Notes under the pieces: model-generated
What the model was told of the DNA's origin: nothing
The model's database searches: none
What the model saw: the letters and a program-made list of their open reading frames with translations, nothing else
Source: Candidatus Poribacteria bacterium
Lineage (GTDB): Bacteria; Poribacteria; WGA-4E; WGA-3G
DNA: 64,000 nucleotides
Assembly (NCBI GenBank): GCA_022827885.1
Contig: JAJEIP010000066.1
Coordinates: 62,001 to 126,000, forward strand
Reading direction: 5' to 3'
Made by a program: the position numbers and the translations under genes
Shown: one piece after another, positions 1-64,000 of the stretch
How the letters are laid out: each line of letters begins with the position of its first letter
Position numbering within the stretch: the stretch's first letter is position 1

Positions 1-1101
1 GACCGGCGCGTTCAAACAATTCGCGAAGTAGACGCCGTCAACAGCGAGGTATGGATCGCACCCGCGTTGGTAGATATTCAGGTGAACGGTTTCGCCGGAT
101 TCGACCTCAATGTCGCTACCGTTACGTCGGAAGATGTATCTGCAATGGTCCACGCCCTGTGGCGAGTCGGCACCGGTTTTTTGTGTCCGACAGTTGTAAC
201 GGGTTCTTTCGAGGGAATCGGTAATTCCCTGCGTGCCATTCTGAAAGCGTGTGAAGTGGATTCACGTGTTGCCCACTCAGTGCTTGGAATTCACTTGGAG
301 GGACCCTATATCTCCGCAGAGGATGGACCGCGGGGAGCACACCCGTTAGAGCATGTGAGAGAACCGGATTGGGACGAATTTCAGCGGTGGCAGGATATTG
401 CCGAAGGGCAAATCAAAATCGTAACGCTTGCCCCTGAGAAAAAGGGTGCCATTCCGTTTATTGAAAAACTAATCGCGAATGGGGTTATCGTCGCATTGGG
501 ACACACGGCTGCTTCAGCGGACGATATTCGAGCGGCAATTGACGCTGGTGCGAAACTTTCTACACATCTCGGCAATGGAGCGCACGCCTTAATCCGTCGC
601 CATCCGAATTATATTTGGGAGCAACTCGGTGCTGATGAACTCTGGGCAAGCCTCATTGTTGATGGACACCACCTACCGCCTACTGTCGCCAAGTCAATGA
701 TACGTGCAAAGACGCTGGATCGGTGCCTTCTGGTCAGCGATGCTGTCGCTTTAGCGGGAATGCGACCCGGTATCTATCAGTTTGCAGGAAAATCGGTGGA
801 GTTGACCGCAGAACGGTGTGTCCGGTTGGTCGGGACAGAGTATCTCGCAGGTTCTGCCATTGAATTGGCACGCGGTATTGAGAACAGTGTTCGGTTTGCA
901 GGTATCTCCCTAAAAGAAGCAGTTTCGCTCGCTACCCTACAACCGATGCGTTTCCTTGACGCAAAAAAACGCGTAGAGGCACAGACAAACCTGATTCTCT
1001 TTGAATGGGATACAGCAGAATGCGAACTCAATCTGCTGGCGACAATTATTGCAGACGAATTGGTATATCATTCAGAGGCTTGGTCTACGGAAGGGAATTA
1101 A
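1..1101 (+). CDS. nagA: N-acetylglucosamine-6-phosphate deacetylase, 5'-truncated by the window edge
   Basis: The frame is open from base 1 and reads plausible protein upstream of the first in-window start-like codon (...EVWIAPALVDIQVNG), so the true start lies outside the window; 366 residues are visible of a family usually near 380. NagA hydrolyses GlcNAc-6-phosphate to glucosamine-6-phosphate and acetate in the cytoplasm during amino-sugar and cell-wall recycling. Amidohydrolase motifs are seen in order: DIQVNGFAGFD, HLEGPYIS, LAPE, GHTAAS (metal His), THLGNGAH (metal His), DGHHLPP and LVSDAVALAGM (catalytic Asp), then LAGSAIELARGI. The usual THLFNAM is THLGNGAH here, so substrate preference may differ. 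A secreted TPR gene follows after 39 bases; no functional link is apparent. Confidence 0.9.
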   Translation, partial: DRRVQTIREVDAVNSEVWIAPALVDIQVNGFAGFDLNVATVTSEDVSAMVHALWRVGTGFLCPTVVTGSFEGIGNSLRAILKACEVDSRVAHSVLGIHLEGPYISAEDGPRGAHPLEHVREPDWDEFQRWQDIAEGQIKIVTLAPEKKGAIPFIEKLIANGVIVALGHTAASADDIRAAIDAGAKLSTHLGNGAHALIRRHPNYIWEQLGADELWASLIVDGHHLPPTVAKSMIRAKTLDRCLLVSDAVALAGMRPGIYQFAGKSVELTAERCVRLVGTEYLAGSAIELARGIENSVRFAGISLKEAVSLATLQPMRFLDAKKRVEAQTNLILFEWDTAECELNLLATIIADELVYHSEAWSTEGN

Positions 1102-1140
1102 TATGAAACCCAAGCCTGTAAGCGTAGCGGAGGGCGGCTC

Positions 1141-2763
1141 GTGAGAAGGTACGTCAAAGATGAAACCCGCATTATTCATCCGCAAGATAAAATTAGAAAA
1201 GTGACCCTCCTCGTCTTCTGTTTCGCAGTATCGCTGGTTTCCGCACAACAAACCCATCACGGATCTGGCGATGAACAGTCCAAATATTATGCCCGCGGGA
1301 TGCGTGCACTCCAATTAGGGCTTTACGACGAGGCAATCGCCGATTTTCAGCGGGTCTTACAGGTGAACCCACAAAATGCCGCGGCGTACTGCGAACTCGG
1401 TGCAGCTTACAGGTTCAAAGAACAAACCGACGAGGCGTTAGCGGCATATCTTCGCGCACTGGAATTACCTGCCTCCCCTCAAACGCACGGTGTTGCCCAT
1501 GTCTGTCTGGCGAGACTTTACCATTCCCAAGGCAGGTTTGCAGACGCTGAAAACCACGGACAGCACGCCGTCGCTATGCTACCAAAGAATCCCGAACCCT
1601 TTTTCCGACTCGCGGATACATACCTACAAAGAGGGAAGTTGGCGTTGGCGCAGCGAATGTATCAGCAGGCACTCGCACTGGATACGAACCTCGTCCCGGT
1701 CTATCACGGATTGGGTAGGATTGCGTTCCTACAGGACAGATTAGAGGAAGCCGTTCGATATTACCAAAAGGCACTTACGCTTGCACCATATCACGCTGAA
1801 ACCCATTACAACCTCGGACTCGTGTATCGGCGTTTGGGACGGAGTTCCGTAGGAGGGGTTTCTAACCCCGATGCCTTACAGAATCTGGCGGAAGCGAAAA
1901 ACCTGATGACCGCTTTCCAACGGGTGAAAACCTATAACGAGCAGACGAACCGGTATCGCAGACGCTTGTTGGAACAACCGACTGCCTTGGAACCGCGTGT
2001 GAAATTAGCAGAGGCACACATTGAAATGGGCAATCGTAAGGAAGCGATTCGTGTTTATCAAATCGCTACAGCGTTGCATCCCAATACACTCCAACTCTAT
2101 CACAATTTGGGTGGACTTTACATGCAGACCGGACAGTTAGCGGAAGCAGTCTCCGCTTTTCAACGCCTGATTGCACTTGATGATACAGATGCAGAGGCAC
2201 ATCTTCACCTCGGTTGGCTGCACGCTCGTCAACGGAAGTTCGCCGAAGCACAGACTTACCTTCAAACCGCGATTCAACGGGATAAAAATTTAACCCCGGC
2301 CTACTATGGACTCGCGGAAACCTACGCACAACAACACAGGTTTGCCGACGCGATTGCTGTTTACCAACAATTGATAGCCATCCATCCCAATGACGCAAAA
2401 GCGTGGGTGCGACAGGGCGTGCTTCGTCTAAAACAGAAGCAGGTCCCAGAGGCTATTCACGCATTTACGCAAGCGATTACCGTGGATGAAAACTCAGCGG
2501 ATGCGCATAACAATCTCGCATGGCTTTACGCCTCACAAGGCGAACATTTGCAGCGCGCTGTTGAATTGGCGGAACGGGCTGTCGCGTTGGACGTGAATGC
2601 CGCTCGCTTGGATACGCTCGCTTACGCATACTACCGCTCTGGGGCATACACGCAGGCGGAACAATCTATCTTACGCGCAATTGATTTAGAACCCAAAAAT
2701 ACCGCCTACAAAGACCGCTTGAACGAGATTCGGCAGGCGATGGAGGAGGCAAAAAAGCAGTGA
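1141..2763 (+). CDS. secreted tetratricopeptide repeat protein
   Basis: A 540-residue protein starting at GTG, with GGAGGG seven bases upstream. Residues about 20-36 (VTLLVFCFAVSLVSA) form a signal peptide or N-terminal anchor after a basic N-terminus. The rest is made of TPR units with A-x-x-x-Y/L-G-x-x-Y and A-x-x-x-Y-x-x-A-L-x-L-x-P signatures, at least ten, broken by a non-TPR stretch near residues 235-280. That stretch starts with GRSSVGGVSNPDAL, encoded by a copy of a palindromic intergenic repeat (bases 1849-1875), so it looks like an in-frame repeat insertion. The stop codon overlaps the next start (TGATG), implying translational coupling with the CRTAC1-type protein. TPR/CRTAC1 pairs are common in Poribacteria and Planctomycetes; their role is not known to me. 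Probably an envelope scaffold. Confidence 0.85.
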   Translation: MRRYVKDETRIIHPQDKIRKVTLLVFCFAVSLVSAQQTHHGSGDEQSKYYARGMRALQLGLYDEAIADFQRVLQVNPQNAAAYCELGAAYRFKEQTDEALAAYLRALELPASPQTHGVAHVCLARLYHSQGRFADAENHGQHAVAMLPKNPEPFFRLADTYLQRGKLALAQRMYQQALALDTNLVPVYHGLGRIAFLQDRLEEAVRYYQKALTLAPYHAETHYNLGLVYRRLGRSSVGGVSNPDALQNLAEAKNLMTAFQRVKTYNEQTNRYRRRLLEQPTALEPRVKLAEAHIEMGNRKEAIRVYQIATALHPNTLQLYHNLGGLYMQTGQLAEAVSAFQRLIALDDTDAEAHLHLGWLHARQRKFAEAQTYLQTAIQRDKNLTPAYYGLAETYAQQHRFADAIAVYQQLIAIHPNDAKAWVRQGVLRLKQKQVPEAIHAFTQAITVDENSADAHNNLAWLYASQGEHLQRAVELAERAVALDVNAARLDTLAYAYYRSGAYTQAEQSILRAIDLEPKNTAYKDRLNEIRQAMEEAKKQ

Positions 2764-4430
2764 TGTGCTACCTTCGTTTTTCTGTCCTTATATGTGCCTT
2801 TCTCGTGTCGTCTGCGGCAGACGCTGTCACATTTGTTGAAGTTGCGGAAGCGTCTGGGATTCACTTCAAGCATACCGACGGCGAAAGCGGCAAACGCCTC
2901 TTTAATGAGCAATACGGGTCCGGGGGCGGCTTCTTCGATTATGATAACGATGGATATCTGGACATCTACCTTATCAATGCCCGTCCGCAGGGAGAGCAGG
3001 TAGCTGCGCCACTCCCAACGAACGTTCTCTACCACAACAACGGTGATGGCGCTTTTACAGATGTCACCCGCCTCGCGGGTGTCGGCGATACCCGCTACGG
3101 TGTCGGTGCTACTACCGGCGATTACGATAACGATGGCGACATAGATCTCTATTTAACCAACTTCGGCGACAACGCGCTTTATCGTAATAATGGAGACGGC
3201 ACTTTCACGGATGTCGCACCTGCCGCACAGGTCGCGGATACCGGATGGGGGACGAGTTGTGCCTTTGCTGACTTTGACAACGATGGGTTTCTTGAACTCT
3301 ATGTGAGCAATTATGCGAAATACACCCTTGATGCGAATAAACCGTGTTATCGACACAACATCGCCGTTTACTGTGGTCCCAGTTCTTATCTTCCGCAACC
3401 AGATGTATTATATCGGAACAACAGGGATGGCACTTTTATCAATCTAACCGAACAAAGCGGTTTGTTAAACGTCCCAGCTGCACACGGTCTCGGCGTTGCC
3501 ATTGGAGACAGCGATAACGATGGTGATACAGACATCTATGTCGCCAACGATCAGGATTTCAATTTCCTGTTTGAAAATCGCGGGGACGGCACCTTTGAAG
3601 AGGCGGGTTTGCTCTCCGGGGTCAGCTGCAGTGATATGGGAAAAGCGGAAGCCGGGATGGGGGTCGCCTTCGCAGATTACGATAATGATGGTAAGTTGGA
3701 TCTCACCGTCAGTAACTTCCAGAACGAAACGAATACCCTCTATCACAATGAAGGCGACAACTTTTTCATGGATGCCACCATTCCTGCTGGGATCGCTGAA
3801 CACACACATCGTTACCTCGGGTGGGGCATCGGTTTTCTCGATTACGATAACGACGGTTACAAAGATATATTCGTCGCTAATGGACATACGATGGATAACA
3901 TCGCCGAGGTGGATCGATCCACGACGACACCACAGCAGAACCTACTCTTTCGGAATTTAGGGGATGGGAAATTTGAGAATGTCACGGCAGCGATGGGAGA
4001 GGGATTCGCACTCCGTAAAACCAGCCGTGCCGCCGCTTTCGGAGATTATGACAACGATGGCGACATTGATATCCTTGTCACGAACTGGAATCAGACCGTC
4101 GATCTCCTGAAAAACGAGGGTGGCAATCGAAATAACTGGATACAGGTGCAAGCCGTCGGCACGAAAAGCAACCGTTCCGGTATCGGCGCACGTATCAAAG
4201 TCGTCTTCCGAACATTGGATGGGGACGAACGCACACAGTATGCAGAGGTGAAAAGTAGTGGGAGTTATCTCGCATTCAGTGACCTTCGCGTTCATTTCGG
4301 AGTGAAGGATGCTGAACGCATCGACCTATTGGAAATCCGTTGGAACAGTGGGATCGTTGATACCGCAACCGACCTTTCCGTGAATCAGCGATTGATCGCA
4401 GTTGAGGGAGAGGAAATTAGGTCACAATAA
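2763..4430 (+). CDS. secreted CRTAC1-type protein: FG-GAP/VCBS propeller plus ASPIC/UnbV domain
   Basis: A 555-residue protein. ATG at 2763 overlaps the stop of the TPR gene; GTG at 2760 is an alternative start. A signal peptide (CYLRFSVLICAFLVSSAADA) is followed by about seven FG-GAP repeats, each with a calcium-binding D-Y-D-N-D-G-D/Y-x-D-I/L motif (for example FFDYDNDGYLDIYL, GDYDNDGDIDLYLTNF) and a following NNGDGTFTDV segment, which is typical of integrin-like seven-bladed propellers. The last 90 residues match an ASPIC/UnbV module (SSGSYLAFSDLRVHFG, then LLEIRWNSG). Expected to be extracellular and calcium-binding. It is coupled to the upstream TPR gene. There is no WG-x-LK tail, unlike many other secreted proteins in this window. 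Confidence 0.88.
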   Translation: MCYLRFSVLICAFLVSSAADAVTFVEVAEASGIHFKHTDGESGKRLFNEQYGSGGGFFDYDNDGYLDIYLINARPQGEQVAAPLPTNVLYHNNGDGAFTDVTRLAGVGDTRYGVGATTGDYDNDGDIDLYLTNFGDNALYRNNGDGTFTDVAPAAQVADTGWGTSCAFADFDNDGFLELYVSNYAKYTLDANKPCYRHNIAVYCGPSSYLPQPDVLYRNNRDGTFINLTEQSGLLNVPAAHGLGVAIGDSDNDGDTDIYVANDQDFNFLFENRGDGTFEEAGLLSGVSCSDMGKAEAGMGVAFADYDNDGKLDLTVSNFQNETNTLYHNEGDNFFMDATIPAGIAEHTHRYLGWGIGFLDYDNDGYKDIFVANGHTMDNIAEVDRSTTTPQQNLLFRNLGDGKFENVTAAMGEGFALRKTSRAAAFGDYDNDGDIDILVTNWNQTVDLLKNEGGNRNNWIQVQAVGTKSNRSGIGARIKVVFRTLDGDERTQYAEVKSSGSYLAFSDLRVHFGVKDAERIDLLEIRWNSGIVDTATDLSVNQRLIAVEGEEIRSQ

Positions 4431-4816
4431 AATGTTATTTTTTTCTTGACTAAAATAGTAAAATATTGTAATTAATTGTTATGAAATAGTTAAACCTATG
4501 GGAACTCCTTTAAAGTGTTTATACTACACCACACAGCAAACACAAAAAGGAGCAGTCCATAGATTTAACACGCAAAATATTTAAGTGCCTATACCAATAA
4601 TTGAGGTTACTCGGATTATAATCCCCAATGCCCAAGGAGGCGTTTCTGTTTTGCGTTCATTTATTTAGACGAATATTTTTGCAAAAGGTTCACTTTTTCG
4701 TTAAATCTCTTACGAAAATAAAGACCGGCGTAGATGACACAAATCTCATAGACTTTTCTTGTAGAGTTCAGTTGGTGTTATCTATTGCTAAAATCCACTA
4801 AAGGAGGAGAATTTAA
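4431..4816. other. 386-base intergenic region with a possible promoter
   Basis: No credible gene is seen. An AT-rich block at 4435-4500 holds TTGACT (4446-4451) and TAATTA (4469-4474) at 17-base spacing, a plausible housekeeping promoter on the plus strand. The remainder is a roughly 300-base leader before the LamG gene without a convincing hairpin terminator or recognised riboswitch. AGGAGGAG at 4802-4809 is the ribosome binding site of the downstream gene. Confidence 0.4.
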
Positions 4817-5653
4817 GTGAAACTATCTATTTCTATACTCGCTATCGCTACGTTAATGATCGGCATTTCAGGCTCTGCGTTCGCAGACCTAAATGATGGC
4901 GTTGTCGCCGCTTGGACCTTTGACGATGGCAAGGTAACGGATGCCATTGCTGATGCACACGGTGAACTCTTTAAGGGTGCTACAATCACGGATGATGGTA
5001 AATTTGGCAAGGCGTTGGATGTTGATGGGAATCAGGATTCACGGGCGGATATTGAATTTAACGCTAATCTTGAGTCAGTTATTGAGGGAGCACATACTGT
5101 CTCCTATTGGCTCTATGTCCGCGAGGGAAGAAACCACTCCGGTGTTTGGAAAGGCGAAAAGGTCGGGTGGGGTGCAAACTTCACCTTCCGAATAGTAACG
5201 ACCAGTGATACCGGGCTGACGTGGGGAACAACAAGTGGCGGTGCTGAAAACTGGTTCGCCACGGATGGTGCCATTGAAGCCGATAGGTGGTTCCATCTCT
5301 GCCAAACGGTAGATGGTGAAGAAGCAATTGGATACGTAACGCCAGAGGGCGGAAAAACCGAAATACCTGTGAGTGGCCAACAAAATCCGAAACTCGCGCC
5401 GGAACCCTACAATCTGTTCAAAGATCGTCCGTTGGAACTCGGGGCAGGTCGAGGTCTCGAGGGCAATGATGGCAACGATACGTTCCTTGATGGTATCATC
5501 GACGATGTTATCCTCTGGGACCGCGCCCTCACTGAAGATGAAGTCGAGGCACTCGGGAGTGGTGAACGTCCAGAAAAGGCACTTGCTGTCAAAGCGGAAG
5601 GCAAGTTAGCCACTACGTGGGGAAAAGTTAAATCCTATCATCATCACCGCTAA
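4817..5653 (+). CDS. secreted LamG/concanavalin-like protein with WG-x-LK tail
   Basis: A 278-residue protein starting at GTG, eight bases after AGGAGGAG. The signal peptide (KLSISILAIATLMIGISGSA) ends at AFA-D. The body is a LamG-like jelly roll: VVAAWTFDDGKVTDAIADA at the N-side, KFGKALDVDG, an HTVSYWLYVR strand, a DRWFHLC-type segment (EADRWFHLCQTVDGEEAIGY) and the typical closing IIDDVILWDRALTEDEVEAL. It ends AVKAEGKLATTWGKVKSYHHHR, the tail shared by ten secreted proteins of this window. LamG domains bind or recognise glycans; no catalytic residues are evident. A strong terminator follows at 5712, so this is probably a single-gene transcript. Confidence 0.85.
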   Translation: MKLSISILAIATLMIGISGSAFADLNDGVVAAWTFDDGKVTDAIADAHGELFKGATITDDGKFGKALDVDGNQDSRADIEFNANLESVIEGAHTVSYWLYVREGRNHSGVWKGEKVGWGANFTFRIVTTSDTGLTWGTTSGGAENWFATDGAIEADRWFHLCQTVDGEEAIGYVTPEGGKTEIPVSGQQNPKLAPEPYNLFKDRPLELGAGRGLEGNDGNDTFLDGIIDDVILWDRALTEDEVEALGSGERPEKALAVKAEGKLATTWGKVKSYHHHR

Positions 5654-5711
5654 GTAACCCTCGCGAGTTAGCGGATTAACCATCAAGCATTCAGTTGATA
5701 GCCTAAAACAC

Positions 5712-5745
5712 AAGGCTCCGGATTTCATCAGTCCAGAGCCTTTTT
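5712..5745 (+). terminator. intrinsic terminator after the LamG gene
   Basis: Arms AAGGCTC-C-GGA and TCC-A-GAGCCTT pair with one internal mismatch around a nine-base loop and run into TTTTTGTTT. It lies 59 bases after the LamG stop and before the VOC gene. Confidence 0.85.
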
Positions 5746-5782
5746 GTTTCTCAGATACCATAGTCTCGGAAGGAGATAAACG

Positions 5783-6169
5783 ATGAACGGATATTACGGC
5801 ATTGGAGAGGTTTTCGTTAAAGTCGCCAATCTTGAACGCGCAGCAGATTTCTATCGGGATCTACTCGGATTTGAAGTCGTCGAGCGCAACAATCGCCAAC
5901 TTTATATCTACTTGGACAATGGGCATCTTGTCCTCAAAGAGGCTGGATCCCCGGGGCATGATGCAGGGGGACCCATGCACTTCGCCTTTGTGACAAGCAC
6001 TGATCGAATTAATCAACTCGTCAAACAATTCGCTGCTTTGCCGTATCAAACTCGCGGACCTTTTAATTTTGATGACCCGCGCGGTAAATGCCGAGCTTTC
6101 TTCATCTTTGATCCGGACGGAAACGAAATTGAATTTAATGACCTCTACTGTCCAGACAATTCGACGTAG
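5783..6169 (+). CDS. VOC-superfamily (glyoxalase/bleomycin-resistance-like) protein
   Basis: A 128-residue single-module VOC protein. The N-terminal beta-alpha unit reads GEVFVKVANLERAADFYRDL and the C-terminal unit closes with AFFIFDPDGNEIEFNDLY, where the final Glu is the usual metal ligand. An HFAF strand lies in the middle. Such proteins bind a divalent metal and act as lyases, isomerases, dioxygenases or resistance proteins; this one cannot be assigned further. AAGGAG lies eight bases before ATG. The PhyH gene follows after 31 bases on the same strand, so the two are probably co-transcribed. Confidence 0.85.
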   Translation: MNGYYGIGEVFVKVANLERAADFYRDLLGFEVVERNNRQLYIYLDNGHLVLKEAGSPGHDAGGPMHFAFVTSTDRINQLVKQFAALPYQTRGPFNFDDPRGKCRAFFIFDPDGNEIEFNDLYCPDNST

Positions 6170-6200
6170 AGACCATTATCGTATCGTGAGGAGACCTAAA

Positions 6201-6995
6201 ATGCTAACCCAGTCAGAAATTGATGCCTTCGTTGAAAATGGCTATGTCATTCGTAGGGGGGCACTCTCTGAAACCGACATCCGCATCTATCGGAGTGCTA
6301 TTGATCGGATCCTCCACAAGTGCCGTGTTGAAGGTTTACACGCTGATCACTTGCGCTATATAGATGGTGAACGCGATGATATCTGGGGGGTCAATAACAT
6401 TTTTCATCCAAGCATTCGTGAGCAAGCACTCGTTGACGCGCTGGCACACCCCCAGATATTAGATGTCATTGAAGCACTTATCGGGCAAAGGTTAAGGTAT
6501 CACCTTTGCACGCTCCTCGTCAGTTCCGAACGGAAACCGTATCACATCAACTGGCATCGCGATTCTGCACCCGATGGGGAGGTCCCGCTGGAAACCCTCC
6601 AGAGTCGGCTCAGAACCCACGTCCAACTCAACGGTGCGCTTTATGACGATGAAACCCTTTACATCGTCCCGGGTAGCCATCGGCGTGAACTCACAGATGC
6701 TGAGCGTACTGTTATACGACAAACCCCAAAGGCAGCGATGCCGGACCAACGGGTCGTCGAACTGAAAGCCGGTGACATCGTCTTTTACAACTCAAGCCTG
6801 CTCCACAAAGGATGCAACCTTTCTGAGGCAAAACGGCAGACCCTCCACTATGCTGTTCTCACTGCACCTTCGGAAAATGAACCCTCAAATCCACAGAGTC
6901 CAACCAGTCAAGAATGGCTCAACGAACCCACTTTTTTAGGAAACCTCCCCGAACGACTCAAACCACTTTTCAATAATTGGTTGAAATACGGGTAG
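6201..6995 (+). CDS. phytanoyl-CoA dioxygenase (PhyH) family protein
   Basis: A 264-residue Fe(II)/2-oxoglutarate oxygenase. ATG at 6201 is chosen because GAGGAG precedes it and the protein begins with a helix seen in the family (MLTQSEIDAFVENGYVI); the frame stays open upstream into the VOC gene. The iron triad is visible as HRD in INWHRDSAP (HxD-type) and the distal His in NSSLLHKGCN, with an Arg in SEAKRQTLHY as the likely 2-oxoglutarate carboxylate ligand. A jelly-roll strand LYIVPGSHRREL precedes the distal His. PhyH-like proteins hydroxylate diverse small molecules and are greatly expanded in Poribacteria. The substrate cannot be told from sequence. No terminator is evident directly after the stop. 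Confidence 0.88.
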   Translation: MLTQSEIDAFVENGYVIRRGALSETDIRIYRSAIDRILHKCRVEGLHADHLRYIDGERDDIWGVNNIFHPSIREQALVDALAHPQILDVIEALIGQRLRYHLCTLLVSSERKPYHINWHRDSAPDGEVPLETLQSRLRTHVQLNGALYDDETLYIVPGSHRRELTDAERTVIRQTPKAAMPDQRVVELKAGDIVFYNSSLLHKGCNLSEAKRQTLHYAVLTAPSENEPSNPQSPTSQEWLNEPTFLGNLPERLKPLFNNWLKYG

Positions 6996-7018
6996 GGTCT
7001 ACCCCTCGTTTCGGACAT

Positions 7019-7270
7019 CTATTTTGCTCCTTTTGTCACTGTTTGATTTATCAGTGCGGTGCGTTGTTCCTGCAGCAGTTCTATCTGTCGTTCTTTGATG
7101 CGGATGAGCTCGTCAATCTGTTTCGTCTTCCGGTCAAGGAAGGTGGCGATTTGGATCTGCTCAGAAAATGGTGGCACAACGCAAGTAAGATTAGAAACCT
7201 CATCTACTGTAACAGCCTCGTAAGTGCTGCCGGTCGCAACGACATGTAACTCGGTACGGACAACCTCAAG
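7019..7270 (-). pseudogene. relic of a type I restriction-modification specificity subunit (HsdS C-terminus)
   Basis: Reading the minus strand from 7270 to the TAG at 7021-7019 gives 83 residues that look like the end of HsdS: CVVPPFSEQIQIATFLDRK, then KQIDELIRIKERQIELLQEQ, then RTALINQTVTKGAK. This is the classical second target-recognition-domain boundary plus the long conserved coiled-coil helix. There is no start codon and no recognition domain upstream, where the frame soon meets a stop, and no hsdM or hsdR is present. I read it as a decayed fragment of a lost restriction system, probably acquired horizontally. Confidence 0.75.
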
Positions 7271-7355
7271 TAAATACTTAACGTAAGTTTTACGTTACAT
7301 TGGGTTAAAACGTAATAAAAAAATACACAAATAAAGGTTGACTTATAACGTTATA

Positions 7356-7477
7356 GGACTTACGCACGTTGCTCTTTCGTAGCATAACCTGTTAGGTTGG
7401 GTTCTCCACAAGAACATCTGTGTTTTTTTACGGTTCTCCCTCTAACAGGGCATCATATCGTCAAAATTGCGTAAGTC
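7356..7477. mobile_element. possible MITE-like element bounded by GACTTACGCA inverted repeats
   Basis: GGACTTACGCA at 7356-7366 faces TGCGTAAGTC at 7468-7477. A third copy, TGCGTAAGTCC at 8023-8033, matches the first over all 11 bases, so a larger 7356-8033 element is an alternative. GACTTACGC-type ends occur in several insertion-sequence-derived miniature elements. No transposase frame lies between, and I see no clear target-site duplication. Confidence 0.35.
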
Positions 7478-7553
7478 TTGGTAGAGTTATGTTTATGCAT
7501 AGCACAAGCCATAGTTATAACGTCTTTTAAAATCAAAAGGTAACAAAAAAAAT

Positions 7554-7582
7554 TTGCATCTCTTGTAGAAATGTGGTATACT
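7554..7582 (+). promoter_or_regulatory. housekeeping-type promoter without an obvious gene
   Basis: TTGCAT (7554-7559), a 17-base spacer and TATACT (7577-7582). The next credible gene starts 546 bases downstream. The product would be a long leader or a non-coding RNA. Confidence 0.5.
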
Positions 7583-8042
7583 TATAAAGATTGCCCGCGT
7601 TGCTCGTGTTTACTAAAGTTTCGTATGTTGAAATGTAGCGTAAAATGTCCCGTGAAGGTAGGGTTCGTGCGTCAATCGCACGATGTTTTTCAGGGGGTAG
7701 AGCTCATGACGAAACGAAGTTTTGATTTCCACAGCCGATGTGTGACACCTATGCCTATTTGTGAGACCTACACCGATAGGTTACCGGTGTTGTGCGGTTT
7801 TGCGTCCGGCTGCGCTGTATTGTTATCAGCATCAGCGATTTACCCCCCCCTCTCACTTTATTTCCGTTAAGTATTTCCCCTTTAAACAACTTCATAAGCA
7901 ACGGCAATCTGATTCCGATCGGATTGCCTCGAGTCGTTACGCCGCGCGGAATCCGTGCGTTGAGAAGACACCCCCTGGGAAACTTTTACCCCGGTTCGTA
8001 GTGCGGCGATTTATCACCGCTTTGCGTAAGTCCCATATGGTT

Positions 8043-8048
8043 TATAAT
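8043..8048 (+). promoter_or_regulatory. probable -10 element upstream of the jelly-roll gene
   Basis: TATAAT with TTTGCG 16 bases upstream (8021-8026), overlapping the third TGCGTAAGTCC copy. It lies 80 bases before the ATG at 8128. Confidence 0.45.
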
Positions 8049-8127
8049 ATCTTTGAAGTTTATGTTTTCCAAAAAACACACGCCATTTTTGGCGGTCTTT
8101 GTCCTGGTTCTGAAGGAGGACCAAATC

Positions 8128-8832
8128 ATGAAACTGATTATTCAGGCAGGCATCGTTATTTTGATGATTGCATCATTAATAATGCCCGCTAATGCGCTAC
8201 TTGAAGCAAGTGGTGAAAAGGCGCCGATTGCCAAAGGAGACAATCTCATTGCTGGAGCGGCTGTCAACGATTCAGCCGGCAGCAGTGATTTAACCTTAAT
8301 TATTCAGTTGAAAATTGATGGTAAAATCGTGGTCGATGAAGGCCACAAGTGCACTGCAATTCAGCCTTTGGAGAATATCCCTTCGGATAAAGATCCCACC
8401 GGCTGGACACAACCAAAATTTGACGATAAAGATTGGGAAAAGGGCGAATACGGTGTCGGTTACGGTGACGGGGATGACAATCTGATCATTGGTAATGGAA
8501 CTCATGCAATGGTCTACAGCCGCGCTATCTTCGAGGTCAAGTCCATCAGGTCAAATAGCAAAGTTGAGCTAGGAGCAGACTTTGACGATGGTTGTGTGAT
8601 TTGGATTAACGGCGTCGAAGTTGCCCGTGAATCAAACACCGATATTCCGGACGAGCCGGAGTGGGATTCGTGGACCGATAAGGGAAGTGGGCATTCACAC
8701 GAAGCCAGTAAAACAGACCCACCGACTTATGAGTTCGTCGAACTTGACGTTAAGGTGATTGGGAATCCCTTTGCTGTTGAGCCGGCAGATAAGCTTGCTA
8801 CCTCATGGGGGGAAATCAAAGCCGGGTACTAA
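8128..8832 (+). CDS. secreted jelly-roll protein with WG-x-LK tail
   Basis: A 234-residue protein; ATG at 8128 is chosen because GAAGGAGGA lies just upstream and a signal peptide follows (KLIIQAGIVILMIASLIMPA, then NA-L). The frame stays open upstream to 8053. The core matches a beta-sandwich often seen in secreted planctomycetal and verrucomicrobial proteins: FDDKDWEKGEYGVGYGDGDD, then a YSRAIFEV strand, then DFDDGCVIWINGVEVARE. That module is generally non-catalytic and accompanies CotH or metallophosphatase domains; here it stands alone. It ends FAVEPADKLATSWGEIKAGY, the shared C-terminal tail. Probably surface-exposed. Confidence 0.75.
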   Translation: MKLIIQAGIVILMIASLIMPANALLEASGEKAPIAKGDNLIAGAAVNDSAGSSDLTLIIQLKIDGKIVVDEGHKCTAIQPLENIPSDKDPTGWTQPKFDDKDWEKGEYGVGYGDGDDNLIIGNGTHAMVYSRAIFEVKSIRSNSKVELGADFDDGCVIWINGVEVARESNTDIPDEPEWDSWTDKGSGHSHEASKTDPPTYEFVELDVKVIGNPFAVEPADKLATSWGEIKAGY

Positions 8833-9353
8833 GCGTCAAAAATTATTGGTTTTCAGTGTTCATCGGCGTTCGGACGTTCTTTCCCCGTTCATATTCGTGG
8901 CAAAAATACGACGTGCGAAAAAATGGGTTGTAAGATGCGGCACATGATTTGCGTCCGTTCAACCCGCGAGAAATAGTATTACACCTCTTGGGGAAGATGT
9001 CGAATTTCTTCAAGCCTTGATTTGGCTAAACGTATCAAACCCAATTTCGGATTAAGCAAGCGTTTTCATGTAAAGGATTTTCCTTTCACAAAAAGGGCGA
9101 CTGAACTCCTCAGTCGCCCTTTTTGTTTTCGTGAGCTTGACATTTTGGGCAAAAGGAGTTCTACGACATGTTCGTTCCCGTAAAAAGCAAAGAAGGCAGG
9201 AACCCAATATAAACATTCACCTGATGGTGGTTTGTTTAAGGGGCTTCCACGCAGGGAACGACAGCAAACAGGACGGATCGCATACAAGGATGGCATGCTG
9301 GCATACGTTGATAAGTCCTTTTTTTACCAGCTTTCAGAGATGAATTATAATTT
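8833..9353. other. 521-base intergenic region between convergent genes
   Basis: The region holds a strong bidirectional terminator at 9090-9124 and otherwise no recognisable gene or repeat. Frames here are short, lack ribosome binding sites and show no family similarity. Confidence 0.5.
9090..9124. terminator. bidirectional intrinsic terminator
   Basis: AAAAAGGGCGACTGA and TCAGTCGCCCTTTTT form a perfect 15-bp inverted repeat with a five-base loop, giving a U-tract on either strand. It serves the jelly-roll gene on the plus strand and possibly the methyltransferase on the minus strand, although the latter ends 230 bases away. Confidence 0.9.
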
Positions 9354-10112
9354 CTAATCTTTGTGGCAAATCATTGCGGTGATCCAACAGAACCGTTTGA
9401 GGAATGGGAGGCATTTCAGGAAAGTTATATCAATCGCTTTGAGGATGCGAAGGTTCCACCGATAAAATAGTGGGATAGAAATGCATTTCTGCCAGAACAG
9501 GGCACTCACCGCGGAGAGATGAAACTCACGATGCTCCAACTTCCCAAATTCAGCACCGACGGTTTTAATGTCCCTCACTGAAAAGTAACGCAGTTTACCG
9601 GAATACTTCAGGAACATTTTTCGGTACAGCCACACCATCGGGTGATGACGCATGTTTTCCATGAAGATCGCCTTTCCGCCCGGTTTGAGAACGCGATAGC
9701 ACTCTTTCGCAACGTGTTTATGGTCTGTGAAAACCAATACGGATTTGGAAATAATAAAATCGAAGGTATTATCGGGAAAGGCGAGATGCATCGCATCCAT
9801 CAGTGCAAAATTAACTGCCTCAGCGACGTTGTGTTCCGCTGCGCGCGCCCGCGCTTCAGCAAGCCGAAAGGGCAGTAAATCTATGCCGACAACAGAAGCA
9901 CCCCGTTTCGCCAGCAGCGTCGCAGTGCCACCAGTACCGGTACCGAGTTCCAGGACCTTTTTCCCTTCCAGATTCCCCATTTTCGGGAGCACGTACTCGA
10001 AGATGGGAAGATAAAAATCTTCCCACCAGAGCAAAAGATCTGTTTCAACACTATCGGAACGACTGGTAGGTCGCTGTCCTTTAAGGGGCAACCTATTTTT
10101 AGATTTTAGCAT
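9354..10112 (-). CDS. class I SAM-dependent methyltransferase
   Basis: A 252-residue protein. Rossmann motif I reads VLELGTGTGGTATLL, the acidic end of beta-2 is VVGIDLLPFRL, motif II is ALMDAMHLAFPDNTFDFI and motif III is YRVLKPGGKAIFMEN. The last 90 residues are basic and aromatic with no further motif. The acceptor cannot be predicted; UbiE-like, lipid or natural-product methylation all fit. ATG at 10112 has no clear ribosome binding site, and the 90 bases before it are an interspersed repeat in the opposite orientation, so expression signals may have been displaced. It follows the sugar isomerase gene on the same strand. Confidence 0.85.
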   Translation of the reverse strand: MLKSKNRLPLKGQRPTSRSDSVETDLLLWWEDFYLPIFEYVLPKMGNLEGKKVLELGTGTGGTATLLAKRGASVVGIDLLPFRLAEARARAAEHNVAEAVNFALMDAMHLAFPDNTFDFIISKSVLVFTDHKHVAKECYRVLKPGGKAIFMENMRHHPMVWLYRKMFLKYSGKLRYFSVRDIKTVGAEFGKLEHREFHLSAVSALFWQKCISIPLFYRWNLRILKAIDITFLKCLPFLKRFCWITAMICHKD

Positions 10113-10116
10113 AAAA

Positions 10117-10202
10117 AGCGCGCAGCTTGAAACGAAGTGGAAAGCGGGTCTACGGAGAAGAACATCAACATCCTAACTTTCCTTACCGAACCGCAAGGTA
10201 AA
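10117..10202 (+). repeat. interspersed repeat, CCGAACCGCAAGG type (plus orientation)
   Basis: Shares TACGGAGAAG and the ending CCGAACCGCAAGGTAAATTAAAAA with copies near 55906, 57322, 58514 and 61658. It fills the gap between the isomerase and methyltransferase genes. Confidence 0.65.
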
Positions 10203-10964
10203 TTAAAAAAATTTGCCCATCTTTCGTAGATTTTCGATGCAGCGTTCAGCACATTCAAGCGGCGGGTAGGCGTAACTTTCCTGTTCAACGATGTACCACT
10301 CCGTGCCACCAACGGTTTCACAGGCATGGAACACAGCCTCCCACGGAATCTCACCTTCACCCACGTTTGCCTTGTCATTCGTGGAGGCATACTCTTTCAG
10401 GTGCACCAATTTCGATCTACCCGGATAGCGTTCAATATACGACACAGGGTCGGCACCGGCGCGAAGGGCATGACCGATGTCAATTTGCATCACAACATCC
10501 TCACGAGTGTTCTTGCCGAATGTATCCCACGGAATTCCGCCTTCCAGCGGTGTGAATTCACCCGTGTGATTGTGGTAACCCGTAAACATCCCCGCATCAG
10601 CGATTTTTTCGGCAATGTCGTTGAAGAGTTTTGCTGTGTCGAGCCACGCTTGTTGCGAACTTTGATACGCCGCAGGGAGTCCCGGCACAATCAGATACGG
10701 GTTGCCGAGGCCCTTGTTGAACGCAACCGTTTTGGCGAGTTCATCACCGAGAAGTGTATCTATCCCTGTATGCGTTCCGGCAACTTTCAATCCGAGGTCA
10801 TCGCACATCCCGCGTAATTCTTCAGCGGTCCGGTCATAGTAACCAGCGAACTCAACACCTTCATAACCCATCTGTGCGACCGCTTGAAGCGTTAAAGAGA
10901 GGTCGCCTGCACAATCATCTCTAACCGAATACAGTTGTAACGCAATTGGAATCCTATTGCTCAT
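10203..10964 (-). CDS. sugar phosphate isomerase/epimerase-like TIM-barrel protein
   Basis: A 253-residue AP-endonuclease-2/xylose-isomerase-like barrel. Signatures: PIALQLYSVRDDCAG at the N-terminus, MGYEGVEFAGY on strand 2, GTHTGIDTL, GYHNHTGEF (metal His), DIGHALRAGADP (metal Asp/His) and LVHLKEYAS near the C-side, ending with a Glu in EQESY. Members isomerise or epimerise sugars and inositols with a divalent metal in the cytoplasm. AGGAGA lies before ATG. The oxidoreductase 53 bases upstream is on the same strand, a pairing typical of inositol or unusual-sugar catabolism. Confidence 0.87.
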   Translation of the reverse strand: MSNRIPIALQLYSVRDDCAGDLSLTLQAVAQMGYEGVEFAGYYDRTAEELRGMCDDLGLKVAGTHTGIDTLLGDELAKTVAFNKGLGNPYLIVPGLPAAYQSSQQAWLDTAKLFNDIAEKIADAGMFTGYHNHTGEFTPLEGGIPWDTFGKNTREDVVMQIDIGHALRAGADPVSYIERYPGRSKLVHLKEYASTNDKANVGEGEIPWEAVFHACETVGGTEWYIVEQESYAYPPLECAERCIENLRKMGKFF

Positions 10965-11017
10965 AAATTTCTCCTGACGTTCCTATGGTCGCGGCCTGAA
11001 ACCGCACCCGTAATACT

Positions 11018-12037
11018 TTACGACATTGGCAAGTTAACGACCTGCCCACTATCCGCCGACACCAATCCCGCTTCGAGGATCTCTTGGGCATCTCGACTCA
11101 CCTTGGCATTGCACAATCCTTCAATGGGTTCGCCTGTCTCTAAACAGTGGATGAAGTATTCCGCCGCGTTGCGCTTGCCTTCTGGGAGGGGTTCAGGCGT
11201 TACCACTTCAGCGTCACCATTTGCAGGATGCAGATGAACTTCGTTACCGCTGACCATCAGCGCACCCTCAGTGCCATAGACCACCGGATTCGGTGTGATA
11301 TAACCGACCTTTTGGGTCCAAGATGCTTCCGTGAGTCCGAACGCATTGCCGTATTTCATGAGGATGACGGCGTTGTCGTCAGGAATCGGATAATCTTTGA
11401 CGAAGGTGGCCCGAAACGCCGTTACCTCCTGTGGCAGACCGAGGAGATAGGCACACATATCCGCGCAATAACAGCAGTAATCCATCAATGCCCCTGCACC
11501 ATTCTTCTCTTCGTCGTAGAGCCACTCATAGAAGTAGCGGGAGCATCCGATTTCCATCGGTCCGTTGTGTGCGGAACGCCACTTGAAATAGAAAATGTCA
11601 CCGATTGCTCCGTCTTTGATGAGGTTCATTGCGGTGTTGAGTGCTGGACTCCATGCCGTGGGCCAGTTTACCATCAACAGGGTGCCAGCGTTCTCCGATG
11701 CGGCAAGCATCCGATCCGCTTGCGAGAGACGCGCCGCCATCGGTTTTTCGGATACGACGTGGATACCTTTCGCCGCTGTTGCCTCGACGATGTCAGCACC
11801 CGCATTGTTCTCCGATGCTGCTTGAACAATGTCTAATTCCTCTTTCTCTACCATCTCTTGCCAAGAGTTATAGATGTTGTTGATACCGACTTCTGCGCTG
11901 AACTGGGCGCGTAATTCCGCGTTGACATCGCCTGCTGCGACGATTTCAACGTTCGGATGTGCCTTCCAGTGACGAAGTTCACCCCATACATGGTCATGTA
12001 CAAGGGATGCAAAGCCGACGCGATACGTTTTTGCCAT
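11018..12037 (-). CDS. Gfo/Idh/MocA-family oxidoreductase
   Basis: A 339-residue NAD(P)-dependent dehydrogenase. The N-terminal Rossmann domain has IVAAGDVNAELRAQF and the conserved VSEKPMA motif with catalytic Lys (EKP). The C-terminal half carries YFYEWLYDEEKNGAGALMDY, where GGGxxxDxG of the classical family is replaced by GAGALMDYCC, and DNAVILMKYGN. Typical substrates are sugars, inositols or amino-sugars. AGGAGACATAATTA precedes ATG. It probably shares an operon with the downstream TIM-barrel isomerase. A second, different member of the family lies at 54779. Confidence 0.87.
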   Translation of the reverse strand: MAKTYRVGFASLVHDHVWGELRHWKAHPNVEIVAAGDVNAELRAQFSAEVGINNIYNSWQEMVEKEELDIVQAASENNAGADIVEATAAKGIHVVSEKPMAARLSQADRMLAASENAGTLLMVNWPTAWSPALNTAMNLIKDGAIGDIFYFKWRSAHNGPMEIGCSRYFYEWLYDEEKNGAGALMDYCCYCADMCAYLLGLPQEVTAFRATFVKDYPIPDDNAVILMKYGNAFGLTEASWTQKVGYITPNPVVYGTEGALMVSGNEVHLHPANGDAEVVTPEPLPEGKRNAAEYFIHCLETGEPIEGLCNAKVSRDAQEILEAGLVSADSGQVVNLPMS

Positions 12038-12124
12038 TAATTATGTCTCCTGTGGGCGCGCAATACCAGCACGCATTTTGTGTCTACTTGAAAAATCTGT
12101 CCTTGCAGAATTCCAATCCTTAAC

Positions 12125-12269
12125 AAACCTTTCAGACTTCAAAAAGATTTTGAACCAATTGTGTATCCGTGCCGACAACGAAGGCACGGCTCCTATCCTC
12201 AATAAACCTTTTCAGACTTCAAAGAGGTTCTGAACCAATTGTGTATCCGTGCCGACAACGAAGGCACGG
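12125..12269. repeat. tandem direct repeat with an internal hairpin
   Basis: Two roughly 66-base copies (12125-12189 and 12204-12269), about 79 bases apart, share AAACCTTTCAGACTTCAAA, GAACCAATTGTGTATCCGTG and the hairpin CCGTGCC-gacaacgaa-GGCACGG. The second half is identical; the first half differs at a few bases. They lie between two minus-strand genes and could act as a transcript-stabilising or attenuating hairpin pair. Confidence 0.8.
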
Positions 12270-12296
12270 TCCATATTTAATAGTTAAAAATATAAT

Positions 12297-13349
12297 TTAA
12301 AAATCGGCTCGAACCGCAATTTTAATCGCTGTTTCACCCTTAATACGGTAGTCCCCATTGAGGGCATGGAAACCATCTGCGACCTGTGAGAGCGGGAGTT
12401 GATGACTAATCATGTCAGCAAAGGGCAGTCCACTCTGTTCAAGGAGGGGTAAACCACGGACGAAGTGTTCGTAGCTGCTGCCCCAGATAGCCTCCACACG
12501 CAGATTTTTACGCATCAGCAATTGGTTAATATTAAAGTCAATCGACCCCATATCCACGAAATGCCCGACCTCAACAAAAGTACCACTCCGTCGCGTGTAC
12601 CCTAAGCCTTCCGGCGTGGCAGGGAGAAAACCCGCACATTCAAAAACAACGTCCGCTCCCTCTTTGCGTGGTGTTTCCGCTTTCACGAGTTCCGTTCGCT
12701 CTTCGACAGACGTTACGTCCTCAATGTTAATCGTTACGTCGGCACCAAGGCGTTTCGCGAGTTCCAAGCGTCCAGCAGGTCCGCCGACCATAATCGCTTT
12801 TGCGGCACCACTCAATTTCGCACACGCAAGCGTCACAAGCCCGATAGCACCCGAACCCTGAACGACGACAGTATCTCCGAGTTTTATCTCGCCTCGCATT
12901 GCGGCGTGAACACCGATAGTGAACGGCTCTGTGAGCACAGCAACCTCAGGCGACGCATCCGTCTTCATGAAGCACGTGTTTGGATAGTTGAGATACATAT
13001 AATCCGCAAACCCGCCGCGAAAGTGTGGTGCCTCATCTGGATTCCACTGAAAGCCATAAGCACCGTAGTTTGTTCCCGGTGCGAAGATAACTCTGTCTCC
13101 CTCTTTAACCGGTTTACCTACATAATCGGTTTCCACGCCTTCACCAATTGCTTCAATAATACCGACGTTTTCATGTCCAAGTAAAACTTCCTGTTGGAAG
13201 CCGTTCTGCCAGTTGTGAAGGTCAGTTCCGCAGATTCCTGCTAATTCCTGACGGAGCAGCACCGTGTTAGGTTCAGGCTCGGGAACCGGGTATTCGCGAA
13301 TTTCAAAATCTTTGCCGTGCGCGACCACGGCTCTCCCTGTCCGACTCAT
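12297..13349 (-). CDS. medium-chain zinc-type alcohol/sugar dehydrogenase
   Basis: A 350-residue MDR-family protein. The catalytic zinc site is visible as ELAGICGTDLHNW (Cys) and LLGHENVGIIEAIGEGV (GHE motif). The NAD(P) fold has VVVQGSGAIGLVTLACAKL. The loop that normally carries four structural-zinc cysteines is replaced by a Cys-free segment (FAPGTNYGAYGFQWNPDEAP), so only the catalytic zinc is likely. Relatives oxidise polyols such as threonine or sorbitol. AGAGGAAAAACAT precedes ATG. It is separated from the oxidoreductase downstream by the hairpin repeat pair. Confidence 0.87.
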   Translation of the reverse strand: MSRTGRAVVAHGKDFEIREYPVPEPEPNTVLLRQELAGICGTDLHNWQNGFQQEVLLGHENVGIIEAIGEGVETDYVGKPVKEGDRVIFAPGTNYGAYGFQWNPDEAPHFRGGFADYMYLNYPNTCFMKTDASPEVAVLTEPFTIGVHAAMRGEIKLGDTVVVQGSGAIGLVTLACAKLSGAAKAIMVGGPAGRLELAKRLGADVTINIEDVTSVEERTELVKAETPRKEGADVVFECAGFLPATPEGLGYTRRSGTFVEVGHFVDMGSIDFNINQLLMRKNLRVEAIWGSSYEHFVRGLPLLEQSGLPFADMISHQLPLSQVADGFHALNGDYRIKGETAIKIAVRADF

Positions 13350-13448
13350 TATGTTTTTCCTCTCATCAGCTGCGGGGCACCAATAGATAAACCACTATTA
13401 CTATACGCTCGCCCCTATTTGCGATAGATGGCTTCAATCTTAGAAAAT

Positions 13449-13721
13449 TTAGGGGGCGACTTGGCTTTGGAGCCGATGCGTGCTTTGGGTCACTAACTGA
13501 GGCTCAATTTCGATCCGGATGACCTCAAAACCTGATTCTGTAACATTCATCAGGGCAGAATCAATAGCCTCCTCTAAGGATGAAGCTTCCCGGTGAAAGC
13601 GAATTTGCGGAACACCGACACTTGTGGCGAGTGTCGCGTCGTTAAAAACGCCAAATAACCTATCAGCCTCCTCCTCAGTAGGTTCAGTCGTTAAAATGAG
13701 TGTGAACTCATGCACTTTCAT
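13449..13721 (-). CDS. small conserved-looking hypothetical protein
   Basis: A 90-residue protein I do not recognise. It reads MKVHEFTLILTTEPTEEEAD, then VPQIRFHREASSLEEAIDSA, then SGFEVIRIEIEP: two beta strands, a helix rich in Glu and a C-terminal strand, a ferredoxin-like alpha/beta pattern. CGGAGAAAC lies before ATG. Codon use resembles its neighbours. No signal peptide or membrane segment. Its size and acidic nature would also fit an antitoxin-like or regulatory protein, but no toxin partner is next to it. Confidence 0.6.
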   Translation of the reverse strand: MKVHEFTLILTTEPTEEEADRLFGVFNDATLATSVGVPQIRFHREASSLEEAIDSALMNVTESGFEVIRIEIEPQLVTQSTHRLQSQVAP

Positions 13722-13829
13722 AGTAAGTTTCTCCGTTATTAAAGGACATCCAGCAAACTAAAGTCTGTTTAAATCTTTTTGATGGACGGGCCAGAATGCA
13801 AGACTACTGCCCCGTCACAGCCATTTCTG

Positions 13830-14114
13830 TCAAACGTATTTTCGCTTCTTTCGCGAGATAAACACAATAACAATAATGGCAACAATCGTAATTGGCAGCC
13901 AGAACGCTTCAAAAATTTCCCAGAAAAAGTTAAATCCGATCCAAAGTAGGACTTCAATCCCAACGATAAGGGCTGTTTTGTTCCACGGAAAGGCGGCACC
14001 ATACTGTTTCTGCAATCGACTGGCATATATCCACGAGACCACCAAAGTCCCAACAATCGCTACGAAGAATAGAAGGTTGACGAGCCCTTGGATGCCGTTT
14101 AAAATGCTTAACAT
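13830..14114 (-). CDS. small membrane protein
   Basis: A 94-residue protein; ATG at 14114 is preferred because AAAGGAGCG lies eight bases upstream. The longer open frame upstream runs through repeat sequence. Three hydrophobic segments are visible: LVNLLFFVAIVGTLVVSWIY, then TALIVGIEVLLWIGFNFFWE, then WLPITIVAIIVIVFI, with a basic end SRKKRKYV that should lie in the cytoplasm. No family recognised. It lies between the small hypothetical gene and fdhD. Confidence 0.65.
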   Translation of the reverse strand: MLSILNGIQGLVNLLFFVAIVGTLVVSWIYASRLQKQYGAAFPWNKTALIVGIEVLLWIGFNFFWEIFEAFWLPITIVAIIVIVFISRKKRKYV

Positions 14115-14137
14115 AAGAGTTTCGCTCCTTTGTAAGA

Positions 14138-14241
14138 GGGCTTTGTAAGCCCGATTTCCTTTTATCCCTATAGAGACACGGCATCCCAAAAAGATAGCAA
14201 AAACTACCCGACGCGCCTTTGTGGGAGGGCTTTGTAAGCCC
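14138..14241. repeat. two copies of a palindromic short repeat
   Basis: GGGCTT-tgt-AAGCCC occurs at 14138-14152 and 14227-14241, each within a 32-base near-identical block (TTTGT(A/G)(A/G)GAGGG...AAGCCCGATTTCCTT). It belongs to the same family as the hairpins at 1855, 40171, 52473, 58311 and 60288. Confidence 0.75.
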
Positions 14242-14248
14242 GATTTCC

Positions 14249-15085
14249 TTATTGACACTGAACACGTTCTGGGCAACTATAGACCGCCATACTCTGCCCC
14301 CGCATGAAACCTATCAAGGTAAGGTTACCCTCTGTGGCGAGATCTACAGCGAGTGTAGATGCCGCTGAGACAGCGACGATAATCGGGATACGTGCAAAAA
14401 GCGCTTTCTGGACGATTTCAAAACTGGCGCGTCCACTGACCATCAAGATATATCGATCCAGCGGCACCAAGTCAGTTAGTAAGGCGTGTCCGATCACTTT
14501 ATCGACAGCGTTATGTCTGCCTATGTCCTCCCTGATAATCAGGAGTTCACCGTTTTCGTCGAATAATCCAGCGGCGTGGAGCCCACCCGTCCTTTCAAAA
14601 ACGGATTGCGCTTTTCTTAACCGATCGTTGAGTTTATAGAAAAGCGTGTGATTGACATGGAACCCTGAATTCAGCGGTTGCACCTGCTGTCTAACGGATT
14701 CAATCGTCATTTTGCCACAGAGTCCGCAACTCGCATTTGCATGGAAATTCCGCTGCCACCCCGATTCGGCATCGAGGTCCAGTTCCTCCGTAAGACGAAC
14801 GTTGACGATATTCTGCAACGGCGATAAACCAGAAGACTCCGTTTCAGAGGGATCTTCATCACAGTAGGCAATGATTTCGATGTCATCACCGGAAGCGATG
14901 AGGCTTTCCGTATAAAGAAACCCCGCGGCGAGTTCAAAGTCGTGTCCAGGGGTCCGCATCACAACGATCAAACTCTGTTGTCCCACCCGAATCTCAAGTG
15001 GTTCCTCAACAACCAACTCGTCTTCGATCTGCGTGGGTTCAGTCGATGCCCAACGTGTAATAAGTTTTGTGCATGTTGGTTGCAT
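14249..15085 (-). CDS. fdhD: formate dehydrogenase accessory sulfurtransferase FdhD
   Basis: A 278-residue protein, the usual size. FdhD carries sulfur from the cysteine desulfurase to the molybdenum cofactor of formate dehydrogenase. The conserved CxxC loop is at residues 120-123 (NASCGLCGK), matching the catalytic Cys pair of the family. Other signatures are EEPLEIRV, MRTPGHDFELAAGFLYTE, TGGLHAAGLFD, IREDIGRHNAVDKVIG and LMVSGRASFEIVQKA. ATG at 15085 directly abuts an AAGGTAAATTTAAAAA repeat end, which provides an AAGG ribosome-binding-like sequence. No formate dehydrogenase is in the window; many are selenoproteins, which is of interest given the candidate at 27949. Confidence 0.93.
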   Translation of the reverse strand: MQPTCTKLITRWASTEPTQIEDELVVEEPLEIRVGQQSLIVVMRTPGHDFELAAGFLYTESLIASGDDIEIIAYCDEDPSETESSGLSPLQNIVNVRLTEELDLDAESGWQRNFHANASCGLCGKMTIESVRQQVQPLNSGFHVNHTLFYKLNDRLRKAQSVFERTGGLHAAGLFDENGELLIIREDIGRHNAVDKVIGHALLTDLVPLDRYILMVSGRASFEIVQKALFARIPIIVAVSAASTLAVDLATEGNLTLIGFMRGQSMAVYSCPERVQCQ

Positions 15086-15132
15086 TTTTTAAATTTACCT
15101 TGTGGTTAAGGCAAGGCGTTCACCGAGGAAGC

Positions 15133-17205
15133 TTATTGCGCGTTCATGGTTGCTAAGCCATTGGAAGTCGCTAACCAGACTCTATTGTTCACTACAACGA
15201 GAGATTTTACTATCAATTCACCCGTGAGTATCTGAGGTGTCGTTGTGTACTGCCATACATCGGCAGAACGCGTCTGGTGTGTATACAGGTCTTTATTCGT
15301 TGCTATCCACAAGACCAACGGAATTTGTGGCGTGGGCGGAGGGGGTTCAGTTTCTAACCCTTCCGTTTCCGGTTCAATTTCTAATCCGTCTGCTTCTGAT
15401 GAAAATTCAGGGAGCGTCGGATCCGGTGTTTCTTCCGGTAAGGGCTCCGGTTCCGCTTTCGGTATAGGTGAAGTATCCAGAGCGCCTCTGATGTAGATAT
15501 GCCTTAAATCGTTTTCATTTTCTATACCTGTGTCAAGTGTCGTCGATTTTCCATTGCTGCCGTCCATGTCTGCTCGAAAGTAACCGTTGGATTTTTCATC
15601 GGCATTGAACCATGTAAAGAGCAACTGCTCTTCTGCAATATCAAGTCCTACAACCTTCATACCGGCTCGGATTTCTGTAGAGTGATAGGAGTCCCACTCC
15701 TCTTTTTCCCGGTCGAACATGATGACATCTCCTGCTGCTGAAGCACTCCAAACCGTTTGAGGCGTTAGCAACAAGGTCTCAATGTTGTCTGCTGGTAAAA
15801 GACTATTATGGGTATTGTAATAGAGAAACGGGTCAACGCTGCCGCGGATCCGTCGTATGATGCCGGCGTCTGTGGCGAACCAAATCTCCGCTGCATCCAT
15901 TTTTATGTCCTTAATCCAGGCAGGAAATCCTTCTGCTGGGGAATAGTTTATGATTCTACCCGTTAGATGACTGTAGTGAATCGCGCCTTGGGAACGCGTA
16001 CCGATCCACGTTTCTTGCGAGTTTGCTGCGATGGCTGTAACATCCGGCACATTTCCCAAAGCAGTGTTAATAAGTTCGGCAACGGGTTCAAACGGTATCC
16101 ATTTGTCATACGCAGTCTCGAAGAGCATCAACCCTTTTGGTGTTCCGATCCAGAGCCGGGTGCCATCGGTCGTCATGGTTTGGATGTGGTTGTCGGGGAG
16201 CCCGCTTGCGTCGGTGTAAACCGTCCATTTCGTCTGATCCAAGATCTTTTTTGCCTGTTCCTTTATCGCCGCATCTTCACTAATCTCGCTGACGTGAATC
16301 GCTTCATTCGCCGCTGCTTCCAGTCTACCCAATTTTAAGTAGGTCGATGCACGGATGAGGTGTGCTTCATAAATCCATTCGCTCTCTGGATAGTGGGTAA
16401 CAAATCTGTCTAAGGTATGGAGCGCATTTTCCTGCTGACCCATATCTGCTTGTAGTTTTCCAATCAGGAAAAGTGCTTTTTCGTGGAACGCCATGTCGGG
16501 ATAATCTGTGATTGCAGCTTCGAGAAGGGATAATCCGGCACTGGGATTCTCCAGTTCTTCGACGAGTAGGAAGCCGGTGAGATATTTCAACACGGATACG
16601 TCGGGGTGATCTGGGTAATAGGTGAGAATCAGTTGGTAGTTATCCGCTGCTATATCGTATGCTTCATTGGCAAAGGCAATATCCCCGAGTTCATGCAGGA
16701 GTGGCACGAGGTCGAAACTCGGGGCATCAAGGATGGCGACAGAACGGAATCGTTCCAATGCGTTGGCATTGTCCCCATTTGCTCGGTAAAGTAATCCGAG
16801 TTGGTAGTGGGCATCTGGGTATTTTGGGAATTCTTCGATAGCGGCTTCAAATCGTTTTTGTGCTTTTTCGGGTAGTCCCAACTCCAGCAATGTAAGTCCG
16901 TTGCGAAAATACTTTGCAGCGGTTCGATCCGGAACGTGCGCCAAATCTGACGTGAAATTGAGGGTGTGTCCTGCCAATGGGAATTGTAATACCTGCCCAT
17001 TATATTCGATTTCAAAGTGGGTATCCGTGGAACCACGCCAATTGCCGGTGAGTCTATCCCCGTTTTCACTTTCCACAATGACGTATTGCTCACTATAGGC
17101 AGAATGCTGAGAAGCGAGCAGGATGGCTACTGCCATCAATGTAAGAAGACAATGAACTTTCTGTTTTTTAACCTGCGTGTTTTTTGTGGGTTTCTGCTGT
17201 GACAT
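15133..17205 (-). CDS. secreted TPR plus beta-propeller protein
   Basis: A 690-residue protein. A basic N-terminus and signal peptide (CLLTLMAVAILLASQHSAYS) are followed by a small beta domain (VIVESENGDRLTGNWRGS), TPR-like repeats from about residue 95 to 330 (for example AKYFRNGLTLLELGLPEKAQ and ENALHTLDRFVTHYPESEW, outer-membrane YbgF/BamD style), then a propeller of two-component-regulator type (GLPDNHIQTMTTDGTRLWIG, TPKGLMLFE). A Pro/Glu-rich linker at about 600-640 separates a last strand pair. Probably periplasmic or outer-membrane associated. No WG-x-LK tail. It is divergent from hrpB, with repeats in the gap between them. Confidence 0.8.
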   Translation of the reverse strand: MSQQKPTKNTQVKKQKVHCLLTLMAVAILLASQHSAYSEQYVIVESENGDRLTGNWRGSTDTHFEIEYNGQVLQFPLAGHTLNFTSDLAHVPDRTAAKYFRNGLTLLELGLPEKAQKRFEAAIEEFPKYPDAHYQLGLLYRANGDNANALERFRSVAILDAPSFDLVPLLHELGDIAFANEAYDIAADNYQLILTYYPDHPDVSVLKYLTGFLLVEELENPSAGLSLLEAAITDYPDMAFHEKALFLIGKLQADMGQQENALHTLDRFVTHYPESEWIYEAHLIRASTYLKLGRLEAAANEAIHVSEISEDAAIKEQAKKILDQTKWTVYTDASGLPDNHIQTMTTDGTRLWIGTPKGLMLFETAYDKWIPFEPVAELINTALGNVPDVTAIAANSQETWIGTRSQGAIHYSHLTGRIINYSPAEGFPAWIKDIKMDAAEIWFATDAGIIRRIRGSVDPFLYYNTHNSLLPADNIETLLLTPQTVWSASAAGDVIMFDREKEEWDSYHSTEIRAGMKVVGLDIAEEQLLFTWFNADEKSNGYFRADMDGSNGKSTTLDTGIENENDLRHIYIRGALDTSPIPKAEPEPLPEETPDPTLPEFSSEADGLEIEPETEGLETEPPPPTPQIPLVLWIATNKDLYTHQTRSADVWQYTTTPQILTGELIVKSLVVVNNRVWLATSNGLATMNAQ

Positions 17206-17228
17206 AATTTATTTACCTTTTTTTATAG

Positions 17229-17422
17229 TTTTCAGTACTGATAACTGATAACCATTTTATAGGGTTATAATATCAGAAACACCCAGAAAAGTCAAGGGCG
17301 TTTGAGACACGTTCAACCCTTCAATTCCCCGTAGAAGGGATCTCTGAATTTCAATGCTTACGAACCATTTCCTCACCTCGCCTTCTGATGACTGACAACT
17401 GAAAACGGGTAACTGAAAAACC
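17229..17422. repeat. CTGAYAACTGA low-complexity tracts and a degenerate palindrome
   Basis: TACTGATAACTGATAACC (about 17234-17252) and TGATGACTGACAACTGAAAA (about 17386-17405) share the unit found near 34275, 53816 and 55836. A degenerate GTAGAAGGGATCTCTGAATT palindrome lies at about 17332-17351. Confidence 0.5.
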
Positions 17423-17426
17423 GTGC

Positions 17427-17455
17427 TTGATACTGAATCCGCTATCCGATATAAT
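17427..17455 (+). promoter_or_regulatory. strong sigma-70-type promoter of hrpB
   Basis: TTGATA (17427-17432), 17 bases, TATAAT (17450-17455). The predicted transcription start is at or within one or two bases of the ATG at 17463, so the mRNA should be leaderless. Confidence 0.8.
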
Positions 17456-17462
17456 ACCTGTC

Positions 17463-19853
17463 ATGAACGACATCGCGCTTCCGATTACAAAATTAAAAGA
17501 GACGTTTCGGACGGCAATCGCAGCGGGCCCTGTGGTGGTTGTCGCGCCGACCGGTAGCGGAAAATCCACACAAATCCCGCCGTGGTGTGCTGAACTGTCG
17601 GATGCTCCAGTCCTTGTTGTTGAACCGAGACGGGTCGCATGCCGTTCACTCGCACGGTGGGTAGCAAAACAGCGTGGAGAACCCTTAGGGCATTCTGTCG
17701 GTTATACTGTCCGCTTTGAAGATGTTGGTTCCGATGCTTTAACCCGTATCCGTTTCGTCACACCCGGTGTCGCTTTGCGATATGCTGCGGGACGGGAGTT
17801 GGATCAATATGGGACCATCATCTTGGACGAATTCCACGAACGCGGTGTTGAAGCAGATCTCTTTCTCGCGATATGCCGAAAAAAACGGCGCGATGCGAAG
17901 CTCGTTATCATGTCCGCCACGATAGCCGCGCAGCACCTCGCACGGTTTATTGGTGGACAGGTGCTACAGGCGGAGGGACGGGTCTATCCCGTTGGCGTGC
18001 AATATCTCGGTGGGACAGGCGTCCCGACATCCCGCGATTTAGTGGAACGTCTTGAAAGAGGGGTGCGTCGCGCCCTCAAAGAGACCCCCGGAAATGTCTT
18101 GGTGTTCCTACCCGGAAAGGGTGAGATCAATGAGTGCCACGATGCACTTCGCAAGATGCGGCATATTGAGATTGTTCCACTGCACGGTGATCTGTCCCCC
18201 GATGCACAGGACATAGCATTCGAGACGCATTCCCAACGCCGCCGGGTCATTCTCGCAACCAACGTCGCTGAAACGTCAATCACACTTCCCGGTGTCACTG
18301 CCGTTGTGGATACGGGTTTAGTGCGCCAGCGTATCCATCAAAACCGACGTATTGTTTTAGCGTTGCGTCCGATCTCGCAAGCGTCGGCCGAGCAGCGTCG
18401 CGGACGAGCAGGTCGCCTCGGACCCGGAATCTGCTACAGGCTCTGGGAGGAACACGGACAACTTGAACAGGAAACACTCCCGGAGGTGCGGCGAGAGGAT
18501 TTGACGCAATTCGTGCTAACGGTCGCCTCAACCGGCTATCGTCCACAGGATTTGACGTTTCTTGATGCGCCACCTGATTTCGCAGTGGAACGTGCGCAAG
18601 CCGCGTTGAAAAGTTGGGGGGTCCTCTCTGACGATGGCATGCTCACAACCGAAGGAGCCAAGATCTGTGCGTTACCTGTCAATCCGCTCCATGCTCGGTT
18701 GCTCGTAAAAGCTCCACCCTTTCTTCGACGCGATCTGATCGATTTGATTGCCACTCTGGAACGTCCCGCCCCCTTATGGCAGCGTATGGCACGTATGCCG
18801 ATTGAAAAGCAGGAAACTGTTCAGACTGCACGTCAGAAAGACCTATTTCGCGATGGATGTGATGCAACGACAGCGATCCGAACGTTACGCTGCGGCGATG
18901 AGAAACGCCATCATCTCCATAGAACCGCCATTGCCGAGTGCCGCAGGATTGCGACGCAACTCAGGGCTTTCTTTCAGCTGCCTCCTGTAATGCAAGAGAA
19001 CACATCACCCCAACCTGACCGAGCCGCGCTGATCGCTTATCTTTTACGTGAGTGGGACGCTGCTGCTTACGTCCGCAGACGAAAGGGGAAGGCATGGGGA
19101 AACGGACAGGCGGAGGTTTTGCTTGATTCCGATTCACTTCTTCCGGAAGGACAGCCCGCCGCGCTGATCTTGGAAACCGTTGGTGTTGGCAAAGGCACAC
19201 GCGTTCAATTGCTCGGACGCACTGCCATGCCTTGCGCTTTTGCCGCCCTCGTCGATGCTGGGATTGGCACTTCACACCTTGCCGCACCCAGAGTGGAGGG
19301 TGAAGACATTGTTGCGGAGGTGGTAACCGAATATGCAGGAAGAGAGATCGGGCGCGAACGTCGGCCCCTTCACGGGGCATTGCTGAGAGATGCGCTGGCA
19401 TCCCTCATTCTTTCTGGAGATCTGTTCCCCGGAGTTGCGGAACACCTCACACGAGCGATTGAGGCGTGGCAGCTGCAGTGTGCCCTCAACCCTGATCCGC
19501 CTCCCGCGGAAACCGTAGGTGTGACACCCCACACATGGTTGGTCTCACGACTCGCGCTGTTGGGTGTCGAAGTCGCAGCGGAATGCCAACTCCTCTCTGT
19601 GGACGATCTGGTGTTCACTGATATAGACGCTGACACCATCACTGAAATTGAAGCGCAATATCCGAAAGAATTCTCTGTCAACGGTGCTAAGTTCGATGTA
19701 GAATACAATCCCGCCCAAAAATTGGTAACGTTGCGATGGCAGCGCGGCATCCGTCAACCCACATTGAGCACAGTCCTGCTACCCCGCTGGAACAATTGGA
19801 AAGTCCAAGTTGATCTCCGGGGGCAGCTGCGGACGGTGCGGCCCCCTTCTTAA
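17463..19853 (+). CDS. hrpB: ATP-dependent helicase HrpB
   Basis: A 796-residue DEAH-family RNA helicase-like protein. ATG at 17463 is preferred to the in-frame TTG at 17427 because a promoter occupies 17427-17455. Motifs in order: APTGSGKSTQIPPW (Walker A), VEPRRVACRSLA (Ia), ILDEFHERG (Walker B, DEFH in place of DEVH/DEIH), MSATI (III), ATNVAETSITLPGV (V) and QRRGRAGRLGPG (VI). The C-terminal third contains the HrpB-specific domain, ending near TLRWQRGIRQPTLSTVLLPR, where bacterial HrpB typically ends with SKYPRHPWP-like sequence; that part differs here. The bacterial role is poorly understood. The stop overlaps the stop of the convergent downstream gene by four bases. Confidence 0.93.
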   Translation: MNDIALPITKLKETFRTAIAAGPVVVVAPTGSGKSTQIPPWCAELSDAPVLVVEPRRVACRSLARWVAKQRGEPLGHSVGYTVRFEDVGSDALTRIRFVTPGVALRYAAGRELDQYGTIILDEFHERGVEADLFLAICRKKRRDAKLVIMSATIAAQHLARFIGGQVLQAEGRVYPVGVQYLGGTGVPTSRDLVERLERGVRRALKETPGNVLVFLPGKGEINECHDALRKMRHIEIVPLHGDLSPDAQDIAFETHSQRRRVILATNVAETSITLPGVTAVVDTGLVRQRIHQNRRIVLALRPISQASAEQRRGRAGRLGPGICYRLWEEHGQLEQETLPEVRREDLTQFVLTVASTGYRPQDLTFLDAPPDFAVERAQAALKSWGVLSDDGMLTTEGAKICALPVNPLHARLLVKAPPFLRRDLIDLIATLERPAPLWQRMARMPIEKQETVQTARQKDLFRDGCDATTAIRTLRCGDEKRHHLHRTAIAECRRIATQLRAFFQLPPVMQENTSPQPDRAALIAYLLREWDAAAYVRRRKGKAWGNGQAEVLLDSDSLLPEGQPAALILETVGVGKGTRVQLLGRTAMPCAFAALVDAGIGTSHLAAPRVEGEDIVAEVVTEYAGREIGRERRPLHGALLRDALASLILSGDLFPGVAEHLTRAIEAWQLQCALNPDPPPAETVGVTPHTWLVSRLALLGVEVAAECQLLSVDDLVFTDIDADTITEIEAQYPKEFSVNGAKFDVEYNPAQKLVTLRWQRGIRQPTLSTVLLPRWNNWKVQVDLRGQLRTVRPPS

Positions 19854-20812
19854 TCCGCTTTCATTTTTCCCCACACTGTGGTAAGCAACTGCGGTTGCGG
19901 TGCAACAGGCAACGTCACAAATGCTGGATCGAACCAAGAGGGTGTCATGTTTAAACCACGACGCGTCAGTTGTTTTTTCCGTCGAGTCTGCAAATCAATT
20001 GTGACAATTTGACGATCCCCGTCTACGGCTTCCTCCGTATAAACCAGTTTTTCGCCATCCGGTGACCACGCCAATCGAAAAATACCCAGCGCAGGTTTAC
20101 CAATTTGCTTCAATCCGCTCCCATCGCGATTTGCAACATGAATTGTGTCCCTATCGCCCAGGCCCCATTTTAACCAAGAAAACGCCAGTTTTGTCCCATC
20201 TGGGGACCACGCCGGACCGTACATCCACGACGCTTCATTCGGTAGAAACGCTCGTTTTTTCCGAGAACGGAGTTCCGCAATGTATATCCGACGACTATGT
20301 GCGCCAGCAACGAACGCGATCTCCTCTCCATCCGGGGACCACGATGGATTACCACCCTGTATCTCCGCCAAAGCCACCTGAACGCCACCGATACCGTGTA
20401 TCGTCCCGGTTTGGATGCTCCATTGCGGCATTTCCGCATGATAAGCAATCCTTTGTCCATCCGGTGCCCATGTCGGTTCCCTTCTCTGTGTCTTTTTCTT
20501 AAAAACCCGTCGCACATTTCGTCCATCCGCATCCATCAGAAAGAGATCGCGGAGGCCGTCACGGTTAGAAACAAAAAGAATGTGCTCACCTGTCGGCGAC
20601 CAGACCGCGGAGAAATCACCGGCTTCATGTCGTGTTAAGTTCACCTGATCGCTGCCATCGGGATTCATAACGTAGATTTCCCAATTCCCGTCGCGATTTG
20701 ATGAGAACGTAATCTTCTCAGTTTTCGGTGCCCTCGCGCATAAGGGGTAAACACTCGCTAACACGAGCGCGAAACTCAAACTACAAAGAACGAAAAAACG
20801 TATGCCCTTCAT
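19850..20812 (-). CDS. secreted TolB-like PD40 propeller with WG-x-MK tail
   Basis: A 320-residue protein; ATG at 20812 follows AGGAGAGG. A signal peptide (FVLCSLSFALVLASVYPLCA) precedes six PD40/WD40-like repeats, each with A-W-S-P-D-G-x-x-I/L-x-F (for example SAVWSPTGEHILFVSNRDG, RRREP-type TWAPDGQRIAYHA, PAWSPDGTKLAFSW). The first unit opens FSSNRDGNWEIYVMNPDGSD. It ends PVAPQPQLLTTVWGKMKAD, a variant of the shared tail. TolB-like propellers bind proteins or peptides in the envelope; this one lacks the TolB N-terminal domain. The stop codon interlocks with that of hrpB (TTAA). Confidence 0.85.
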   Translation of the reverse strand: MKGIRFFVLCSLSFALVLASVYPLCARAPKTEKITFSSNRDGNWEIYVMNPDGSDQVNLTRHEAGDFSAVWSPTGEHILFVSNRDGLRDLFLMDADGRNVRRVFKKKTQRREPTWAPDGQRIAYHAEMPQWSIQTGTIHGIGGVQVALAEIQGGNPSWSPDGEEIAFVAGAHSRRIYIAELRSRKKRAFLPNEASWMYGPAWSPDGTKLAFSWLKWGLGDRDTIHVANRDGSGLKQIGKPALGIFRLAWSPDGEKLVYTEEAVDGDRQIVTIDLQTRRKKQLTRRGLNMTPSWFDPAFVTLPVAPQPQLLTTVWGKMKAD

Positions 20813-20885
20813 AAAATTTCCTCTCCTGAAATATAGCACTGATAGTGTATTCGTCTTGTATTTTCATCTACCGCCTTTGCGGTCG

Positions 20886-21260
20886 TTACCACGCTTCAGT
20901 TTGGCGTCGGTAATGTATCTTATATATAGTGCCAGCACTGTTCACGTAGACATAGGTATGATAATAATCATCGCGTCCGGTAGCCGTTTCTCCCAGTGCC
21001 GCTAATAGATTGACAACAATCTCAGCTTGTGACTCAATGTCATAAACGAAAGTATGCCTATAGTTACCTTGACCTATGGGCGTTGACTGTTTCGGATCGG
21101 GGTTTTCCTCCAGAAATTCTTCAAAGGATTTGTCCAACCAAGGACTATAGAAAGTTTCAACACCTTGATCATGTTCAACGGTGTGTGTCGCGCATCCGAT
21201 TACCGAGAATATTAGCACACAGATGATAAACAGTGCCGTGTATTCAGATCTGCAATTCAT
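20886..21260 (-). CDS. small lipoprotein
   Basis: A 124-residue protein. The N-terminal FIICVLIFSVIGC is a lipobox (V-I-G-C), so it should be lipidated and envelope-anchored. The mature part has FYSPWLDKSFEEFLEENPDP and YHTYVYVNSAGTIYKIHYRR, a beta-rich end resembling SmpA/OmlA-like or DUF-type folds, but I cannot assign a family. GGAGGAACC precedes ATG. It lies downstream of five paralogous lipoproteins on the same strand but does not resemble them beyond the lipobox. Confidence 0.7.
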   Translation of the reverse strand: MNCRSEYTALFIICVLIFSVIGCATHTVEHDQGVETFYSPWLDKSFEEFLEENPDPKQSTPIGQGNYRHTFVYDIESQAEIVVNLLAALGETATGRDDYYHTYVYVNSAGTIYKIHYRRQTEAW

Positions 21261-21323
21261 GGGTTCCTCCTTGGTAGTTGTATAAAAGTCTTCGTTTGTA
21301 CCTGTCTTTAAACGTTGCCCGAA

Positions 21324-21956
21324 CTATTCAATCCGTTCGAAGGTGCAGCGGATGTTCCCGCGGTGGAGCCACCCGTCGGGTGCTAATATCATACCGAGAT
21401 CTAAAGTTAAATCCATCTGTCCCTCTTTCATCAAGATTCTTGGTATGTCTATCTTTAGTATTGTAGATAAGGCTTCGCCATCACTTAAAAGTACCTGCTG
21501 AGGAATGCCCTTTGCGAAATTGAATAAGAGATCCGGTATCTTGGGACCGGAGATTGGATAGAAATGGATTCTACCACTCTTCGGTTTATCTCCCCTATAG
21601 ACTGCCCGTGTTGTGTATGTTCCATGGGTCTTCGTTGCCATCTTTTCGATCTGGTAATTATAAGCGGCATCTCCACTTTTCCAAAATCGAAGTGTAAGTC
21701 CTTTAAGCCTACGGGCAGTGCGTGCGGCTTTCACTTTCAGGATCTCTTCGCTCCCACCCCGTTCCTCAACGACGAGTTCAAGAAATCGCCACTTACCAAG
21801 CATATCGTCCGATAAAAAGTCTCGGCTGCGTTTATATGTATCTTTCCGTTGGGCATCCTCGTACGCCTCACGACGGATGTCACGCTCGTTCTGCATCTTC
21901 TGATATTTCGCAGAGGTGCAACCAGTGAATACCAGAATCAGAATGTAGAATAACAT
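21324..21956 (-). CDS. lipoprotein of a five-member tandem family, member 5
   Basis: A 210-residue protein. ATG at 21956 is preferred over upstream codons because it gives the length of the best-conserved paralogues (209-210) and places the lipobox (LVFTGCTS) correctly; it is 15 bases after the previous stop, so reinitiation is likely. Family architecture: lipobox, a short charged helix (YQKMQNERDIRREAYEDAQR), GKWRFLELVVEE, a helix (ILKVKAARTARRLKGLTLRF), a beta-rich middle, and a C-terminal MDLTLDLGMILAPDGWLHRG followed by IRCTFERIE. The function is unknown. The GKWxF opening and up-down strands suggest a lipocalin-like fold. This is the most diverged member. Confidence 0.75.
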   Translation of the reverse strand: MLFYILILVFTGCTSAKYQKMQNERDIRREAYEDAQRKDTYKRSRDFLSDDMLGKWRFLELVVEERGGSEEILKVKAARTARRLKGLTLRFWKSGDAAYNYQIEKMATKTHGTYTTRAVYRGDKPKSGRIHFYPISGPKIPDLLFNFAKGIPQQVLLSDGEALSTILKIDIPRILMKEGQMDLTLDLGMILAPDGWLHRGNIRCTFERIE

Positions 21957-21970
21957 TAAAGTCTCGGTCT

Positions 21971-22849
21971 TTATTCGATCCGTTTGAAAGTACATCGCAG
22001 TCCCCCCGTTCGCATCCAACCTTGCGGTGTTAAGTCCATATCCCCATAGAGGACTAAATACAGCGTATCCTCCGTCACCGTAATCCCTGCGATTGAAGCA
22101 ATTGAATAGGAATTTTTTCCGGAGGCTCTCCCTCCAATTTGTGCTCCCATTCTGCGTCTTCTTTCGGCATCCGCCTGTTTCTTTTTCGCAACCATCTGTT
22201 TGATAGGCTCGGAACCGAACAGGAACTCAAGCATCTTCGGTCCCGTCCGTCTGTTAAAACTGATAAATGGGAACGGATCGTCGCCATATCGCTTGGTGGT
22301 GATGGAACATTGACCTGTGACATTCGTGCCACGATTGCTACCACTGTAGTGATACGAGCCACGGTCCTCGGAAAATTCGATCGTCAAGTTTTTACGCGTA
22401 GAGGCGACGAGTGCCGCTTTCGCGTCGAGTATCCGCTGATTGGATTCTTCATCCTCCACCTCAATTGGCGGTAGACGGGTCGCATTTGCTTCTGGAGATT
22501 GTGGGTCTGCCTCTATGTTCGGGAGGTTTTGGAGGGTCGTCTGTTCGCCGGTAGTACCTTTAGAAGTCACCGTCGTAGATGGGGTTGATGCGTCAATTGC
22601 CTGCTGCGACATCGGGTTGATCCGCTGCGCATTCACATTACCTTTTTCCACCTCCAAGCCGACATACTGCCATTTGCCGACGAGAAGGTCTTTTACGGTT
22701 TCTTTAACCCTTTCCGGGTTGTGTTTTTGACGCGCCGCATCATAAGCCTCAATTAAACGTTCTCGTTCATACTGCGTTTCTGGGGATACCAGCGTCCCAC
22801 AACTGGTGAACACGATCACCAGAATACCCACGGCTATTAATATTTTCAT
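21971..22849 (-). CDS. lipoprotein of the tandem family, member 4 (long form)
   Basis: A 292-residue protein. ATG at 22849 follows AAGGAGGGCAGCA. Lipobox VIVFTSCGT. It has the family's Y-E-R-E-R helix, then VGKWQYVGLEVEKGNVNAQR, then a low-complexity insert rich in Ser/Thr/Pro (about residues 85-130) absent from the 210-residue members, then ALVASTRKNLTIEFSEDRGS, RGTNVTGQCSITTKRYGDDP and the C-terminal signature DTLYLVLYGDMDLTPQGWMR plus RCTFKRIE. Closest to member 3, which has the same insert. Envelope-located; no function known. Confidence 0.78.
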   Translation of the reverse strand: MKILIAVGILVIVFTSCGTLVSPETQYERERLIEAYDAARQKHNPERVKETVKDLLVGKWQYVGLEVEKGNVNAQRINPMSQQAIDASTPSTTVTSKGTTGEQTTLQNLPNIEADPQSPEANATRLPPIEVEDEESNQRILDAKAALVASTRKNLTIEFSEDRGSYHYSGSNRGTNVTGQCSITTKRYGDDPFPFISFNRRTGPKMLEFLFGSEPIKQMVAKKKQADAERRRRMGAQIGGRASGKNSYSIASIAGITVTEDTLYLVLYGDMDLTPQGWMRTGGLRCTFKRIE

Positions 22850-22936
22850 TGCTGCCCTCCTTGCTTCACACGCAGAGTTTACCAAAATCCGCGAAATCCG
22901 TCTCAATCCGCGATTCAGACAATTATAACCTATCCT

Positions 22937-23857
22937 CTATTCAATCCGCTTAAAGGCACATCGCATGCCACCCGTCCGTATCCAACCCTTCGGAGTGAGT
23001 TCCATGTCTCCGTGTAAAATTAGATAGAGCGTGTCGTCCGCCACCTCAATTCCCATTGCCGAAGTTGGGACGTAGGAGACCCCTTTGGGAGCCGCTTTTT
23101 CGCTGCCTTTTCCACCCAACTGATAGATATTTTCATCCTGATTCCATAATGGCGGCTGGTTGGTATTTACAAAATTTTTCCCTTCAACCCGCTGCATGTT
23201 CTCGGCATAGGCTTGCTTGCCTCTGGTGGACATAAGCCGTGCGGGTTCAGACGTAAATAGGAATTCAAGCATCTTCGGACCTGTACGGCGTCTAAACCGG
23301 AGAAGCGGCAAAGGGACATCCCCGACGCGCGGCGCAATGACGTTACATTGCCCTGTGACCTTCCTGCCACGATTGCTACCGCGATAATAAAAGGAGGTCC
23401 GCTCCTCATAAAATTCAAGCACTAAATTTTTACGGTTCGCCGCAGCTAAAGCCATCTTCGCCGCAGCTATCTTTTGGTTGTCTTCACGCCCCTCGACTGT
23501 GATTGGTGATAATTGCACCCCATCCTTTTCAGAAACCGGATCCGCTGTCTCATGCTGAGGCACTTCGAGGGGAAGGGGTGTTTGGACACTCGCATCTGTT
23601 TCACCTTTTTCGGATTTTGGTGTCGCCGTTTCTGCGTTGACAGTCTCATTTTGGATGTCTATGCCGACAAACTGCCATTTGCCGGTCAACTGTGCCTTTA
23701 TCTCACTTTTCATCTCCTCCGGGTCGAATCTCATGGGCGCATCTTCGTAATCCTCAATGGACCTATTGCTTTCCTGCTGCGCTTCTTGGTATAGCACGCT
23801 CGTACAACTCGTAAACACGACTGACACGAGGATGATGAACGGTATTAGCGTCTTCAC
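22937..23857 (-). CDS. lipoprotein of the tandem family, member 3 (long form)
   Basis: A 306-residue protein starting at GTG after AAGGAGAAAAAACC. Lipobox VVFTSCTS. Family segments: LTGKWQFVGIDIQNETVNAE, the Pro/Thr-rich insert shared with member 4, AAANRKNLVLEFYEERTSFY, RGRKVTGQCNVIAPRVGDVP, RTGPKMLEFLF, and the ending DDTLYLILHGDMELTPKGWI plus RCAFKRIE. Members 3 and 4 share RRTGPKMLEFLF, indicating a recent duplication. Confidence 0.78.
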   Translation of the reverse strand: MKTLIPFIILVSVVFTSCTSVLYQEAQQESNRSIEDYEDAPMRFDPEEMKSEIKAQLTGKWQFVGIDIQNETVNAETATPKSEKGETDASVQTPLPLEVPQHETADPVSEKDGVQLSPITVEGREDNQKIAAAKMALAAANRKNLVLEFYEERTSFYYRGSNRGRKVTGQCNVIAPRVGDVPLPLLRFRRRTGPKMLEFLFTSEPARLMSTRGKQAYAENMQRVEGKNFVNTNQPPLWNQDENIYQLGGKGSEKAAPKGVSYVPTSAMGIEVADDTLYLILHGDMELTPKGWIRTGGMRCAFKRIE

Positions 23858-23926
23858 GGTTTTTTCTCCTTCGTCTGCGTAATTCGGGGTTTTTTAACCG
23901 CTCCCATAACACAGGCCTCTACACTT

Positions 23927-24559
23927 TTATTCTATCCGTTGGAAAACACAACGGATGCCGCTACTACGAGCCCAACCGTTGGGTGTTAGTTCCATTGTTC
24001 CGTACATCGTCAGGGACAACGTGTCATCTGTCACCGAAACACCGAGCCAATTATCTGCGGCGGCTTTCATGGAAACGGTATCTTGGTTTTTCAATCTACT
24101 TGCGGACATATTCGTTAAGAATTCGTGGAGCGGCAAACCTGTATCCCGAAAAATGCGTAGGTAGGGAAAGGATTCATCGCCGTAACGCCGTGAACTGATT
24201 TTGAAGCTGCCCGTTACCTCTGTGTCTCCGTTCTTACCGCGATATCGACGGAACACGTTTCGGTCCATAAAGAAATCCAGCGTAAGGTTTTGGCGAACCG
24301 TCGCATGAAGTTCAGCCTTTAACGCCGCGATCTCTTCGCTCACGTCGCCTTCGGCAACCTCCATATCCAGGAATTGCCAGCTGCCAATCAGTTTATCGGT
24401 TAAGGCGGTTTCCAATTGCCGCGGGTCGTGTTTTCTGAGAGCATCTTCATGGGCTGCGCGTAGCCGATCGCGCTCGTTCTGCATCGCTTGGTATTCCACG
24501 CTGGTGCACCCTGCGAACACCAATAATATTGTTAAGATGAAGGCACTTAATATTTTCAT
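23927..24559 (-). CDS. lipoprotein of the tandem family, member 2
   Basis: A 210-residue protein. ATG at 24559 overlaps the stop of member 1 (ATGA), so translation is coupled. Lipobox LLVFAGCTS. Then YQAMQNERDRLRAAHEDALR (charged helix), LIGSWQFLDMEVAEGDVSEE, VRQNLTLDFFMDRNVFRRYR, GKNGDTEVTGSFKISSRRYG, and the ending LSLTMYGTMELTPNGWARSS plus IRCVFQRIE. Together with member 1 it gives the minimal form of the family. Confidence 0.8.
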   Translation of the reverse strand: MKILSAFILTILLVFAGCTSVEYQAMQNERDRLRAAHEDALRKHDPRQLETALTDKLIGSWQFLDMEVAEGDVSEEIAALKAELHATVRQNLTLDFFMDRNVFRRYRGKNGDTEVTGSFKISSRRYGDESFPYLRIFRDTGLPLHEFLTNMSASRLKNQDTVSMKAAADNWLGVSVTDDTLSLTMYGTMELTPNGWARSSGIRCVFQRIE

Positions 24560-25185
24560 TCCGCACTCCTTTCAAAGTAACACCGCACACCCCCGCTTTG
24601 CACCCAGCCGTTAGGACTTAATTGCATCTCGCCGTGCATTGTGAGATATAACCTGTCCTCCCTAACGGAAATACTGATCTCTTTCGCTGTGTCAAGTCCT
24701 TGAGCACTTGACAAACCGAGCGGTTTCCCATCGGAACTTGCTGCGAAGAGGAGTTGTGAAATCTCTGGACCTGCGCGTCTGATAAACCGGATGAAGGGGA
24801 AGGGTTCGTCGCCGTATCGCACAGTGATGACAGTGAATTGGCCCGATACCTCCGTGTTACCGTTTTTACCACGGTAATTGTATATACCTTTCTCCTCGAA
24901 GAATTCAAGGGTGAGGTTCTTCAGGTCAAGCGCATAGAGAGCGGCTTTGGTTTCGGCGACTTCTTGGCTAACACTGCTTTCCTTGATCTCAAGGTTCAGG
25001 AATTTCCACTTCCCGAGGAGTGTGTCGGTTACGTCGGTTTTGAGTTTCAGTTCATTGTGTTCCTCGCGAAGGTCTTCGTAATTCTTGAGCAACTGATCGC
25101 GTTCTGCTTGCATTTTTTGGTACTCGACACTTGTACAACCTACGAGCATCAGAGCGCAGATACCAAAGATAATCCAAGTTTTCAT
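24556..25185 (-). CDS. lipoprotein of the tandem family, member 1
   Basis: A 209-residue protein, first in the array and directly behind a good promoter (25239-25267). Lipobox CALMLVGCTS. It has YQKMQAERDQLLKNYEDLRE, GKWKFLNLEIKESSVSQEVA, LDLKNLTLEFFEEKGIYNYR, GKNGNTEVSGQFTVITVRYG and LYLTMHGEMQLSPNGWVQSG before RCYFERSAE. The alternation of charged helix, GKW strand and G-D/E-M-x-L-(T/S)-P-x-G-W ending is shared by all five. Sits downstream of the TonB receptor gene on the same strand. Confidence 0.8.
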   Translation of the reverse strand: MKTWIIFGICALMLVGCTSVEYQKMQAERDQLLKNYEDLREEHNELKLKTDVTDTLLGKWKFLNLEIKESSVSQEVAETKAALYALDLKNLTLEFFEEKGIYNYRGKNGNTEVSGQFTVITVRYGDEPFPFIRFIRRAGPEISQLLFAASSDGKPLGLSSAQGLDTAKEISISVREDRLYLTMHGEMQLSPNGWVQSGGVRCYFERSAE

Positions 25186-25238
25186 CGGTGCCTCTCCTTG
25201 TGATAGACGTGCGTATACAGGGTAGCGTTTCCTGCTGT

Positions 25239-25267
25239 ATTATATCAGAGCAACCTATAAATGGCAA
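25239..25267 (-). promoter_or_regulatory. promoter of the five-lipoprotein array
   Basis: On the minus strand TTGCCA (25267-25262), 17 bases, TATAAT (25244-25239), 54 bases before the first lipoprotein start at 25185. Confidence 0.75.
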
Positions 25268-25293
25268 ATCGTGCGTTGTTCTAATCTTTACCC

Positions 25294-27726
25294 TCAAAAT
25301 TCGAGCGTCAATCCAAAATAAATGATCCGCGGGAGTTGCGGGGCATCAAAGACTTCCCGTTCAATGCCGACCTCCTGACCTTGGACATCAAGGGTTGCCT
25401 CCTCAAAAATGAACTGTATCGTATTTTTGCGGTTGTATACATTCAGAATATCAAGAAATCCACCCACACGCACTCCCCAGAGTCTCCATTTGTAACTCAC
25501 CCGAAAGTCCAACTTATGATACGGTGCGAGTTCAGTGCTTAATTGTTCGTCAGCACTCGCCAAAAGCGGGTTCAATCCGCGCGTTACGGGGTCCTGGATG
25601 AGCACAATGGAACTGATAGGTGCTTCCGAGGTGCCGCTGAGATACTGCCATTTCGCACCCACCTCAAAATTCGGTGTGAAGTTATAGTTAGCAACCACAC
25701 TGACGATATGCGTGTTATCGAAAAGGTAGGGTTGGTAAGCAGTGTCTGGATTCTCGCGTCGCTCCGCGTGTGTATAAGCATACGAAATCCAACCGAAGAA
25801 CTTATCTGGGATCCGATGCCGTAAGAATACCTCTGCACCCCCGACGTATGCCGTCCCCTGATTGAGATAGTTCGCGACTTCATCGGGTGTTACCAGTTTC
25901 TGTGCGTCCTTATAGTAGGTAGCAAGTTTCAGTTCGGTCTGCGATGAGAGTTCGTGTTCCAATTCCATGATATAATGCCGTGTGAGACTTGATGCCAAGG
26001 CACGATTGCCATCTTCTGCCAACAGTTGAGAGGGTTGTGGACTCTGTTCGTAATGTCCATACGCGAAGCGGAGATTAGACCTGTTTGGCAGTATGAAACT
26101 CACACTGCCGCGGGGTTGAATGGAAACCTGCTGTGTCACATTCAGGTAGTCAACTCGAACACCGAGGGCTACAGACAGAAACGAAAGCGGGTCGTAGCGT
26201 CCTTGGAAGTACCCTTCGGCACGGTAAAAATCGTGCCCAAATTCGTCGTGTATCTCTTCCACACCCGTTAGCTGTGTTTCCGGTCCAATCCGTGTTTCCT
26301 CTCCGATGACCTCCCCATCTTCAATAATTGGGGTAACCCTTGTTACATCTTCATCACTTGTTTCGTATTCTGGGAACCTACCATCTTCAAAACTGTTAGC
26401 GGGGCTAAAGGAGAGGAGAAAACCCGGTTGAAATTGAAATTTCGGTGTGAACCGATAGGATACATCCTCACGGAGCGTATAGACCGGCACGTTAATCTTT
26501 ACATCGTAGTGGCCATAGTCAGCGGAATCGAGTACCCACTCGCCTTCGGGGTTCTGAGAGACTTCTTCATTGAACGGAGCTTCAAATATGATTGTGAGAA
26601 AATTGAAAGAACGGGTCAGGGACAGATGTGAGGTAAGATTTTCGGTGAAGTCTGAACGGAGATGAACACCTTGTCCATTGAAACCATTTTGGAAAAGGAC
26701 AGAAGCGAGTCCACCTTCGACCGTCTGAACTCCTGTTTCGTCTTCAATGGTAAATTCACTGCTCTCTTCGACAATTTTAAAATGATCGGTTGCAGCGAAA
26801 GCGTTGAGTGTGAGGCGATGTTTTTCACCGAGCGGATAGGCAAATTTAAGCTGATAATCCGAAAAATAGGGAAACTGCTGTTTCTGTCCAGTTTGTTCTT
26901 CAAGAATCGGACCAGCGATGAGGTCTAAGTAACTCCGCCGCCCAGAGGCAGAGATATATCCCTTATCACCAATTTTGGCTTCGAGTAACCCTTCAGAATA
27001 AAGGATATTTAAATTGAATTTCCCGCCCCACGACTTTTCGATGCGATCGCGAGCATAGATGTCAAGCACAGCTTGTGAATCCAGTCCGAATTCGGCACCG
27101 TAACCCCCGGCGTAGATGTCGATTGTCTCAATGGTCTCTGAACTGATGGTTGACAACAAACCGCCCCAGTGAAACGGATAACCAAGCGGAGTCCTATCGA
27201 GATAATAAAGGTTCGAGCCCGGTTCACTCCCACGAATGTAAAGTGCCCCGAAGTAATCGTTTGGGATGCCGATACTCGGAAGTGTCGTCAATCCCTTAAG
27301 GGCATCGTTGGCGGTCCCCGGAATCCGTAGGAGTTCACTCCCACGGATTTCTGTGCGACTTACCGTCGGTGGAAGGCGTTTTCCCTCTACCACGACTGCT
27401 TCAAGTTTAAAGACTGCTCCGAGGTGTATTTTGACTTCAGTGGTATCGCCGCTACTGATGTCCACCGACACTTTTGTGGGCGCGGCTTCTATAGGATGTG
27501 TTACAACAAAGGTATAGGCGCCTGCAGGCAGTTCTGTGAATCGGAAGACCCCGTTTTCATCGGTTTTTTGGTGCTGGTCGGTTTCGAGAATATGAACATC
27601 AGCGTCTACGAGGGATTTCCCTGTGCTTCGCTGATAAACGGTTCCTTGAATATCGCCTGTTTCGGCTATAACAGAGAGTGGCAGGGCGGTGAACACAAGC
27701 ATAACTATGACGAATCTCAACTTCAT
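25294..27726 (-). CDS. TonB-dependent outer-membrane receptor
   Basis: An 810-residue protein. Signal peptide (RFVIVMLVFTALPLSVIAET), then a carboxypeptidase-regulatory-like domain (GDIQGTVYQRSTGKSLVDAD ... GVFRFTELPAGAYTFVV), then a plug with LRIPGTANDALKGLTTLPSI, LYIRGSEPGSNLYYLDRTPL and IDIYAGGYGAEFG, then a 22-strand-type barrel ending in the aromatic IIYFGLTLEF. The plug resembles those of CarboxypepD_reg-type receptors for siderophores, vitamin B12 or glycans; no STN signalling domain is present. Upstream on the same strand lies a membrane-tethered sigma factor, recalling FecI/FecA pairs, with a 10-bp inverted repeat between the two genes. Confidence 0.9.
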   Translation of the reverse strand: MKLRFVIVMLVFTALPLSVIAETGDIQGTVYQRSTGKSLVDADVHILETDQHQKTDENGVFRFTELPAGAYTFVVTHPIEAAPTKVSVDISSGDTTEVKIHLGAVFKLEAVVVEGKRLPPTVSRTEIRGSELLRIPGTANDALKGLTTLPSIGIPNDYFGALYIRGSEPGSNLYYLDRTPLGYPFHWGGLLSTISSETIETIDIYAGGYGAEFGLDSQAVLDIYARDRIEKSWGGKFNLNILYSEGLLEAKIGDKGYISASGRRSYLDLIAGPILEEQTGQKQQFPYFSDYQLKFAYPLGEKHRLTLNAFAATDHFKIVEESSEFTIEDETGVQTVEGGLASVLFQNGFNGQGVHLRSDFTENLTSHLSLTRSFNFLTIIFEAPFNEEVSQNPEGEWVLDSADYGHYDVKINVPVYTLREDVSYRFTPKFQFQPGFLLSFSPANSFEDGRFPEYETSDEDVTRVTPIIEDGEVIGEETRIGPETQLTGVEEIHDEFGHDFYRAEGYFQGRYDPLSFLSVALGVRVDYLNVTQQVSIQPRGSVSFILPNRSNLRFAYGHYEQSPQPSQLLAEDGNRALASSLTRHYIMELEHELSSQTELKLATYYKDAQKLVTPDEVANYLNQGTAYVGGAEVFLRHRIPDKFFGWISYAYTHAERRENPDTAYQPYLFDNTHIVSVVANYNFTPNFEVGAKWQYLSGTSEAPISSIVLIQDPVTRGLNPLLASADEQLSTELAPYHKLDFRVSYKWRLWGVRVGGFLDILNVYNRKNTIQFIFEEATLDVQGQEVGIEREVFDAPQLPRIIYFGLTLEF

Positions 27727-27827
27727 TTAGTCGTTTTGACCTCCACTGAAGGCACTGACACCGCGTGAATTCAGTATAAACACGGCATAATGCTACAGGG
27801 ACACTTTGGGTTGGCTAAGAAACCACT

Positions 27828-27866
27828 TTGTGCTAACGCCTCTTTAGCAAATTCGGGTTAGCACAA
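27828..27866. promoter_or_regulatory. inverted repeat upstream of the TonB receptor
   Basis: TTGTGCTAAC (27828-27837) and GTTAGCACAA (27857-27866) are perfect 10-bp arms 19 bases apart. A further half-site GTGCTAAT lies near 27913. The arms are about 100-140 bases before the receptor start, as expected for an operator or an RNA hairpin. Confidence 0.5.
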
Positions 27867-27884
27867 TTATTCAACGTTCAATTC

Positions 27885-27907
27885 AGTTTTTCAGTTTACC
27901 TAAAATA
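27885..27907. repeat. 24-base element shared with the region upstream of the sigma gene
   Basis: CAGTTTTTCAGTTTACCTAAAAT here matches CAGTTTTTCAGTTTGCCTAAAAT at about 30145-30167, one base different. Both lie upstream of minus-strand genes (TonB receptor and sigma factor). Possibly a shared binding site. Confidence 0.5.
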
Positions 27908-27948
27908 GCGACTTGTGCTAATTAAGTCAGACAAAGCCCGATCCGGAT

Positions 27949-30021
27949 TTAGTCCCTCTTAACTGTTTCCAAAGCGTCCATTAAAAATATGTGGTATCCT
28001 TTTTCATTTATATGGAATTCATTCGATGTTCGGTAAGGTAAATGACCTATCAACTCCAACTGGGGCGATAGGATAAAAGAATGTACCGAATGATCCGGGT
28101 TGTGTGTGATAGTCTTTTCATAGGCTTCGGTGACCCGTGTCGCTAATTTGCTTGCCCAATCACCCTTTTCCCCATTCTGAAGTTCCGGTAGATCTCTTAG
28201 GAGCAGGAACACACTGACATAGTGTTTATTGAGCAACTTGATGATCTTAGAATCAGAGAGGACAACTGCCCTCAAGGTTTTACCGGTCCCTCAGCAAGAT
28301 TCATCGTCAAAAGCCCCCCATGTTAGAACGACATGAATTGGACGTTTTTTAGTTTGTGCTTGTGTAACAACATCTTCAATAGGGTACCTCTCAATTTCTG
28401 AAAACTTGTAGAAGGCAGCCTCTAACAAATCCTTCGCTTCTTTTTCAGTGATGGCAGTCTCCCAAACAATATCATGCTGATCCTCTGGGTTCTGCCCGAC
28501 AAGTTCCATGCGCGGAACGAAAACTATATCTGCCAAGCCATAGGCGTTAATGTCAACATTGGTATTGCGAGGTGGAAGATAGAGCCAAAATTCGCGGATC
28601 GTGCCATCTTTCCGGTTGAGTATGAGTCGTCCAGTAAATTGTGCTGGCGTAAAGTAAGCACCAGCCTCTCTATCCAGTAGGAATTCGGCGTGGATTCTGA
28701 AGACGATTTCGGCATAAGTTGGCGAGACTGCACGTAGGCACGCATAGGCACCTTCTGACTCAAATCTACCTGAACGAAACAGTGTCAGTCCAAAAAATTC
28801 CAGGACAAACTCTGTGCCCGGATTGTTATGCATCTCCGCAGTCGCTCCGGGATGGAATTGGCGAAGGAACGGTATAATGTTTTTAACATCAAGTTTCCAT
28901 AGATGTCCTACGGTGAAACTTTCCTTCGGAAAAAAAACTCTGAAAGCGTCTGTCCCATATTCTTGGCTCGAATGAACCGGTGAAAGATTATTAAAAAGGG
29001 CAGCGTGCTTGGGCGAGTTAAGTGCAGCATCAGCAATCGGGGCCCAATATGCATCCACCTGTGTTGTCTTGTTTCTATTTGAGGAATTCCCTGGGGTGTC
29101 GGATGTTGAGACTTTCTCAGAAATCTGCGGATCCGCATTGCCCTTTTCATCCTCGGACGCAGGCTTTCCAATCTGATTTCGGATCGAGGGTTTGGAATCC
29201 ATATTATGGATGATAAGTGCATCCACAAGTTCAATTGTAGGTTGAGATACTGATTCAAAACTATAGGGTCTCTGAAAGCGAACAAGATACCGATTGCTCG
29301 TACCTAACAAGAGTATCACCAAAAGCGTAAACGCACCAACAGCAATCCATGGAAGCAAGGGTTTCGTAGCCGTTGGCGGTATGGGGTCAATATCGGTGAC
29401 TTGCCGCATAATGTTCTTTATTAGATTTTCTGATAACTGAACCCCACCAAGAGTTTCCTGAATCAAAAGTTCTTGATCTGATCGCAGACGCTTTCGCGCA
29501 CGCTGGAGCCGGCTGGCAATTGTATTCGCCGATACCCCTAAGAAGTTACCTATCTCCTTGAGAGTCATTTCACCGAGATAGTAAAGCGTCACAACAGTGC
29601 GTTCGCTCTCTGGTAGTGTTTCAAGCAGTTTTTCAACGAGTTCGTACTGACGTTCGGTGGCTTCTGCCTCGCGCTGTTCGGAGATGTAACGTTCATAATC
29701 TGACTTTTCTGTTTCTTTCACGGATGTCTCCTCCAACGATTGAACTGTTGATTTCCGTTTGCGCATCCAAGCAATGCAGTGCCGATTAGCGATAACATAG
29801 AGCCACCCAGCAAATTGATCAGGATTTTTGAGCGTCGAGAGTTTTTTATACACCTGAAGGAAGGTGTCTTGTGTAATCTCCTCAGCATCGTGAAAATCAC
29901 CAATCTTCCGCCACGCGAGAGCATGAACACTTTTTTGGTACTTTCGGATTAAGCGGCTAAACGCAGCCTCATCGCCGGACAATATTTCGTGAATCAACTG
30001 GGCATCGTCTTCTCTTTCCAT
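27949..30021 (-). CDS. membrane-tethered ECF sigma factor with C-terminal thioredoxin-like domain; probable selenoprotein (in-frame TGA at 28291-28293)
   Basis: Read through the TGA, this is 690 residues. ATG at 30021 follows AGGAGGGTACCTC. Residues 1-90 are sigma region 2 (IRKYQKSVHALAWRKIGDFH, DAEEITQDTFLQVYKKL) and about 130-185 region 4 (LPESERTVVTLYYLGEMTLK, EIGNFLGVSANTIASRLQRA). A single membrane helix follows (PWIAVGAFTLLVILLLG, about 224-240), then the juxtamembrane segment FQRPYSFE shared with three other sigma proteins, a roughly 250-residue beta-rich domain I do not recognise, and a thioredoxin-like segment. That segment reads PIHVVLTWGAFDDESC, TGA (codon 577), then GTGKTLRAVVLSDSKIIKLL. 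The frame stays open for 113 more residues with the helix and strand expected after a thioredoxin active site. A hairpin 18 bases after TGA fits a bacterial SECIS. Alternative: nonsense mutation, leaving a 576-residue protein. Confidence 0.75.
28258..28273 (-). promoter_or_regulatory. SECIS-like hairpin after the in-frame TGA
   Basis: In the transcript GAGGGC-AGUU-GUCCUC (28273 down to 28258) gives a six-base-pair stem, one G-U, with a four-base loop. It starts 18 bases after the UGA, within the distance range of bacterial SECIS elements, whose apical loop normally carries G and U. Confidence 0.5.
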
Positions 30022-30065
30022 GAGGTACCCTCCTAATCTAATGAACAAATGATAGCGTTATAATG

Positions 30066-30103
30066 TTAAAGACGCGATTTTATGTCAGAAAATGTGCATT
30101 CTG
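30066..30103 (-). promoter_or_regulatory. shared sigma-regulon promoter motif upstream of the sigma/thioredoxin gene
   Basis: On the minus strand TTCAGAATGCA (ending at 30095), 18 bases, CGCGTCTTTAA (30076-30066), 44 bases before the sigma gene start. It has the same layout as six plus-strand copies (34337, 35718, 36852, 40271, 43665, 45464). The -10-like CGTC is typical of ECF promoters. Confidence 0.7.
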
Positions 30104-30185
30104 AAGAAAAAAATGAAAATGTATAATGATGCATCGTTACAATACAGTTTTTCAGTTTGCCTAAAATTTATTTATCTGTCCGGAC

Positions 30186-30226
30186 GCAAAAAAAGCCAAG
30201 CACATGGACCTCCACATGCTTGGCTT
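30186..30226 (-). terminator. intrinsic terminator of the NHL-repeat gene
   Basis: On the minus strand AAGCCAAGCATGTGG and CCATGTGCTTGGCTT pair with one offset and run into TTTTTTTGCG, 28 bases after the NHL gene stop. Confidence 0.85.
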
Positions 30227-30253
30227 CTCTGTGTTTCAGTATTTGTCCAAATA

Positions 30254-31267
30254 TTATTCCTGATGCAACGTAACCGACCGACGCGGTGGGCTGAATTCCT
30301 GCTCTGACAACGGCACTGCCATATTCCGATAAACCTGAACCCGGTAGGATCCAAAGTCCGGCACAAACATCAACCCATCATCGCTGACAGCGACCGATTT
30401 CGGTTGACGCAGGTATTTCTGCGGTTCCAAGTCCGCCATATCTCGCATCCGATTTGGACTGGCGTTCGTCATCATATAAGCCTGTGACACTTTTGACAAG
30501 GTAGCATCACCGAGGAATTTCTGCACATACCGCCCTTCAGCGTTGAAGAGTTGGATACGGTCATTCCCTCGGTCAGCGACATAGATATCACCGTATAAGT
30601 CAACGTCAATCCCGGCGGGACGGTTGAGTTCACCGTTGCCGCTGCCGGATTTGCCGAATTCAAAGAGAAACTCCCCGTCGGCATTGAACTTTTGAACCCT
30701 ATCGTTTCGCCAATCCGAAACGTAGACATCGCCGAGTTCGTCTACAGCGACACCCCACGGCATATTGAATTCACCTTCACCGTCGCCGTGACTCCCCCAC
30801 CCTAAGAGGAACTTACCGTCTTTCGTGAACTTCTGCACCCGATGGCTCAGACTGTCAGCGACATAGAGATTCCCCTCTGGGTCAAAGTCTATACCCGCGG
30901 GACCATTGAGTTGCCCCGACTCCGTGCCGTGTTCTCCCCATGTGCCGATGTGTTCACCTTCACTGTTAAAGGCGACAATCCGGTGCAGGTATTCATCGGA
31001 CACATAGAGGTTTTCTTCGCTGTCCGGGGTAATCGTCACGGGCCACGTGAATTGACCGTCACCCTGTCCATAACCGCCCATCGTACCGAGGTCTTCGTCC
31101 TCAACGGTATATTTCCGAATCATCGCAGTGCCATCACTACGACACATGATATACAAACGTCCCTCTTTTCCGATTGCAATATCGACCGGAAAATTGGTCG
31201 TTCGCCGCATGCTCAGCGTCTTGTGAAATGGATACCCGACACGCAGCAAACCGTAAGGTCTACCCAT
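30254..31267 (-). CDS. NHL-repeat beta-propeller protein
   Basis: A 337-residue protein; ATG at 31267 follows AGGAGGTAATC, and the longer open frame upstream has no ribosome binding site. Five to six NHL repeats are visible, each with G-P/A-x-G-I/V-x-V/F-D-x-x-G-N/D-x-Y-V-A/S-D and R-V-Q-K/V-F (for example GPAGIDFDPEGNLYVADSLS, then HRVQKFTKDGKFLLGWGSHG). No signal peptide, no membrane segment and no WG-x-LK tail, so probably cytoplasmic or exported in another way. NHL propellers bind proteins, nucleic acid or ligands. It stands alone, with its own terminator. Confidence 0.88.
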   Translation of the reverse strand: MGRPYGLLRVGYPFHKTLSMRRTTNFPVDIAIGKEGRLYIMCRSDGTAMIRKYTVEDEDLGTMGGYGQGDGQFTWPVTITPDSEENLYVSDEYLHRIVAFNSEGEHIGTWGEHGTESGQLNGPAGIDFDPEGNLYVADSLSHRVQKFTKDGKFLLGWGSHGDGEGEFNMPWGVAVDELGDVYVSDWRNDRVQKFNADGEFLFEFGKSGSGNGELNRPAGIDVDLYGDIYVADRGNDRIQLFNAEGRYVQKFLGDATLSKVSQAYMMTNASPNRMRDMADLEPQKYLRQPKSVAVSDDGLMFVPDFGSYRVQVYRNMAVPLSEQEFSPPRRSVTLHQE

Positions 31268-31474
31268 GATTACCTCCTGTCTTTCTAACGATTGCTTCTG
31301 GACGCTGTGTCCGTTGTCCTTGCGGTTTTCGTCTAAATTCACTATTAATGGTGCTAACAGCACCCTATTGGTTTCCTTCTACGGACATCTTCAAAAACAA
31401 CGTTTTTGAAGCTCAGATTTAATCGTTAAAAAATTATTCCTGAGTCATTAGAATAGCACGTTTCAGTTTGCAAG

Positions 31475-32617
31475 CTACACTGAAAACGGATGAATCTGTT
31501 CAAAATTGCCACCGACGATGTGCGTCGGGTCTACACCCATCCACTGCTCTAAGAGCGTTCCGTATATGCCTCGGAAGTCGATGGTATGTTCAAGGTCTTC
31601 GCCGTGTACCCAACGGGACGGATCCAGAGACGGATATTCTGAGTAGAGTCCACCCTTCACCCGATCCCCGATGATGAACGCACCACCACCCGTGCCGTGG
31701 TCGGTGCCACTGGCGTTGTCTCGGATACGTCTGCCGAATTCCGTGAAGACGTACATGACGATCTCTTCGGAGGCGTTTTGTGCCCGTAGATCCGTGAAGA
31801 ACGCTTGGATGGCTTCCGTGAGTTCTGTCAGCAGTCGAGGGTGCGTCGGGACCTCGTTGGCGTGGTTGTCATAACCGCCGTGCTGCGTGTAGAAAACACG
31901 TGTGCCGAGATTGGCGAGGTGAACCCGTGCGACATCCCGCAGGCTCTTAGCAATCGAGCTTTGTGGATATTCCACTTCGGACGTATACAGCGCCGGTGCC
32001 TTTTTGAGCTCATCGGCACCTTTAATCACATCTAACCCGGTTTGGCTGAGGTAGTCCATCACAATACCCGTGCCAACCGTGCTGCTGTACATCCCTTTGA
32101 ATATCTCAAGTGCTTTCGTCCGTTGACTTTCATCGCCAATGCTGGTCATCAATCCGTAGTTATCCAAATCACCAACAGAGGTGACGGGGATACCGGAGAG
32201 TGCACAGGCGCGCGGAAGTCCTTGTCCGAAACTGACACCCGTTAAGACGTTATGACTCTGTGGATCGAGTTCTCGAACGAGTCTACCGACCCAACCTTCA
32301 TCACCAATTTTCAGCGGTTCACAGGTATGCCAGATATCCATCGCTCGGAAATGCGAGCGGTTGGAATCCGGGTATCCTATTCCCTGCACAACAGCGACAT
32401 CACCAGCATCGAACATCGCTTTCAGCGGTCCAGCCTGCGGATGCCAGCCCAACTTGTCATCTACCTCTGACGGTAAAACATTTTCCGATTTGATACCGAC
32501 AACCGGACGGGAATCGTGATAAATCCCGCTTGTGTACGGAATGAGTGTATTCATGAAGTCGTTGCCGCCGCTGAGTTGGACAACGACAAGGACTGGAGCT
32601 TTCTTAGTCGTACTCAT
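31475..32617 (-). CDS. DUF1501 domain-containing protein
   Basis: A 380-residue protein; ATG at 32617 follows AGGAGAG. Signatures of the sulfatase-like DUF1501 family: PVLVVVQLSGGNDFMNTLIP at the N-terminus, VQGIGYPDSNRSHFRAMDIW, GTRVFYTQHGGYDNHANE, and VMYVFTEFGRRIRDNASGTD leading to DHGTGGGAFIIG. The Asp/His pattern resembles the alkaline-phosphatase fold. These proteins are almost always paired with DUF1800, as here, and are plentiful in Planctomycetes and Poribacteria; the biochemical role is unknown. Most relatives carry a Tat signal, and this one does not. Confidence 0.92.
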   Translation of the reverse strand: MSTTKKAPVLVVVQLSGGNDFMNTLIPYTSGIYHDSRPVVGIKSENVLPSEVDDKLGWHPQAGPLKAMFDAGDVAVVQGIGYPDSNRSHFRAMDIWHTCEPLKIGDEGWVGRLVRELDPQSHNVLTGVSFGQGLPRACALSGIPVTSVGDLDNYGLMTSIGDESQRTKALEIFKGMYSSTVGTGIVMDYLSQTGLDVIKGADELKKAPALYTSEVEYPQSSIAKSLRDVARVHLANLGTRVFYTQHGGYDNHANEVPTHPRLLTELTEAIQAFFTDLRAQNASEEIVMYVFTEFGRRIRDNASGTDHGTGGGAFIIGDRVKGGLYSEYPSLDPSRWVHGEDLEHTIDFRGIYGTLLEQWMGVDPTHIVGGNFEQIHPFSV

Positions 32618-32639
32618 GTCAATCTCTCCTAACAAAAAG

Positions 32640-34025
32640 TTAACCAAGTTGATACTCTCTTGAAGCCACGATTAACTGGAGCATACTCACGACTCGTTCT
32701 TGGTTCTCCTCCGCAGCGTCATCATCGCCAAGGTTGAGTTCACCGTTCGCTTCCGCAAATTGCGTGAGATACTCACGAGTGGTGTCCCCTATCGTCAGGG
32801 GTCCAGTGAGTTCAAGGCATTCGTCCACAAATGCTTCTGGCGAGAGTGAACCCCCGTTGTTTTTCAGACGTGTGAGGATGTCCTGAATTCCGGGTTTCGA
32901 TGCGTCGCTAACTTCACGAACAGCGAAGTTGACGCGAGCGGTGAGCAGCCCCCCATCGATCCACTCTTTACCGGTATGCCACCCTTCTACGGTGGGCGGA
33001 TCCATGAGTTTCTGTCCCATTAATTGCGTCGCACTGGCGTACTGCCCTATTCCGGGTTGCGGACCTTGGAAGGTGCCTACCAGTTTCACGATCCCTGTGA
33101 CGAGTTCCGTCGGGCTTTTCACCTTCTTGAATTGGGCTTCTTTGAAGAAGTCGGAATTGAAAAGGACGCTGAGGACGTGGGATATATTCCCGTCGGATGC
33201 CATGAATGCGTCCGAGAGCGTCTCGATCGCTTCCGGATCTTGCGGCGGTGTCACGTTCCATGATGGCACTTGTGGTTCGTCTGCGACAAAGAAGTTGTAG
33301 AGGTGTCTGGAGATAAATCTGGCACACGCCGGTTGTTCGACGATGATGTCAATGATGTCTTCACCGTTGAGATTTCCAGTATGCCCCAAGAAGGTTTTCT
33401 CGCAGTCGTCGTGTTCCGCTTCATCGAACAAAAAGGGCGGCGAGTAGTAACCGTGCGGATACAGCGGAATCGGCTGTCCGAATGTCCACCCTGTGAAAGC
33501 GAGCGCGCAGCTCTTTATGTCATCTTCACTGTAGTTGCCCACCCCTAATGAGAAAAGTTCGAGGAGCTCCCTCCCGTAGTTCTCGTTGGGTTCGCCCTTA
33601 CGATTTTCGTTATTGTCGAGCCAAAAGATCATCGCCGGATCTTTGGAGAGTTCGAGTAGGATGTCCCGCATCTGTCCCATACCGACGCGTCGCAGCATAT
33701 CAATCTGGTCCGAAGACGCGAGGATGTGCTGATTCTTGCCTAACCCCGTTGCAAAAACATGGTGCCAGAAGAGTGCCATCTTCTCTTGAAGTGGACACCG
33801 ACTGTTCAGCATCCGGTAGATCCAGATACCGACATAAGCACCTTCACCGCCGAAGTAGCGTTCTAAAATGTCTTCATCAATGGGGGTCCCGCGTTCAGGA
33901 TGGACGAGAGCGTCAACGACATTCTCGTATCCCTTTTCCACGTAGGCTTCCAGCTCGGTGCGGGTTGTTCCAAACCCTGCGCGGCGCATGAGGTGCGCCA
34001 TTAACGCAACATCATTCGTTGACAT
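32640..34025 (-). CDS. DUF1800 domain-containing protein
   Basis: A 461-residue protein; ATG at 34025 follows GGAGGTG three bases upstream of the codon. Family signatures: ALMAHLMRRAGFGTTRTELE at the N-terminus, MALFWHHVFATGLGKNQH, IFWLDNNENRKGEPNENYGR followed by ELLELFSLG, HPTL-like and FISRHLYNFFVADEP. It is 22 bases upstream of the DUF1501 partner and transcribed with it from a TTGACA/TATAAG promoter at 34193-34220. The function of the pair is unknown; neither member has an obvious secretion signal here. Confidence 0.93.
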   Translation of the reverse strand: MSTNDVALMAHLMRRAGFGTTRTELEAYVEKGYENVVDALVHPERGTPIDEDILERYFGGEGAYVGIWIYRMLNSRCPLQEKMALFWHHVFATGLGKNQHILASSDQIDMLRRVGMGQMRDILLELSKDPAMIFWLDNNENRKGEPNENYGRELLELFSLGVGNYSEDDIKSCALAFTGWTFGQPIPLYPHGYYSPPFLFDEAEHDDCEKTFLGHTGNLNGEDIIDIIVEQPACARFISRHLYNFFVADEPQVPSWNVTPPQDPEAIETLSDAFMASDGNISHVLSVLFNSDFFKEAQFKKVKSPTELVTGIVKLVGTFQGPQPGIGQYASATQLMGQKLMDPPTVEGWHTGKEWIDGGLLTARVNFAVREVSDASKPGIQDILTRLKNNGGSLSPEAFVDECLELTGPLTIGDTTREYLTQFAEANGELNLGDDDAAEENQERVVSMLQLIVASREYQLG

Positions 34026-34192
34026 GTTCACCTCCGATACGTTCTGCGTGAGGCGAGCCCTCACGTGAGTAACTTTCGATGGAATACCGTTTTGTTGGTG
34101 AGGTTTCCCAACCGCGCAATTCTCGGTTCTGTGCAAACCTATAGAGACTTGCAGGACAATGGATTGGAGAAACCGATTAAGATTGCCTCTAT

Positions 34193-34220
34193 CTTATAAT
34201 TAAAGTCAAAAAAATGTCAA
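34193..34220 (-). promoter_or_regulatory. promoter of the DUF1800-DUF1501 operon
   Basis: Minus strand TTGACA (34220-34215), 16 bases, TATAAG (34198-34193). The start codon is about 160 bases downstream. A degenerate CTGATGACTAA tract lies on the far side, at 34275-34320. Confidence 0.75.
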
Positions 34221-34336
34221 GTTTTTTGTTTTCCTTAACCGCAGCGTCTGTCTCTTCTGTAGGACGGATCTCAGGGTCTCAACGCCTAACTGAGGACCGA
34301 AAATCGACACCTGATGACTAATTTTTACATTTTTTT

Positions 34337-34376
34337 CAGATTATGCACAATTCGTATTCTAAAAATGTGTCTTTAA
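34337..34376 (+). promoter_or_regulatory. shared promoter motif, copy 1 (plus strand)
   Basis: CAGATTATGCA (34337-34347), 18 bases, TGTGTCTTTAA (34366-34376). It is followed by a 72-base leader nearly identical to that of the LamG gene at 35831, including CTCTTAGGTCGAACACACG and AAAAAGGAGATAAA. Confidence 0.7.
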
Positions 34377-34448
34377 TAATAAAAGGAACTCTTTTTCTAA
34401 CTGCTCTTAGGTCGAACACACGTTTTTTAGACGAAAAAGGAGATAAAC

Positions 34449-34561
34449 ATGACATACCGACACATCATCTGGTGGGTGAAGGTGGCGCGAGTACCGGCAT
34501 CCCGCTCGCCGTCGAACCGCACGGAAAACTCACAACAACCTGGGGACAACTGAAGCAATGA
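34449..34561 (+). pseudogene. relic of a LamG gene, both ends kept and the body deleted
   Basis: The leader, ATG and first codons (ATGACATACCGACACATC) match the LamG gene at 35831, and then the sequence jumps to that gene's last 95 bases (ATCTGGTGGGTGAAGGTGGC ... ACTGAAGCAATGA). The joint lies at a repeated CATC. The tail sequence AVEPHGKLTTTWGQLKQ survives but is out of frame with the ATG. Its TGA overlaps the next gene's ATG, so it may still act as leader for the Kelch gene. Confidence 0.8.
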
Positions 34562-35655
34562 AATCTCTAAAAAAACGTATTGTTATTGGTGTTTCTGTTT
34601 TCATTTTCTCGCTTATGCAAATAGAATCCTTTGCGGGTGAGGAATGGCAACGGATAACGCAACTTCCCACGAAGAGATGGGAATTCTCGACCGCAGTCGT
34701 GGCGGATAAGATTTATCTCATCGGTGGCAGTCTCTTTGAAAACCATGCCGGTCCGTTTGGACTTTCAACTGTGGAGGTCTATGACACGCAAACCAACACC
34801 TGGCAAAGAGGTGCAGATATGCCAACGCCACGCACGAATGCAAAAGCGGCTGTCGTCAATGGCACGGTCTATGTTTTTGGGGGATATAATTCAAAAGACA
34901 AATTCCTTCAGAATTGGAAAATGGCGGATCACGTAGAGGCATACGATCCACGCACAGATACATGGACCCAGAAAAAAAAGATGCCGATTTCTCGCTTCTA
35001 CTTCGGTCTGGCGGTGGTTGCTGGAAAAATCTATCTCATTGGGGGGACAACAGGTCTCGGTGAGGGACAGGAACAACGGATAGCCCGCGTTGACATTTAT
35101 GATCCTGCCACGGATACATGGGCGAAGGGTCCTAAAATGCCGACCCGGCGCGATCCTGGGGGTGTAGCGGTTGTCAGTGATCGTATTTATGTCATTGGCG
35201 GAGAAGGATGGCCACTCCCTAAAGAATGGGGGGCAGGCGAGTTTCTGGGGAGTATCGAGGAATATGACCCGATAAACCGTCAATGGCGAAAGAAGAAGGA
35301 TCTGTTAGAAGTCAAAAATTGGTTCTCGAGTGTTGTTGTTGGGAATGACATCTATCTGATTGGGGGTTACACACGCGAAGGCGGCTTTCGGGAAGTCGCA
35401 ACTGTGAATGTGTATCATCCACGGACGGAGACGTGGCGCGAAATTTCAGCATTACCAAACCCACTTGGCACTTTTGATGCAGCGACGGTCAACGGAAAGA
35501 TTTATGTCTTGGGAAGTCTCGGGGCAGATGCGCGATTTTCTACAGATGTTCTCGTCTACGATGCCGGATTTCGTGCCGTCGAAGCAACAGGTAAAATGCT
35601 GACACGCTGGGGAAAACTCAAAGCAGAACCACAGAGACAACCTCAAAGAGACTGA
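34558..35655 (+). CDS. secreted Kelch-repeat protein with WG-x-LK tail
   Basis: A 365-residue protein; ATG overlaps the relic's stop (ATGA). Signal peptide (KRIVIGVSVFIFSLMQIESF, then AG-E). Six Kelch motifs follow, each with a GG pair (IYLIGGSL, VYVFGGYN, IYLIGGTT, IYVIGGEG, IYLIGGYT, IYVLGSLG) and a Y-D-P-x-T-D-T-W ending. This is a six-bladed propeller with the N-acetylneuraminate-epimerase-like spacing seen in bacterial Kelch proteins. The C-terminus is FRAVEATGKMLTRWGKLKAE plus a short extension. A regulated transcript is expected from the motif at 34337. The closest paralogue is at 36962. Confidence 0.88.
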   Translation: MKSLKKRIVIGVSVFIFSLMQIESFAGEEWQRITQLPTKRWEFSTAVVADKIYLIGGSLFENHAGPFGLSTVEVYDTQTNTWQRGADMPTPRTNAKAAVVNGTVYVFGGYNSKDKFLQNWKMADHVEAYDPRTDTWTQKKKMPISRFYFGLAVVAGKIYLIGGTTGLGEGQEQRIARVDIYDPATDTWAKGPKMPTRRDPGGVAVVSDRIYVIGGEGWPLPKEWGAGEFLGSIEEYDPINRQWRKKKDLLEVKNWFSSVVVGNDIYLIGGYTREGGFREVATVNVYHPRTETWREISALPNPLGTFDAATVNGKIYVLGSLGADARFSTDVLVYDAGFRAVEATGKMLTRWGKLKAEPQRQPQRD

Positions 35656-35717
35656 TTGATGACCGGCGATTGCGCATAGTTAACTGCTAATCGCTGTTCC
35701 TTTTTTTGCATTTTTCT

Positions 35718-35757
35718 CAGATTATGCACAATTCAGATTCTAAAATTGTGTCTTTAA
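35718..35757 (+). promoter_or_regulatory. shared promoter motif, copy 2
   Basis: CAGATTATGCA (35718-35728), 18 bases, TGTGTCTTTAA (35747-35757), with a leader of 73 bases before the LamG ATG, nearly identical to copy 1. Confidence 0.7.
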
Positions 35758-35830
35758 ATAATAAAAGGGACTCTTTTTTGAACGCTCTTAGGTCGAACAC
35801 ACGTTTTTTAGACGAAAAAGGAGATAAAAA

Positions 35831-36700
35831 ATGATACACCGACACATCCTAACATGTCTCTTCGTGATCGCGTTAATTCCGCTAAGTGCAAAAGCATTTC
35901 CACCCGCTTCACCTGCCGGTGGAAACTATTTAGTCCTTGATGGGGTGGACGACTATGCCGTTTTGGACTTTAAAACCTACGGGGTCCTCCTGCCGAAAGG
36001 CACAGACGAGTTTACAGTTGAAGCGTGGATATACCCGACTACACCGCCTGCCGGGAATGTATATGCCATGATTCTCAGTCAACAGATGGAGATACGCGTC
36101 ATGAGCGATAATGGGCAACGGGAGAACGTCAAGGAACGTATTGATTGGGAGACAGGTGATTTATTTTTATTCGTTCGATGGCATATTACGGTTGGAGGAG
36201 GTCCCGCTACGCAAGGGCGCATAATAGCGCTTTCCCCGAATCAATGGAATCACATCGCATTTCAGTCAAAGGAGAAAGAAACAACAGTCATTGTTAACGA
36301 TGCCACAAGTATCTTACCGCGAAAAACAACGCTCGCACACGATCTCTTACACTTCCAGCACCCAAAAGATTTTACACTCGGAGGATTCGGAAAGAAAATT
36401 GAGATTCACGACAACTTCTTCCGGGGACCCTTTGCGGGATATATTGATGAGGTCCGCATCTCGACGGTGGCTCGCTACGATGTCGGCAAAAAAGGTTTCA
36501 CGCCGCGTGATAAATTTAAAAAAGACCATGAGACACTCGCCTTGTGGCATTTTGATGAACCGGGCGGAACACGGATATTCTCAGATGCATCGGGGCACGC
36601 GCATCATCTCGTGGGTGAGGGTGGAGCGAGTACCGGCATCCCGCTCGCCGTCGAACCCCACGGAAAACTCGCAACAACATGGGGACGACTCAAGCAATGA
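35831..36700 (+). CDS. secreted LamG-domain protein with WG-x-LK tail
   Basis: A 289-residue protein; ATG follows AAAAAGGAGATAAAAA. Signal peptide (ILTCLFVIALIPLSAKAFPP). The LamG jelly roll has YLVLDGVDDYAVLDFK, FTVEAWIYPTTPPAG, NQWNHIAFQSKEKETTVIVN and GYIDEVRISTVARYD, then a second motif LALWHFDEPGGTRIFSDASG, followed by HHLVGEGGAS and AVEPHGKLATTWGRLKQ. The conserved strand order is that of LamG/concanavalin lectins; catalytic residues are absent. The stop overlaps the start of a short Kelch relic, so this gene was once first in a LamG-Kelch operon. Confidence 0.88.
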   Translation: MIHRHILTCLFVIALIPLSAKAFPPASPAGGNYLVLDGVDDYAVLDFKTYGVLLPKGTDEFTVEAWIYPTTPPAGNVYAMILSQQMEIRVMSDNGQRENVKERIDWETGDLFLFVRWHITVGGGPATQGRIIALSPNQWNHIAFQSKEKETTVIVNDATSILPRKTTLAHDLLHFQHPKDFTLGGFGKKIEIHDNFFRGPFAGYIDEVRISTVARYDVGKKGFTPRDKFKKDHETLALWHFDEPGGTRIFSDASGHAHHLVGEGGASTGIPLAVEPHGKLATTWGRLKQ

Positions 36701-36801
36701 AATCTGTAAAAACACGAATCGTTCATCGTCTTGAAAATACTTTCTCAACCGAGATGCTTTCGGAATCTGTGATGCCTGCGCTGAGGAGGTTTCATATGTA
36801 G
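36697..36801 (+). pseudogene. relic of a Kelch gene start
   Basis: Its ATG overlaps the LamG stop (ATGA), exactly as the Kelch gene at 34558 overlaps the LamG relic. It begins MKSVKTRIVHRLENTFSTEM versus MKSLKKRIVIGV, then loses all resemblance and stops after 34 codons. It shows that a LamG-Kelch pair was duplicated and each copy lost the opposite gene. Confidence 0.65.
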
Positions 36802-36851
36802 CATAAACTGTTAATTTGTGCTACGGTATCCCCAACTTTTTACATTTTTCT

Positions 36852-36891
36852 CAGATTATGCACACTTTCCACCCTAAAAATGTGTCTTTAA
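36852..36891 (+). promoter_or_regulatory. shared promoter motif, copy 3
   Basis: CAGATTATGCA (36852-36862), 18 bases, TGTGTCTTTAA (36881-36891), 70 bases before the Kelch gene at 36962. Leader similar to copies 1 and 2 (GCTCTTATGTC). Confidence 0.7.
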
Positions 36892-36961
36892 AAACAACAA
36901 AAGGGGTTCGCTTTCGGAACGCTCTTATGTCAAACTCACGTTATAGACCCTTAAGGAGAAT

Positions 36962-38032
36962 ATGATGTTCGCAAAATACAGGTATTTGCCATGGGTTTTT
37001 ATCCTCTTATTTGTTGTTGTGTCTAACAGTTTTGCTGGGGGTTGGGAACAGGTAACCGAACTGCCAACATGGAGAATGGGGGATGCCGCTGCCGCTGTCA
37101 AGGGTAAAATTTATCTCATCGGTGGTTTCGACCGCCATGAAAATTTAGGCGGACGTGCCCGTGCGCTTTCGACAGTGGATGTCTACGACACGCAGACGAA
37201 CACATGGCACACCGCTGCAAATATGCCGACACCGCGGGTTGCATCCCAAACTGCAGTCTTTTCCAACGAAATCTACGTGTTTGGAGGCTATGATCGACAG
37301 GGACCCCGGGGTGCATTCAGATACAAAAAGAACGTTGAGATGTATGATACTGCAACCGATACATGGGTCAAGAAACGGAATATGCCGACGCTTCGTGAGA
37401 ATTTCACCACCGCGGTCGTTAATGGAAAGATATACGTCATCGGCGGACGTGTCCAGGACAAAAGACTGGGCGCAGGTGCGGCAACAGGTCTCGTTGAGGT
37501 CTACGATCCCTTAACCAATAGGTGGGAGAAGCGCGCCGATATGCCGACAGAACGAGGGGAGACCAGTGCTGTCGTTGTAGACGGTAAAATTTATGTTATT
37601 GGCGGTTATACGTGGCGGATGGTCCCCGGTCTTCGTGAACGTTTTGTGAGCAGTATTGAAGAATATAATCCGAAAACCGACAGGTGGCGTGAACTCCCTG
37701 ACCTACCAATGTTCAAAGGTTGGTTTGCAACCGTTGCTGTTGATAATGAGATTTACACAATAGGGGGTATTGATCTGGACAACGGGCTTCAACGCATCAG
37801 TGATGTTGATGTTTATAATCCGAGTGCCAACAAATGGCGGAAGATAGAGCCAATGACGATCCCCGCAACGACAACGGCAGTTGTTGTGAAGGGGACAATC
37901 TATACCTCAGGGGGTCTCGTAGGAGGCGGGAAATTTTCGCCAGTCGTTGAGGCGTTTGACACCGGTTTTCTGGCGGTTGACCCCAGAGATAAACTGCTAA
38001 TGCACTGGGGAAAACTGAAGCGTGTTGATTAA
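36962..38032 (+). CDS. secreted Kelch-repeat protein with WG-x-LK tail
   Basis: A 356-residue protein. Two ATG codons in a row (36962, 36965); the second is better spaced from AAGGAG. Signal peptide (YLPWVFILLFVVVSNSFAGG). Six Kelch motifs: IYLIGGFDRHEN, IYVFGGYDRQGP, IYVIGGRVQD, IYVIGGYTWR, IYTIGGIDLDNG and IYTSGGLVGGG, with D-T-W repeat ends (TDTWVKKRNMPTLRENFTTA). C-terminus FLAVDPRDKLLMHWGKLKRVD, a slightly variant tail. Paralogue of 34558. The following sigma-Kelch gene encodes the same type of propeller in fused form, suggesting domain exchange within this cluster. Confidence 0.88.
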   Translation: MMFAKYRYLPWVFILLFVVVSNSFAGGWEQVTELPTWRMGDAAAAVKGKIYLIGGFDRHENLGGRARALSTVDVYDTQTNTWHTAANMPTPRVASQTAVFSNEIYVFGGYDRQGPRGAFRYKKNVEMYDTATDTWVKKRNMPTLRENFTTAVVNGKIYVIGGRVQDKRLGAGAATGLVEVYDPLTNRWEKRADMPTERGETSAVVVDGKIYVIGGYTWRMVPGLRERFVSSIEEYNPKTDRWRELPDLPMFKGWFATVAVDNEIYTIGGIDLDNGLQRISDVDVYNPSANKWRKIEPMTIPATTTAVVVKGTIYTSGGLVGGGKFSPVVEAFDTGFLAVDPRDKLLMHWGKLKRVD

Positions 38033-38104
38033 AGTGTTTGTGGGATAGTTGACGATGGGAATGTCGGTAGAATCAAATCTGTTCATGCCCCTTGGAGGAT
38101 CCTG

Positions 38105-40036
38105 ATGGTGGAAAACGATGTTCAACTGATTCGTAGAATTTTGTCAGGCGATGACGCTGCATTTAGCATCTTGGTCCAAAAGTACCAAAAGAGTGTCCAT
38201 GCCCTTGTGTGGCGGAAAGTTAACGATTTTCACTACGCCGAGGAAATTACGCAAGATACCTTCCTCCAAGCATACAAAAAACTCTCGACCCTCAAAAACC
38301 CGAACCAATTTGCTGGGTGGCTCTATGTCATTGCGAATCGACGCTGTATTAATTGGCTCCAACGCCACAAACCCGCGATGCCATCGCTGGAGGACACGCC
38401 CATGGAAGAGATAGAGGAATCCGCTTATAACCAGTATGCCGCGGAACAGCGCGAAACCGAAGGTGCCAAGTATCGCCAAGAAATCGCCCAAAGACTCCTG
38501 TCCAAACTGCCCGAAAGTGAACGCACTGTCATGACGCTCTACTACCTCGGTGAAATGACAGCCAAGGAAATTAGCAAATTCTTAGGGGTCTCGGTAAATA
38601 CCATTACCAGTCGATTGCGGCGGGCGCGAGAACGCTTGCAAAAGGATCAAGAACGCTTGGTTCAGGAAGTGCTCGGCGGTGTGCAGTTATCCAGCAACCT
38701 CACCGAGAACGTCATGCGGCAAATCGCCGACGTGAATCCGACACCGCCTCCGGTAGCGAAACCTCTGTTCCCGTGGAGTGCTTTTGGAATCGCGACCCTT
38801 CTGGTCGCCTTGCTGTTAGGCGCGACCGGTCAATACCTCGTCCGCTTTCAGAGACCCTATAGTTTCGAGGCGGTATCCGAACCCACCGTTGAAATTGTTG
38901 ACACTTTTATCCTTCTCGATGTCGATTCAAAACCCGATGTCCGAAACCAGGTCGGACGTGCGACCTCCGTCGATAAAAACGTCGGGGCAGGACGCCAGGC
39001 TGCCGAGACACCGGTGGTATCCGATACACAGGGAAATTCTCTCAGATTTTCCACAGCGCAGTGGACGCAAAAAGCGGACATGCCAACAGTCCGCTCTGAC
39101 TTTTCTACCTGTGTTGTGGATGGAAAGATATTCGTGATAGGGGGCAGTCTACGGCTCAAGATGGACGAATACGGGGACCAGTCGATTTCAACTGTAGAAA
39201 TGTACGATCCTGAAACCGATACATGGGAAGGAAAGGCGAATATGCCGACGGTTCGGTCTAACGTATCGGTCTCAGTTGTGGATGGCAAAATCTACGCTAT
39301 TGGTGGATCAAAATTGAAGAAGTATCAGGTGCCTCGCGGTTTCGGGACCGAGAGTGAAGAACTTCCAACCGTAGAAATGTATGATCCGGGGACGGACACA
39401 TGGACCCAGAAAACGAACATGCCGACACCACGGAAGACCAAGACCTGCGTTGTCGACGGCAAAATCTATGCCATTGGTGGCTGGTCAACTGATAGTGAAC
39501 AGTCGCACTTAGAAACTGTGGAAGTCTATGATCCAGCCACAGACACGTGGGCAAAAGCCCAAAGTATGAACCATGCACGTTGTTCCGCAGCGATTAGTGT
39601 TGTGAACGGAGAAATCTATGCTGTCGGTGGGATAGGGTGGCCCCCGAATCGGGACCCGTCAGGTCGGTACCTTTCAAGTCTGTATCTTTCCAATGTTGAG
39701 GTGTTCAATCCCAAGACGAATCAATGGCGTGAAAAAACAGAGATGTCTGTCCCAAAAGCCGCTCACTCAACAAGTGTAATTGATGGTAAAATCTATGTCA
39801 TGGGGGGATACTTGCAGGAAGGTAGGAAATCTAAGCTCCTCTCAGTGATTGAGGTCTACGATCCCGTAACCGATCGTTGGACCCAAGAGTCGGACATGTT
39901 GATTGGAAAATCGGGACATGCCACTGAGGTGATAGATGGGCAAATCTATATTTTTGGGGGAGGACCGCCTACAAGTGTCCAAGTTTACGATCCAAAAATA
40001 GTTTCCCGGCGTGTCAATTCAATCGAAAAGTTATGA
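38105..40036 (+). CDS. membrane-tethered ECF sigma factor fused to a Kelch propeller
   Basis: A 643-residue protein; ATG follows GGAGG seven bases upstream. Sigma region 2 is at about 20-88 (VQKYQKSVHALVWRKVNDFH, YAEEITQDTFLQAYKKLST), and region 4 at about 130-185 (LPESERTVMTLYYLGEMTAK, EISKFLGVSVNTITSRLRRA). One membrane helix (PWSAFGIATLLVALLLG, about 224-240) is followed by FQRPYSFEAVSEPTVEIVDT and a roughly 60-residue linker. From about residue 318 six Kelch repeats follow (IFVIGGSL, IYAIGGSK, IYAIGGWS, IYAVGGIG, IYVMGGYL, IYIFGGGP). The sigma part must face the cytoplasm, so a propeller outside the membrane is the simple reading, although Arg residues on the C-side of the helix make topology uncertain. 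No anti-sigma gene is adjacent and there is no WG-x-LK tail. I infer a one-protein sensor-regulator, possibly released by proteolysis. Confidence 0.88.
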   Translation: MVENDVQLIRRILSGDDAAFSILVQKYQKSVHALVWRKVNDFHYAEEITQDTFLQAYKKLSTLKNPNQFAGWLYVIANRRCINWLQRHKPAMPSLEDTPMEEIEESAYNQYAAEQRETEGAKYRQEIAQRLLSKLPESERTVMTLYYLGEMTAKEISKFLGVSVNTITSRLRRARERLQKDQERLVQEVLGGVQLSSNLTENVMRQIADVNPTPPPVAKPLFPWSAFGIATLLVALLLGATGQYLVRFQRPYSFEAVSEPTVEIVDTFILLDVDSKPDVRNQVGRATSVDKNVGAGRQAAETPVVSDTQGNSLRFSTAQWTQKADMPTVRSDFSTCVVDGKIFVIGGSLRLKMDEYGDQSISTVEMYDPETDTWEGKANMPTVRSNVSVSVVDGKIYAIGGSKLKKYQVPRGFGTESEELPTVEMYDPGTDTWTQKTNMPTPRKTKTCVVDGKIYAIGGWSTDSEQSHLETVEVYDPATDTWAKAQSMNHARCSAAISVVNGEIYAVGGIGWPPNRDPSGRYLSSLYLSNVEVFNPKTNQWREKTEMSVPKAAHSTSVIDGKIYVMGGYLQEGRKSKLLSVIEVYDPVTDRWTQESDMLIGKSGHATEVIDGQIYIFGGGPPTSVQVYDPKIVSRRVNSIEKL

Positions 40037-40170
40037 AAGCAGGTGCGAACCGCTTAAAAACGCGATGATTGGATTCCCATGACCGTTTTTTCTCACTCAC
40101 ATCCGGTAGGTGCGGTTTGATGAAGTTTAATTATTTAAATCGGTAATTCTAATTCACCCGAGACCCGGTA

Positions 40171-40191
40171 GGTGCGGTTTCCAACCGCACC
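40171..40191. repeat. palindromic short repeat
   Basis: Nine-bp perfect stem GGTGCGGTT/AACCGCACC around TCC. Same family as 1855, 14138, 52473, 58311 and 60288, with different arm bases. Confidence 0.7.
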
Positions 40192-40270
40192 GGACTGCAC
40201 CAATAAATTACCAAATTATTTTTTTACCTTCATTAACCGCACCGGTTTTATCCCCACTTTTTTATTTTTT

Positions 40271-40310
40271 TAGATTATGCACCCTTTTCGTCCCTAAAGT
40301 GTGTCTTTAA
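40271..40310 (+). promoter_or_regulatory. shared promoter motif, copy 4
   Basis: TAGATTATGCA (40271-40281), 18 bases, TGTGTCTTTAA (40300-40310), 151 bases before the sigma-BNR start at 40461. Confidence 0.65.
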
Positions 40311-40460
40311 TTATGGGGGAGTGTGATTACAACGACCTTTTAGATATAGGGACATGTTTGAATGAACAAAAATTTGAATGACTAAAAAGAATCTATAGAC
40401 TATAATATCTTTAAAACCTATTTCATGACCGGGTCTGTTCGCGTATCATGGAGGATTCTG

Positions 40461-43400
40461 ATGGTAGCAGATGACGTTCAACTGATTCGCAAAATTTTAT
40501 CGGGCGACGATGACGCATTTGGTGTCTTGATCGAAAAATACCGAAAGGGGGTCCATGCCCTCGTCTGGCGGAAGATTGGCGATTTTCACTACGCTGAGGA
40601 AATTACGCAAGACGTTTTTCTTCAGGTATATAACAAGCTTTCAACGCTCAAAAATCCCAGTCAGTTTTCAGGATGGCTCTATGTCATTGTGGATCGGTTC
40701 TGCATTAATTGGCTCCAAAGACACAAATCTACGGTACAATCACTGGAAGCAACGAGTATAAAAGAGATAGAGGAATTCTCGTATGCTTGTTATGTATCCG
40801 AGCAACGCGAAACAGAATCACTTGAGCATCGGTATGCAATCGTCAGGAAGTTGCTGAAGAAGTTACCGGAGAGTGAACGCACAGTGGTGACACTCTATTA
40901 TCTCGGCGATATGACGACAAAGGAGATTGGCAAATTCCTCGGTGTCTCCGTGAACACGATTAAGAGTCGGCTGCGTCGGGCGCGGAAACGCTTATTGGAT
41001 AACCAGGAACTCTTGGTTCAAAAGGTGCTTGGCGGTGTCCATTTATCAGAAAACCTAACAAGCCATATCATGCGACAGGTCGCCGACATGAAACCGATAC
41101 CACCCCCAGCTGCGAAGCCGCTGTTCCCATGGGTTGCTTTCGGTACCGCTACCCTTCTAATCGTCTTGCTGTTAGGCGCGAGTCAACCCTACCTCACCAG
41201 TTTTCAACAACCCTATAGTTTCGAGGCAGAATCCGAGCCGACCATCGAAATCATTGATGTGCCTTTCACGCTTGAGAGTGATTCAAAACCGAGTATCCGG
41301 AATCAGGTTGGAAGTGCTGTATCCCCCGGTAAAAACAACAGGACCGGTTTACAGACTACTGAAACGCATTTGATGACCGCTACGGAAACGGATATACCCG
41401 CTAAATTCCCTACAGCACAATGGACACAGGCACGGGGTCCCCGGGGAACCCCAATCTTTGACACCTTTGCTGCAGCTGACGGCACCCTCTACATTGACAC
41501 ACAAACAGGTATCTACAAATTGACAGCCGACGCATCTACGTGGACGCGCCTCAACGCGGATTTCCCAACCCCCGGGGGTGATATGTCTATGACAGAGCAT
41601 AACGACACCCTCTATGTCGTTTCTGCTCATGAAATCTTCGCTTCAAGCGACGATGGTGAGACATGGGGTGCTTTCTGTCCTCGACCAGCGGGAGATCATC
41701 ATGTTGGGCTGATCGTAACCGATGCACCGCAAATCACGCCTGCGCGGACAGGCATTGCAATGTATCTCGCGTTTCGAGATGAAGGTATTTTCCGATCTAC
41801 GGATGCTGGCACACGATGGGATCCGTTTAACAAAGGGTTATCAGGTAGACGCATTCGCGCAATGGCGGAAATTGGAAACGCCGTATTTGCTGGCACGAAC
41901 GAGGGACTCTACCGTCTCGGCGCAGATCGGTGGGAGCAGGTGCCCGTGGAAACCTTCAAAACGACCCGATCCTTTGAAACTGAGCCGTTTGCTGACGCAG
42001 ACAGTGGGTTCTACCGTCTCAACGCAGAACGGTGGGAGCAGGTGCCGGTGCAATTCGCCAATGCTGTCCATTTCCTGAAGGTCTTTGAAAACGATCTCTA
42101 TGTTGGCATCGGTTCGGATCTGTCTATGTGGCACTCGCCTGAAACGAAGAGAGGGATAATCATAAATCCAAAAACACTCAGCGGAGCGATTTTCCACTCA
42201 GCCGACCTGGGTAAATCGTGGACGGAGATAACGCCTAAAAGTGAGCCTCTCTTTTTTACAGCAGGCAGGGAGATGGAGTTTTGGGCTGCTGGCGAGACAC
42301 TCATCTTAAACGGGGCTGAGCAATTTCAGTCAACGGATGCCGGGAAAACTTGGACAAGACTTGATGTTAATACGCGTTCCTTAACAGGTCTTAATTCGCG
42401 ACATATAGGCGTAAACGGAAGCACTTTTTATGCCGTTGGAACGAGTGGGATTTATCGGACAATGGATGCCGGTGAATCGTGGCACCCGTTTATGGATGGG
42501 ATCATAGGGACGAGAATAGGCAGTTTGGTGGCATTCAACAACCGACTCTATGCATATACCTACCGGGATATTGCCCAGTCAACCGATGCCGGTGAATCGT
42601 GGGAAAGCGTTCTGACGGATTCCAGATCAACAGCGGAAGAGCGGTCTCCCGTTGGTTTCTCTTCTAATTCAAACTTGGTCATTGCAGAGGGCGAACTTTA
42701 TGCGATTGCGTCTGAAGAGGAGAATTTGCGGATTTACCACTTGTCTACGGATACCAATGTCTTCGCGCCAGTTCAAGGAATACCCGCTTTTCATGCGGAG
42801 ATGCTGTCCGATGAATTGTGGAAGTCGATTACGGAAGCGGAATATATCTCTCTCTATAATCGCAGGGAAATGGATTCTCGATTGATAACTGCATTACGTA
42901 GTGAGGCAATCCGTGCGACAACGGGTGGATTTGCAATCAGTGATGGAACGTTCTACGTAGAATACCAGCGAGTGCTTTTCAAATGGAAAACCGGCGATTC
43001 AGATTGGACGAATACCGGATTAATAGACCTAACCGAAAAGTCGTGGAGAGGTATACCGTGGAGAAAAGGATTCAGATTGGCAGCTGCGGGAGAGACCGTC
43101 TACGTCGGAAAACGAAATGGCACACTGTTTCAATCACTTGATGAGGGAGACAGTTGGAGAGATATTACACCGAACCTGCCACTCTACTTTACCCAGTTCA
43201 AAGAGATCATCTTTGTCGGGTCAACGGTTTACGTCGCAACGGATGAAGGTGTCTTAACTTCACAGAACGGTCAACACTGGCGTGTGCTCACCGATAGAAT
43301 GGGAACGCGTCCCGTCATCGATAGATTCGCTGTCAATCATACCGACGTTTATGGTGCCGGCACTGCAGGGGTCTATCGCTTAGATGCGCATAGCAAGTGG

Positions 43401-43520
43401 GAACAGATTTCTCCAAGCGTTCTCCGTAGAATTGACGCGCTGGTCGTCGGGAATAATAGACTTTACATTGATCTCGAGCAAGGTGGGATGTCTCATATCC
43501 CGCTTGAAAAACTACGATAG
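40461..43520 (+). CDS. membrane-tethered ECF sigma factor fused to a BNR/Asp-box propeller
   Basis: A 1019-residue protein; ATG at 40461 follows GGAGGATTCTG. The N-terminal 190 residues are sigma regions 2 and 4 (YAEEITQDVFLQVYNKLSTL; LPESERTVVTLYYLGDMTTK, EIGKFLGVSVNTIKSRLRRA). The membrane helix is PWVAFGTATLLIVLLLG, followed by QQPYSFEAESEPTIEIID. The remainder has many Asp-box motifs of sortilin/sialidase type: SSDDGETW, RSTDAGTRW, HSADLGKSW, QSTDAGKTW, RTMDAGESW, QSTDAGESW, QSLDEGDSW. They indicate one large or two stacked propellers. Asp-box propellers occur in sialidases, sortilin and YCF48 and bind glycans or peptides; no sialidase RIP or catalytic set is seen. The shared promoter motif lies upstream. 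The nearest relative is 48666. Confidence 0.88.
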   Translation: MVADDVQLIRKILSGDDDAFGVLIEKYRKGVHALVWRKIGDFHYAEEITQDVFLQVYNKLSTLKNPSQFSGWLYVIVDRFCINWLQRHKSTVQSLEATSIKEIEEFSYACYVSEQRETESLEHRYAIVRKLLKKLPESERTVVTLYYLGDMTTKEIGKFLGVSVNTIKSRLRRARKRLLDNQELLVQKVLGGVHLSENLTSHIMRQVADMKPIPPPAAKPLFPWVAFGTATLLIVLLLGASQPYLTSFQQPYSFEAESEPTIEIIDVPFTLESDSKPSIRNQVGSAVSPGKNNRTGLQTTETHLMTATETDIPAKFPTAQWTQARGPRGTPIFDTFAAADGTLYIDTQTGIYKLTADASTWTRLNADFPTPGGDMSMTEHNDTLYVVSAHEIFASSDDGETWGAFCPRPAGDHHVGLIVTDAPQITPARTGIAMYLAFRDEGIFRSTDAGTRWDPFNKGLSGRRIRAMAEIGNAVFAGTNEGLYRLGADRWEQVPVETFKTTRSFETEPFADADSGFYRLNAERWEQVPVQFANAVHFLKVFENDLYVGIGSDLSMWHSPETKRGIIINPKTLSGAIFHSADLGKSWTEITPKSEPLFFTAGREMEFWAAGETLILNGAEQFQSTDAGKTWTRLDVNTRSLTGLNSRHIGVNGSTFYAVGTSGIYRTMDAGESWHPFMDGIIGTRIGSLVAFNNRLYAYTYRDIAQSTDAGESWESVLTDSRSTAEERSPVGFSSNSNLVIAEGELYAIASEEENLRIYHLSTDTNVFAPVQGIPAFHAEMLSDELWKSITEAEYISLYNRREMDSRLITALRSEAIRATTGGFAISDGTFYVEYQRVLFKWKTGDSDWTNTGLIDLTEKSWRGIPWRKGFRLAAAGETVYVGKRNGTLFQSLDEGDSWRDITPNLPLYFTQFKEIIFVGSTVYVATDEGVLTSQNGQHWRVLTDRMGTRPVIDRFAVNHTDVYGAGTAGVYRLDAHSKWEQISPSVLRRIDALVVGNNRLYIDLEQGGMSHIPLEKLR

Positions 43521-43826
43521 GTTCAGTTTCCAAACCCCATTAAATATCTCCATCCCTATCAAAACCGCCTCGCCTTTTCTTTCTCACCCGATGCACCACG
43601 CATCACCCTCTTCTGTGGAGGTATCTCCGAATCCTGGGGAAACACTTTATTTTTTATATTTTTTCAGATTGTGCAAGTTTTCATTCCAAAATTGTGTCTT
43701 AAGTAATTGAAGGGAATTGTGTTCCATATCCACTCCGGAACCTTCCAAAAACCGCTGTGTGTTATTGAACAGAGAATCGAACGGAAATTGCCACCGGATA
43801 CCAATCAATTCATTGGAGACACTTTA
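43521..43826. other. 306-base intergenic region with promoter copy 5
   Basis: Contains a degenerate palindromic repeat (CTGTGGAGGTATCTCCGAAT, near 43613-43632) and the shared promoter motif at 43665-43702. No gene seen. Confidence 0.55.
43665..43702 (+). promoter_or_regulatory. shared promoter motif, copy 5
   Basis: CAGATTGTGCA (43665-43675), 17 bases, TGTGTCTTAA (43693-43702), upstream of the interrupted ABC permease gene at 43827. Followed by GTAATTGAAG as in copy 6. Confidence 0.65.
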
Positions 43827-45311
43827 ATGTTAATAACCCTAATTCAGAAAGAGATAATGCATCATATCCTGAGTGCCCGGTTTGTCGCGCTCCTGCTGAT
43901 GTGTGTCCTGCTCATCCCGCTCAATTTGCATATTAATTACCACCATTATCTCAAACGCCAAATCGACTATCAAGAACAAGAAATTCTCAAAGACGAAAAC
44001 GCTCCCGAAGACGAGAGCAGGGAAGAACCTACAGGTATGAGTTTTAAATTTACGACAAAGACGACAGATACAAATTTTGAAGTTTCCAAACTGCTTCTTA
44101 AACCGACCCCTTTAAGTGTGTTTGCGACGGGTTTAGAATCCGCGCTGCCGAGTTATCTGGGTATGACACGCAACGGAATAACGCGCGGAGAAGCAGCACT
44201 CTCTACCGCGCCAATAGCGTTTCTTTTGGGACATCTCGACTTTGTGTTTGTCGTTAGCACCGTCTTTAGTCTGCTGGCGCTCCTGTTTACATTTGATGCC
44301 GTCGCAGGCGAAAGAGAAGCAGGGACTCTTCGGATAACGCTCGCCAACGCACTGCCACGCGATATCTTTTTGTGGAGCAAACTCATCGGCTGATACCTCG
44401 TTTTCATCCTTCCGTTCTTAATCTCGTTAATCATCGGCTTACTCGTGTTGGTCTCGCAGGGGTTCCCGTTGGCTGAATCGGATATCTTTCCGCGCGTCCT
44501 TTGTCTTGTTCTCGCTTCATTGCTCTACATCGCTGTCTTTTTTGCGATAGGGGCGATGATCTCGATTTATTTCGACAGTTCCAAGACAGCACTCATTGTC
44601 GCCTTTACCATCTGGGTGTTCGTTGTTCTCATCTTACCGCGTGTGGGGTTCCTTGCGGCGCAAATCGTCGCACCGACTTCAACAGCGCAGAGCGTCTACA
44701 GGGAAAAAACAGCGAGGCGATCAGAATTGCGGGCAGGCCTTGAAGCCGAAAGAGGTAAAATTATGGGTGAAGTGATAACGGAAATGATGCGGAAATCCAA
44801 CATCACGCCGGGAGAGAAACCGGGAACTTCCGTTTTTACAATAGGTCCGGAACACATCGAGAGAATGGATGAAAAAATGGCACCGCTTGAAGAAGAGGCG
44901 CGGTTAAAATACCGAGACCTCGCGGCGCGCCTCGATAGACGTTACCAGCGAGAGAGGAAACACCAAGATACAATCGGTGTCAACTTTTCCCGAATCACCC
45001 CTACGGCTTCCTTTATTTTTCTCGCAACGGATGCCACGCAAACGGGTCAAGCGAAAAAAAATACCTATTTTCAAACAGGAACTCGCTACTACGAAACGCT
45101 GGATGCGGAAATATTCAGCAAAATGTCAGAGGACCCAGGGGCGCATGTCCATAAAGAAGAAATCCCGGACCCGATGCCACCCCCGTCGCTCGCGGAACCG
45201 ACCTTGGCAGAGACGCTCCAACACGCCGCTTTGGATGTGCTACTGCTCTGTTTTTTCGCAATCGTGCTAACAACCGTGGCGTTTCTCAAATTCTTCCGCA
45301 TGGATATTTAA
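43827..45311 (+). pseudogene. ABC-2-type transporter permease interrupted by one in-frame TGA
   Basis: ATG at 43827 matches the start of the intact paralogue at 45547 (MLITLIQKE). The frame is open for 188 codons, meets TGA at 44391-44393, and continues in the same frame to 45311 (494 positions in all). At the TGA the intact copy has Gly (GGA) in SKLIGGYVVF; a single G-to-T change explains it. Flanking sequence is well conserved (FTFDAVAGEREAGTLRITLA before; PFLISLIIGLLVLVSQGFPL after), so the lesion is recent, or a sequencing error. The architecture has N- and C-terminal membrane segments around a large soluble loop with a charged helix. Regulated by the shared motif. Confidence 0.8.
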
Positions 45312-45463
45312 ACGGAAAACGTTTATGTTAGTAGATGTGCCGGTTTTCGCAAATATAGGTGAACAAAAATGAGACATCTGTTTTTCCAACTTCTGTTATT
45401 TGTTCTGATACTTATCACAGCAAAATACACTTTGCGTAAATCCTGTTAAAATCTTATTTTTTT

Positions 45464-45501
45464 CAGATTATGCAAGTTTTTCCTCTAAAATTGTGTCTTA
45501 A
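45464..45501 (+). promoter_or_regulatory. shared promoter motif, copy 6
   Basis: CAGATTATGCA (45464-45474), 17 bases, TGTGTCTTAA (45492-45501), 46 bases before the ABC permease ATG. The sequence to the start is nearly identical to copy 5. Confidence 0.7.
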
Positions 45502-45546
45502 GTAATTGAAGCGTATCGTATCCGATTTGGAAATGGAGACCCTTTA

Positions 45547-46971
45547 ATGTTAATAACCTTGATTCAAAAAGAGATGATGCATCATATCCTGAGCGTCCGG
45601 TTTGTCGCGCTCCTTTTGATGTGTGTGTTGCTCATACCGCTCACGCTTTCTATCAATTATCGACACTATCGGCAGAATCAGGTAGACTATCAGGAGGCGG
45701 TCAAACGCGCGAGGGCTGAAGCGAAAGAGGATCCGCCAAATGCACAGGATCCAGATAAGGAGGTTTCCAAACTTTATCTTAACCCAACACCGTTGAGCGT
45801 CTTCGCGAACGGATTAGAGGAAGCACTCCCCACATACCTTGGAATGACCCGTAATGGCGTCCGACGCGGTTCAACAACACTCGCGGAGGCACCCCTCTCT
45901 TATGCTTTAGGACATCTTGACTTTCTCTTTGTCGTCAGCACTGTCTTCAGTCTGCTCGCGTTACTGTTTACCTTTGATGCCGTTGCCGGGGAACGGGAAG
46001 CCGGGACGCTGCGAATTACTTTGGCAAATGCATTACCGCGTGACCTCTTTCTATGGAGCAAATTAATCGGTGGATACGTCGTCTTTGTCATCCCGTTCTT
46101 AGTCGCATTTCTATTCGGTTTACTCGTGCTTGTCTGGCAAGGGTTCCCCTTGGGTGAGTCTGATATTTTTCCACGAGTGCTCAGCCTAACTGGAGCCTCA
46201 ATGCTCTATATTGCGGTGTTTTTTTCGATAGGGACGGTGATCTCTACCTATCTGGACGATTCCAAAACAGCTCTCATCGTCGCTTTTACGGTCTGGGTGT
46301 TCGCTGTGTTGATTGCACCACGCGCTGGTTTTGTTACCGCGAAACTCGTCTCACCCACTCGAACAGTCCAGAGCGTCTATATGGAGAAGACAGCAGTTCG
46401 TAACAATCTCAAGGTAGAGAAGGATGAGAAGATTACAAAAAAGATTATCGACGCCACAGGCGGCCGCCTTGAGATCAAACCCGATGGCGAGGATAATTTG
46501 CAAGAACTCCGCGAACCTATTGAGACGGAATATCGACTGAAATTCGAGGATCAAGCGAACAAGATTGATAGAGCATATCAACGCGAAAAGGCGAGACAAG
46601 AGTCCATGGGCGAGACGCTTTCCCGAATCACACCGACATCTTCCTTAACTTTTCTCGTCATGAACTTAACGCAGACAGGAAAGTTAAGAAGGGATACCTA
46701 CTTCCAAACCGGTGAATCCTATTATGCACAACTCAATACAAACTATTTCACGCATATTTCAGATGATCCCTTTGCACAAATGATGCAAATGGTATCTCGT
46801 ATGAATCCATCTCAGTCAAATGACGAAAAAATTGATCCACCGCCAAACTTGGTCGTAACTCCTTTAGGCGAAACACTGCGGCGGTCTGTAGTGGATATTT
46901 TGCTGCTCTGCTTCTTTGCGGTAGCATTAATAACCGTGGCGTTTCTAAAATTCTTTGGATTGGATATTTGA
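45547..46971 (+). CDS. ABC-2-type transporter permease
   Basis: A 474-residue protein; GGAGA lies before ATG. The first membrane helix (VRFVALLLMCVLLIPLTLSI) is followed by a large external or soluble loop, then four or five helices (FLFVVSTVFSLLALLFTFDA, YVVFVIPFLVAFLFGLLVLV, MLYIAVFFSIGTVISTYL, ALIVAFTVWVFAVLIAPRAG), a charged helical loop, and a final helix VDILLLCFFAVALITVAFLKFF. The motif AGEREAGTLRITLANALPRD is typical of NosY-like/ABC-2 permeases. No ATP-binding subunit is found in the window. Two tandem copies (with 43827) and the shared promoter suggest the sigma system controls an export function. Confidence 0.85.
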   Translation: MLITLIQKEMMHHILSVRFVALLLMCVLLIPLTLSINYRHYRQNQVDYQEAVKRARAEAKEDPPNAQDPDKEVSKLYLNPTPLSVFANGLEEALPTYLGMTRNGVRRGSTTLAEAPLSYALGHLDFLFVVSTVFSLLALLFTFDAVAGEREAGTLRITLANALPRDLFLWSKLIGGYVVFVIPFLVAFLFGLLVLVWQGFPLGESDIFPRVLSLTGASMLYIAVFFSIGTVISTYLDDSKTALIVAFTVWVFAVLIAPRAGFVTAKLVSPTRTVQSVYMEKTAVRNNLKVEKDEKITKKIIDATGGRLEIKPDGEDNLQELREPIETEYRLKFEDQANKIDRAYQREKARQESMGETLSRITPTSSLTFLVMNLTQTGKLRRDTYFQTGESYYAQLNTNYFTHISDDPFAQMMQMVSRMNPSQSNDEKIDPPPNLVVTPLGETLRRSVVDILLLCFFAVALITVAFLKFFGLDI

Positions 46972-47109
46972 GGAGAAAAGGTTTCATTCTTCGGCGGCAT
47001 TTTGTAGCGTAGACTGTTCGTCTGCATCCTTGCATGCATAATCTAACAGATTCCGCTGCAAGTGGCAACTTGCGTAATGTTCTACGAGTTGTCCTAAGGA
47101 AGCAGTTTT

Positions 47110-47853
47110 ATGAAATTGATAATTGTTGGGCTGAGTGTTTTTCTCTTTACCTCCTCTGTATGGGCAGGTAAGTTTTTGGAGAAATTTGATCGTGGAGATT
47201 TAGAGGTGTGGCAAGAATTGATGTGGCTTGATTTGGATATCGGGCAAACTTCTTGGGAAGTCATTGATGGTGCGCTTGAAGGTGCCACGCGTTCAGCACT
47301 GATCCGTTTACTCACGATGGGTGATGAGAGATGGTCGAATTATGACTTTGAATTTGATGTCAAGCCGCTCAAAAAACACGATCACGGTAATATTACGATT
47401 GCAGCACGGATTAAGGGAAATCGGACAATCGTTTGTATAATTGGTGACGGTCCCCAATTTGTTAAAGTGGGAGAAGCAATCCCACCTGTGCCTGAATCAA
47501 TGGCGACATGTATGGGTGGGAATTTTCATAATCGTAACGGAATGCGGATTCTCGCGCAGGAACCGAGTCCACTTTTGAAATTGAATAGGTGGTCGAATCT
47601 GAAAATGAGCGTTCATGGCGATAATCTGACTTTCTGGATTAACGGGAAGACGGTTTTGGGACCGGTAGTTATGCAGCTGAAGGAAGGCACACCGCCTCTT
47701 TCCACAGGTAAAATCGGCGTCGGTCTCGCAAGTTATATAGCGAGATTTGACAACCTTGCTATTACCGGTGGTAGTATCAGAGATAACGGAGGATTCTCTG
47801 TATCGCCACGCGCGAAACTCACAACGACGTGGGCAAGCCTAAAGCAGTTCTAA
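47110..47853 (+). CDS. secreted DUF1080-like lectin-fold protein with W-A-S-LK tail
   Basis: A 247-residue protein. Signal peptide (LIIVGLSVFLFTSSVWAGKF). The body is a concanavalin-type sandwich of the 3-keto-disaccharide-hydrolase/DUF1080 kind: FLEKFDRGDLEVWQELMWLD, SWEVIDGALEGATRSALIRL, YDFEFDVKPLKKHDHGNITI, LNRWSNLKMSVHGDNLTFWI, then GVGLASYIARFDNLAITG. Ends FSVSPRAKLTTTWASLKQF. Paralogous to 47891 and 51660. It is probably in one operon with 47891, 37 bases downstream. No catalytic residues are assigned. Confidence 0.82.
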   Translation: MKLIIVGLSVFLFTSSVWAGKFLEKFDRGDLEVWQELMWLDLDIGQTSWEVIDGALEGATRSALIRLLTMGDERWSNYDFEFDVKPLKKHDHGNITIAARIKGNRTIVCIIGDGPQFVKVGEAIPPVPESMATCMGGNFHNRNGMRILAQEPSPLLKLNRWSNLKMSVHGDNLTFWINGKTVLGPVVMQLKEGTPPLSTGKIGVGLASYIARFDNLAITGGSIRDNGGFSVSPRAKLTTTWASLKQF

Positions 47854-47890
47854 GATGCCTTAACGGAGAGGAGAGAAAAAGGAAATCGCC

Positions 47891-48619
47891 ATGAAATCAT
47901 TACTGGTTGGTAGTGTTATTTTTCTGTGCACTTTCTCTGCTTGGGCTGACACGTTTCTTGAAACCTTCGATGCGGTCGACATAGAGGGGTGGCAGGAGCT
48001 GATCATGCTTGATGCCGAACCCGGTTCGTGGGAGGTGCTTGATGGCGAACTTCAGGCAATCAGTCGTGGGGGACTCACGCGTTTACTCGTAACAGGTAAT
48101 GAAACGTGGAAAGATTACACGATTACAGTCGATATAAAGCCTCTCAAAAAACACGGTCCGGGAAATATCGCGATTGCAGCGCGGGTTATGGAAAACTGGG
48201 TAGTGTGGTGTGTGATCGGTAACCTACCTATCCTTGAACCTGATTCAAGAGCCATCTGTCAATGCGGCAATTTTCACGACGAGAAGTCTCGTCTCCTTAA
48301 AAGCAAACGCAGTCCATTTTTGAAATTGAATAAATGGTCTACTATGAAGTTAAGTGTTTCTGGCAATATTCTCACTCTCTGGGTTAACGGCAAGCAAATT
48401 TTGGGGGTCATGGAAATTCCAGAGCCTATCGTTGCCCCTGGACTCTTGGAAGAATTTCCTGAATTTCTGACAGGGGGTGCCGGTTTTGGTCTTACGAATT
48501 ATACAGCGAGATTCGATAATATTACCATCATCGGCGAGGGAATTCCGGACAAAGGTGGGTTATCTGTGGAGCCGAGAGCCAAACTCACGACGATGTGGGC
48601 AAGTTTGAAGCAATTTTAG
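47891..48619 (+). CDS. secreted DUF1080-like lectin-fold protein with W-A-S-LK tail
   Basis: A 242-residue paralogue of 47110. Signal peptide (KSLLVGSVIFLCTFSAWADT). FLETFDAVDIEGWQELIMLD, SWEVLDGELQAISRGGLTRL, DYTITVDIKPLKKHGPGNIA, LNKWSTMKLSVSGNILTLWV, GFGLTNYTARFDNITIIG and the tail LSVEPRAKLTTMWASLKQF. It lies 46 bases upstream of the sigma-BNR gene at 48666, so the lectin-like protein and sensor may be co-expressed. Confidence 0.82.
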   Translation: MKSLLVGSVIFLCTFSAWADTFLETFDAVDIEGWQELIMLDAEPGSWEVLDGELQAISRGGLTRLLVTGNETWKDYTITVDIKPLKKHGPGNIAIAARVMENWVVWCVIGNLPILEPDSRAICQCGNFHDEKSRLLKSKRSPFLKLNKWSTMKLSVSGNILTLWVNGKQILGVMEIPEPIVAPGLLEEFPEFLTGGAGFGLTNYTARFDNITIIGEGIPDKGGLSVEPRAKLTTMWASLKQF

Positions 48620-48665
48620 AAAAATCGCGCAGCCGAGATGAAAAATTAAATCATGGAGAATCCTA

Positions 48666-51602
48666 ATGGAAAGAGAAAATGATGTTCAACTGATTCGTAG
48701 CACCTTGTCAGGCAACGACGCCGCATTCAGCATCTTGGTTCAGAAATACCAAAAAAGCGTTCATGCCTTGGTATGGCGGAAGATTGGTGATTTCCACTAT
48801 GCCGAAGAGATTACACAAGACACCTTCCTCCGAGCATACAAGAAACTCTCGACGCTCAAGAATCACAATCAGTTTGCTGGCTGGCTCTACGTTATTGCCA
48901 ACCGGCTTTGCCTGAATTGGATACGGAAGAAGAAACCCACGATGCAATCGCTGGAGGGAACATCCACGGAAGAAATAGAAAAATTCTCCTATACCCGTTA
49001 TGTATCCGAGCAGCGAGAGACAGAAGCCACTGACCAACGTAGTGAAATCGTCGAAAAACTGCTCGCCAGACTGCCAGAGAGTGAACGCACCGTCTTCACG
49101 CTCTACTATCTCGGCGAAATGACATCAAAGGAAATTGGTAAATTCTTGGGTGTGTCTGTGAAGACGGTTCACAGTCGATTGCACCGAGCACGAAAACGTT
49201 TGCAAGAGAAAGATGAACTCTTGGTTCAAGAGGTCCTGGGTGGTGTCCAATTACCCACCTGTCTCATTGAGAATATCATGCAGCAGGTCGCTGACCTGAA
49301 ACCGACACCGCCTCCTGCTGGAAAACCGCTACTCCCCTGGGCGGCTTTTGGCACGAGTGTCATCGTGGGGCTGTTGCTGCTGGGTGTGAGCAATCAATAC
49401 ATTGCCCGTTTTCAAAAGCCCTACAGTTTTGAGGCACAATCTGAATCCACGATTGCGATTATTGACGCGCTTATTGTGCTTGATGTCGATTCAAAGCCCG
49501 CTGTCCGGCGTCAGGTCGGGCGTGCCGTTCCTTCGAGTGAAAACAGGGGTATCGGTCAACAAGTGACCAAGACGGTTTTAGCATCCAATACACAGGAGAA
49601 TTCCGCGAAGTTCAATAATTCACAATGGACACGAACCAACCGACCCCACGGTGGTAATGTATTTGACCTTTTTGTTGCAGCCGAAAAAACCCTCTACGCC
49701 GCGGCACCGACAGGCATATATCGACTGCCACCGGAGGCGACCACATGGACCCTCGTCAACACGAATATACCCACCGGAATGCACCGGATGCCGATGACTG
49801 AACATAGCGACACCCTCTATATCGTCTCCACCGATGCAATATTTACCTCAACCGATAATGGCGAAACGTGGAATGTCTTTTGCTCCCGACCCAAAGGACA
49901 CGCTGTTGGACTTATCGTCATGAATGAAACAGATGTGCATAACCCACAACCCCGGCCCGTGATGTATCTCGCCCTTCAATTTCAAGGCATTTTTCGATCT
50001 ACAGATGCTGGTGTTCAGTGGAATCTCTTGGAGAATGGATTCGCAGACGAAGATGTTTACGCAGTCGCTGCGGTTGAAAACATACTGTTTGCTGGCACAA
50101 GCAAGGGACTCTACCGTCTCAATTCAGATGAATGGGAGCGATTACCGGTTCAGCCGTCCCAACAAGCCATCTTATCTCTAACCGTTTTTGAAAATAATCT
50201 CTATGTTGTGGCGGGACCTGCGCCGGCGAAATGGAACTTTCTCGAATCAAGTGAAAATATTGCGGTCCAGATGCATATCGTGGGCCTTCCAAATTCAGAG
50301 AGGATTTTCCACTCCATTGACTTAGGAGCGTCATGGACTGAGATAACGTCCGAAGATAAATCTCCGTTTAGGAGGACAGCCCTTGGTGCGGTAATTCTGA
50401 CGGGCACCGGTGAAACGTTTTTACCACAAGGCGTTGTAAGGGCAGACAAAAATACTTTTTACAAGGGCGGCTCCTATGGTATTCATCGCACAACCGATGG
50501 CGGCGAATCCTGGCAGCCATTTATGGACGGGATAATGGAAACGACAATACAGGATCTCGTCGCAATTAACAATAGACTTTATGCACGGACCGATAAGGGA
50601 CTCGTTCAGTCAGTTGATGGGGGCGAGGTGTGGGAAGCCGTTGAAATTGATTCCGATACGCACACGCTTGAAGGAATAGAAGAAGAGGTTTCGCATACGC
50701 ACACGCCTGAAGGGATAGAAGAAGAGGTTTCGCAGCTTCGTTTTTCTCTCGCTTCACAGTTAGAAACTGCTGGAGACGTTCTTTATGGAATCGCTCCCGA
50801 AAAAGACAACCTACGCCTTTTTCAATTATCTGTAGGCGACAACACATTTGTCCCGGTTCAAAGGGTACCCATTTTTGAACCAAAATTCTCGTCTATTGAC
50901 TTGAAGGCGCGGACAGAGGAGCTCGAACAGATACTTTTGTCTGATGATAGGGAAGAAATCGGGGACTTTCCAGAAGTAGTAGCCTCCTTAGTTACAGACC
51001 TTACCGGAGTTGGTGGGTTCGCAGTCAGCGGGCAAACCTTCTATGCCGAATGGAAGCATCGGCTCTTCAGGTGGAAACCCGGCGACTCGGAATGGACAGA
51101 TACCGGGTTAATAGATACCAATGGATCCCGTAACGACAGATTTGATAGCGGTTTCAAGTTAGCCGCTTCAGGGGAGACCGTCTACGTCGGGAAACGGGAC
51201 GGCAAGTTGTTCCAGTCCCTTGACGAAGGAAACAGCTGGAAAGATGTCACACCGATCCTTCCGCTTCGCTTTACCGGTTTCAAGGAAATTATTTTTGCGG
51301 GATCAACGGTTTACGTCGCAACGGATGAGGGGGTCTTGACTTCACAGAATGGAGAACACTGGCGGGTGCTCACCGATGAAATGGGGACGCGTCCGGTTAT
51401 AGATAGACTCACTGTCGATCATACCGACGTTTATGGTGCCGGTAGTGCCGGGGTCTATCGTTTGGAGGATCGTGGAAGATGGCATCAGATTTCCCCGAGT
51501 GTTCCTGATGAGATTCGCTCTCTTGTCGCCAGCAACGACAAACTTTACATTGCTACCCAACACGGCAGGATGTTTCACATCCCCTTTGAAGAACTACAGT
51601 AG
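48666..51602 (+). CDS. membrane-tethered ECF sigma factor fused to a BNR/Asp-box propeller
   Basis: A 978-residue protein; GGAGA precedes ATG. Sigma region 2 (YAEEITQDTFLRAYKKLSTL) and region 4 (LPESERTVFTLYYLGEMTSK, EIGKFLGVSVKTVHSRLHRA), membrane helix PWAAFGTSVIVGLLLLGV at about 224-241, then FQKPYSFEAQSESTIAIIDA. The propeller part has Asp-boxes TSTDNGETW, RSTDAGVQW, HSIDLGASW, RTTDGGESW, QSVDGGEVW, QSLDEGNSW and strong similarity to 40461 throughout, including the end (GSAGVYRLEDRGRWHQISPS, then GRMFHIPFEELQ). A Glu/His-rich insert with a short near-repeat (THTLEGIEEEVS / THTPEGIEEEVS) lies near residue 665-685. No copy of the shared promoter motif is found directly upstream. The flanking DUF1080-like genes may be its partners. 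Confidence 0.88.
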   Translation: MERENDVQLIRSTLSGNDAAFSILVQKYQKSVHALVWRKIGDFHYAEEITQDTFLRAYKKLSTLKNHNQFAGWLYVIANRLCLNWIRKKKPTMQSLEGTSTEEIEKFSYTRYVSEQRETEATDQRSEIVEKLLARLPESERTVFTLYYLGEMTSKEIGKFLGVSVKTVHSRLHRARKRLQEKDELLVQEVLGGVQLPTCLIENIMQQVADLKPTPPPAGKPLLPWAAFGTSVIVGLLLLGVSNQYIARFQKPYSFEAQSESTIAIIDALIVLDVDSKPAVRRQVGRAVPSSENRGIGQQVTKTVLASNTQENSAKFNNSQWTRTNRPHGGNVFDLFVAAEKTLYAAAPTGIYRLPPEATTWTLVNTNIPTGMHRMPMTEHSDTLYIVSTDAIFTSTDNGETWNVFCSRPKGHAVGLIVMNETDVHNPQPRPVMYLALQFQGIFRSTDAGVQWNLLENGFADEDVYAVAAVENILFAGTSKGLYRLNSDEWERLPVQPSQQAILSLTVFENNLYVVAGPAPAKWNFLESSENIAVQMHIVGLPNSERIFHSIDLGASWTEITSEDKSPFRRTALGAVILTGTGETFLPQGVVRADKNTFYKGGSYGIHRTTDGGESWQPFMDGIMETTIQDLVAINNRLYARTDKGLVQSVDGGEVWEAVEIDSDTHTLEGIEEEVSHTHTPEGIEEEVSQLRFSLASQLETAGDVLYGIAPEKDNLRLFQLSVGDNTFVPVQRVPIFEPKFSSIDLKARTEELEQILLSDDREEIGDFPEVVASLVTDLTGVGGFAVSGQTFYAEWKHRLFRWKPGDSEWTDTGLIDTNGSRNDRFDSGFKLAASGETVYVGKRDGKLFQSLDEGNSWKDVTPILPLRFTGFKEIIFAGSTVYVATDEGVLTSQNGEHWRVLTDEMGTRPVIDRLTVDHTDVYGAGSAGVYRLEDRGRWHQISPSVPDEIRSLVASNDKLYIATQHGRMFHIPFEELQ

Positions 51603-51659
51603 GGGCGGTTTCCGAAACCCAAAATTCACTTTCTAATCATAGACTGAAGGAGACGCATA

Positions 51660-52427
51660 ATGAAATGTATATGTATTGTCACTGTCCTTTTCCTCTTGCC
51701 CTTTTCCGGCTGGTCAGGCACATTTCTGGAAACCTTTGATGGCAAGAAATTGGACGGATGGCAGGAGCTTGTCCAGTTGAAGGAAGCCCCTGGTTCTTGG
51801 GAAATCGTTGATAATGAACTCCACGCCGTAAGTCCTGATCCGGCTAGACGTTTACTCACAACGGGTGATGAAACGTGGGAGGATTATACTATAGAATTTG
51901 ATGTCAAGCCCCTGAAAAAACACGGTATCGGGGCTATCGTGATTGCCGCGCGCGTGAACGGAACTTGGGTAATCTCCTGTCGGGTTGCTGATCCGGTAGT
52001 ACTGGTTGAGGGTGAGGGCGTCCCTGGAGGAGAACGGGTATATTGCGACTATGGCAATTTGCACGATGTAATATTTGTAGGCCTTCATATTGAACCTCAC
52101 CCACTGTTAAGGTTGAATAAGTGGGCACATCTAAAGTTAAGCGTTCAGGACAACATCGTTACCTTCTGGATCAATGAAAAGCAGGTGATGGAACCCACGG
52201 AACTTCTGGACCTCAAGGGGGCTGAACATGAGGAATTCAATTTTGATGAATTTCCCGACTTCTTGACAGGCGGTGTAGGTTTCGGTCTTGCGAATTACAC
52301 AGCACTCTTTGATAATATCAATGTCACCGGCGATACCATTCCGAATAGCGGTGGGTTCGCCGTAACGCCCCAAGGCAAACTCACGACGACGTGGGGAAAC
52401 TTAAAACTGACTGCCGCCCGCCGATAG
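51660..52427 (+). CDS. secreted DUF1080-like lectin-fold protein with WG-x-LK tail
   Basis: A 255-residue paralogue of 47110 and 47891. GAAGGAGACG lies before ATG. Signal peptide (CICIVTVLFLLPFSGWSGTF), then FLETFDGKKLDGWQELVQLK, SWEIVDNELHAVSPDPARRL, DYTIEFDVKPLKKHGIGAIV, LNKWAHLKLSVQDNIVTFWI, GFGLANYTALFDNINVTG. Tail FAVTPQGKLTTTWGNLKLTA plus ARR. It follows the sigma-BNR gene after 57 bases on the same strand, likely one transcript. Confidence 0.82.
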   Translation: MKCICIVTVLFLLPFSGWSGTFLETFDGKKLDGWQELVQLKEAPGSWEIVDNELHAVSPDPARRLLTTGDETWEDYTIEFDVKPLKKHGIGAIVIAARVNGTWVISCRVADPVVLVEGEGVPGGERVYCDYGNLHDVIFVGLHIEPHPLLRLNKWAHLKLSVQDNIVTFWINEKQVMEPTELLDLKGAEHEEFNFDEFPDFLTGGVGFGLANYTALFDNINVTGDTIPNSGGFAVTPQGKLTTTWGNLKLTAARR

Positions 52428-52472
52428 TCCTCTTCTGTGGAAGCGATCTCCCGGAATTACAAACCCTCCGCT

Positions 52473-52489
52473 GTGGAAAAGGTTTCCAC
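52473..52489. repeat. palindromic short repeat
   Basis: GTGGAAA-agg-TTTCCAC, followed by CCCCCGATGCCC as at 1866-1875; a degenerate relative (CTGTGGAAGCGATCTCCCGG) lies at about 52435-52454. Confidence 0.65.
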
Positions 52490-52565
52490 CCCCGATGCCC
52501 TATTGCCTCTTTGGGGCTGACCTCTCGACTGTTGACCGCTGATTGCTATCCTATTTCCGTTTTTC

Positions 52566-52594
52566 CTGCAAAAAATATAAAGATGTGGTAGAAT
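52566..52594 (+). promoter_or_regulatory. possible promoter of the enolase-superfamily gene
   Basis: TAGAAT (52589-52594) with CTGCAA (52566-52571) at 17-base spacing; the ATG is 69 bases downstream. Upstream lies a CTGATTGC-type repeat tract. Confidence 0.4.
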
Positions 52595-52662
52595 AGAGAT
52601 ACATTCTGGGCACCAATACGACCCGAAGGACGGTCTAAAATCACACCACAACTACCGAAACT

Positions 52663-53742
52663 ATGAAAATTACCGACGTTAAAACTTACAACTTACGCTA
52701 TCCGCTCATTGAACCCTTCGCGAATTCACGCGGCTGGACGAGTACGCGAACCGCCGTCGTTGTCGAAATTCGCACAGATGCCGGCATTACCGGTTGGGGT
52801 GAAGGCGTGAGCGTTCCGTCCGCCTCAGCAGTTGAAGCACATTTGATCGGACAATCGCCTTTTGAAACGGAACGGATTTGGGAGGCGATGCGTGGCGATA
52901 TCGGCGCGCTAAGCGGAATAGACATCGCGCTCTGGGACATCATGGGCAAGGCGCTTGATATGCCGATCTATCAACTCCTCGGCGGTGCGTTCCGACTGAA
53001 GATTCCTGCTTACGCCAGTGGACTCTTCAAGAAAGACAAACCCGACATAACCCAAGCCTTGATGGACGAAGCGAAAGGCTATGTCGATGCAGGGTTCCCG
53101 GCTGTCAAGATGAAGATCGGTTTCGGTGAAACTTACGATGTGAAAAACGTCGCCGCGGTTCGGCGCGCCATTGGAGATGATACCCTCTTCGCCGTTGATG
53201 CGAATTGTGGCTACGATGTCGGGACCGCAATTGATGTGGGACAGAAACTTCTCGACTACGACCTCTTCTGGTATGAGGAGCCGATTACCAGCGATGATGT
53301 GGTCGGCTATCGGGAAATCCGGCACGCACTGAAGGTGAGAATCGCCGGCGGCGAGATGCTAAAGGGACGTTGGGCGTTCCGAGACCTGCTACAGAAACGC
53401 GGGTTGGATATCGTGCAGCCCGATCTGAGTATTGCGGGTGGTTTTACGGAGTGCCGAAAAATCGCTGCAATGGCAAGTGCGAACTACGTTCGGGTGTTGC
53501 CCCACATGTGGGGCGGTAGCATCCGCCTCGCGGCGACGTTGCACTGGCAAGCCACGCTCCCAGATGCCCCGCAAGCCCTTAACCCGATCCCCTCACTGTT
53601 GGAATTCGATATGACCGAAAACCGTCTCCGCACGGCGTTGGCGCAGCAACCGATAAATGCCGTCGATGGATACGTTGATGTTCCACAGGCACCCGGATTA
53701 GGCATTGACATCGACCGAGACGTATTGGAACAGTATGTCTGA
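52663..53742 (+). CDS. mandelate racemase/muconate lactonizing enzyme family protein
   Basis: A 359-residue enolase-superfamily enzyme. N-terminal capping domain with KITDVKTYNLRYPLIEPFAN and VVEIRTDAGITGWGEG. The barrel has AVKMKIGFGETYDVKN (the K-x-K acid/base pair), LFAVDANCGYDVG (metal Asp), WYEEPITSDDVVGYRE (metal Glu), RIAGGEMLKG (metal Glu), DIVQPDLSIAGGFTECRKIA and LPHMWGGSIRLAATLH (catalytic His of the MR/sugar-acid dehydratase subgroup). Likely a sugar-acid dehydratase or racemase; the substrate is undefined. A TAGAAT-type promoter precedes it by 69 bases. It stands with DUF547 and an oxidoreductase on the same strand. Confidence 0.88.
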   Translation: MKITDVKTYNLRYPLIEPFANSRGWTSTRTAVVVEIRTDAGITGWGEGVSVPSASAVEAHLIGQSPFETERIWEAMRGDIGALSGIDIALWDIMGKALDMPIYQLLGGAFRLKIPAYASGLFKKDKPDITQALMDEAKGYVDAGFPAVKMKIGFGETYDVKNVAAVRRAIGDDTLFAVDANCGYDVGTAIDVGQKLLDYDLFWYEEPITSDDVVGYREIRHALKVRIAGGEMLKGRWAFRDLLQKRGLDIVQPDLSIAGGFTECRKIAAMASANYVRVLPHMWGGSIRLAATLHWQATLPDAPQALNPIPSLLEFDMTENRLRTALAQQPINAVDGYVDVPQAPGLGIDIDRDVLEQYV

Positions 53743-53815
53743 GGACACCCCACCTGTGCTGCTGAGGTTCCCTAACCTCGCTCTTTTAGATGTGTTCGTA
53801 ATTATGGCTTTATTG

Positions 53816-53854
53816 TAACTGACAACTGGAGACCGACAACCGAAGACTGATGAC
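53816..53854. repeat. CTGACAACTGGAGACCGACA low-complexity repeat running into a start codon
   Basis: TAACTGACAACTGGAGACCG, then ACAACCGAAGACTGATGACT; the ATG of the DUF547 gene (53850) lies within its last ACTGATGACT unit. The same unit is at 17234, 17386, 34275 and 55836. Confidence 0.55.
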
Positions 53855-54674
53855 TATTAAGAAACGTATCCTAATTGTATGCCTCTTACTCTTATCCGTA
53901 TGTAGTGTTATCTTCCTCTACCACTATCGCGTCGAAGCGGATTCTCGTACCGAGCAGCCGGTGGATGCTACTTCATTTTCGCATGAGTTGTTTGATCAGG
54001 TTTTACAGGAACATGTCGATGAAAGAGGTCGGGTCAATTATACAAAACTGAAGGCGAACTCTGAAAAATTTGAGGCGTATCTGGACCTATTGGCTTTTGC
54101 GAATCCAGAGGAATTGTCCTATAATGAACAATTGACGTTCTGGATTAACGCCTATAACGCACTCGTCATTAAAGGGGTCATCGACCACTATCCGATAACG
54201 AGTGTCCGGAAGGTCAAACTCTTCAACGGGTTTTTCTCTCGACTGAAGTTCCAAGTTGCGAATGGGATGTATACACTCGATCAGATTGAACACGGCATTA
54301 TCCGTGAAGAGTTTGTGGACCCGCGCGCACACTTTGTGCTTGTATGTGCTTCGCGGAGTTGCCCGCCTTTGTGGACCCGTGCTTATACTGCTGAGACGCT
54401 TGAGGAGCGTCTCGAGACTGCAACGCTTAACTTTATTCGAAATCCGGAGCACGTTAAAATTGATCGCGCGAAACGCCACGTCTACGTCTCTAAAATTTTC
54501 AAATGGTATGACGATGATTTCAAGGAAGGTTACGAGGGGGTAGCCGATTTTCTCGCTGACTACCTGCCACCTGAAGACGCAGAATATTTGGAAGCGACAG
54601 ATGTGAAGTTCCGCTACTTGGACTACGATTGGACCCTAAACGATTTTTCTAATGATTCGCAAGGCGTGAAATGA
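53850..54674 (+). CDS. DUF547 domain-containing protein, membrane-anchored or secreted
   Basis: A 274-residue protein. N-terminal hydrophobic segment (ILIVCLLLLSVCSVIFLYHY) after a basic start, probably a signal anchor. DUF547 signatures: LSYNEQLTFWINAYNALVIK, RLKFQVANGMYTLDQIEHGI and RAHFVLVCASRSCPPLWTRA, then VYVSKIFKWYDDDF. DUF547 proteins are widespread in bacteria and plants, often periplasmic, and their function is unknown. The start codon is donated by a repeat tract and lacks a ribosome binding site. Confidence 0.88.
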   Translation: MTIKKRILIVCLLLLSVCSVIFLYHYRVEADSRTEQPVDATSFSHELFDQVLQEHVDERGRVNYTKLKANSEKFEAYLDLLAFANPEELSYNEQLTFWINAYNALVIKGVIDHYPITSVRKVKLFNGFFSRLKFQVANGMYTLDQIEHGIIREEFVDPRAHFVLVCASRSCPPLWTRAYTAETLEERLETATLNFIRNPEHVKIDRAKRHVYVSKIFKWYDDDFKEGYEGVADFLADYLPPEDAEYLEATDVKFRYLDYDWTLNDFSNDSQGVK

Positions 54675-54710
54675 AGGGTTTGGTTTAACAAGGGTTTTTG
54701 AGCACTGACC

Positions 54711-54756
54711 GCCTGCGCCGTTGTTGCAGGCTGCTGTCTTGGGTAAAATTAAAAAA
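54711..54756 (-). repeat. interspersed GCCTGCAACAACGGCGCAGGC repeat, minus orientation
   Basis: GCCTGCGCCGTTGTTGCAGG at 54711 is the reverse complement of the palindromic head of the copies at 55906 and 61658. It is followed by GGGTAAAATTAAAAAA and the AGGAGG ribosome binding site of the next gene. Confidence 0.6.
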
Positions 54757-54778
54757 CAGGAGGCTAATAGTTTAAAAA

Positions 54779-55813
54779 ATGGTGAATACAGCCGTTATTG
54801 GCTACGGATATGCTGGACGCGCCTTTCATACCTATCTCGTCGGTTTGGCAGATGGACTGAATCTTTATGCCATTGCGACACGGGATGCCGAACGCCGTGA
54901 AGCCGCACGCGAGGCATATCCAAACGCACAGATGTATCAAACGATTGACGAAGTCATCGCAGACGACGCTGTTGACCTTGTTGTGTTAGCTACACCACAT
55001 GACACACACGCCGAACTCTCTATCAAGGCGATGGATGCCGGTAAGCACGTCGTCACGGACAAGATCATGGCGATGAATACCGCCGAAGCGGACACCATGA
55101 TTGCGGCGAGCGAGCGGAACAACGTCCTGCTCAGCGTGTTTCATAATCGCCGATGGGACTGGGATTACAACACGGTCAAAAAGATTATCGATGACGGTCT
55201 GCTTGGAACCCCTTACCTCTTTCAGGTCGCGATTATGCGATACGGACCCCCTCGCGGGTGGCGGGGTGTCAAAAGTCAAAGCGGCGGCATCCTTTACGAT
55301 TGGCCCGCACACTTCGTCGATCAGGCACTACAACTCGTAACGGCACCCGTTGAATCTGTGTATTGCGACGTTCACTACAATTCAAGATGGGACATTGATA
55401 TCGGCAACTACGCCAACCTCATCATCAAATTTCAAAACGATGTGCGGTATCAGATTGAGATTGGCAACCTCTCCAAAGCAGAAAAACCGCGTTGGTATAT
55501 CGTCGGAGATGTGGGTGGATTAATCAAACACGGTTTGGACCCGCAGGAGGGACCGATGGTAGCCGGAAATATTGATGCCGCACAGCAGGATCCCGAAAAC
55601 TATGCCAAAGTCTGGACAGAGGCAGGCGGCGAGAACAGAGAACTCGTCGTTGAAAGCGTCCAGACAACATGGAAATCTTATTATCAGAATATCGCAGATG
55701 TGCTGAACAAGGGTGAAGAATTGGTTGTCAAACCCGAAGAGATTCGCAAGGTCATGCAGGTCTATGATGCGGCGATGCAGTCTGCTGAAACAGGAGAAAC
55801 CGTTCGGCTATAG
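54779..55813 (+). CDS. Gfo/Idh/MocA-family oxidoreductase
   Basis: A 344-residue protein; CAGGAGG lies 13 bases before ATG, rather far. Rossmann motif AVIGYGYAGRAFHTYL, then YAIATRDAERREAA, VTDKIMAMN (an EKP-like position read as DKI), HNRRWDWDYNTVKKIIDDGL, SGGILYDWPAHFVDQALQL (the GGGxxxDxG-H motif), and C-terminal sugar-binding strands. Different subgroup from 11018. Substrate unknown. An interspersed repeat fills the space upstream, so its promoter is unclear. Confidence 0.85.
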   Translation: MVNTAVIGYGYAGRAFHTYLVGLADGLNLYAIATRDAERREAAREAYPNAQMYQTIDEVIADDAVDLVVLATPHDTHAELSIKAMDAGKHVVTDKIMAMNTAEADTMIAASERNNVLLSVFHNRRWDWDYNTVKKIIDDGLLGTPYLFQVAIMRYGPPRGWRGVKSQSGGILYDWPAHFVDQALQLVTAPVESVYCDVHYNSRWDIDIGNYANLIIKFQNDVRYQIEIGNLSKAEKPRWYIVGDVGGLIKHGLDPQEGPMVAGNIDAAQQDPENYAKVWTEAGGENRELVVESVQTTWKSYYQNIADVLNKGEELVVKPEEIRKVMQVYDAAMQSAETGETVRL

Positions 55814-56141
55814 ACGCGCTTTTCTCGTTAGTTTCAAAACTGTTATCAGTTGTCAGTTAAGAGGTTTTCCTTTAACAAAGGGATCCTCTTGGGATAGCAT
55901 CAAAAAACGTAGCCTGCAACAACGGCGCAGGCGGATATACGGAGAAGCCGATAAAAGCCCAAACTCATCTGACCGAACCGCAAGGAATAATTAAAAATTG
56001 TTCAGATTGTGGACAATAGCGTTCAGTTTTTGACGCAATTCTCCGTTGAATCCCAATAATTCACGCGAAAACGGGCTTTTAGCATTGGCATTGTATTTGC
56101 TAATCATATGAACAAACAGCTTGTCGAAAGGGAGAGAGAAA
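55814..56141. other. 328-base intergenic region with repeat
   Basis: Contains a CTGATAACAG-type tract (55836-55862) and an interspersed repeat (55906-55998); a CAGATTGTGGA at 56003 lacks the partner -10 of the shared promoter motif. No gene seen. Confidence 0.5.
55906..55998 (+). repeat. interspersed CCGAACCGCAAGG repeat
   Basis: Palindromic head AACGTAGCCTGCAACAACGG plus CGCAGGCGG, then CCGAACCGCAAGGAATAATT and AAAAATTG. The most complete copy with 61658. Confidence 0.75.
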
Positions 56142-57251
56142 ATGAAAATGCAGCATGGATTCATATGGGTATTGTTCCTTGTGTTTGTTGTTGTGCAAAG
56201 CGGTATGACCGCGCATCATGGGACGGACGCATCGGCGGAATACCACGAACTAAACCAGCAGGTCATTGCGAGCATCGATCGAGGGTTGGAGTGGCTGAAG
56301 GGACAACAAGCCGAAGATGGGCTATTTGCCAATCATCCGGGCATAACCGCTCTCGCACTCACCGCTTTTTTACGGCATCCTCAGAACAAATACTCGGAGG
56401 CAGAACACCCGTTTATCCAAAAGGGACTTCAGCAATTGGTTGGGATGCAACAACCAAACGGTGCGATCTATAACATCGAGATGCAACCCGCACTGCCGAA
56501 TTATAACACCGCTATCTCGGTCATGGCACTGTCCTCAACAGGCAATCCGGAATATGCGTCTATTATTGAAAAGGCGCAAGGGTTTCTGAAAAGTTTGCAG
56601 GTCACAGATGAGGAGAGCGTCTATTACGGTGGAATCGGTTATGGAAGTCGTGAAACCGTGCATGACCTGTCCAATCTAAACCTTGCCATCCAAGCCTTAA
56701 AGGAGAGCGGTTCCGACGACCAAGAGGTCTGGGACAAAGCGATAAAATTTCTGGAACGCACGCAGAATCGGAGTGAAAGCAACGATCAGTCGTGGGCAGG
56801 CAACGATGGCGGGTTTATCTATTCGCCTGATGGTGAGAGCAAAGCCGGCACGGATGCCGCAGGCAGTCCGCGTTCTTATGGGAGCATGACCTATGCCGGG
56901 TTGTTGAGTTTCATCTATGCCAATGTAGACAAAAAAGATGAACGCGTGCAGGCAGCTGTCGAGTGGATTAAGCAACATTTCACAACAGAAGAAAACTACG
57001 GTATGGGCGCACAGGGGCTGTATTACAACTATCATACGATGGCGAAGGCGTTACGGCTTTACGGTGAACCCATTCTTATGGACGCCAAAGGTATCTCACA
57101 TGATTGGTACCGAGAGCTCGCCGGAAAATTGATTGGGGTCCAGAAACCCGATGGATTCTGGGCAAATGACGAGAGTCGTTGGATGGAGGCACTTCCTGTA
57201 TTAGCAACCAGTTATGCCGTGCTCTCTCTGGACACTGCCTATCCGAAATAG
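56142..57251 (+). CDS. secreted prenyltransferase/squalene-oxidase-repeat (alpha/alpha toroid) protein
   Basis: A 369-residue protein; ATG at 56142 follows GGGAGAGAGAAA; TTG at 56121 is an alternative. Signal peptide (FIWVLFLVFVVVQSGMTAHH). Repeats of the squalene-hopene-cyclase/prenyltransferase type: DRGLEWLKGQQAEDGLFANH, LQQLVGMQQPNGAIYNI, YNTAISVMALSSTG, GGIGYGSRETVHDLSNLNLA and LAGKLIGVQKPDGFWAND, with G-L-x-W-L and Q-x-x-D-G-x-F/W motifs. The D-x-D-D acid of true cyclases is not seen, so it may be a non-catalytic toroid or polysaccharide-lyase-like protein. No WG-x-LK tail. Confidence 0.82.
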   Translation: MKMQHGFIWVLFLVFVVVQSGMTAHHGTDASAEYHELNQQVIASIDRGLEWLKGQQAEDGLFANHPGITALALTAFLRHPQNKYSEAEHPFIQKGLQQLVGMQQPNGAIYNIEMQPALPNYNTAISVMALSSTGNPEYASIIEKAQGFLKSLQVTDEESVYYGGIGYGSRETVHDLSNLNLAIQALKESGSDDQEVWDKAIKFLERTQNRSESNDQSWAGNDGGFIYSPDGESKAGTDAAGSPRSYGSMTYAGLLSFIYANVDKKDERVQAAVEWIKQHFTTEENYGMGAQGLYYNYHTMAKALRLYGEPILMDAKGISHDWYRELAGKLIGVQKPDGFWANDESRWMEALPVLATSYAVLSLDTAYPK

Positions 57252-57321
57252 GCTTTTAATTGATGTACTCCTGGCCCGCTCTCCACACGAGCGGGTTCTT
57301 GAGTATTCTGAAGGATACCGT

Positions 57322-57459
57322 AAACGTAGCCTGCAACAATACGCAAAAATACGCAGAAACGCCCAGGCAAAAACCCCAAGCAAAAACACGCAGGCGGATA
57401 TTGATCAAAAACCGTTGGATCCCGAACCGCGTTGTTCTCCCGCAAGGTATAATTAAAAT
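57322..57459 (+). repeat. interspersed CCGCAAGG repeat abutting the nitrilase-like start
   Basis: Head ACGTAGCCTGCAACAATACG, expanded middle, and end CCGCAAGGTATAATTAAAAT immediately before ATG (57460). The end includes TATAAT, which could promote a nearly leaderless transcript. Confidence 0.7.
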
Positions 57460-58287
57460 ATGTATGCGTCAATCAAAGTCTCCGCAATTTCGTTAAAACC
57501 TACCAAATGGGATAAAGCCTCCAACGCTGAGAAGCTGGAGGCTTTTTTCGTTGAGGCTGCCAAGGATACCCCGCAGCTAATTTTGGCAACAGAGGGGGTC
57601 TTGGAGGGCTACGTCGTGATGGATGTCATTGAGGGCAGAGCCACACCGGAGGCGATGCTTGAAATCGCAGAGCCCCTTGATGGCGCGTATATCCACCGAT
57701 TCCGTCGATTGGCACGTCAACTCAAAACCTGTCTCTGTTTCGGATTCGCTGAACGGTGTGGAACCGCTTCTGTCTATAATTCTGCCGTGTTTATTGATGC
57801 CACCGGCGAGATATGCGGCACCTATCACAAAACGCAGTTCGCCGAGGGAACCCACCCCTCGTGGAACTTCAATTGCATCGGCGAAACGATTCGCGCCTTT
57901 GATACACCTTTCGGACGTGCCGGCATTTTAATCTGCAACGATAGATGGAATCCGCTGATAGCGCGCACACTCGTTTTAGATGGCGCCCAGTTCCTCCTCA
58001 TCCCCTCGTATGGTTCAAAGGGCAAAGGGCAAAATCAGACCGTGCTTGCCAGAGCGCGTGAAAATGGTGTGCCGATTGTAGAAGCAAACGTCGGGATGAA
58101 CCTCATCATCAGCAAAGGCGAAATTGTCGCATACAAATGGGGAAACGACCAAATCAGCATAGCGGACATTGATATACCAATGCTCCCTTCAACTGAGGCG
58201 GCGCGCCGTTCGGAACAGGCGTACTTACAATCTCAAGGACCTGAGATGGAAGTCCGCTATCAGAAAACTATTGACCGTTTGAAATAA
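57460..58287 (+). CDS. carbon-nitrogen hydrolase (nitrilase superfamily)
   Basis: A 275-residue protein. The catalytic Glu-Lys-Cys triad is visible: QLILATEGVLEGY (Glu), TYHKTQFAEGTHP (Lys) and AGILICNDRWNPLIARTLVL (Cys). The superfamily hydrolyses nitriles, amides and carbamates and includes NAD synthase glutaminase domains; the substrate is unknown. A strong hairpin with six T residues lies inside the coding sequence (57514-57548), between codons 19 and 30. The start directly follows an interspersed repeat end, which may supply the expression signal. Confidence 0.87.
   Translation: MYASIKVSAISLKPTKWDKASNAEKLEAFFVEAAKDTPQLILATEGVLEGYVVMDVIEGRATPEAMLEIAEPLDGAYIHRFRRLARQLKTCLCFGFAERCGTASVYNSAVFIDATGEICGTYHKTQFAEGTHPSWNFNCIGETIRAFDTPFGRAGILICNDRWNPLIARTLVLDGAQFLLIPSYGSKGKGQNQTVLARARENGVPIVEANVGMNLIISKGEIVAYKWGNDQISIADIDIPMLPSTEAARRSEQAYLQSQGPEMEVRYQKTIDRLK
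57514..57548 (+). other. terminator-like hairpin inside the nitrilase-like gene
   Basis: AAAGCCTCCA (57514-57523) pairs with TGGAGGCTTT (57536-57545) and runs into TTTTTT within the frame (about codons 19-30). The 10-bp stem is perfect. Chance or premature termination. Confidence 0.6.
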
Positions 58288-58310
58288 CGCAGTAGAATCC
58301 TTTGTAAGAG

Positions 58311-58324
58311 CGACCTCTGGGTCG
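58311..58324. repeat. palindromic short repeat
   Basis: CGACC-tctg-GGTCG preceded by TTTGTAAGAG, as in copies at 14131 and 61897. Confidence 0.55.
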
Positions 58325-58513
58325 TGACTTTCCACATGAAATCCGACTGCATTCTATCCTGTTAACCCAATTTATAGAGATCGCGTTAAGTTGACCGTTT
58401 TTCCAAACACAACTTCTATAAACCTATTTCCCATAATTGTGTCAAATACTTTAGTCAAGCCTAAAAAGGATTTGGAGATCCAGCGAAGATCGAGAGCACA
58501 GCCCGCTGTTCCA

Positions 58514-58799
58514 AGAAAAGAGCAATACCTGTATTAAGAATAGCAAAAGACGCAAGCCTGCAACAATCCGCAGAAATGCCCAAGCAAAAACACGCAGGCG
58601 ACTCCACACAGGCACGTTAATGCACTAATCCCTTTATTTAAGCCTTGCGAATTATTAGAAAAGGGCAATACCCGTATTAAGAATAGCAAAAGACGCAAGC
58701 CTGCAACAATCCGCAGAAATGCCCAAGCAAAAACACGCAGGCGACTCCACACACAGGCACGTTAATGCACTAACCCCTTCATTTAACGCCTTGCGAATA
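58514..58799 (+). repeat. tandem duplication of a 143-base repeat unit
   Basis: Two copies (58514-58656, 58657-58799) share AGACGCAAGCCTGCAACAAT, CCGCAGAAATGCCCAAGCAA and ACACGCAGGCGACTCCACAC, and end CCTTGCGAATTATTA and CCTTGCGAATAATTA. They differ at a few bases. Each includes the GCCTGCAACAA head of the interspersed family. Confidence 0.85.
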
Positions 58800-58806
58800 A
58801 TTAAAA

Positions 58807-59703
58807 ATGTTGACACCGCAATTTCTGAAGCAACTTGAACCCTTCCACATCCGATCGAATCGCTCGTTCCGTGGTAAATTCAGAGGTGAACGCCGGAGTC
58901 CGAACCGAGGTGTAGGCATGGAATTCGCCGATTATCGGGTCTATGAACCCGGCGACGACCTACGGCATGTCGATTGGAACATCTACGCACGTTTGGGGAA
59001 ACTCTTTATCAAACTCTTCCACGCTGACGAAGGATTACCGCTCGCACTTCTCATTGATAACAGTCGTTCTATGGCGTTTGGTTCACCGACCAAGCTAACG
59101 TGTGCCAAACAGATCGCCGCTGCGTTAGGCTATGTCGCTTTGGGACACGCCGATAGTGTTACCGTTTATACCTGTGCCGAACGGCTCGCCGCGGCACTAC
59201 CCCCCGCATCGAGCACCTCACAATTTTCACGTCTCACGAAGGTTTTGACCGCAATTGCAGCAGACGGACAAACACGGCTGACGGAATGCCTCAGGCAGCT
59301 ACCGATGTATCAACGACACCCCTGCGCGGCTGTTATCCTGTCCGATTTTTTGGATCCCAGTGGCTACGAACACGGCTTCCAATTGCTCACAGGACGCGGC
59401 TTCTCACTCACGGCTATCCACCTGATAACCCCAGAGGAGATGAACCCGCAGCTGTACGTGGAAAACGGACAGACGGGTGGGGATTGGTTGGTAGAGGATG
59501 CCGAAACCGGTGAGACGAGAGCCATTACAATCAATCCTGAAGTGCTTTCGCAATACCAGAATCAACAACAGATATTTTCTGACACCTTACAACGCTTCTG
59601 TACCGACCAAGGCGTTGGTTACGCCCAACTGAAAAGTGATATGCCTATAGAGCCCTTTATTTTACACGAACTGCACAGAACAGGTTTGATTCAGAGGAGG
59701 TAA
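58807..59703 (+). CDS. DUF58 domain-containing protein
   Basis: A 298-residue protein. DUF58 signatures: [58 protein letters not shown], then a von Willebrand-A-like domain with [17 protein letters not shown] (MIDAS D-x-S-x-S), and [16 protein letters not shown]. Usually works with a MoxR ATPase and membrane BatA-type proteins in assembly of enzymes or envelope complexes; none of those partners is in the window. ATG follows repeat sequence directly, without a Shine-Dalgarno. The stop is followed by the next ATG after one base. Confidence 0.9.
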
Positions 59704-59704
59704 A

Positions 59705-60241
59705 ATGAAAACACAGATTTCACAAACCGCTTTGGAACTCATCCAAGGCGACATAACCAAAGCACCCGTTGATGCTATCGTGAACGCAGCGAACAGTGCG
59801 CTTGTCGGGGGTGGTGGTGTGGACGGGGCAATACGTCGCGCCGGTGGTGAGGCAATCGAACAAGCCTGTGCGGAGATTCGGGCACGTGAGGGGGGCTGTC
59901 CTACCGGTAAAGCAGTTATTACGACAGGCGGCAATCTTCACGCAAAATACGTGATTCACACCGTCGGACCCGTCTGGGAGGGTGGAAATTCGGGGGAGCC
60001 AGAACTGCTTGCGAGTTGTTATCAAAACAGTCTCCGACTTGCTGTAGAAAACGGCGTTCAAAGCATCGCTTTTCCTTCTATTAGCACCGGTATTTTTGGC
60101 TATCCGACAGAGAAAGCCGCACGTATCGCGCTGACGGCGGTGAAAAATTTCGTGCAACAGAGCAACGCCGCGCCAGCATCCATTCAGTTTGTCCTGTTTG
60201 ATGAGGCGACGTATACATGCTATGCGGACGCGCTTTTTTAA
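59705..60241 (+). CDS. macrodomain protein, probable O-acetyl-ADP-ribose deacetylase
   Basis: A 178-residue single macrodomain. Motifs: [39 protein letters not shown] (substrate loop), [20 protein letters not shown]-like [43 protein letters not shown] (the GIFGYP loop) and [12 protein letters not shown]. Typical of YmdB/MacroD1-like enzymes that remove ADP-ribose or deacetylate OAADPr. AGGAGG lies inside the end of the DUF58 gene, so the two are co-translated. Confidence 0.92.
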
Positions 60242-60287
60242 CGATGGGTTTCCGGTGCTATATGAGGAACCCAAGATCCTATGTAGA

Positions 60288-60305
60288 CGGGAACTCCGAT
60301 TCCCG
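60288..60305. repeat. palindromic short repeat upstream of the MFS gene
   Basis: CGGGAA-ctccga-TTCCCG, a member of the compensatory palindrome family (TGTAGACGGGAACTCCGATT). Confidence 0.6.
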
Positions 60306-60340
60306 ACGCTTTCGATGAAGCTCTCCAACGGAGGGTTTCC

Positions 60341-60361
60341 ATGTCTATAGACCCAAATTGA
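60341..60361 (+). CDS. possible six-codon leader peptide coupled to the MFS gene
   Basis: CGGAGGG-TTTCC-ATG starts a six-codon frame, MSIDPN, whose TGA (60359-60361) overlaps the TTG start of the MFS gene (TTGA). It would deliver ribosomes to the weak TTG. It could also be fortuitous. Confidence 0.4.
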   Translation: MSIDPN

Positions 60362-61536
60362 ACCACCGCAAATTTAGCCGAGTCTCATTAATCCTTCCCA
60401 TCTATATTCCAGCGTTTCTGTTGGCAACAGGCGGAGGCATCGTTTCACCGACGCTTTCGATTTACGTTAAATCGTTTGAATTATCCTATACATTGACGAC
60501 GGTTGTCCTTGCTGTCGGTGTGCTTGGAAATATTCCGGCTGGCGTTTTAGTGGAACGCCTCGGGCGCAAACTATCGATGTTGCTCGGTTTAGTCATGATA
60601 GGACTGTCAACGCTCGGTATGGGAACGGCGGGGAATTTCTACCAACTCATCGGGGCACAGTTACTCGGAGGCGTTGGACACGCTTTGTGGATGCTTGCAC
60701 GCCATGCCTATATGACGGATGTAATCCCAATAGCGAATCGCGGGAGAGCGATTGCCCTGTTCGGTGGCGTGAACAGGATGGGCACCTTCGTGGGGCAGTT
60801 CTGCTCTATCTTTCTTGGGGTGAATCTCCGTCTCCCCTTCTTCATCTATGCCGGCATTGTGATGCTGAACCTGCTCCTCTGTTTCTTCTTCATTCCCGGA
60901 ACGCGGCGCACTGCAACTGAAGCGGCACGGAAGAAGATGCCTTACCTGAAACAGCTTCTCGAAATCTCGCGCCAGCATGCGCGACTCCTCGCCACGGCAG
61001 GAGTGGGGCAGGTGTGTGTGCAGACGTTACGCCGCGGGTGCAATATCATTATTCCACTCTATGCGGACGAGACGGTCGGGCTAACGACACAACAGGTTCG
61101 ATCCGTCGTCATGATCTCCTCAGCGGTAGATATGTCGATGTTCCCGATTGCTGGGTATATGATGGATCGGTTCGGTCGGAGATATGCAACAGTGCCGGGG
61201 GTTTTCATTTTTGCCACGGGCATGGTGTTGATGCCGTTTACTGGGACATTTACGGGGTTACTGCTTGCTGCAGTCTTCATGCGGATGGGGAACGGTATTG
61301 CTTCAGGGACGATGATGACACTCGGCGCAGACTTAGCACCCCGCGACGGAACCGGAGAGTTCTTAGGGTTATGGCGGCTCACGGGAGATTTCGGCGGTTC
61401 GGCGGGACCCGTTATTGTCGGTAATCTTGCCGATCTGTTCGGGTTGGGTTATTCCGGTTTCGCATTGGGAGGGATCGGTTATCTCGCAGTGAGCATTTTT
61501 CTCTGGTTGGTACCCGAGACCTTGAAAAGAGAGTAA
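60358..61536 (+). CDS. major facilitator superfamily transporter
   Basis: A 392-residue, 12-helix permease starting at TTG. Helix 1 is ILPIYIPAFLLATGGGIVSP. The loop 2-3 motif GVLVERLGRKLSMLLGLVMI is the MFS signature (G-x-x-x-D/E-R-x-G-R-K), and YMMDRFGRRYATVPG is its loop 8-9 counterpart. The C-terminal half has GLWRLTGDFGGSAGPVIVGN. Similar to sugar or drug efflux permeases; substrate unknown. The start is set by the leader-peptide overlap and by the position of helix 1. No ribosome binding site lies directly before TTG. Confidence 0.9.
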   Translation: MNHRKFSRVSLILPIYIPAFLLATGGGIVSPTLSIYVKSFELSYTLTTVVLAVGVLGNIPAGVLVERLGRKLSMLLGLVMIGLSTLGMGTAGNFYQLIGAQLLGGVGHALWMLARHAYMTDVIPIANRGRAIALFGGVNRMGTFVGQFCSIFLGVNLRLPFFIYAGIVMLNLLLCFFFIPGTRRTATEAARKKMPYLKQLLEISRQHARLLATAGVGQVCVQTLRRGCNIIIPLYADETVGLTTQQVRSVVMISSAVDMSMFPIAGYMMDRFGRRYATVPGVFIFATGMVLMPFTGTFTGLLLAAVFMRMGNGIASGTMMTLGADLAPRDGTGEFLGLWRLTGDFGGSAGPVIVGNLADLFGLGYSGFALGGIGYLAVSIFLWLVPETLKRE

Positions 61537-61657
61537 AGCAAACAGGCGCGCTCGGAGGATTTTTTAGCCATGGCCACTTGGATTCGCTCCATTATATTCC
61601 GTCTAGGTTTCCGATGGGGGCGGTACTGGATTTGGGAATCCATACGGTTTAGAAGGT

Positions 61658-61748
61658 AAACGTAGCCTGCAACACCGGCGCAGGCGGCTCTTGAGCGAAA
61701 AACGCCAAAACGCAAACCCCGTTGTTTAACCGCAAGGAAAATTAAAAA
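61658..61748 (+). repeat. interspersed CCGCAAGG repeat next to the tRNA
   Basis: AAACGTAGCCTGCAACACCG plus GCGCAGGCGG, then ACCGCAAGGAAAATTAAAAA, ending one base before the tRNA 3' end on the opposite strand. Confidence 0.75.
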
Positions 61749-61751
61749 AGA

Positions 61752-61837
61752 TGCCGGGAAAGGGACTCGAACCCTTACGCGCATAATGCACACTAGACCC
61801 TGAACCTAGCCTGTCTACCAAATTTCAGCATCCCGGC
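61752..61837 (-). tRNA. tRNA-Leu (anticodon CAG)
   Basis: An 86-base tRNA on the minus strand. Acceptor GCCGGGA pairs with TCCCGGC, discriminator A; D-loop AAATTTGGTAGACAGG; anticodon stem-loop CTAGG-TTCAGGG-TCTAG gives anticodon CAG, with a G-U at one position. A long variable arm and TpsiC arm GGGTTCGAGTCCC are as expected for leucine. CCA is not encoded. Confidence 0.95.
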
Positions 61838-62045
61838 GAGCAATTATAGTATACCCTAATTTTCGTTCCTTGTCAAATTATATTTGCCGTGTTCATCTGT
61901 AGGAGGGACCTCTGAATCCCGACTTTTAACCCCTTTACACACCTTTGGGACATGCGATAAATCGCACGACTATAAACACACTTACTTGTAGGTGGGAAAT
62001 CGGATTAAACTTGCAATATACTTGATCAGTCTAATGTAATTAACA

Positions 62046-62068
62046 CACTGGTTACATTTCTGCCAGTG
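62046..62068. promoter_or_regulatory. inverted repeat upstream of the LamG gene
   Basis: CACTGG-ttacatttctg-CCAGTG, 54 bases before the LamG ATG. Possible operator; nothing else supports it. Confidence 0.3.
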
Positions 62069-62121
62069 AAGACGTTTTGGGGTCATGATTCTCTGAACAA
62101 CAAAAAAAGGAGCGTAAATCC

Positions 62122-62871
62122 ATGAGAATAAGAATATTTATCTGCACCATACTCGCGCTAAGTCTCGTTGTCGGCTATAGTCAAGCCGAGATCGATCCGG
62201 ATAGGATTATCGGTATCTGGTTAATGGACGAAGGTAAGGGCGATATCGCTGAAGACATCTCTGAAAACGGGCGTAAAGGCACAATTACGCGAGGGGAATG
62301 GGCAAAAGGCAAGGTCGATGGTGCCCTTGAAATCAAAAAAGGCGGGACGGTCACTATTCCGCTGGGTAAAGGTATTATCGAAGATAAAGTCTCCTTCACC
62401 TTGTGGATAAACTTCACCGACATCGGGGGGCAACAGAACTACTTCTCGATATGGGATCAGAGCAATAACCGCTATGTTCCTTACAAAAATGGTGGCAACC
62501 TCCTCCGCAGTTGGACGAACACTTGGGATGTCGCCAGTGGTGTGACCGTCAAAGATGGTACCTGGTATCATGTCGCCAACGTCTACGACGGAGACAACTG
62601 TACAATCTACGTCAACGGCGAAGAGAAAGTCTCACAAAAGGTTCCGAAGTTCCAACTCCAAGATCAGGAGCAGACGGCGTGGCTCGCGACTGATAAAGGA
62701 ACCGGTTTCCTCTCCGCCACGATTATGGATGAGGTCGGTCTCTTCAATGATGGACTCACCGAAGATGAAGTTCAGGACATTATGAACGACGGTATCTATC
62801 ACACCGCATTTGACGTGGAACCGTTAGGAAAACTCCCTGTACTGTGGGGAAGACTGAAGTCACGTTTTTAA
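62122..62871 (+). CDS. secreted LamG-domain protein with WG-x-LK tail
   Basis: A 249-residue protein; AAAAAAGGAGCG precedes ATG. Signal peptide (IRIFICTILALSLVVGYSQA, then E). LamG jelly roll: IIGIWLMDEGKGDIAEDISE, GKVDGALEIKKGGTVTIPLG, KVSFTLWINFTDIGGQQ, TWYHVANVYDGDNCTIYVNG and IMDEVGLFNDGLTEDEVQDI. Tail FDVEPLGKLPVLWGRLKSRF. The same build as 4817 and 35831. Likely surface-located glycan binding; no catalytic residues. Confidence 0.87.
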   Translation: MRIRIFICTILALSLVVGYSQAEIDPDRIIGIWLMDEGKGDIAEDISENGRKGTITRGEWAKGKVDGALEIKKGGTVTIPLGKGIIEDKVSFTLWINFTDIGGQQNYFSIWDQSNNRYVPYKNGGNLLRSWTNTWDVASGVTVKDGTWYHVANVYDGDNCTIYVNGEEKVSQKVPKFQLQDQEQTAWLATDKGTGFLSATIMDEVGLFNDGLTEDEVQDIMNDGIYHTAFDVEPLGKLPVLWGRLKSRF

Positions 62872-63036
62872 TTTTAGCTTGCGAATAAGGAACGCGACTT
62901 GTAACGTACCGTTTTTCGTGTTCGAGTCGCACTCCATTTCATTCCGTGCTTGGTTTTTGATGCTATGAAACACTCCTTAAAAAACCGTACAGATCCTTAT
63001 TTCGGTCGCAACTTAACCGAAAACCTGTGCGTAATG

Positions 63037-63062
63037 AAATTATGCCTTAAATGGCATAATTT
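63037..63062. terminator. AT-rich perfect hairpin, possible terminator
   Basis: AAATTATGCC-ttaaat-GGCATAATTT, a 10-bp perfect stem, followed by GTCTTAG; the T-tract is weak. Between the LamG and GGCT-like genes. Confidence 0.4.
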
Positions 63063-63111
63063 GTCTTAGCTTTACATTTGGAGCACAGCCCAGGCGGCCA
63101 TAGTTAAAAAA

Positions 63112-63603
63112 ATGATATATTTTGCTTATGGGTCCAACATGAACCGCTCTCACATGCAACAGCGATGCCCAGGTGTCACGCACATAGAGAAGTTCCAACT
63201 CGAAGGGTTTCGCCTCGTTTTTAAATACCATGCCGACATTATCCCAGCGGAGGGATGTACCGTCCACGGTGGACTCTGGAAAATTACAGAGGCACACGAA
63301 GAGGCACTTGACACCTACGAAGGGTATCCCGACTATTACGGCAAGTATTACCAAGACGGGGTCATGTTTTACAGGATGCGGGAGGGATACGAGAAGGATT
63401 TCGAGGCACCTTCAAAATGGTATCTAAAAACTATCATTCAGGGTTACCGTGATTTTGGGGTGACGCAGGAAGAATTTAAAGAGAGTCTCGGTCTCCAACA
63501 ACTTCGGTTAACGCAAAAAGACCTCGAAGAGAGCCTCGGTGTGTCAACGGATGAACTCGCCCGTCTATTCTCCCGCGTCGCAACCACGCCTGTCTACCAA
63601 TAA
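63112..63603 (+). CDS. gamma-glutamylcyclotransferase-like protein
   Basis: A 163-residue protein of the GGCT/AIG2 fold. The substrate-binding YGSN motif is at MIYFAYGSNMNRSHMQQRC and the catalytic acid is the Glu of ALDTYEGYPDYYG. GCTVHGGLWKITEAHE is the central strand. Members cyclise gamma-glutamyl peptides or open related lactams. The C-terminal 50 residues contain a duplicated unit (EEFKESLGLQQLRLTQ / KDLEESLGVSTDELAR), outside the usual domain. No ribosome binding site: GTTAAAAAA precedes ATG. Confidence 0.87.
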   Translation: MIYFAYGSNMNRSHMQQRCPGVTHIEKFQLEGFRLVFKYHADIIPAEGCTVHGGLWKITEAHEEALDTYEGYPDYYGKYYQDGVMFYRMREGYEKDFEAPSKWYLKTIIQGYRDFGVTQEEFKESLGLQQLRLTQKDLEESLGVSTDELARLFSRVATTPVYQ

Positions 63604-63612
63604 CCTTCTATG

Positions 63613-64000
63613 TCAAATTACCCGTTTCGCATACACATAATACGCCCCGATCGCCAATTCACCGGTTTCGTCAGAGAATATGCTATGCATGCGCGTCTGC
63701 CCCACGGTGAGATGGAAGGTAAACGTTACACCCTTCGCATCTGGTAGAATTGCTTCCGTGGCAACCTGTTCCCCGATACGGAGGTGTGCTGTTGTTAATG
63801 CCAAAGCCTTTCCACCGTTGTAAAGATCAATATGCTCCCCTGGAATACCGTCCGTTATCGCCCTATCTTCGGCAAGGGGCCACCGACGCAGCTCGAAACT
63901 GTATTCCCCCTCTTCAGGCACTTCAATCGCCCAATAGCCGTTGCATTCCAAGCCCCGACGAATCATTCCCTGACTCCAAGCGTGTTCTTCTCCGTGCCAA
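63613..64000 (-). CDS. arylsulfatase-type protein, C-terminal end only
   Basis: The frame is open to the window edge and reads WHGEEHAWSQGMIRRGLECN then GYWAIEVPEEGEYSFELRRW, followed by TTAHLRIGEQ and VTFTFHLTVGQTRMHSIF, ending near AYYVYAKRVI. This combination is the C-terminal region of many Poribacteria and Planctomycetes arylsulfatases (beta-sheet subdomain after the catalytic domain). About 129 codons are visible; catalytic Cys/Ser and metal residues lie outside. The start is not visible. Sulfatases of this sort remove sulfate from polysaccharides. Confidence 0.7.
   Translation of the reverse strand, partial: WHGEEHAWSQGMIRRGLECNGYWAIEVPEEGEYSFELRRWPLAEDRAITDGIPGEHIDLYNGGKALALTTAHLRIGEQVATEAILPDAKGVTFTFHLTVGQTRMHSIFSDETGELAIGAYYVYAKRVI

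Follow-up and report, generated by a model that had tools for sequence, protein, structure and literature searches.

Introduction

The calycins, which include the FABP/CRBP proteins and lipocalins (L-PGDS and E. coli Blc, for example), are up-and-down β-barrels of eight or ten strands that diverge beyond sequence recognition, so that a sequence match to a calycin profile is not strictly required of a member of the fold class. SusD-type and hemophore-type surface lipoproteins serve as partners of their receptors, and NlpE is a stress-sensing lipoprotein. The calycin structural signature is a tryptophan on the first strand paired with an arginine on the last (PMC2954199). NlpE and TP0751 have been treated among the bacterial barrel lipoproteins, TP0751 being reported as periplasmic and heme-binding (PMC7521688).

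The locus described here lies in a 64,000-nucleotide stretch of DNA from Candidatus Poribacteria (termed the window) and encodes a tandem array of lipoproteins. These resemble the calycins in a predicted barrel of about eight strands, the Trp/Arg pair and their best Foldseek matches, and differ in that there is no sequence-level match, the TM-scores are low and the array proteins carry a long N-terminal helical stalk and a helix in the first inter-strand loop. The lipid anchor, N-terminal extension and calycin barrel (here predicted) are also features of the bacterial lipocalin lipoproteins TP0751 and Tpp17 (PMC7521688), but no sequence relationship to these was detected in the PDB sequence search, and the N-terminal part of TP0751 is disordered whereas that of the array proteins is a predicted helix; their genes, moreover, stand in tandem arrays. 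What appears to be new is the sequence family; the architecture, a lipid anchor with a small barrel, is already known.

Array Layout and Proposed Transcription Unit

Five neighboring open reading frames, all present, occupy positions 21324-25185 on the minus strand and encode the lipoproteins listed below.

24556-25185, minus strand: copy A, 209 amino acids, first gene of the array
23927-24559, minus strand: copy B, 210 amino acids, start overlapping the copy A stop by 4 nt (ATGA)
22937-23857, minus strand: copy C, 306 amino acids, GTG start, with a P/S/T/E/Q-rich insert past the first strand
21971-22849, minus strand: copy D, 292 amino acids, with an insert of the copy C kind
21324-21956, minus strand: copy E, 210 amino acids, starting 14 bp past the copy D stop

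Local alignment scores for pairs of copies range from 129 to 631 compared with 47-59 for the best shuffled partners, and the five copies are paralogs, far above chance. Copy A is the best conserved member (73-89% identity to its orthologues), copy D is closest to copy C (53% identity) and copy E is the most divergent of the five. A longer reading frame for copy E begins at 22019 and runs into copy D; initiation at the ATG at 21956 yields MLFYILILVFTGC and leaves 14 bp between the two genes, and the start is best set there. In one relative (L039, 10103-11002) copy E is broken into two reading frames, which looks like a frameshifted or decaying gene, or an assembly error. The initial annotation had described five consecutive minus-strand paralogs with lengths of 209-210 and 292-306 residues, both of which are borne out, and had proposed an estimate of divergence among the copies; aligned over their whole length these are 34-53% identical to each other.

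The ATGA overlap between copies A and B is followed by gaps of 69, 87 and 14 bp. Of 29 related arrays, 26 retain this spacing of -4 between A and B, and the overlap of the reading frames would couple the translation of the two products and fix their ratio. Just upstream of copy A is a strong promoter-like site matching at 11 of 12 positions (25267-25239).

25239-25267, minus strand: promoter-like site, TTGCCA-N17-TATAAT with an extended -10 element (TG)

The pattern TTGCNA-N16/17-TATAAT is found upstream of copy A in 23 of the 31 sequences compared, the window included. Overlap, short gaps and conserved site together agree with the earlier proposal of one operon under one promoter. The genome has just one exact match to the extended pattern; use of the motif as a regulon marker was dropped and no regulon is claimed.

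Conserved Residues and Sorting Signal

The motif positions common to the five copies comprise the lipobox cysteine, Gln-26, Glu-28, Gly-58, Trp-60, Phe-95, Tyr-104 and Gly-115 and, toward the C terminus, Gly-193-Trp-194 and Arg-201-Cys-202-x-Phe-204-x-Arg-206. The shared motifs first noted by eye are real, with eight positions invariant over 115 homologues (Cys-17, Gly-58, Trp-60, Phe-95, Tyr-104, Gly-115, Gly-193 and Trp-194). Arg-201 is present in 107 of the 115 (93%) and replaced by histidine in 6, and a lipobox was seen in every row inspected. The low-complexity insert described for the two longer copies is a P/S/T/E/Q-rich stretch of about 56-67 residues following the first predicted strand in C and D, which also have a second extra stretch further along, a basic loop rich in Lys, Arg and Ala.

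The residue at lipobox position +2 among the homologues is Thr (71), Ala (25), Gly (10), Asn (1) or Lys (1) and never Asp. With Asp lacking at this position, the proteins would by the E. coli rule most likely be sorted to the outer membrane, a rule that may not be that of Poribacteria; the +2 residue says nothing about which face of the membrane they occupy.

Predicted Fold

The AlphaFold2 model of copy A, calculated with 64 homologues, has a mean pLDDT of 80.6 and shows a signal sequence followed by a long helix and a roughly eight-stranded barrel. The helices span residues 2-42 (signal and stalk) and 45-56, the latter preceding the first strand, and the strands are formed by residues 58-67, 92-98, 101-108, 111-124, 127-138, 170-174, 178-190 and 193-206. 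The copy B domain, modeled alone with AlphaFold2, yields a barrel like that of copy A, though less regular (pLDDT 77.9). In Foldseek comparisons of copy A with the PDB, 49 of the best 50 matches listed are FABP/CRBP/CRABP-type barrels and the one exception, a tardigrade SAHS protein, belongs to the same fold class; the better matches for the copy B domain include FABPs, UnaG, lipocalin-type PGD synthase, lipocalin 2, nitrobindin and streptavidin. TM-scores for copy A are low (0.23-0.33 by query and 0.32-0.49 by target) and those for the best FABP matches of the copy B domain are about 0.35-0.42 and 0.40-0.50, with high rmsd values in both cases, and the calycin class is on this account probable and not proven. 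Trp-60 on the first predicted strand and Arg-201 on the last correspond by position to the calycin signature pair, whose last-strand member can be Arg or Lys and beside which a 3-10 helix caps the barrel in calycins. The models thus answer the suggestion of a lipocalin-like fold, at low TM-scores, with a domain that is probably of calycin (FABP/lipocalin) type.

Family Novelty and Distribution

Searches of Pfam, NCBIfam, PHROG, PADLOC and the PDB returned no convincing match and none at a curated cut-off, the sub-threshold matches in the first four falling mostly on the signal peptide or helix. Pfam lipocalin and FABP profiles matched none of 64 members nor the sister-genus members. The best PDB sequence profiles, nitrophorin 4 (E = 0.7) and MamB (E = 0.8), were both taken as chance. 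NCBIfam NF047408 (SA0632 family lipoprotein) resembles copy A over residues 1-53 (E = 5.7e-5), but the score of 22.7 bits compares with a cut-off of 70, and with only the signal peptide and charged helix covered the match is probably compositional. A search of the literature on poribacterial lipoproteins found nothing on the family of the array. No description of the sequence family appears to exist in the databases searched, and its original designation as unrecognized stands after a profile search in which no well characterized lipoprotein family was matched.

In the genome of the window the five array genes are the sole copies of the family. Members are present in 46 of 85 poribacterial genomes scanned, all in one taxonomic family and in 4 of 22 genera, and the scanned genomes from the rest of the order, class and phylum yielded none. 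Arrays of 2-7 copies occur in three of the genera, and the fourth has a single, more distant copy in 6 of 18 genomes. A single-protein contig scan, which reaches close relatives only, placed all close homologues in Candidatus Poribacteria and gave no member outside it. The comparison of copy number between relatives thus fits the lineage-specific expansion that had been proposed.

Genomic Neighborhood

The array is flanked by the following genes.

25294-27726, minus strand: TonB-dependent-receptor-like protein with a carboxypeptidase-regulatory-like domain, upstream neighbor
20886-21260, minus strand: small protein of 124 amino acids with its own lipobox (FSVIGC), 63 bp past copy E
19850-20839, minus strand: PD40/WD40-like β-propeller protein with a signal sequence (Pfam PD40, E = 9e-32)

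The 124-residue lipobox protein lies outside the family of the array and is possibly a member of the operon; in L039, L046, L047 and L066 its homologues follow the arrays. The PD40 gene is the downstream neighbor in three of the four genera, one of them the single-copy genus. It follows the arrays in most loci whose sequence extends far enough, and in L092 and L087 it is adjacent to the family gene. The family gene of the single-copy genus is preceded by ThuA-like, enolase-superfamily and lipoprotein-like genes. In L087 the lipoprotein-like gene (9944-10690, minus strand) encodes 248 amino acids and immediately precedes the single-copy member, and a gene of similar length takes its place in L086, L088 and L089. 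Upstream of the receptor-like gene in the window is an ECF σ70 factor (28291-30048, minus strand) whose regions 2 and 4 fall inside residues 29-190 and whose C-terminal extension, almost 400 residues long, has no Pfam match. An intergenic tandem repeat of about 80 bp in 2.1 copies is located at 12112-12273 of the window.

Age of the Copies and Selection

Trees built from 115 and 94 copies, in which the root between position clades is weakly resolved, group the sequences by position in the array and not by species. Supported clades spanning species are formed by A, C, the D type, E and two lineage types of B, and gene order within the array is conserved among related species. Extra D-type copies in some species point to later duplication as well, and copies have been lost or moved in some relatives, as in L042 where only A and D are still together. 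The dN/dS values of the window copies against their orthologues are 0.07-0.17 for A, 0.09-0.14 for B, 0.18-0.24 for C, 0.12-0.18 for D and 0.15-0.26 for E; these are gene-wide averages in which several of the dS values lie above 1 and are rough, and they indicate purifying selection. Taken together, the position clades, the low dN/dS, the near-fixed A-B overlap and the conserved promoter argue for the retention of specialized paralogs. Of the initial reading of the array as a lineage-specific expansion reflecting surface diversification, the first part holds and the second is not supported: judged from these comparisons, the expansion is lineage-specific but old.

Proposed Function

We favor, with moderate confidence, a reading in which the array encodes outer-membrane, calycin-like lipoproteins on stalks that bind small hydrophobic ligands and are expressed from one operon of retained paralogs. 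Each product has a signal peptide with a lipobox, evident in the sequence, that would provide the lipid anchor; the charged helix of about 35 residues would act as a stalk, and the C-terminal domain is the predicted calycin-type up-and-down β-barrel of about eight strands. Sorted to the outer membrane, as the +2 residue suggests, the barrel may bind or carry small ligands that are hydrophobic or amphipathic, a role suggested by the fold. Old duplication within one poribacterial family would have given rise to distinct, co-expressed orthologous types that were kept, and their retention suggests a divided ligand range or hetero-assembly rather than antigenic variation.

An alternative that we consider unlikely is that the lipoproteins are accessory partners of SusD or hemophore type delivering ligands to the upstream TonB-dependent-receptor-like protein, whose gene, in 24 of the 28 arrays sequenced far enough upstream, stops 67-517 bp before copy A. 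This adjacency, reminiscent of SusD-like lipoprotein genes, is confined to the home genus and the receptor gene is absent from the sampled loci of the other three genera (g2, g3 and g4); the conserved promoter of the array is placed between receptor and copy A, and each of the 73 genomes of the order has receptor homologues, even where it lacks any family member. SusD-like proteins are in addition built from helical repeats, unlike the predicted barrels of the array. The sister-genus loci and the receptor distribution led us to drop receptor partnership as the main reading. A second receptor-like copy, 85% identical, is present in the same genome (G000:C81, L093:9607-12057) with no lipoprotein array beside it.

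The proteins could instead be envelope spacers or sensors that bind no ligand, the barrel docking and the helix crossing part of the periplasm in the manner of NlpE. The high conservation of Gln-23, Gln-26 and Glu-28 in the stalk helix among the 115 homologues fits such a role, as does the resemblance of the P/S/T/E/Q-rich inserts of C and D to flexible linkers, but among the genes immediately flanking the array no regulator or two-component system was seen to be conserved, and the calycin signature pair present in this family is absent from the E. coli NlpE domain (PMC7521688); we judge this explanation rather improbable. That the array is a surface antigen family diversifying under host or phage pressure, as initially suggested, is very unlikely, since the orthologue clades by position across species and dN/dS of 0.07-0.26 in all copies stand against the tandem paralogs in 2-7 copies depending on species, the two lineage types of copy B and the variable insert sequences of C and D from which it might be argued.

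The favored reading of ligand-binding stalked calycins can be extended, at the level of speculation and with little expectation that it is correct, to five proteins each tuned to its own ligand that would jointly form a poribacteria-specific system for exchange of sponge-derived lipids or pigments at the outer membrane. The reach of the finding is modest, the family being known from one taxonomic family. It occurs almost throughout one genus of uncultured sponge symbionts and offers a clear hypothesis on fold and ligand binding that can be tested, and it indicates that a tandem lipoprotein array in sponge symbionts can be an old, conserved toolkit and not a diversifying surface coat.
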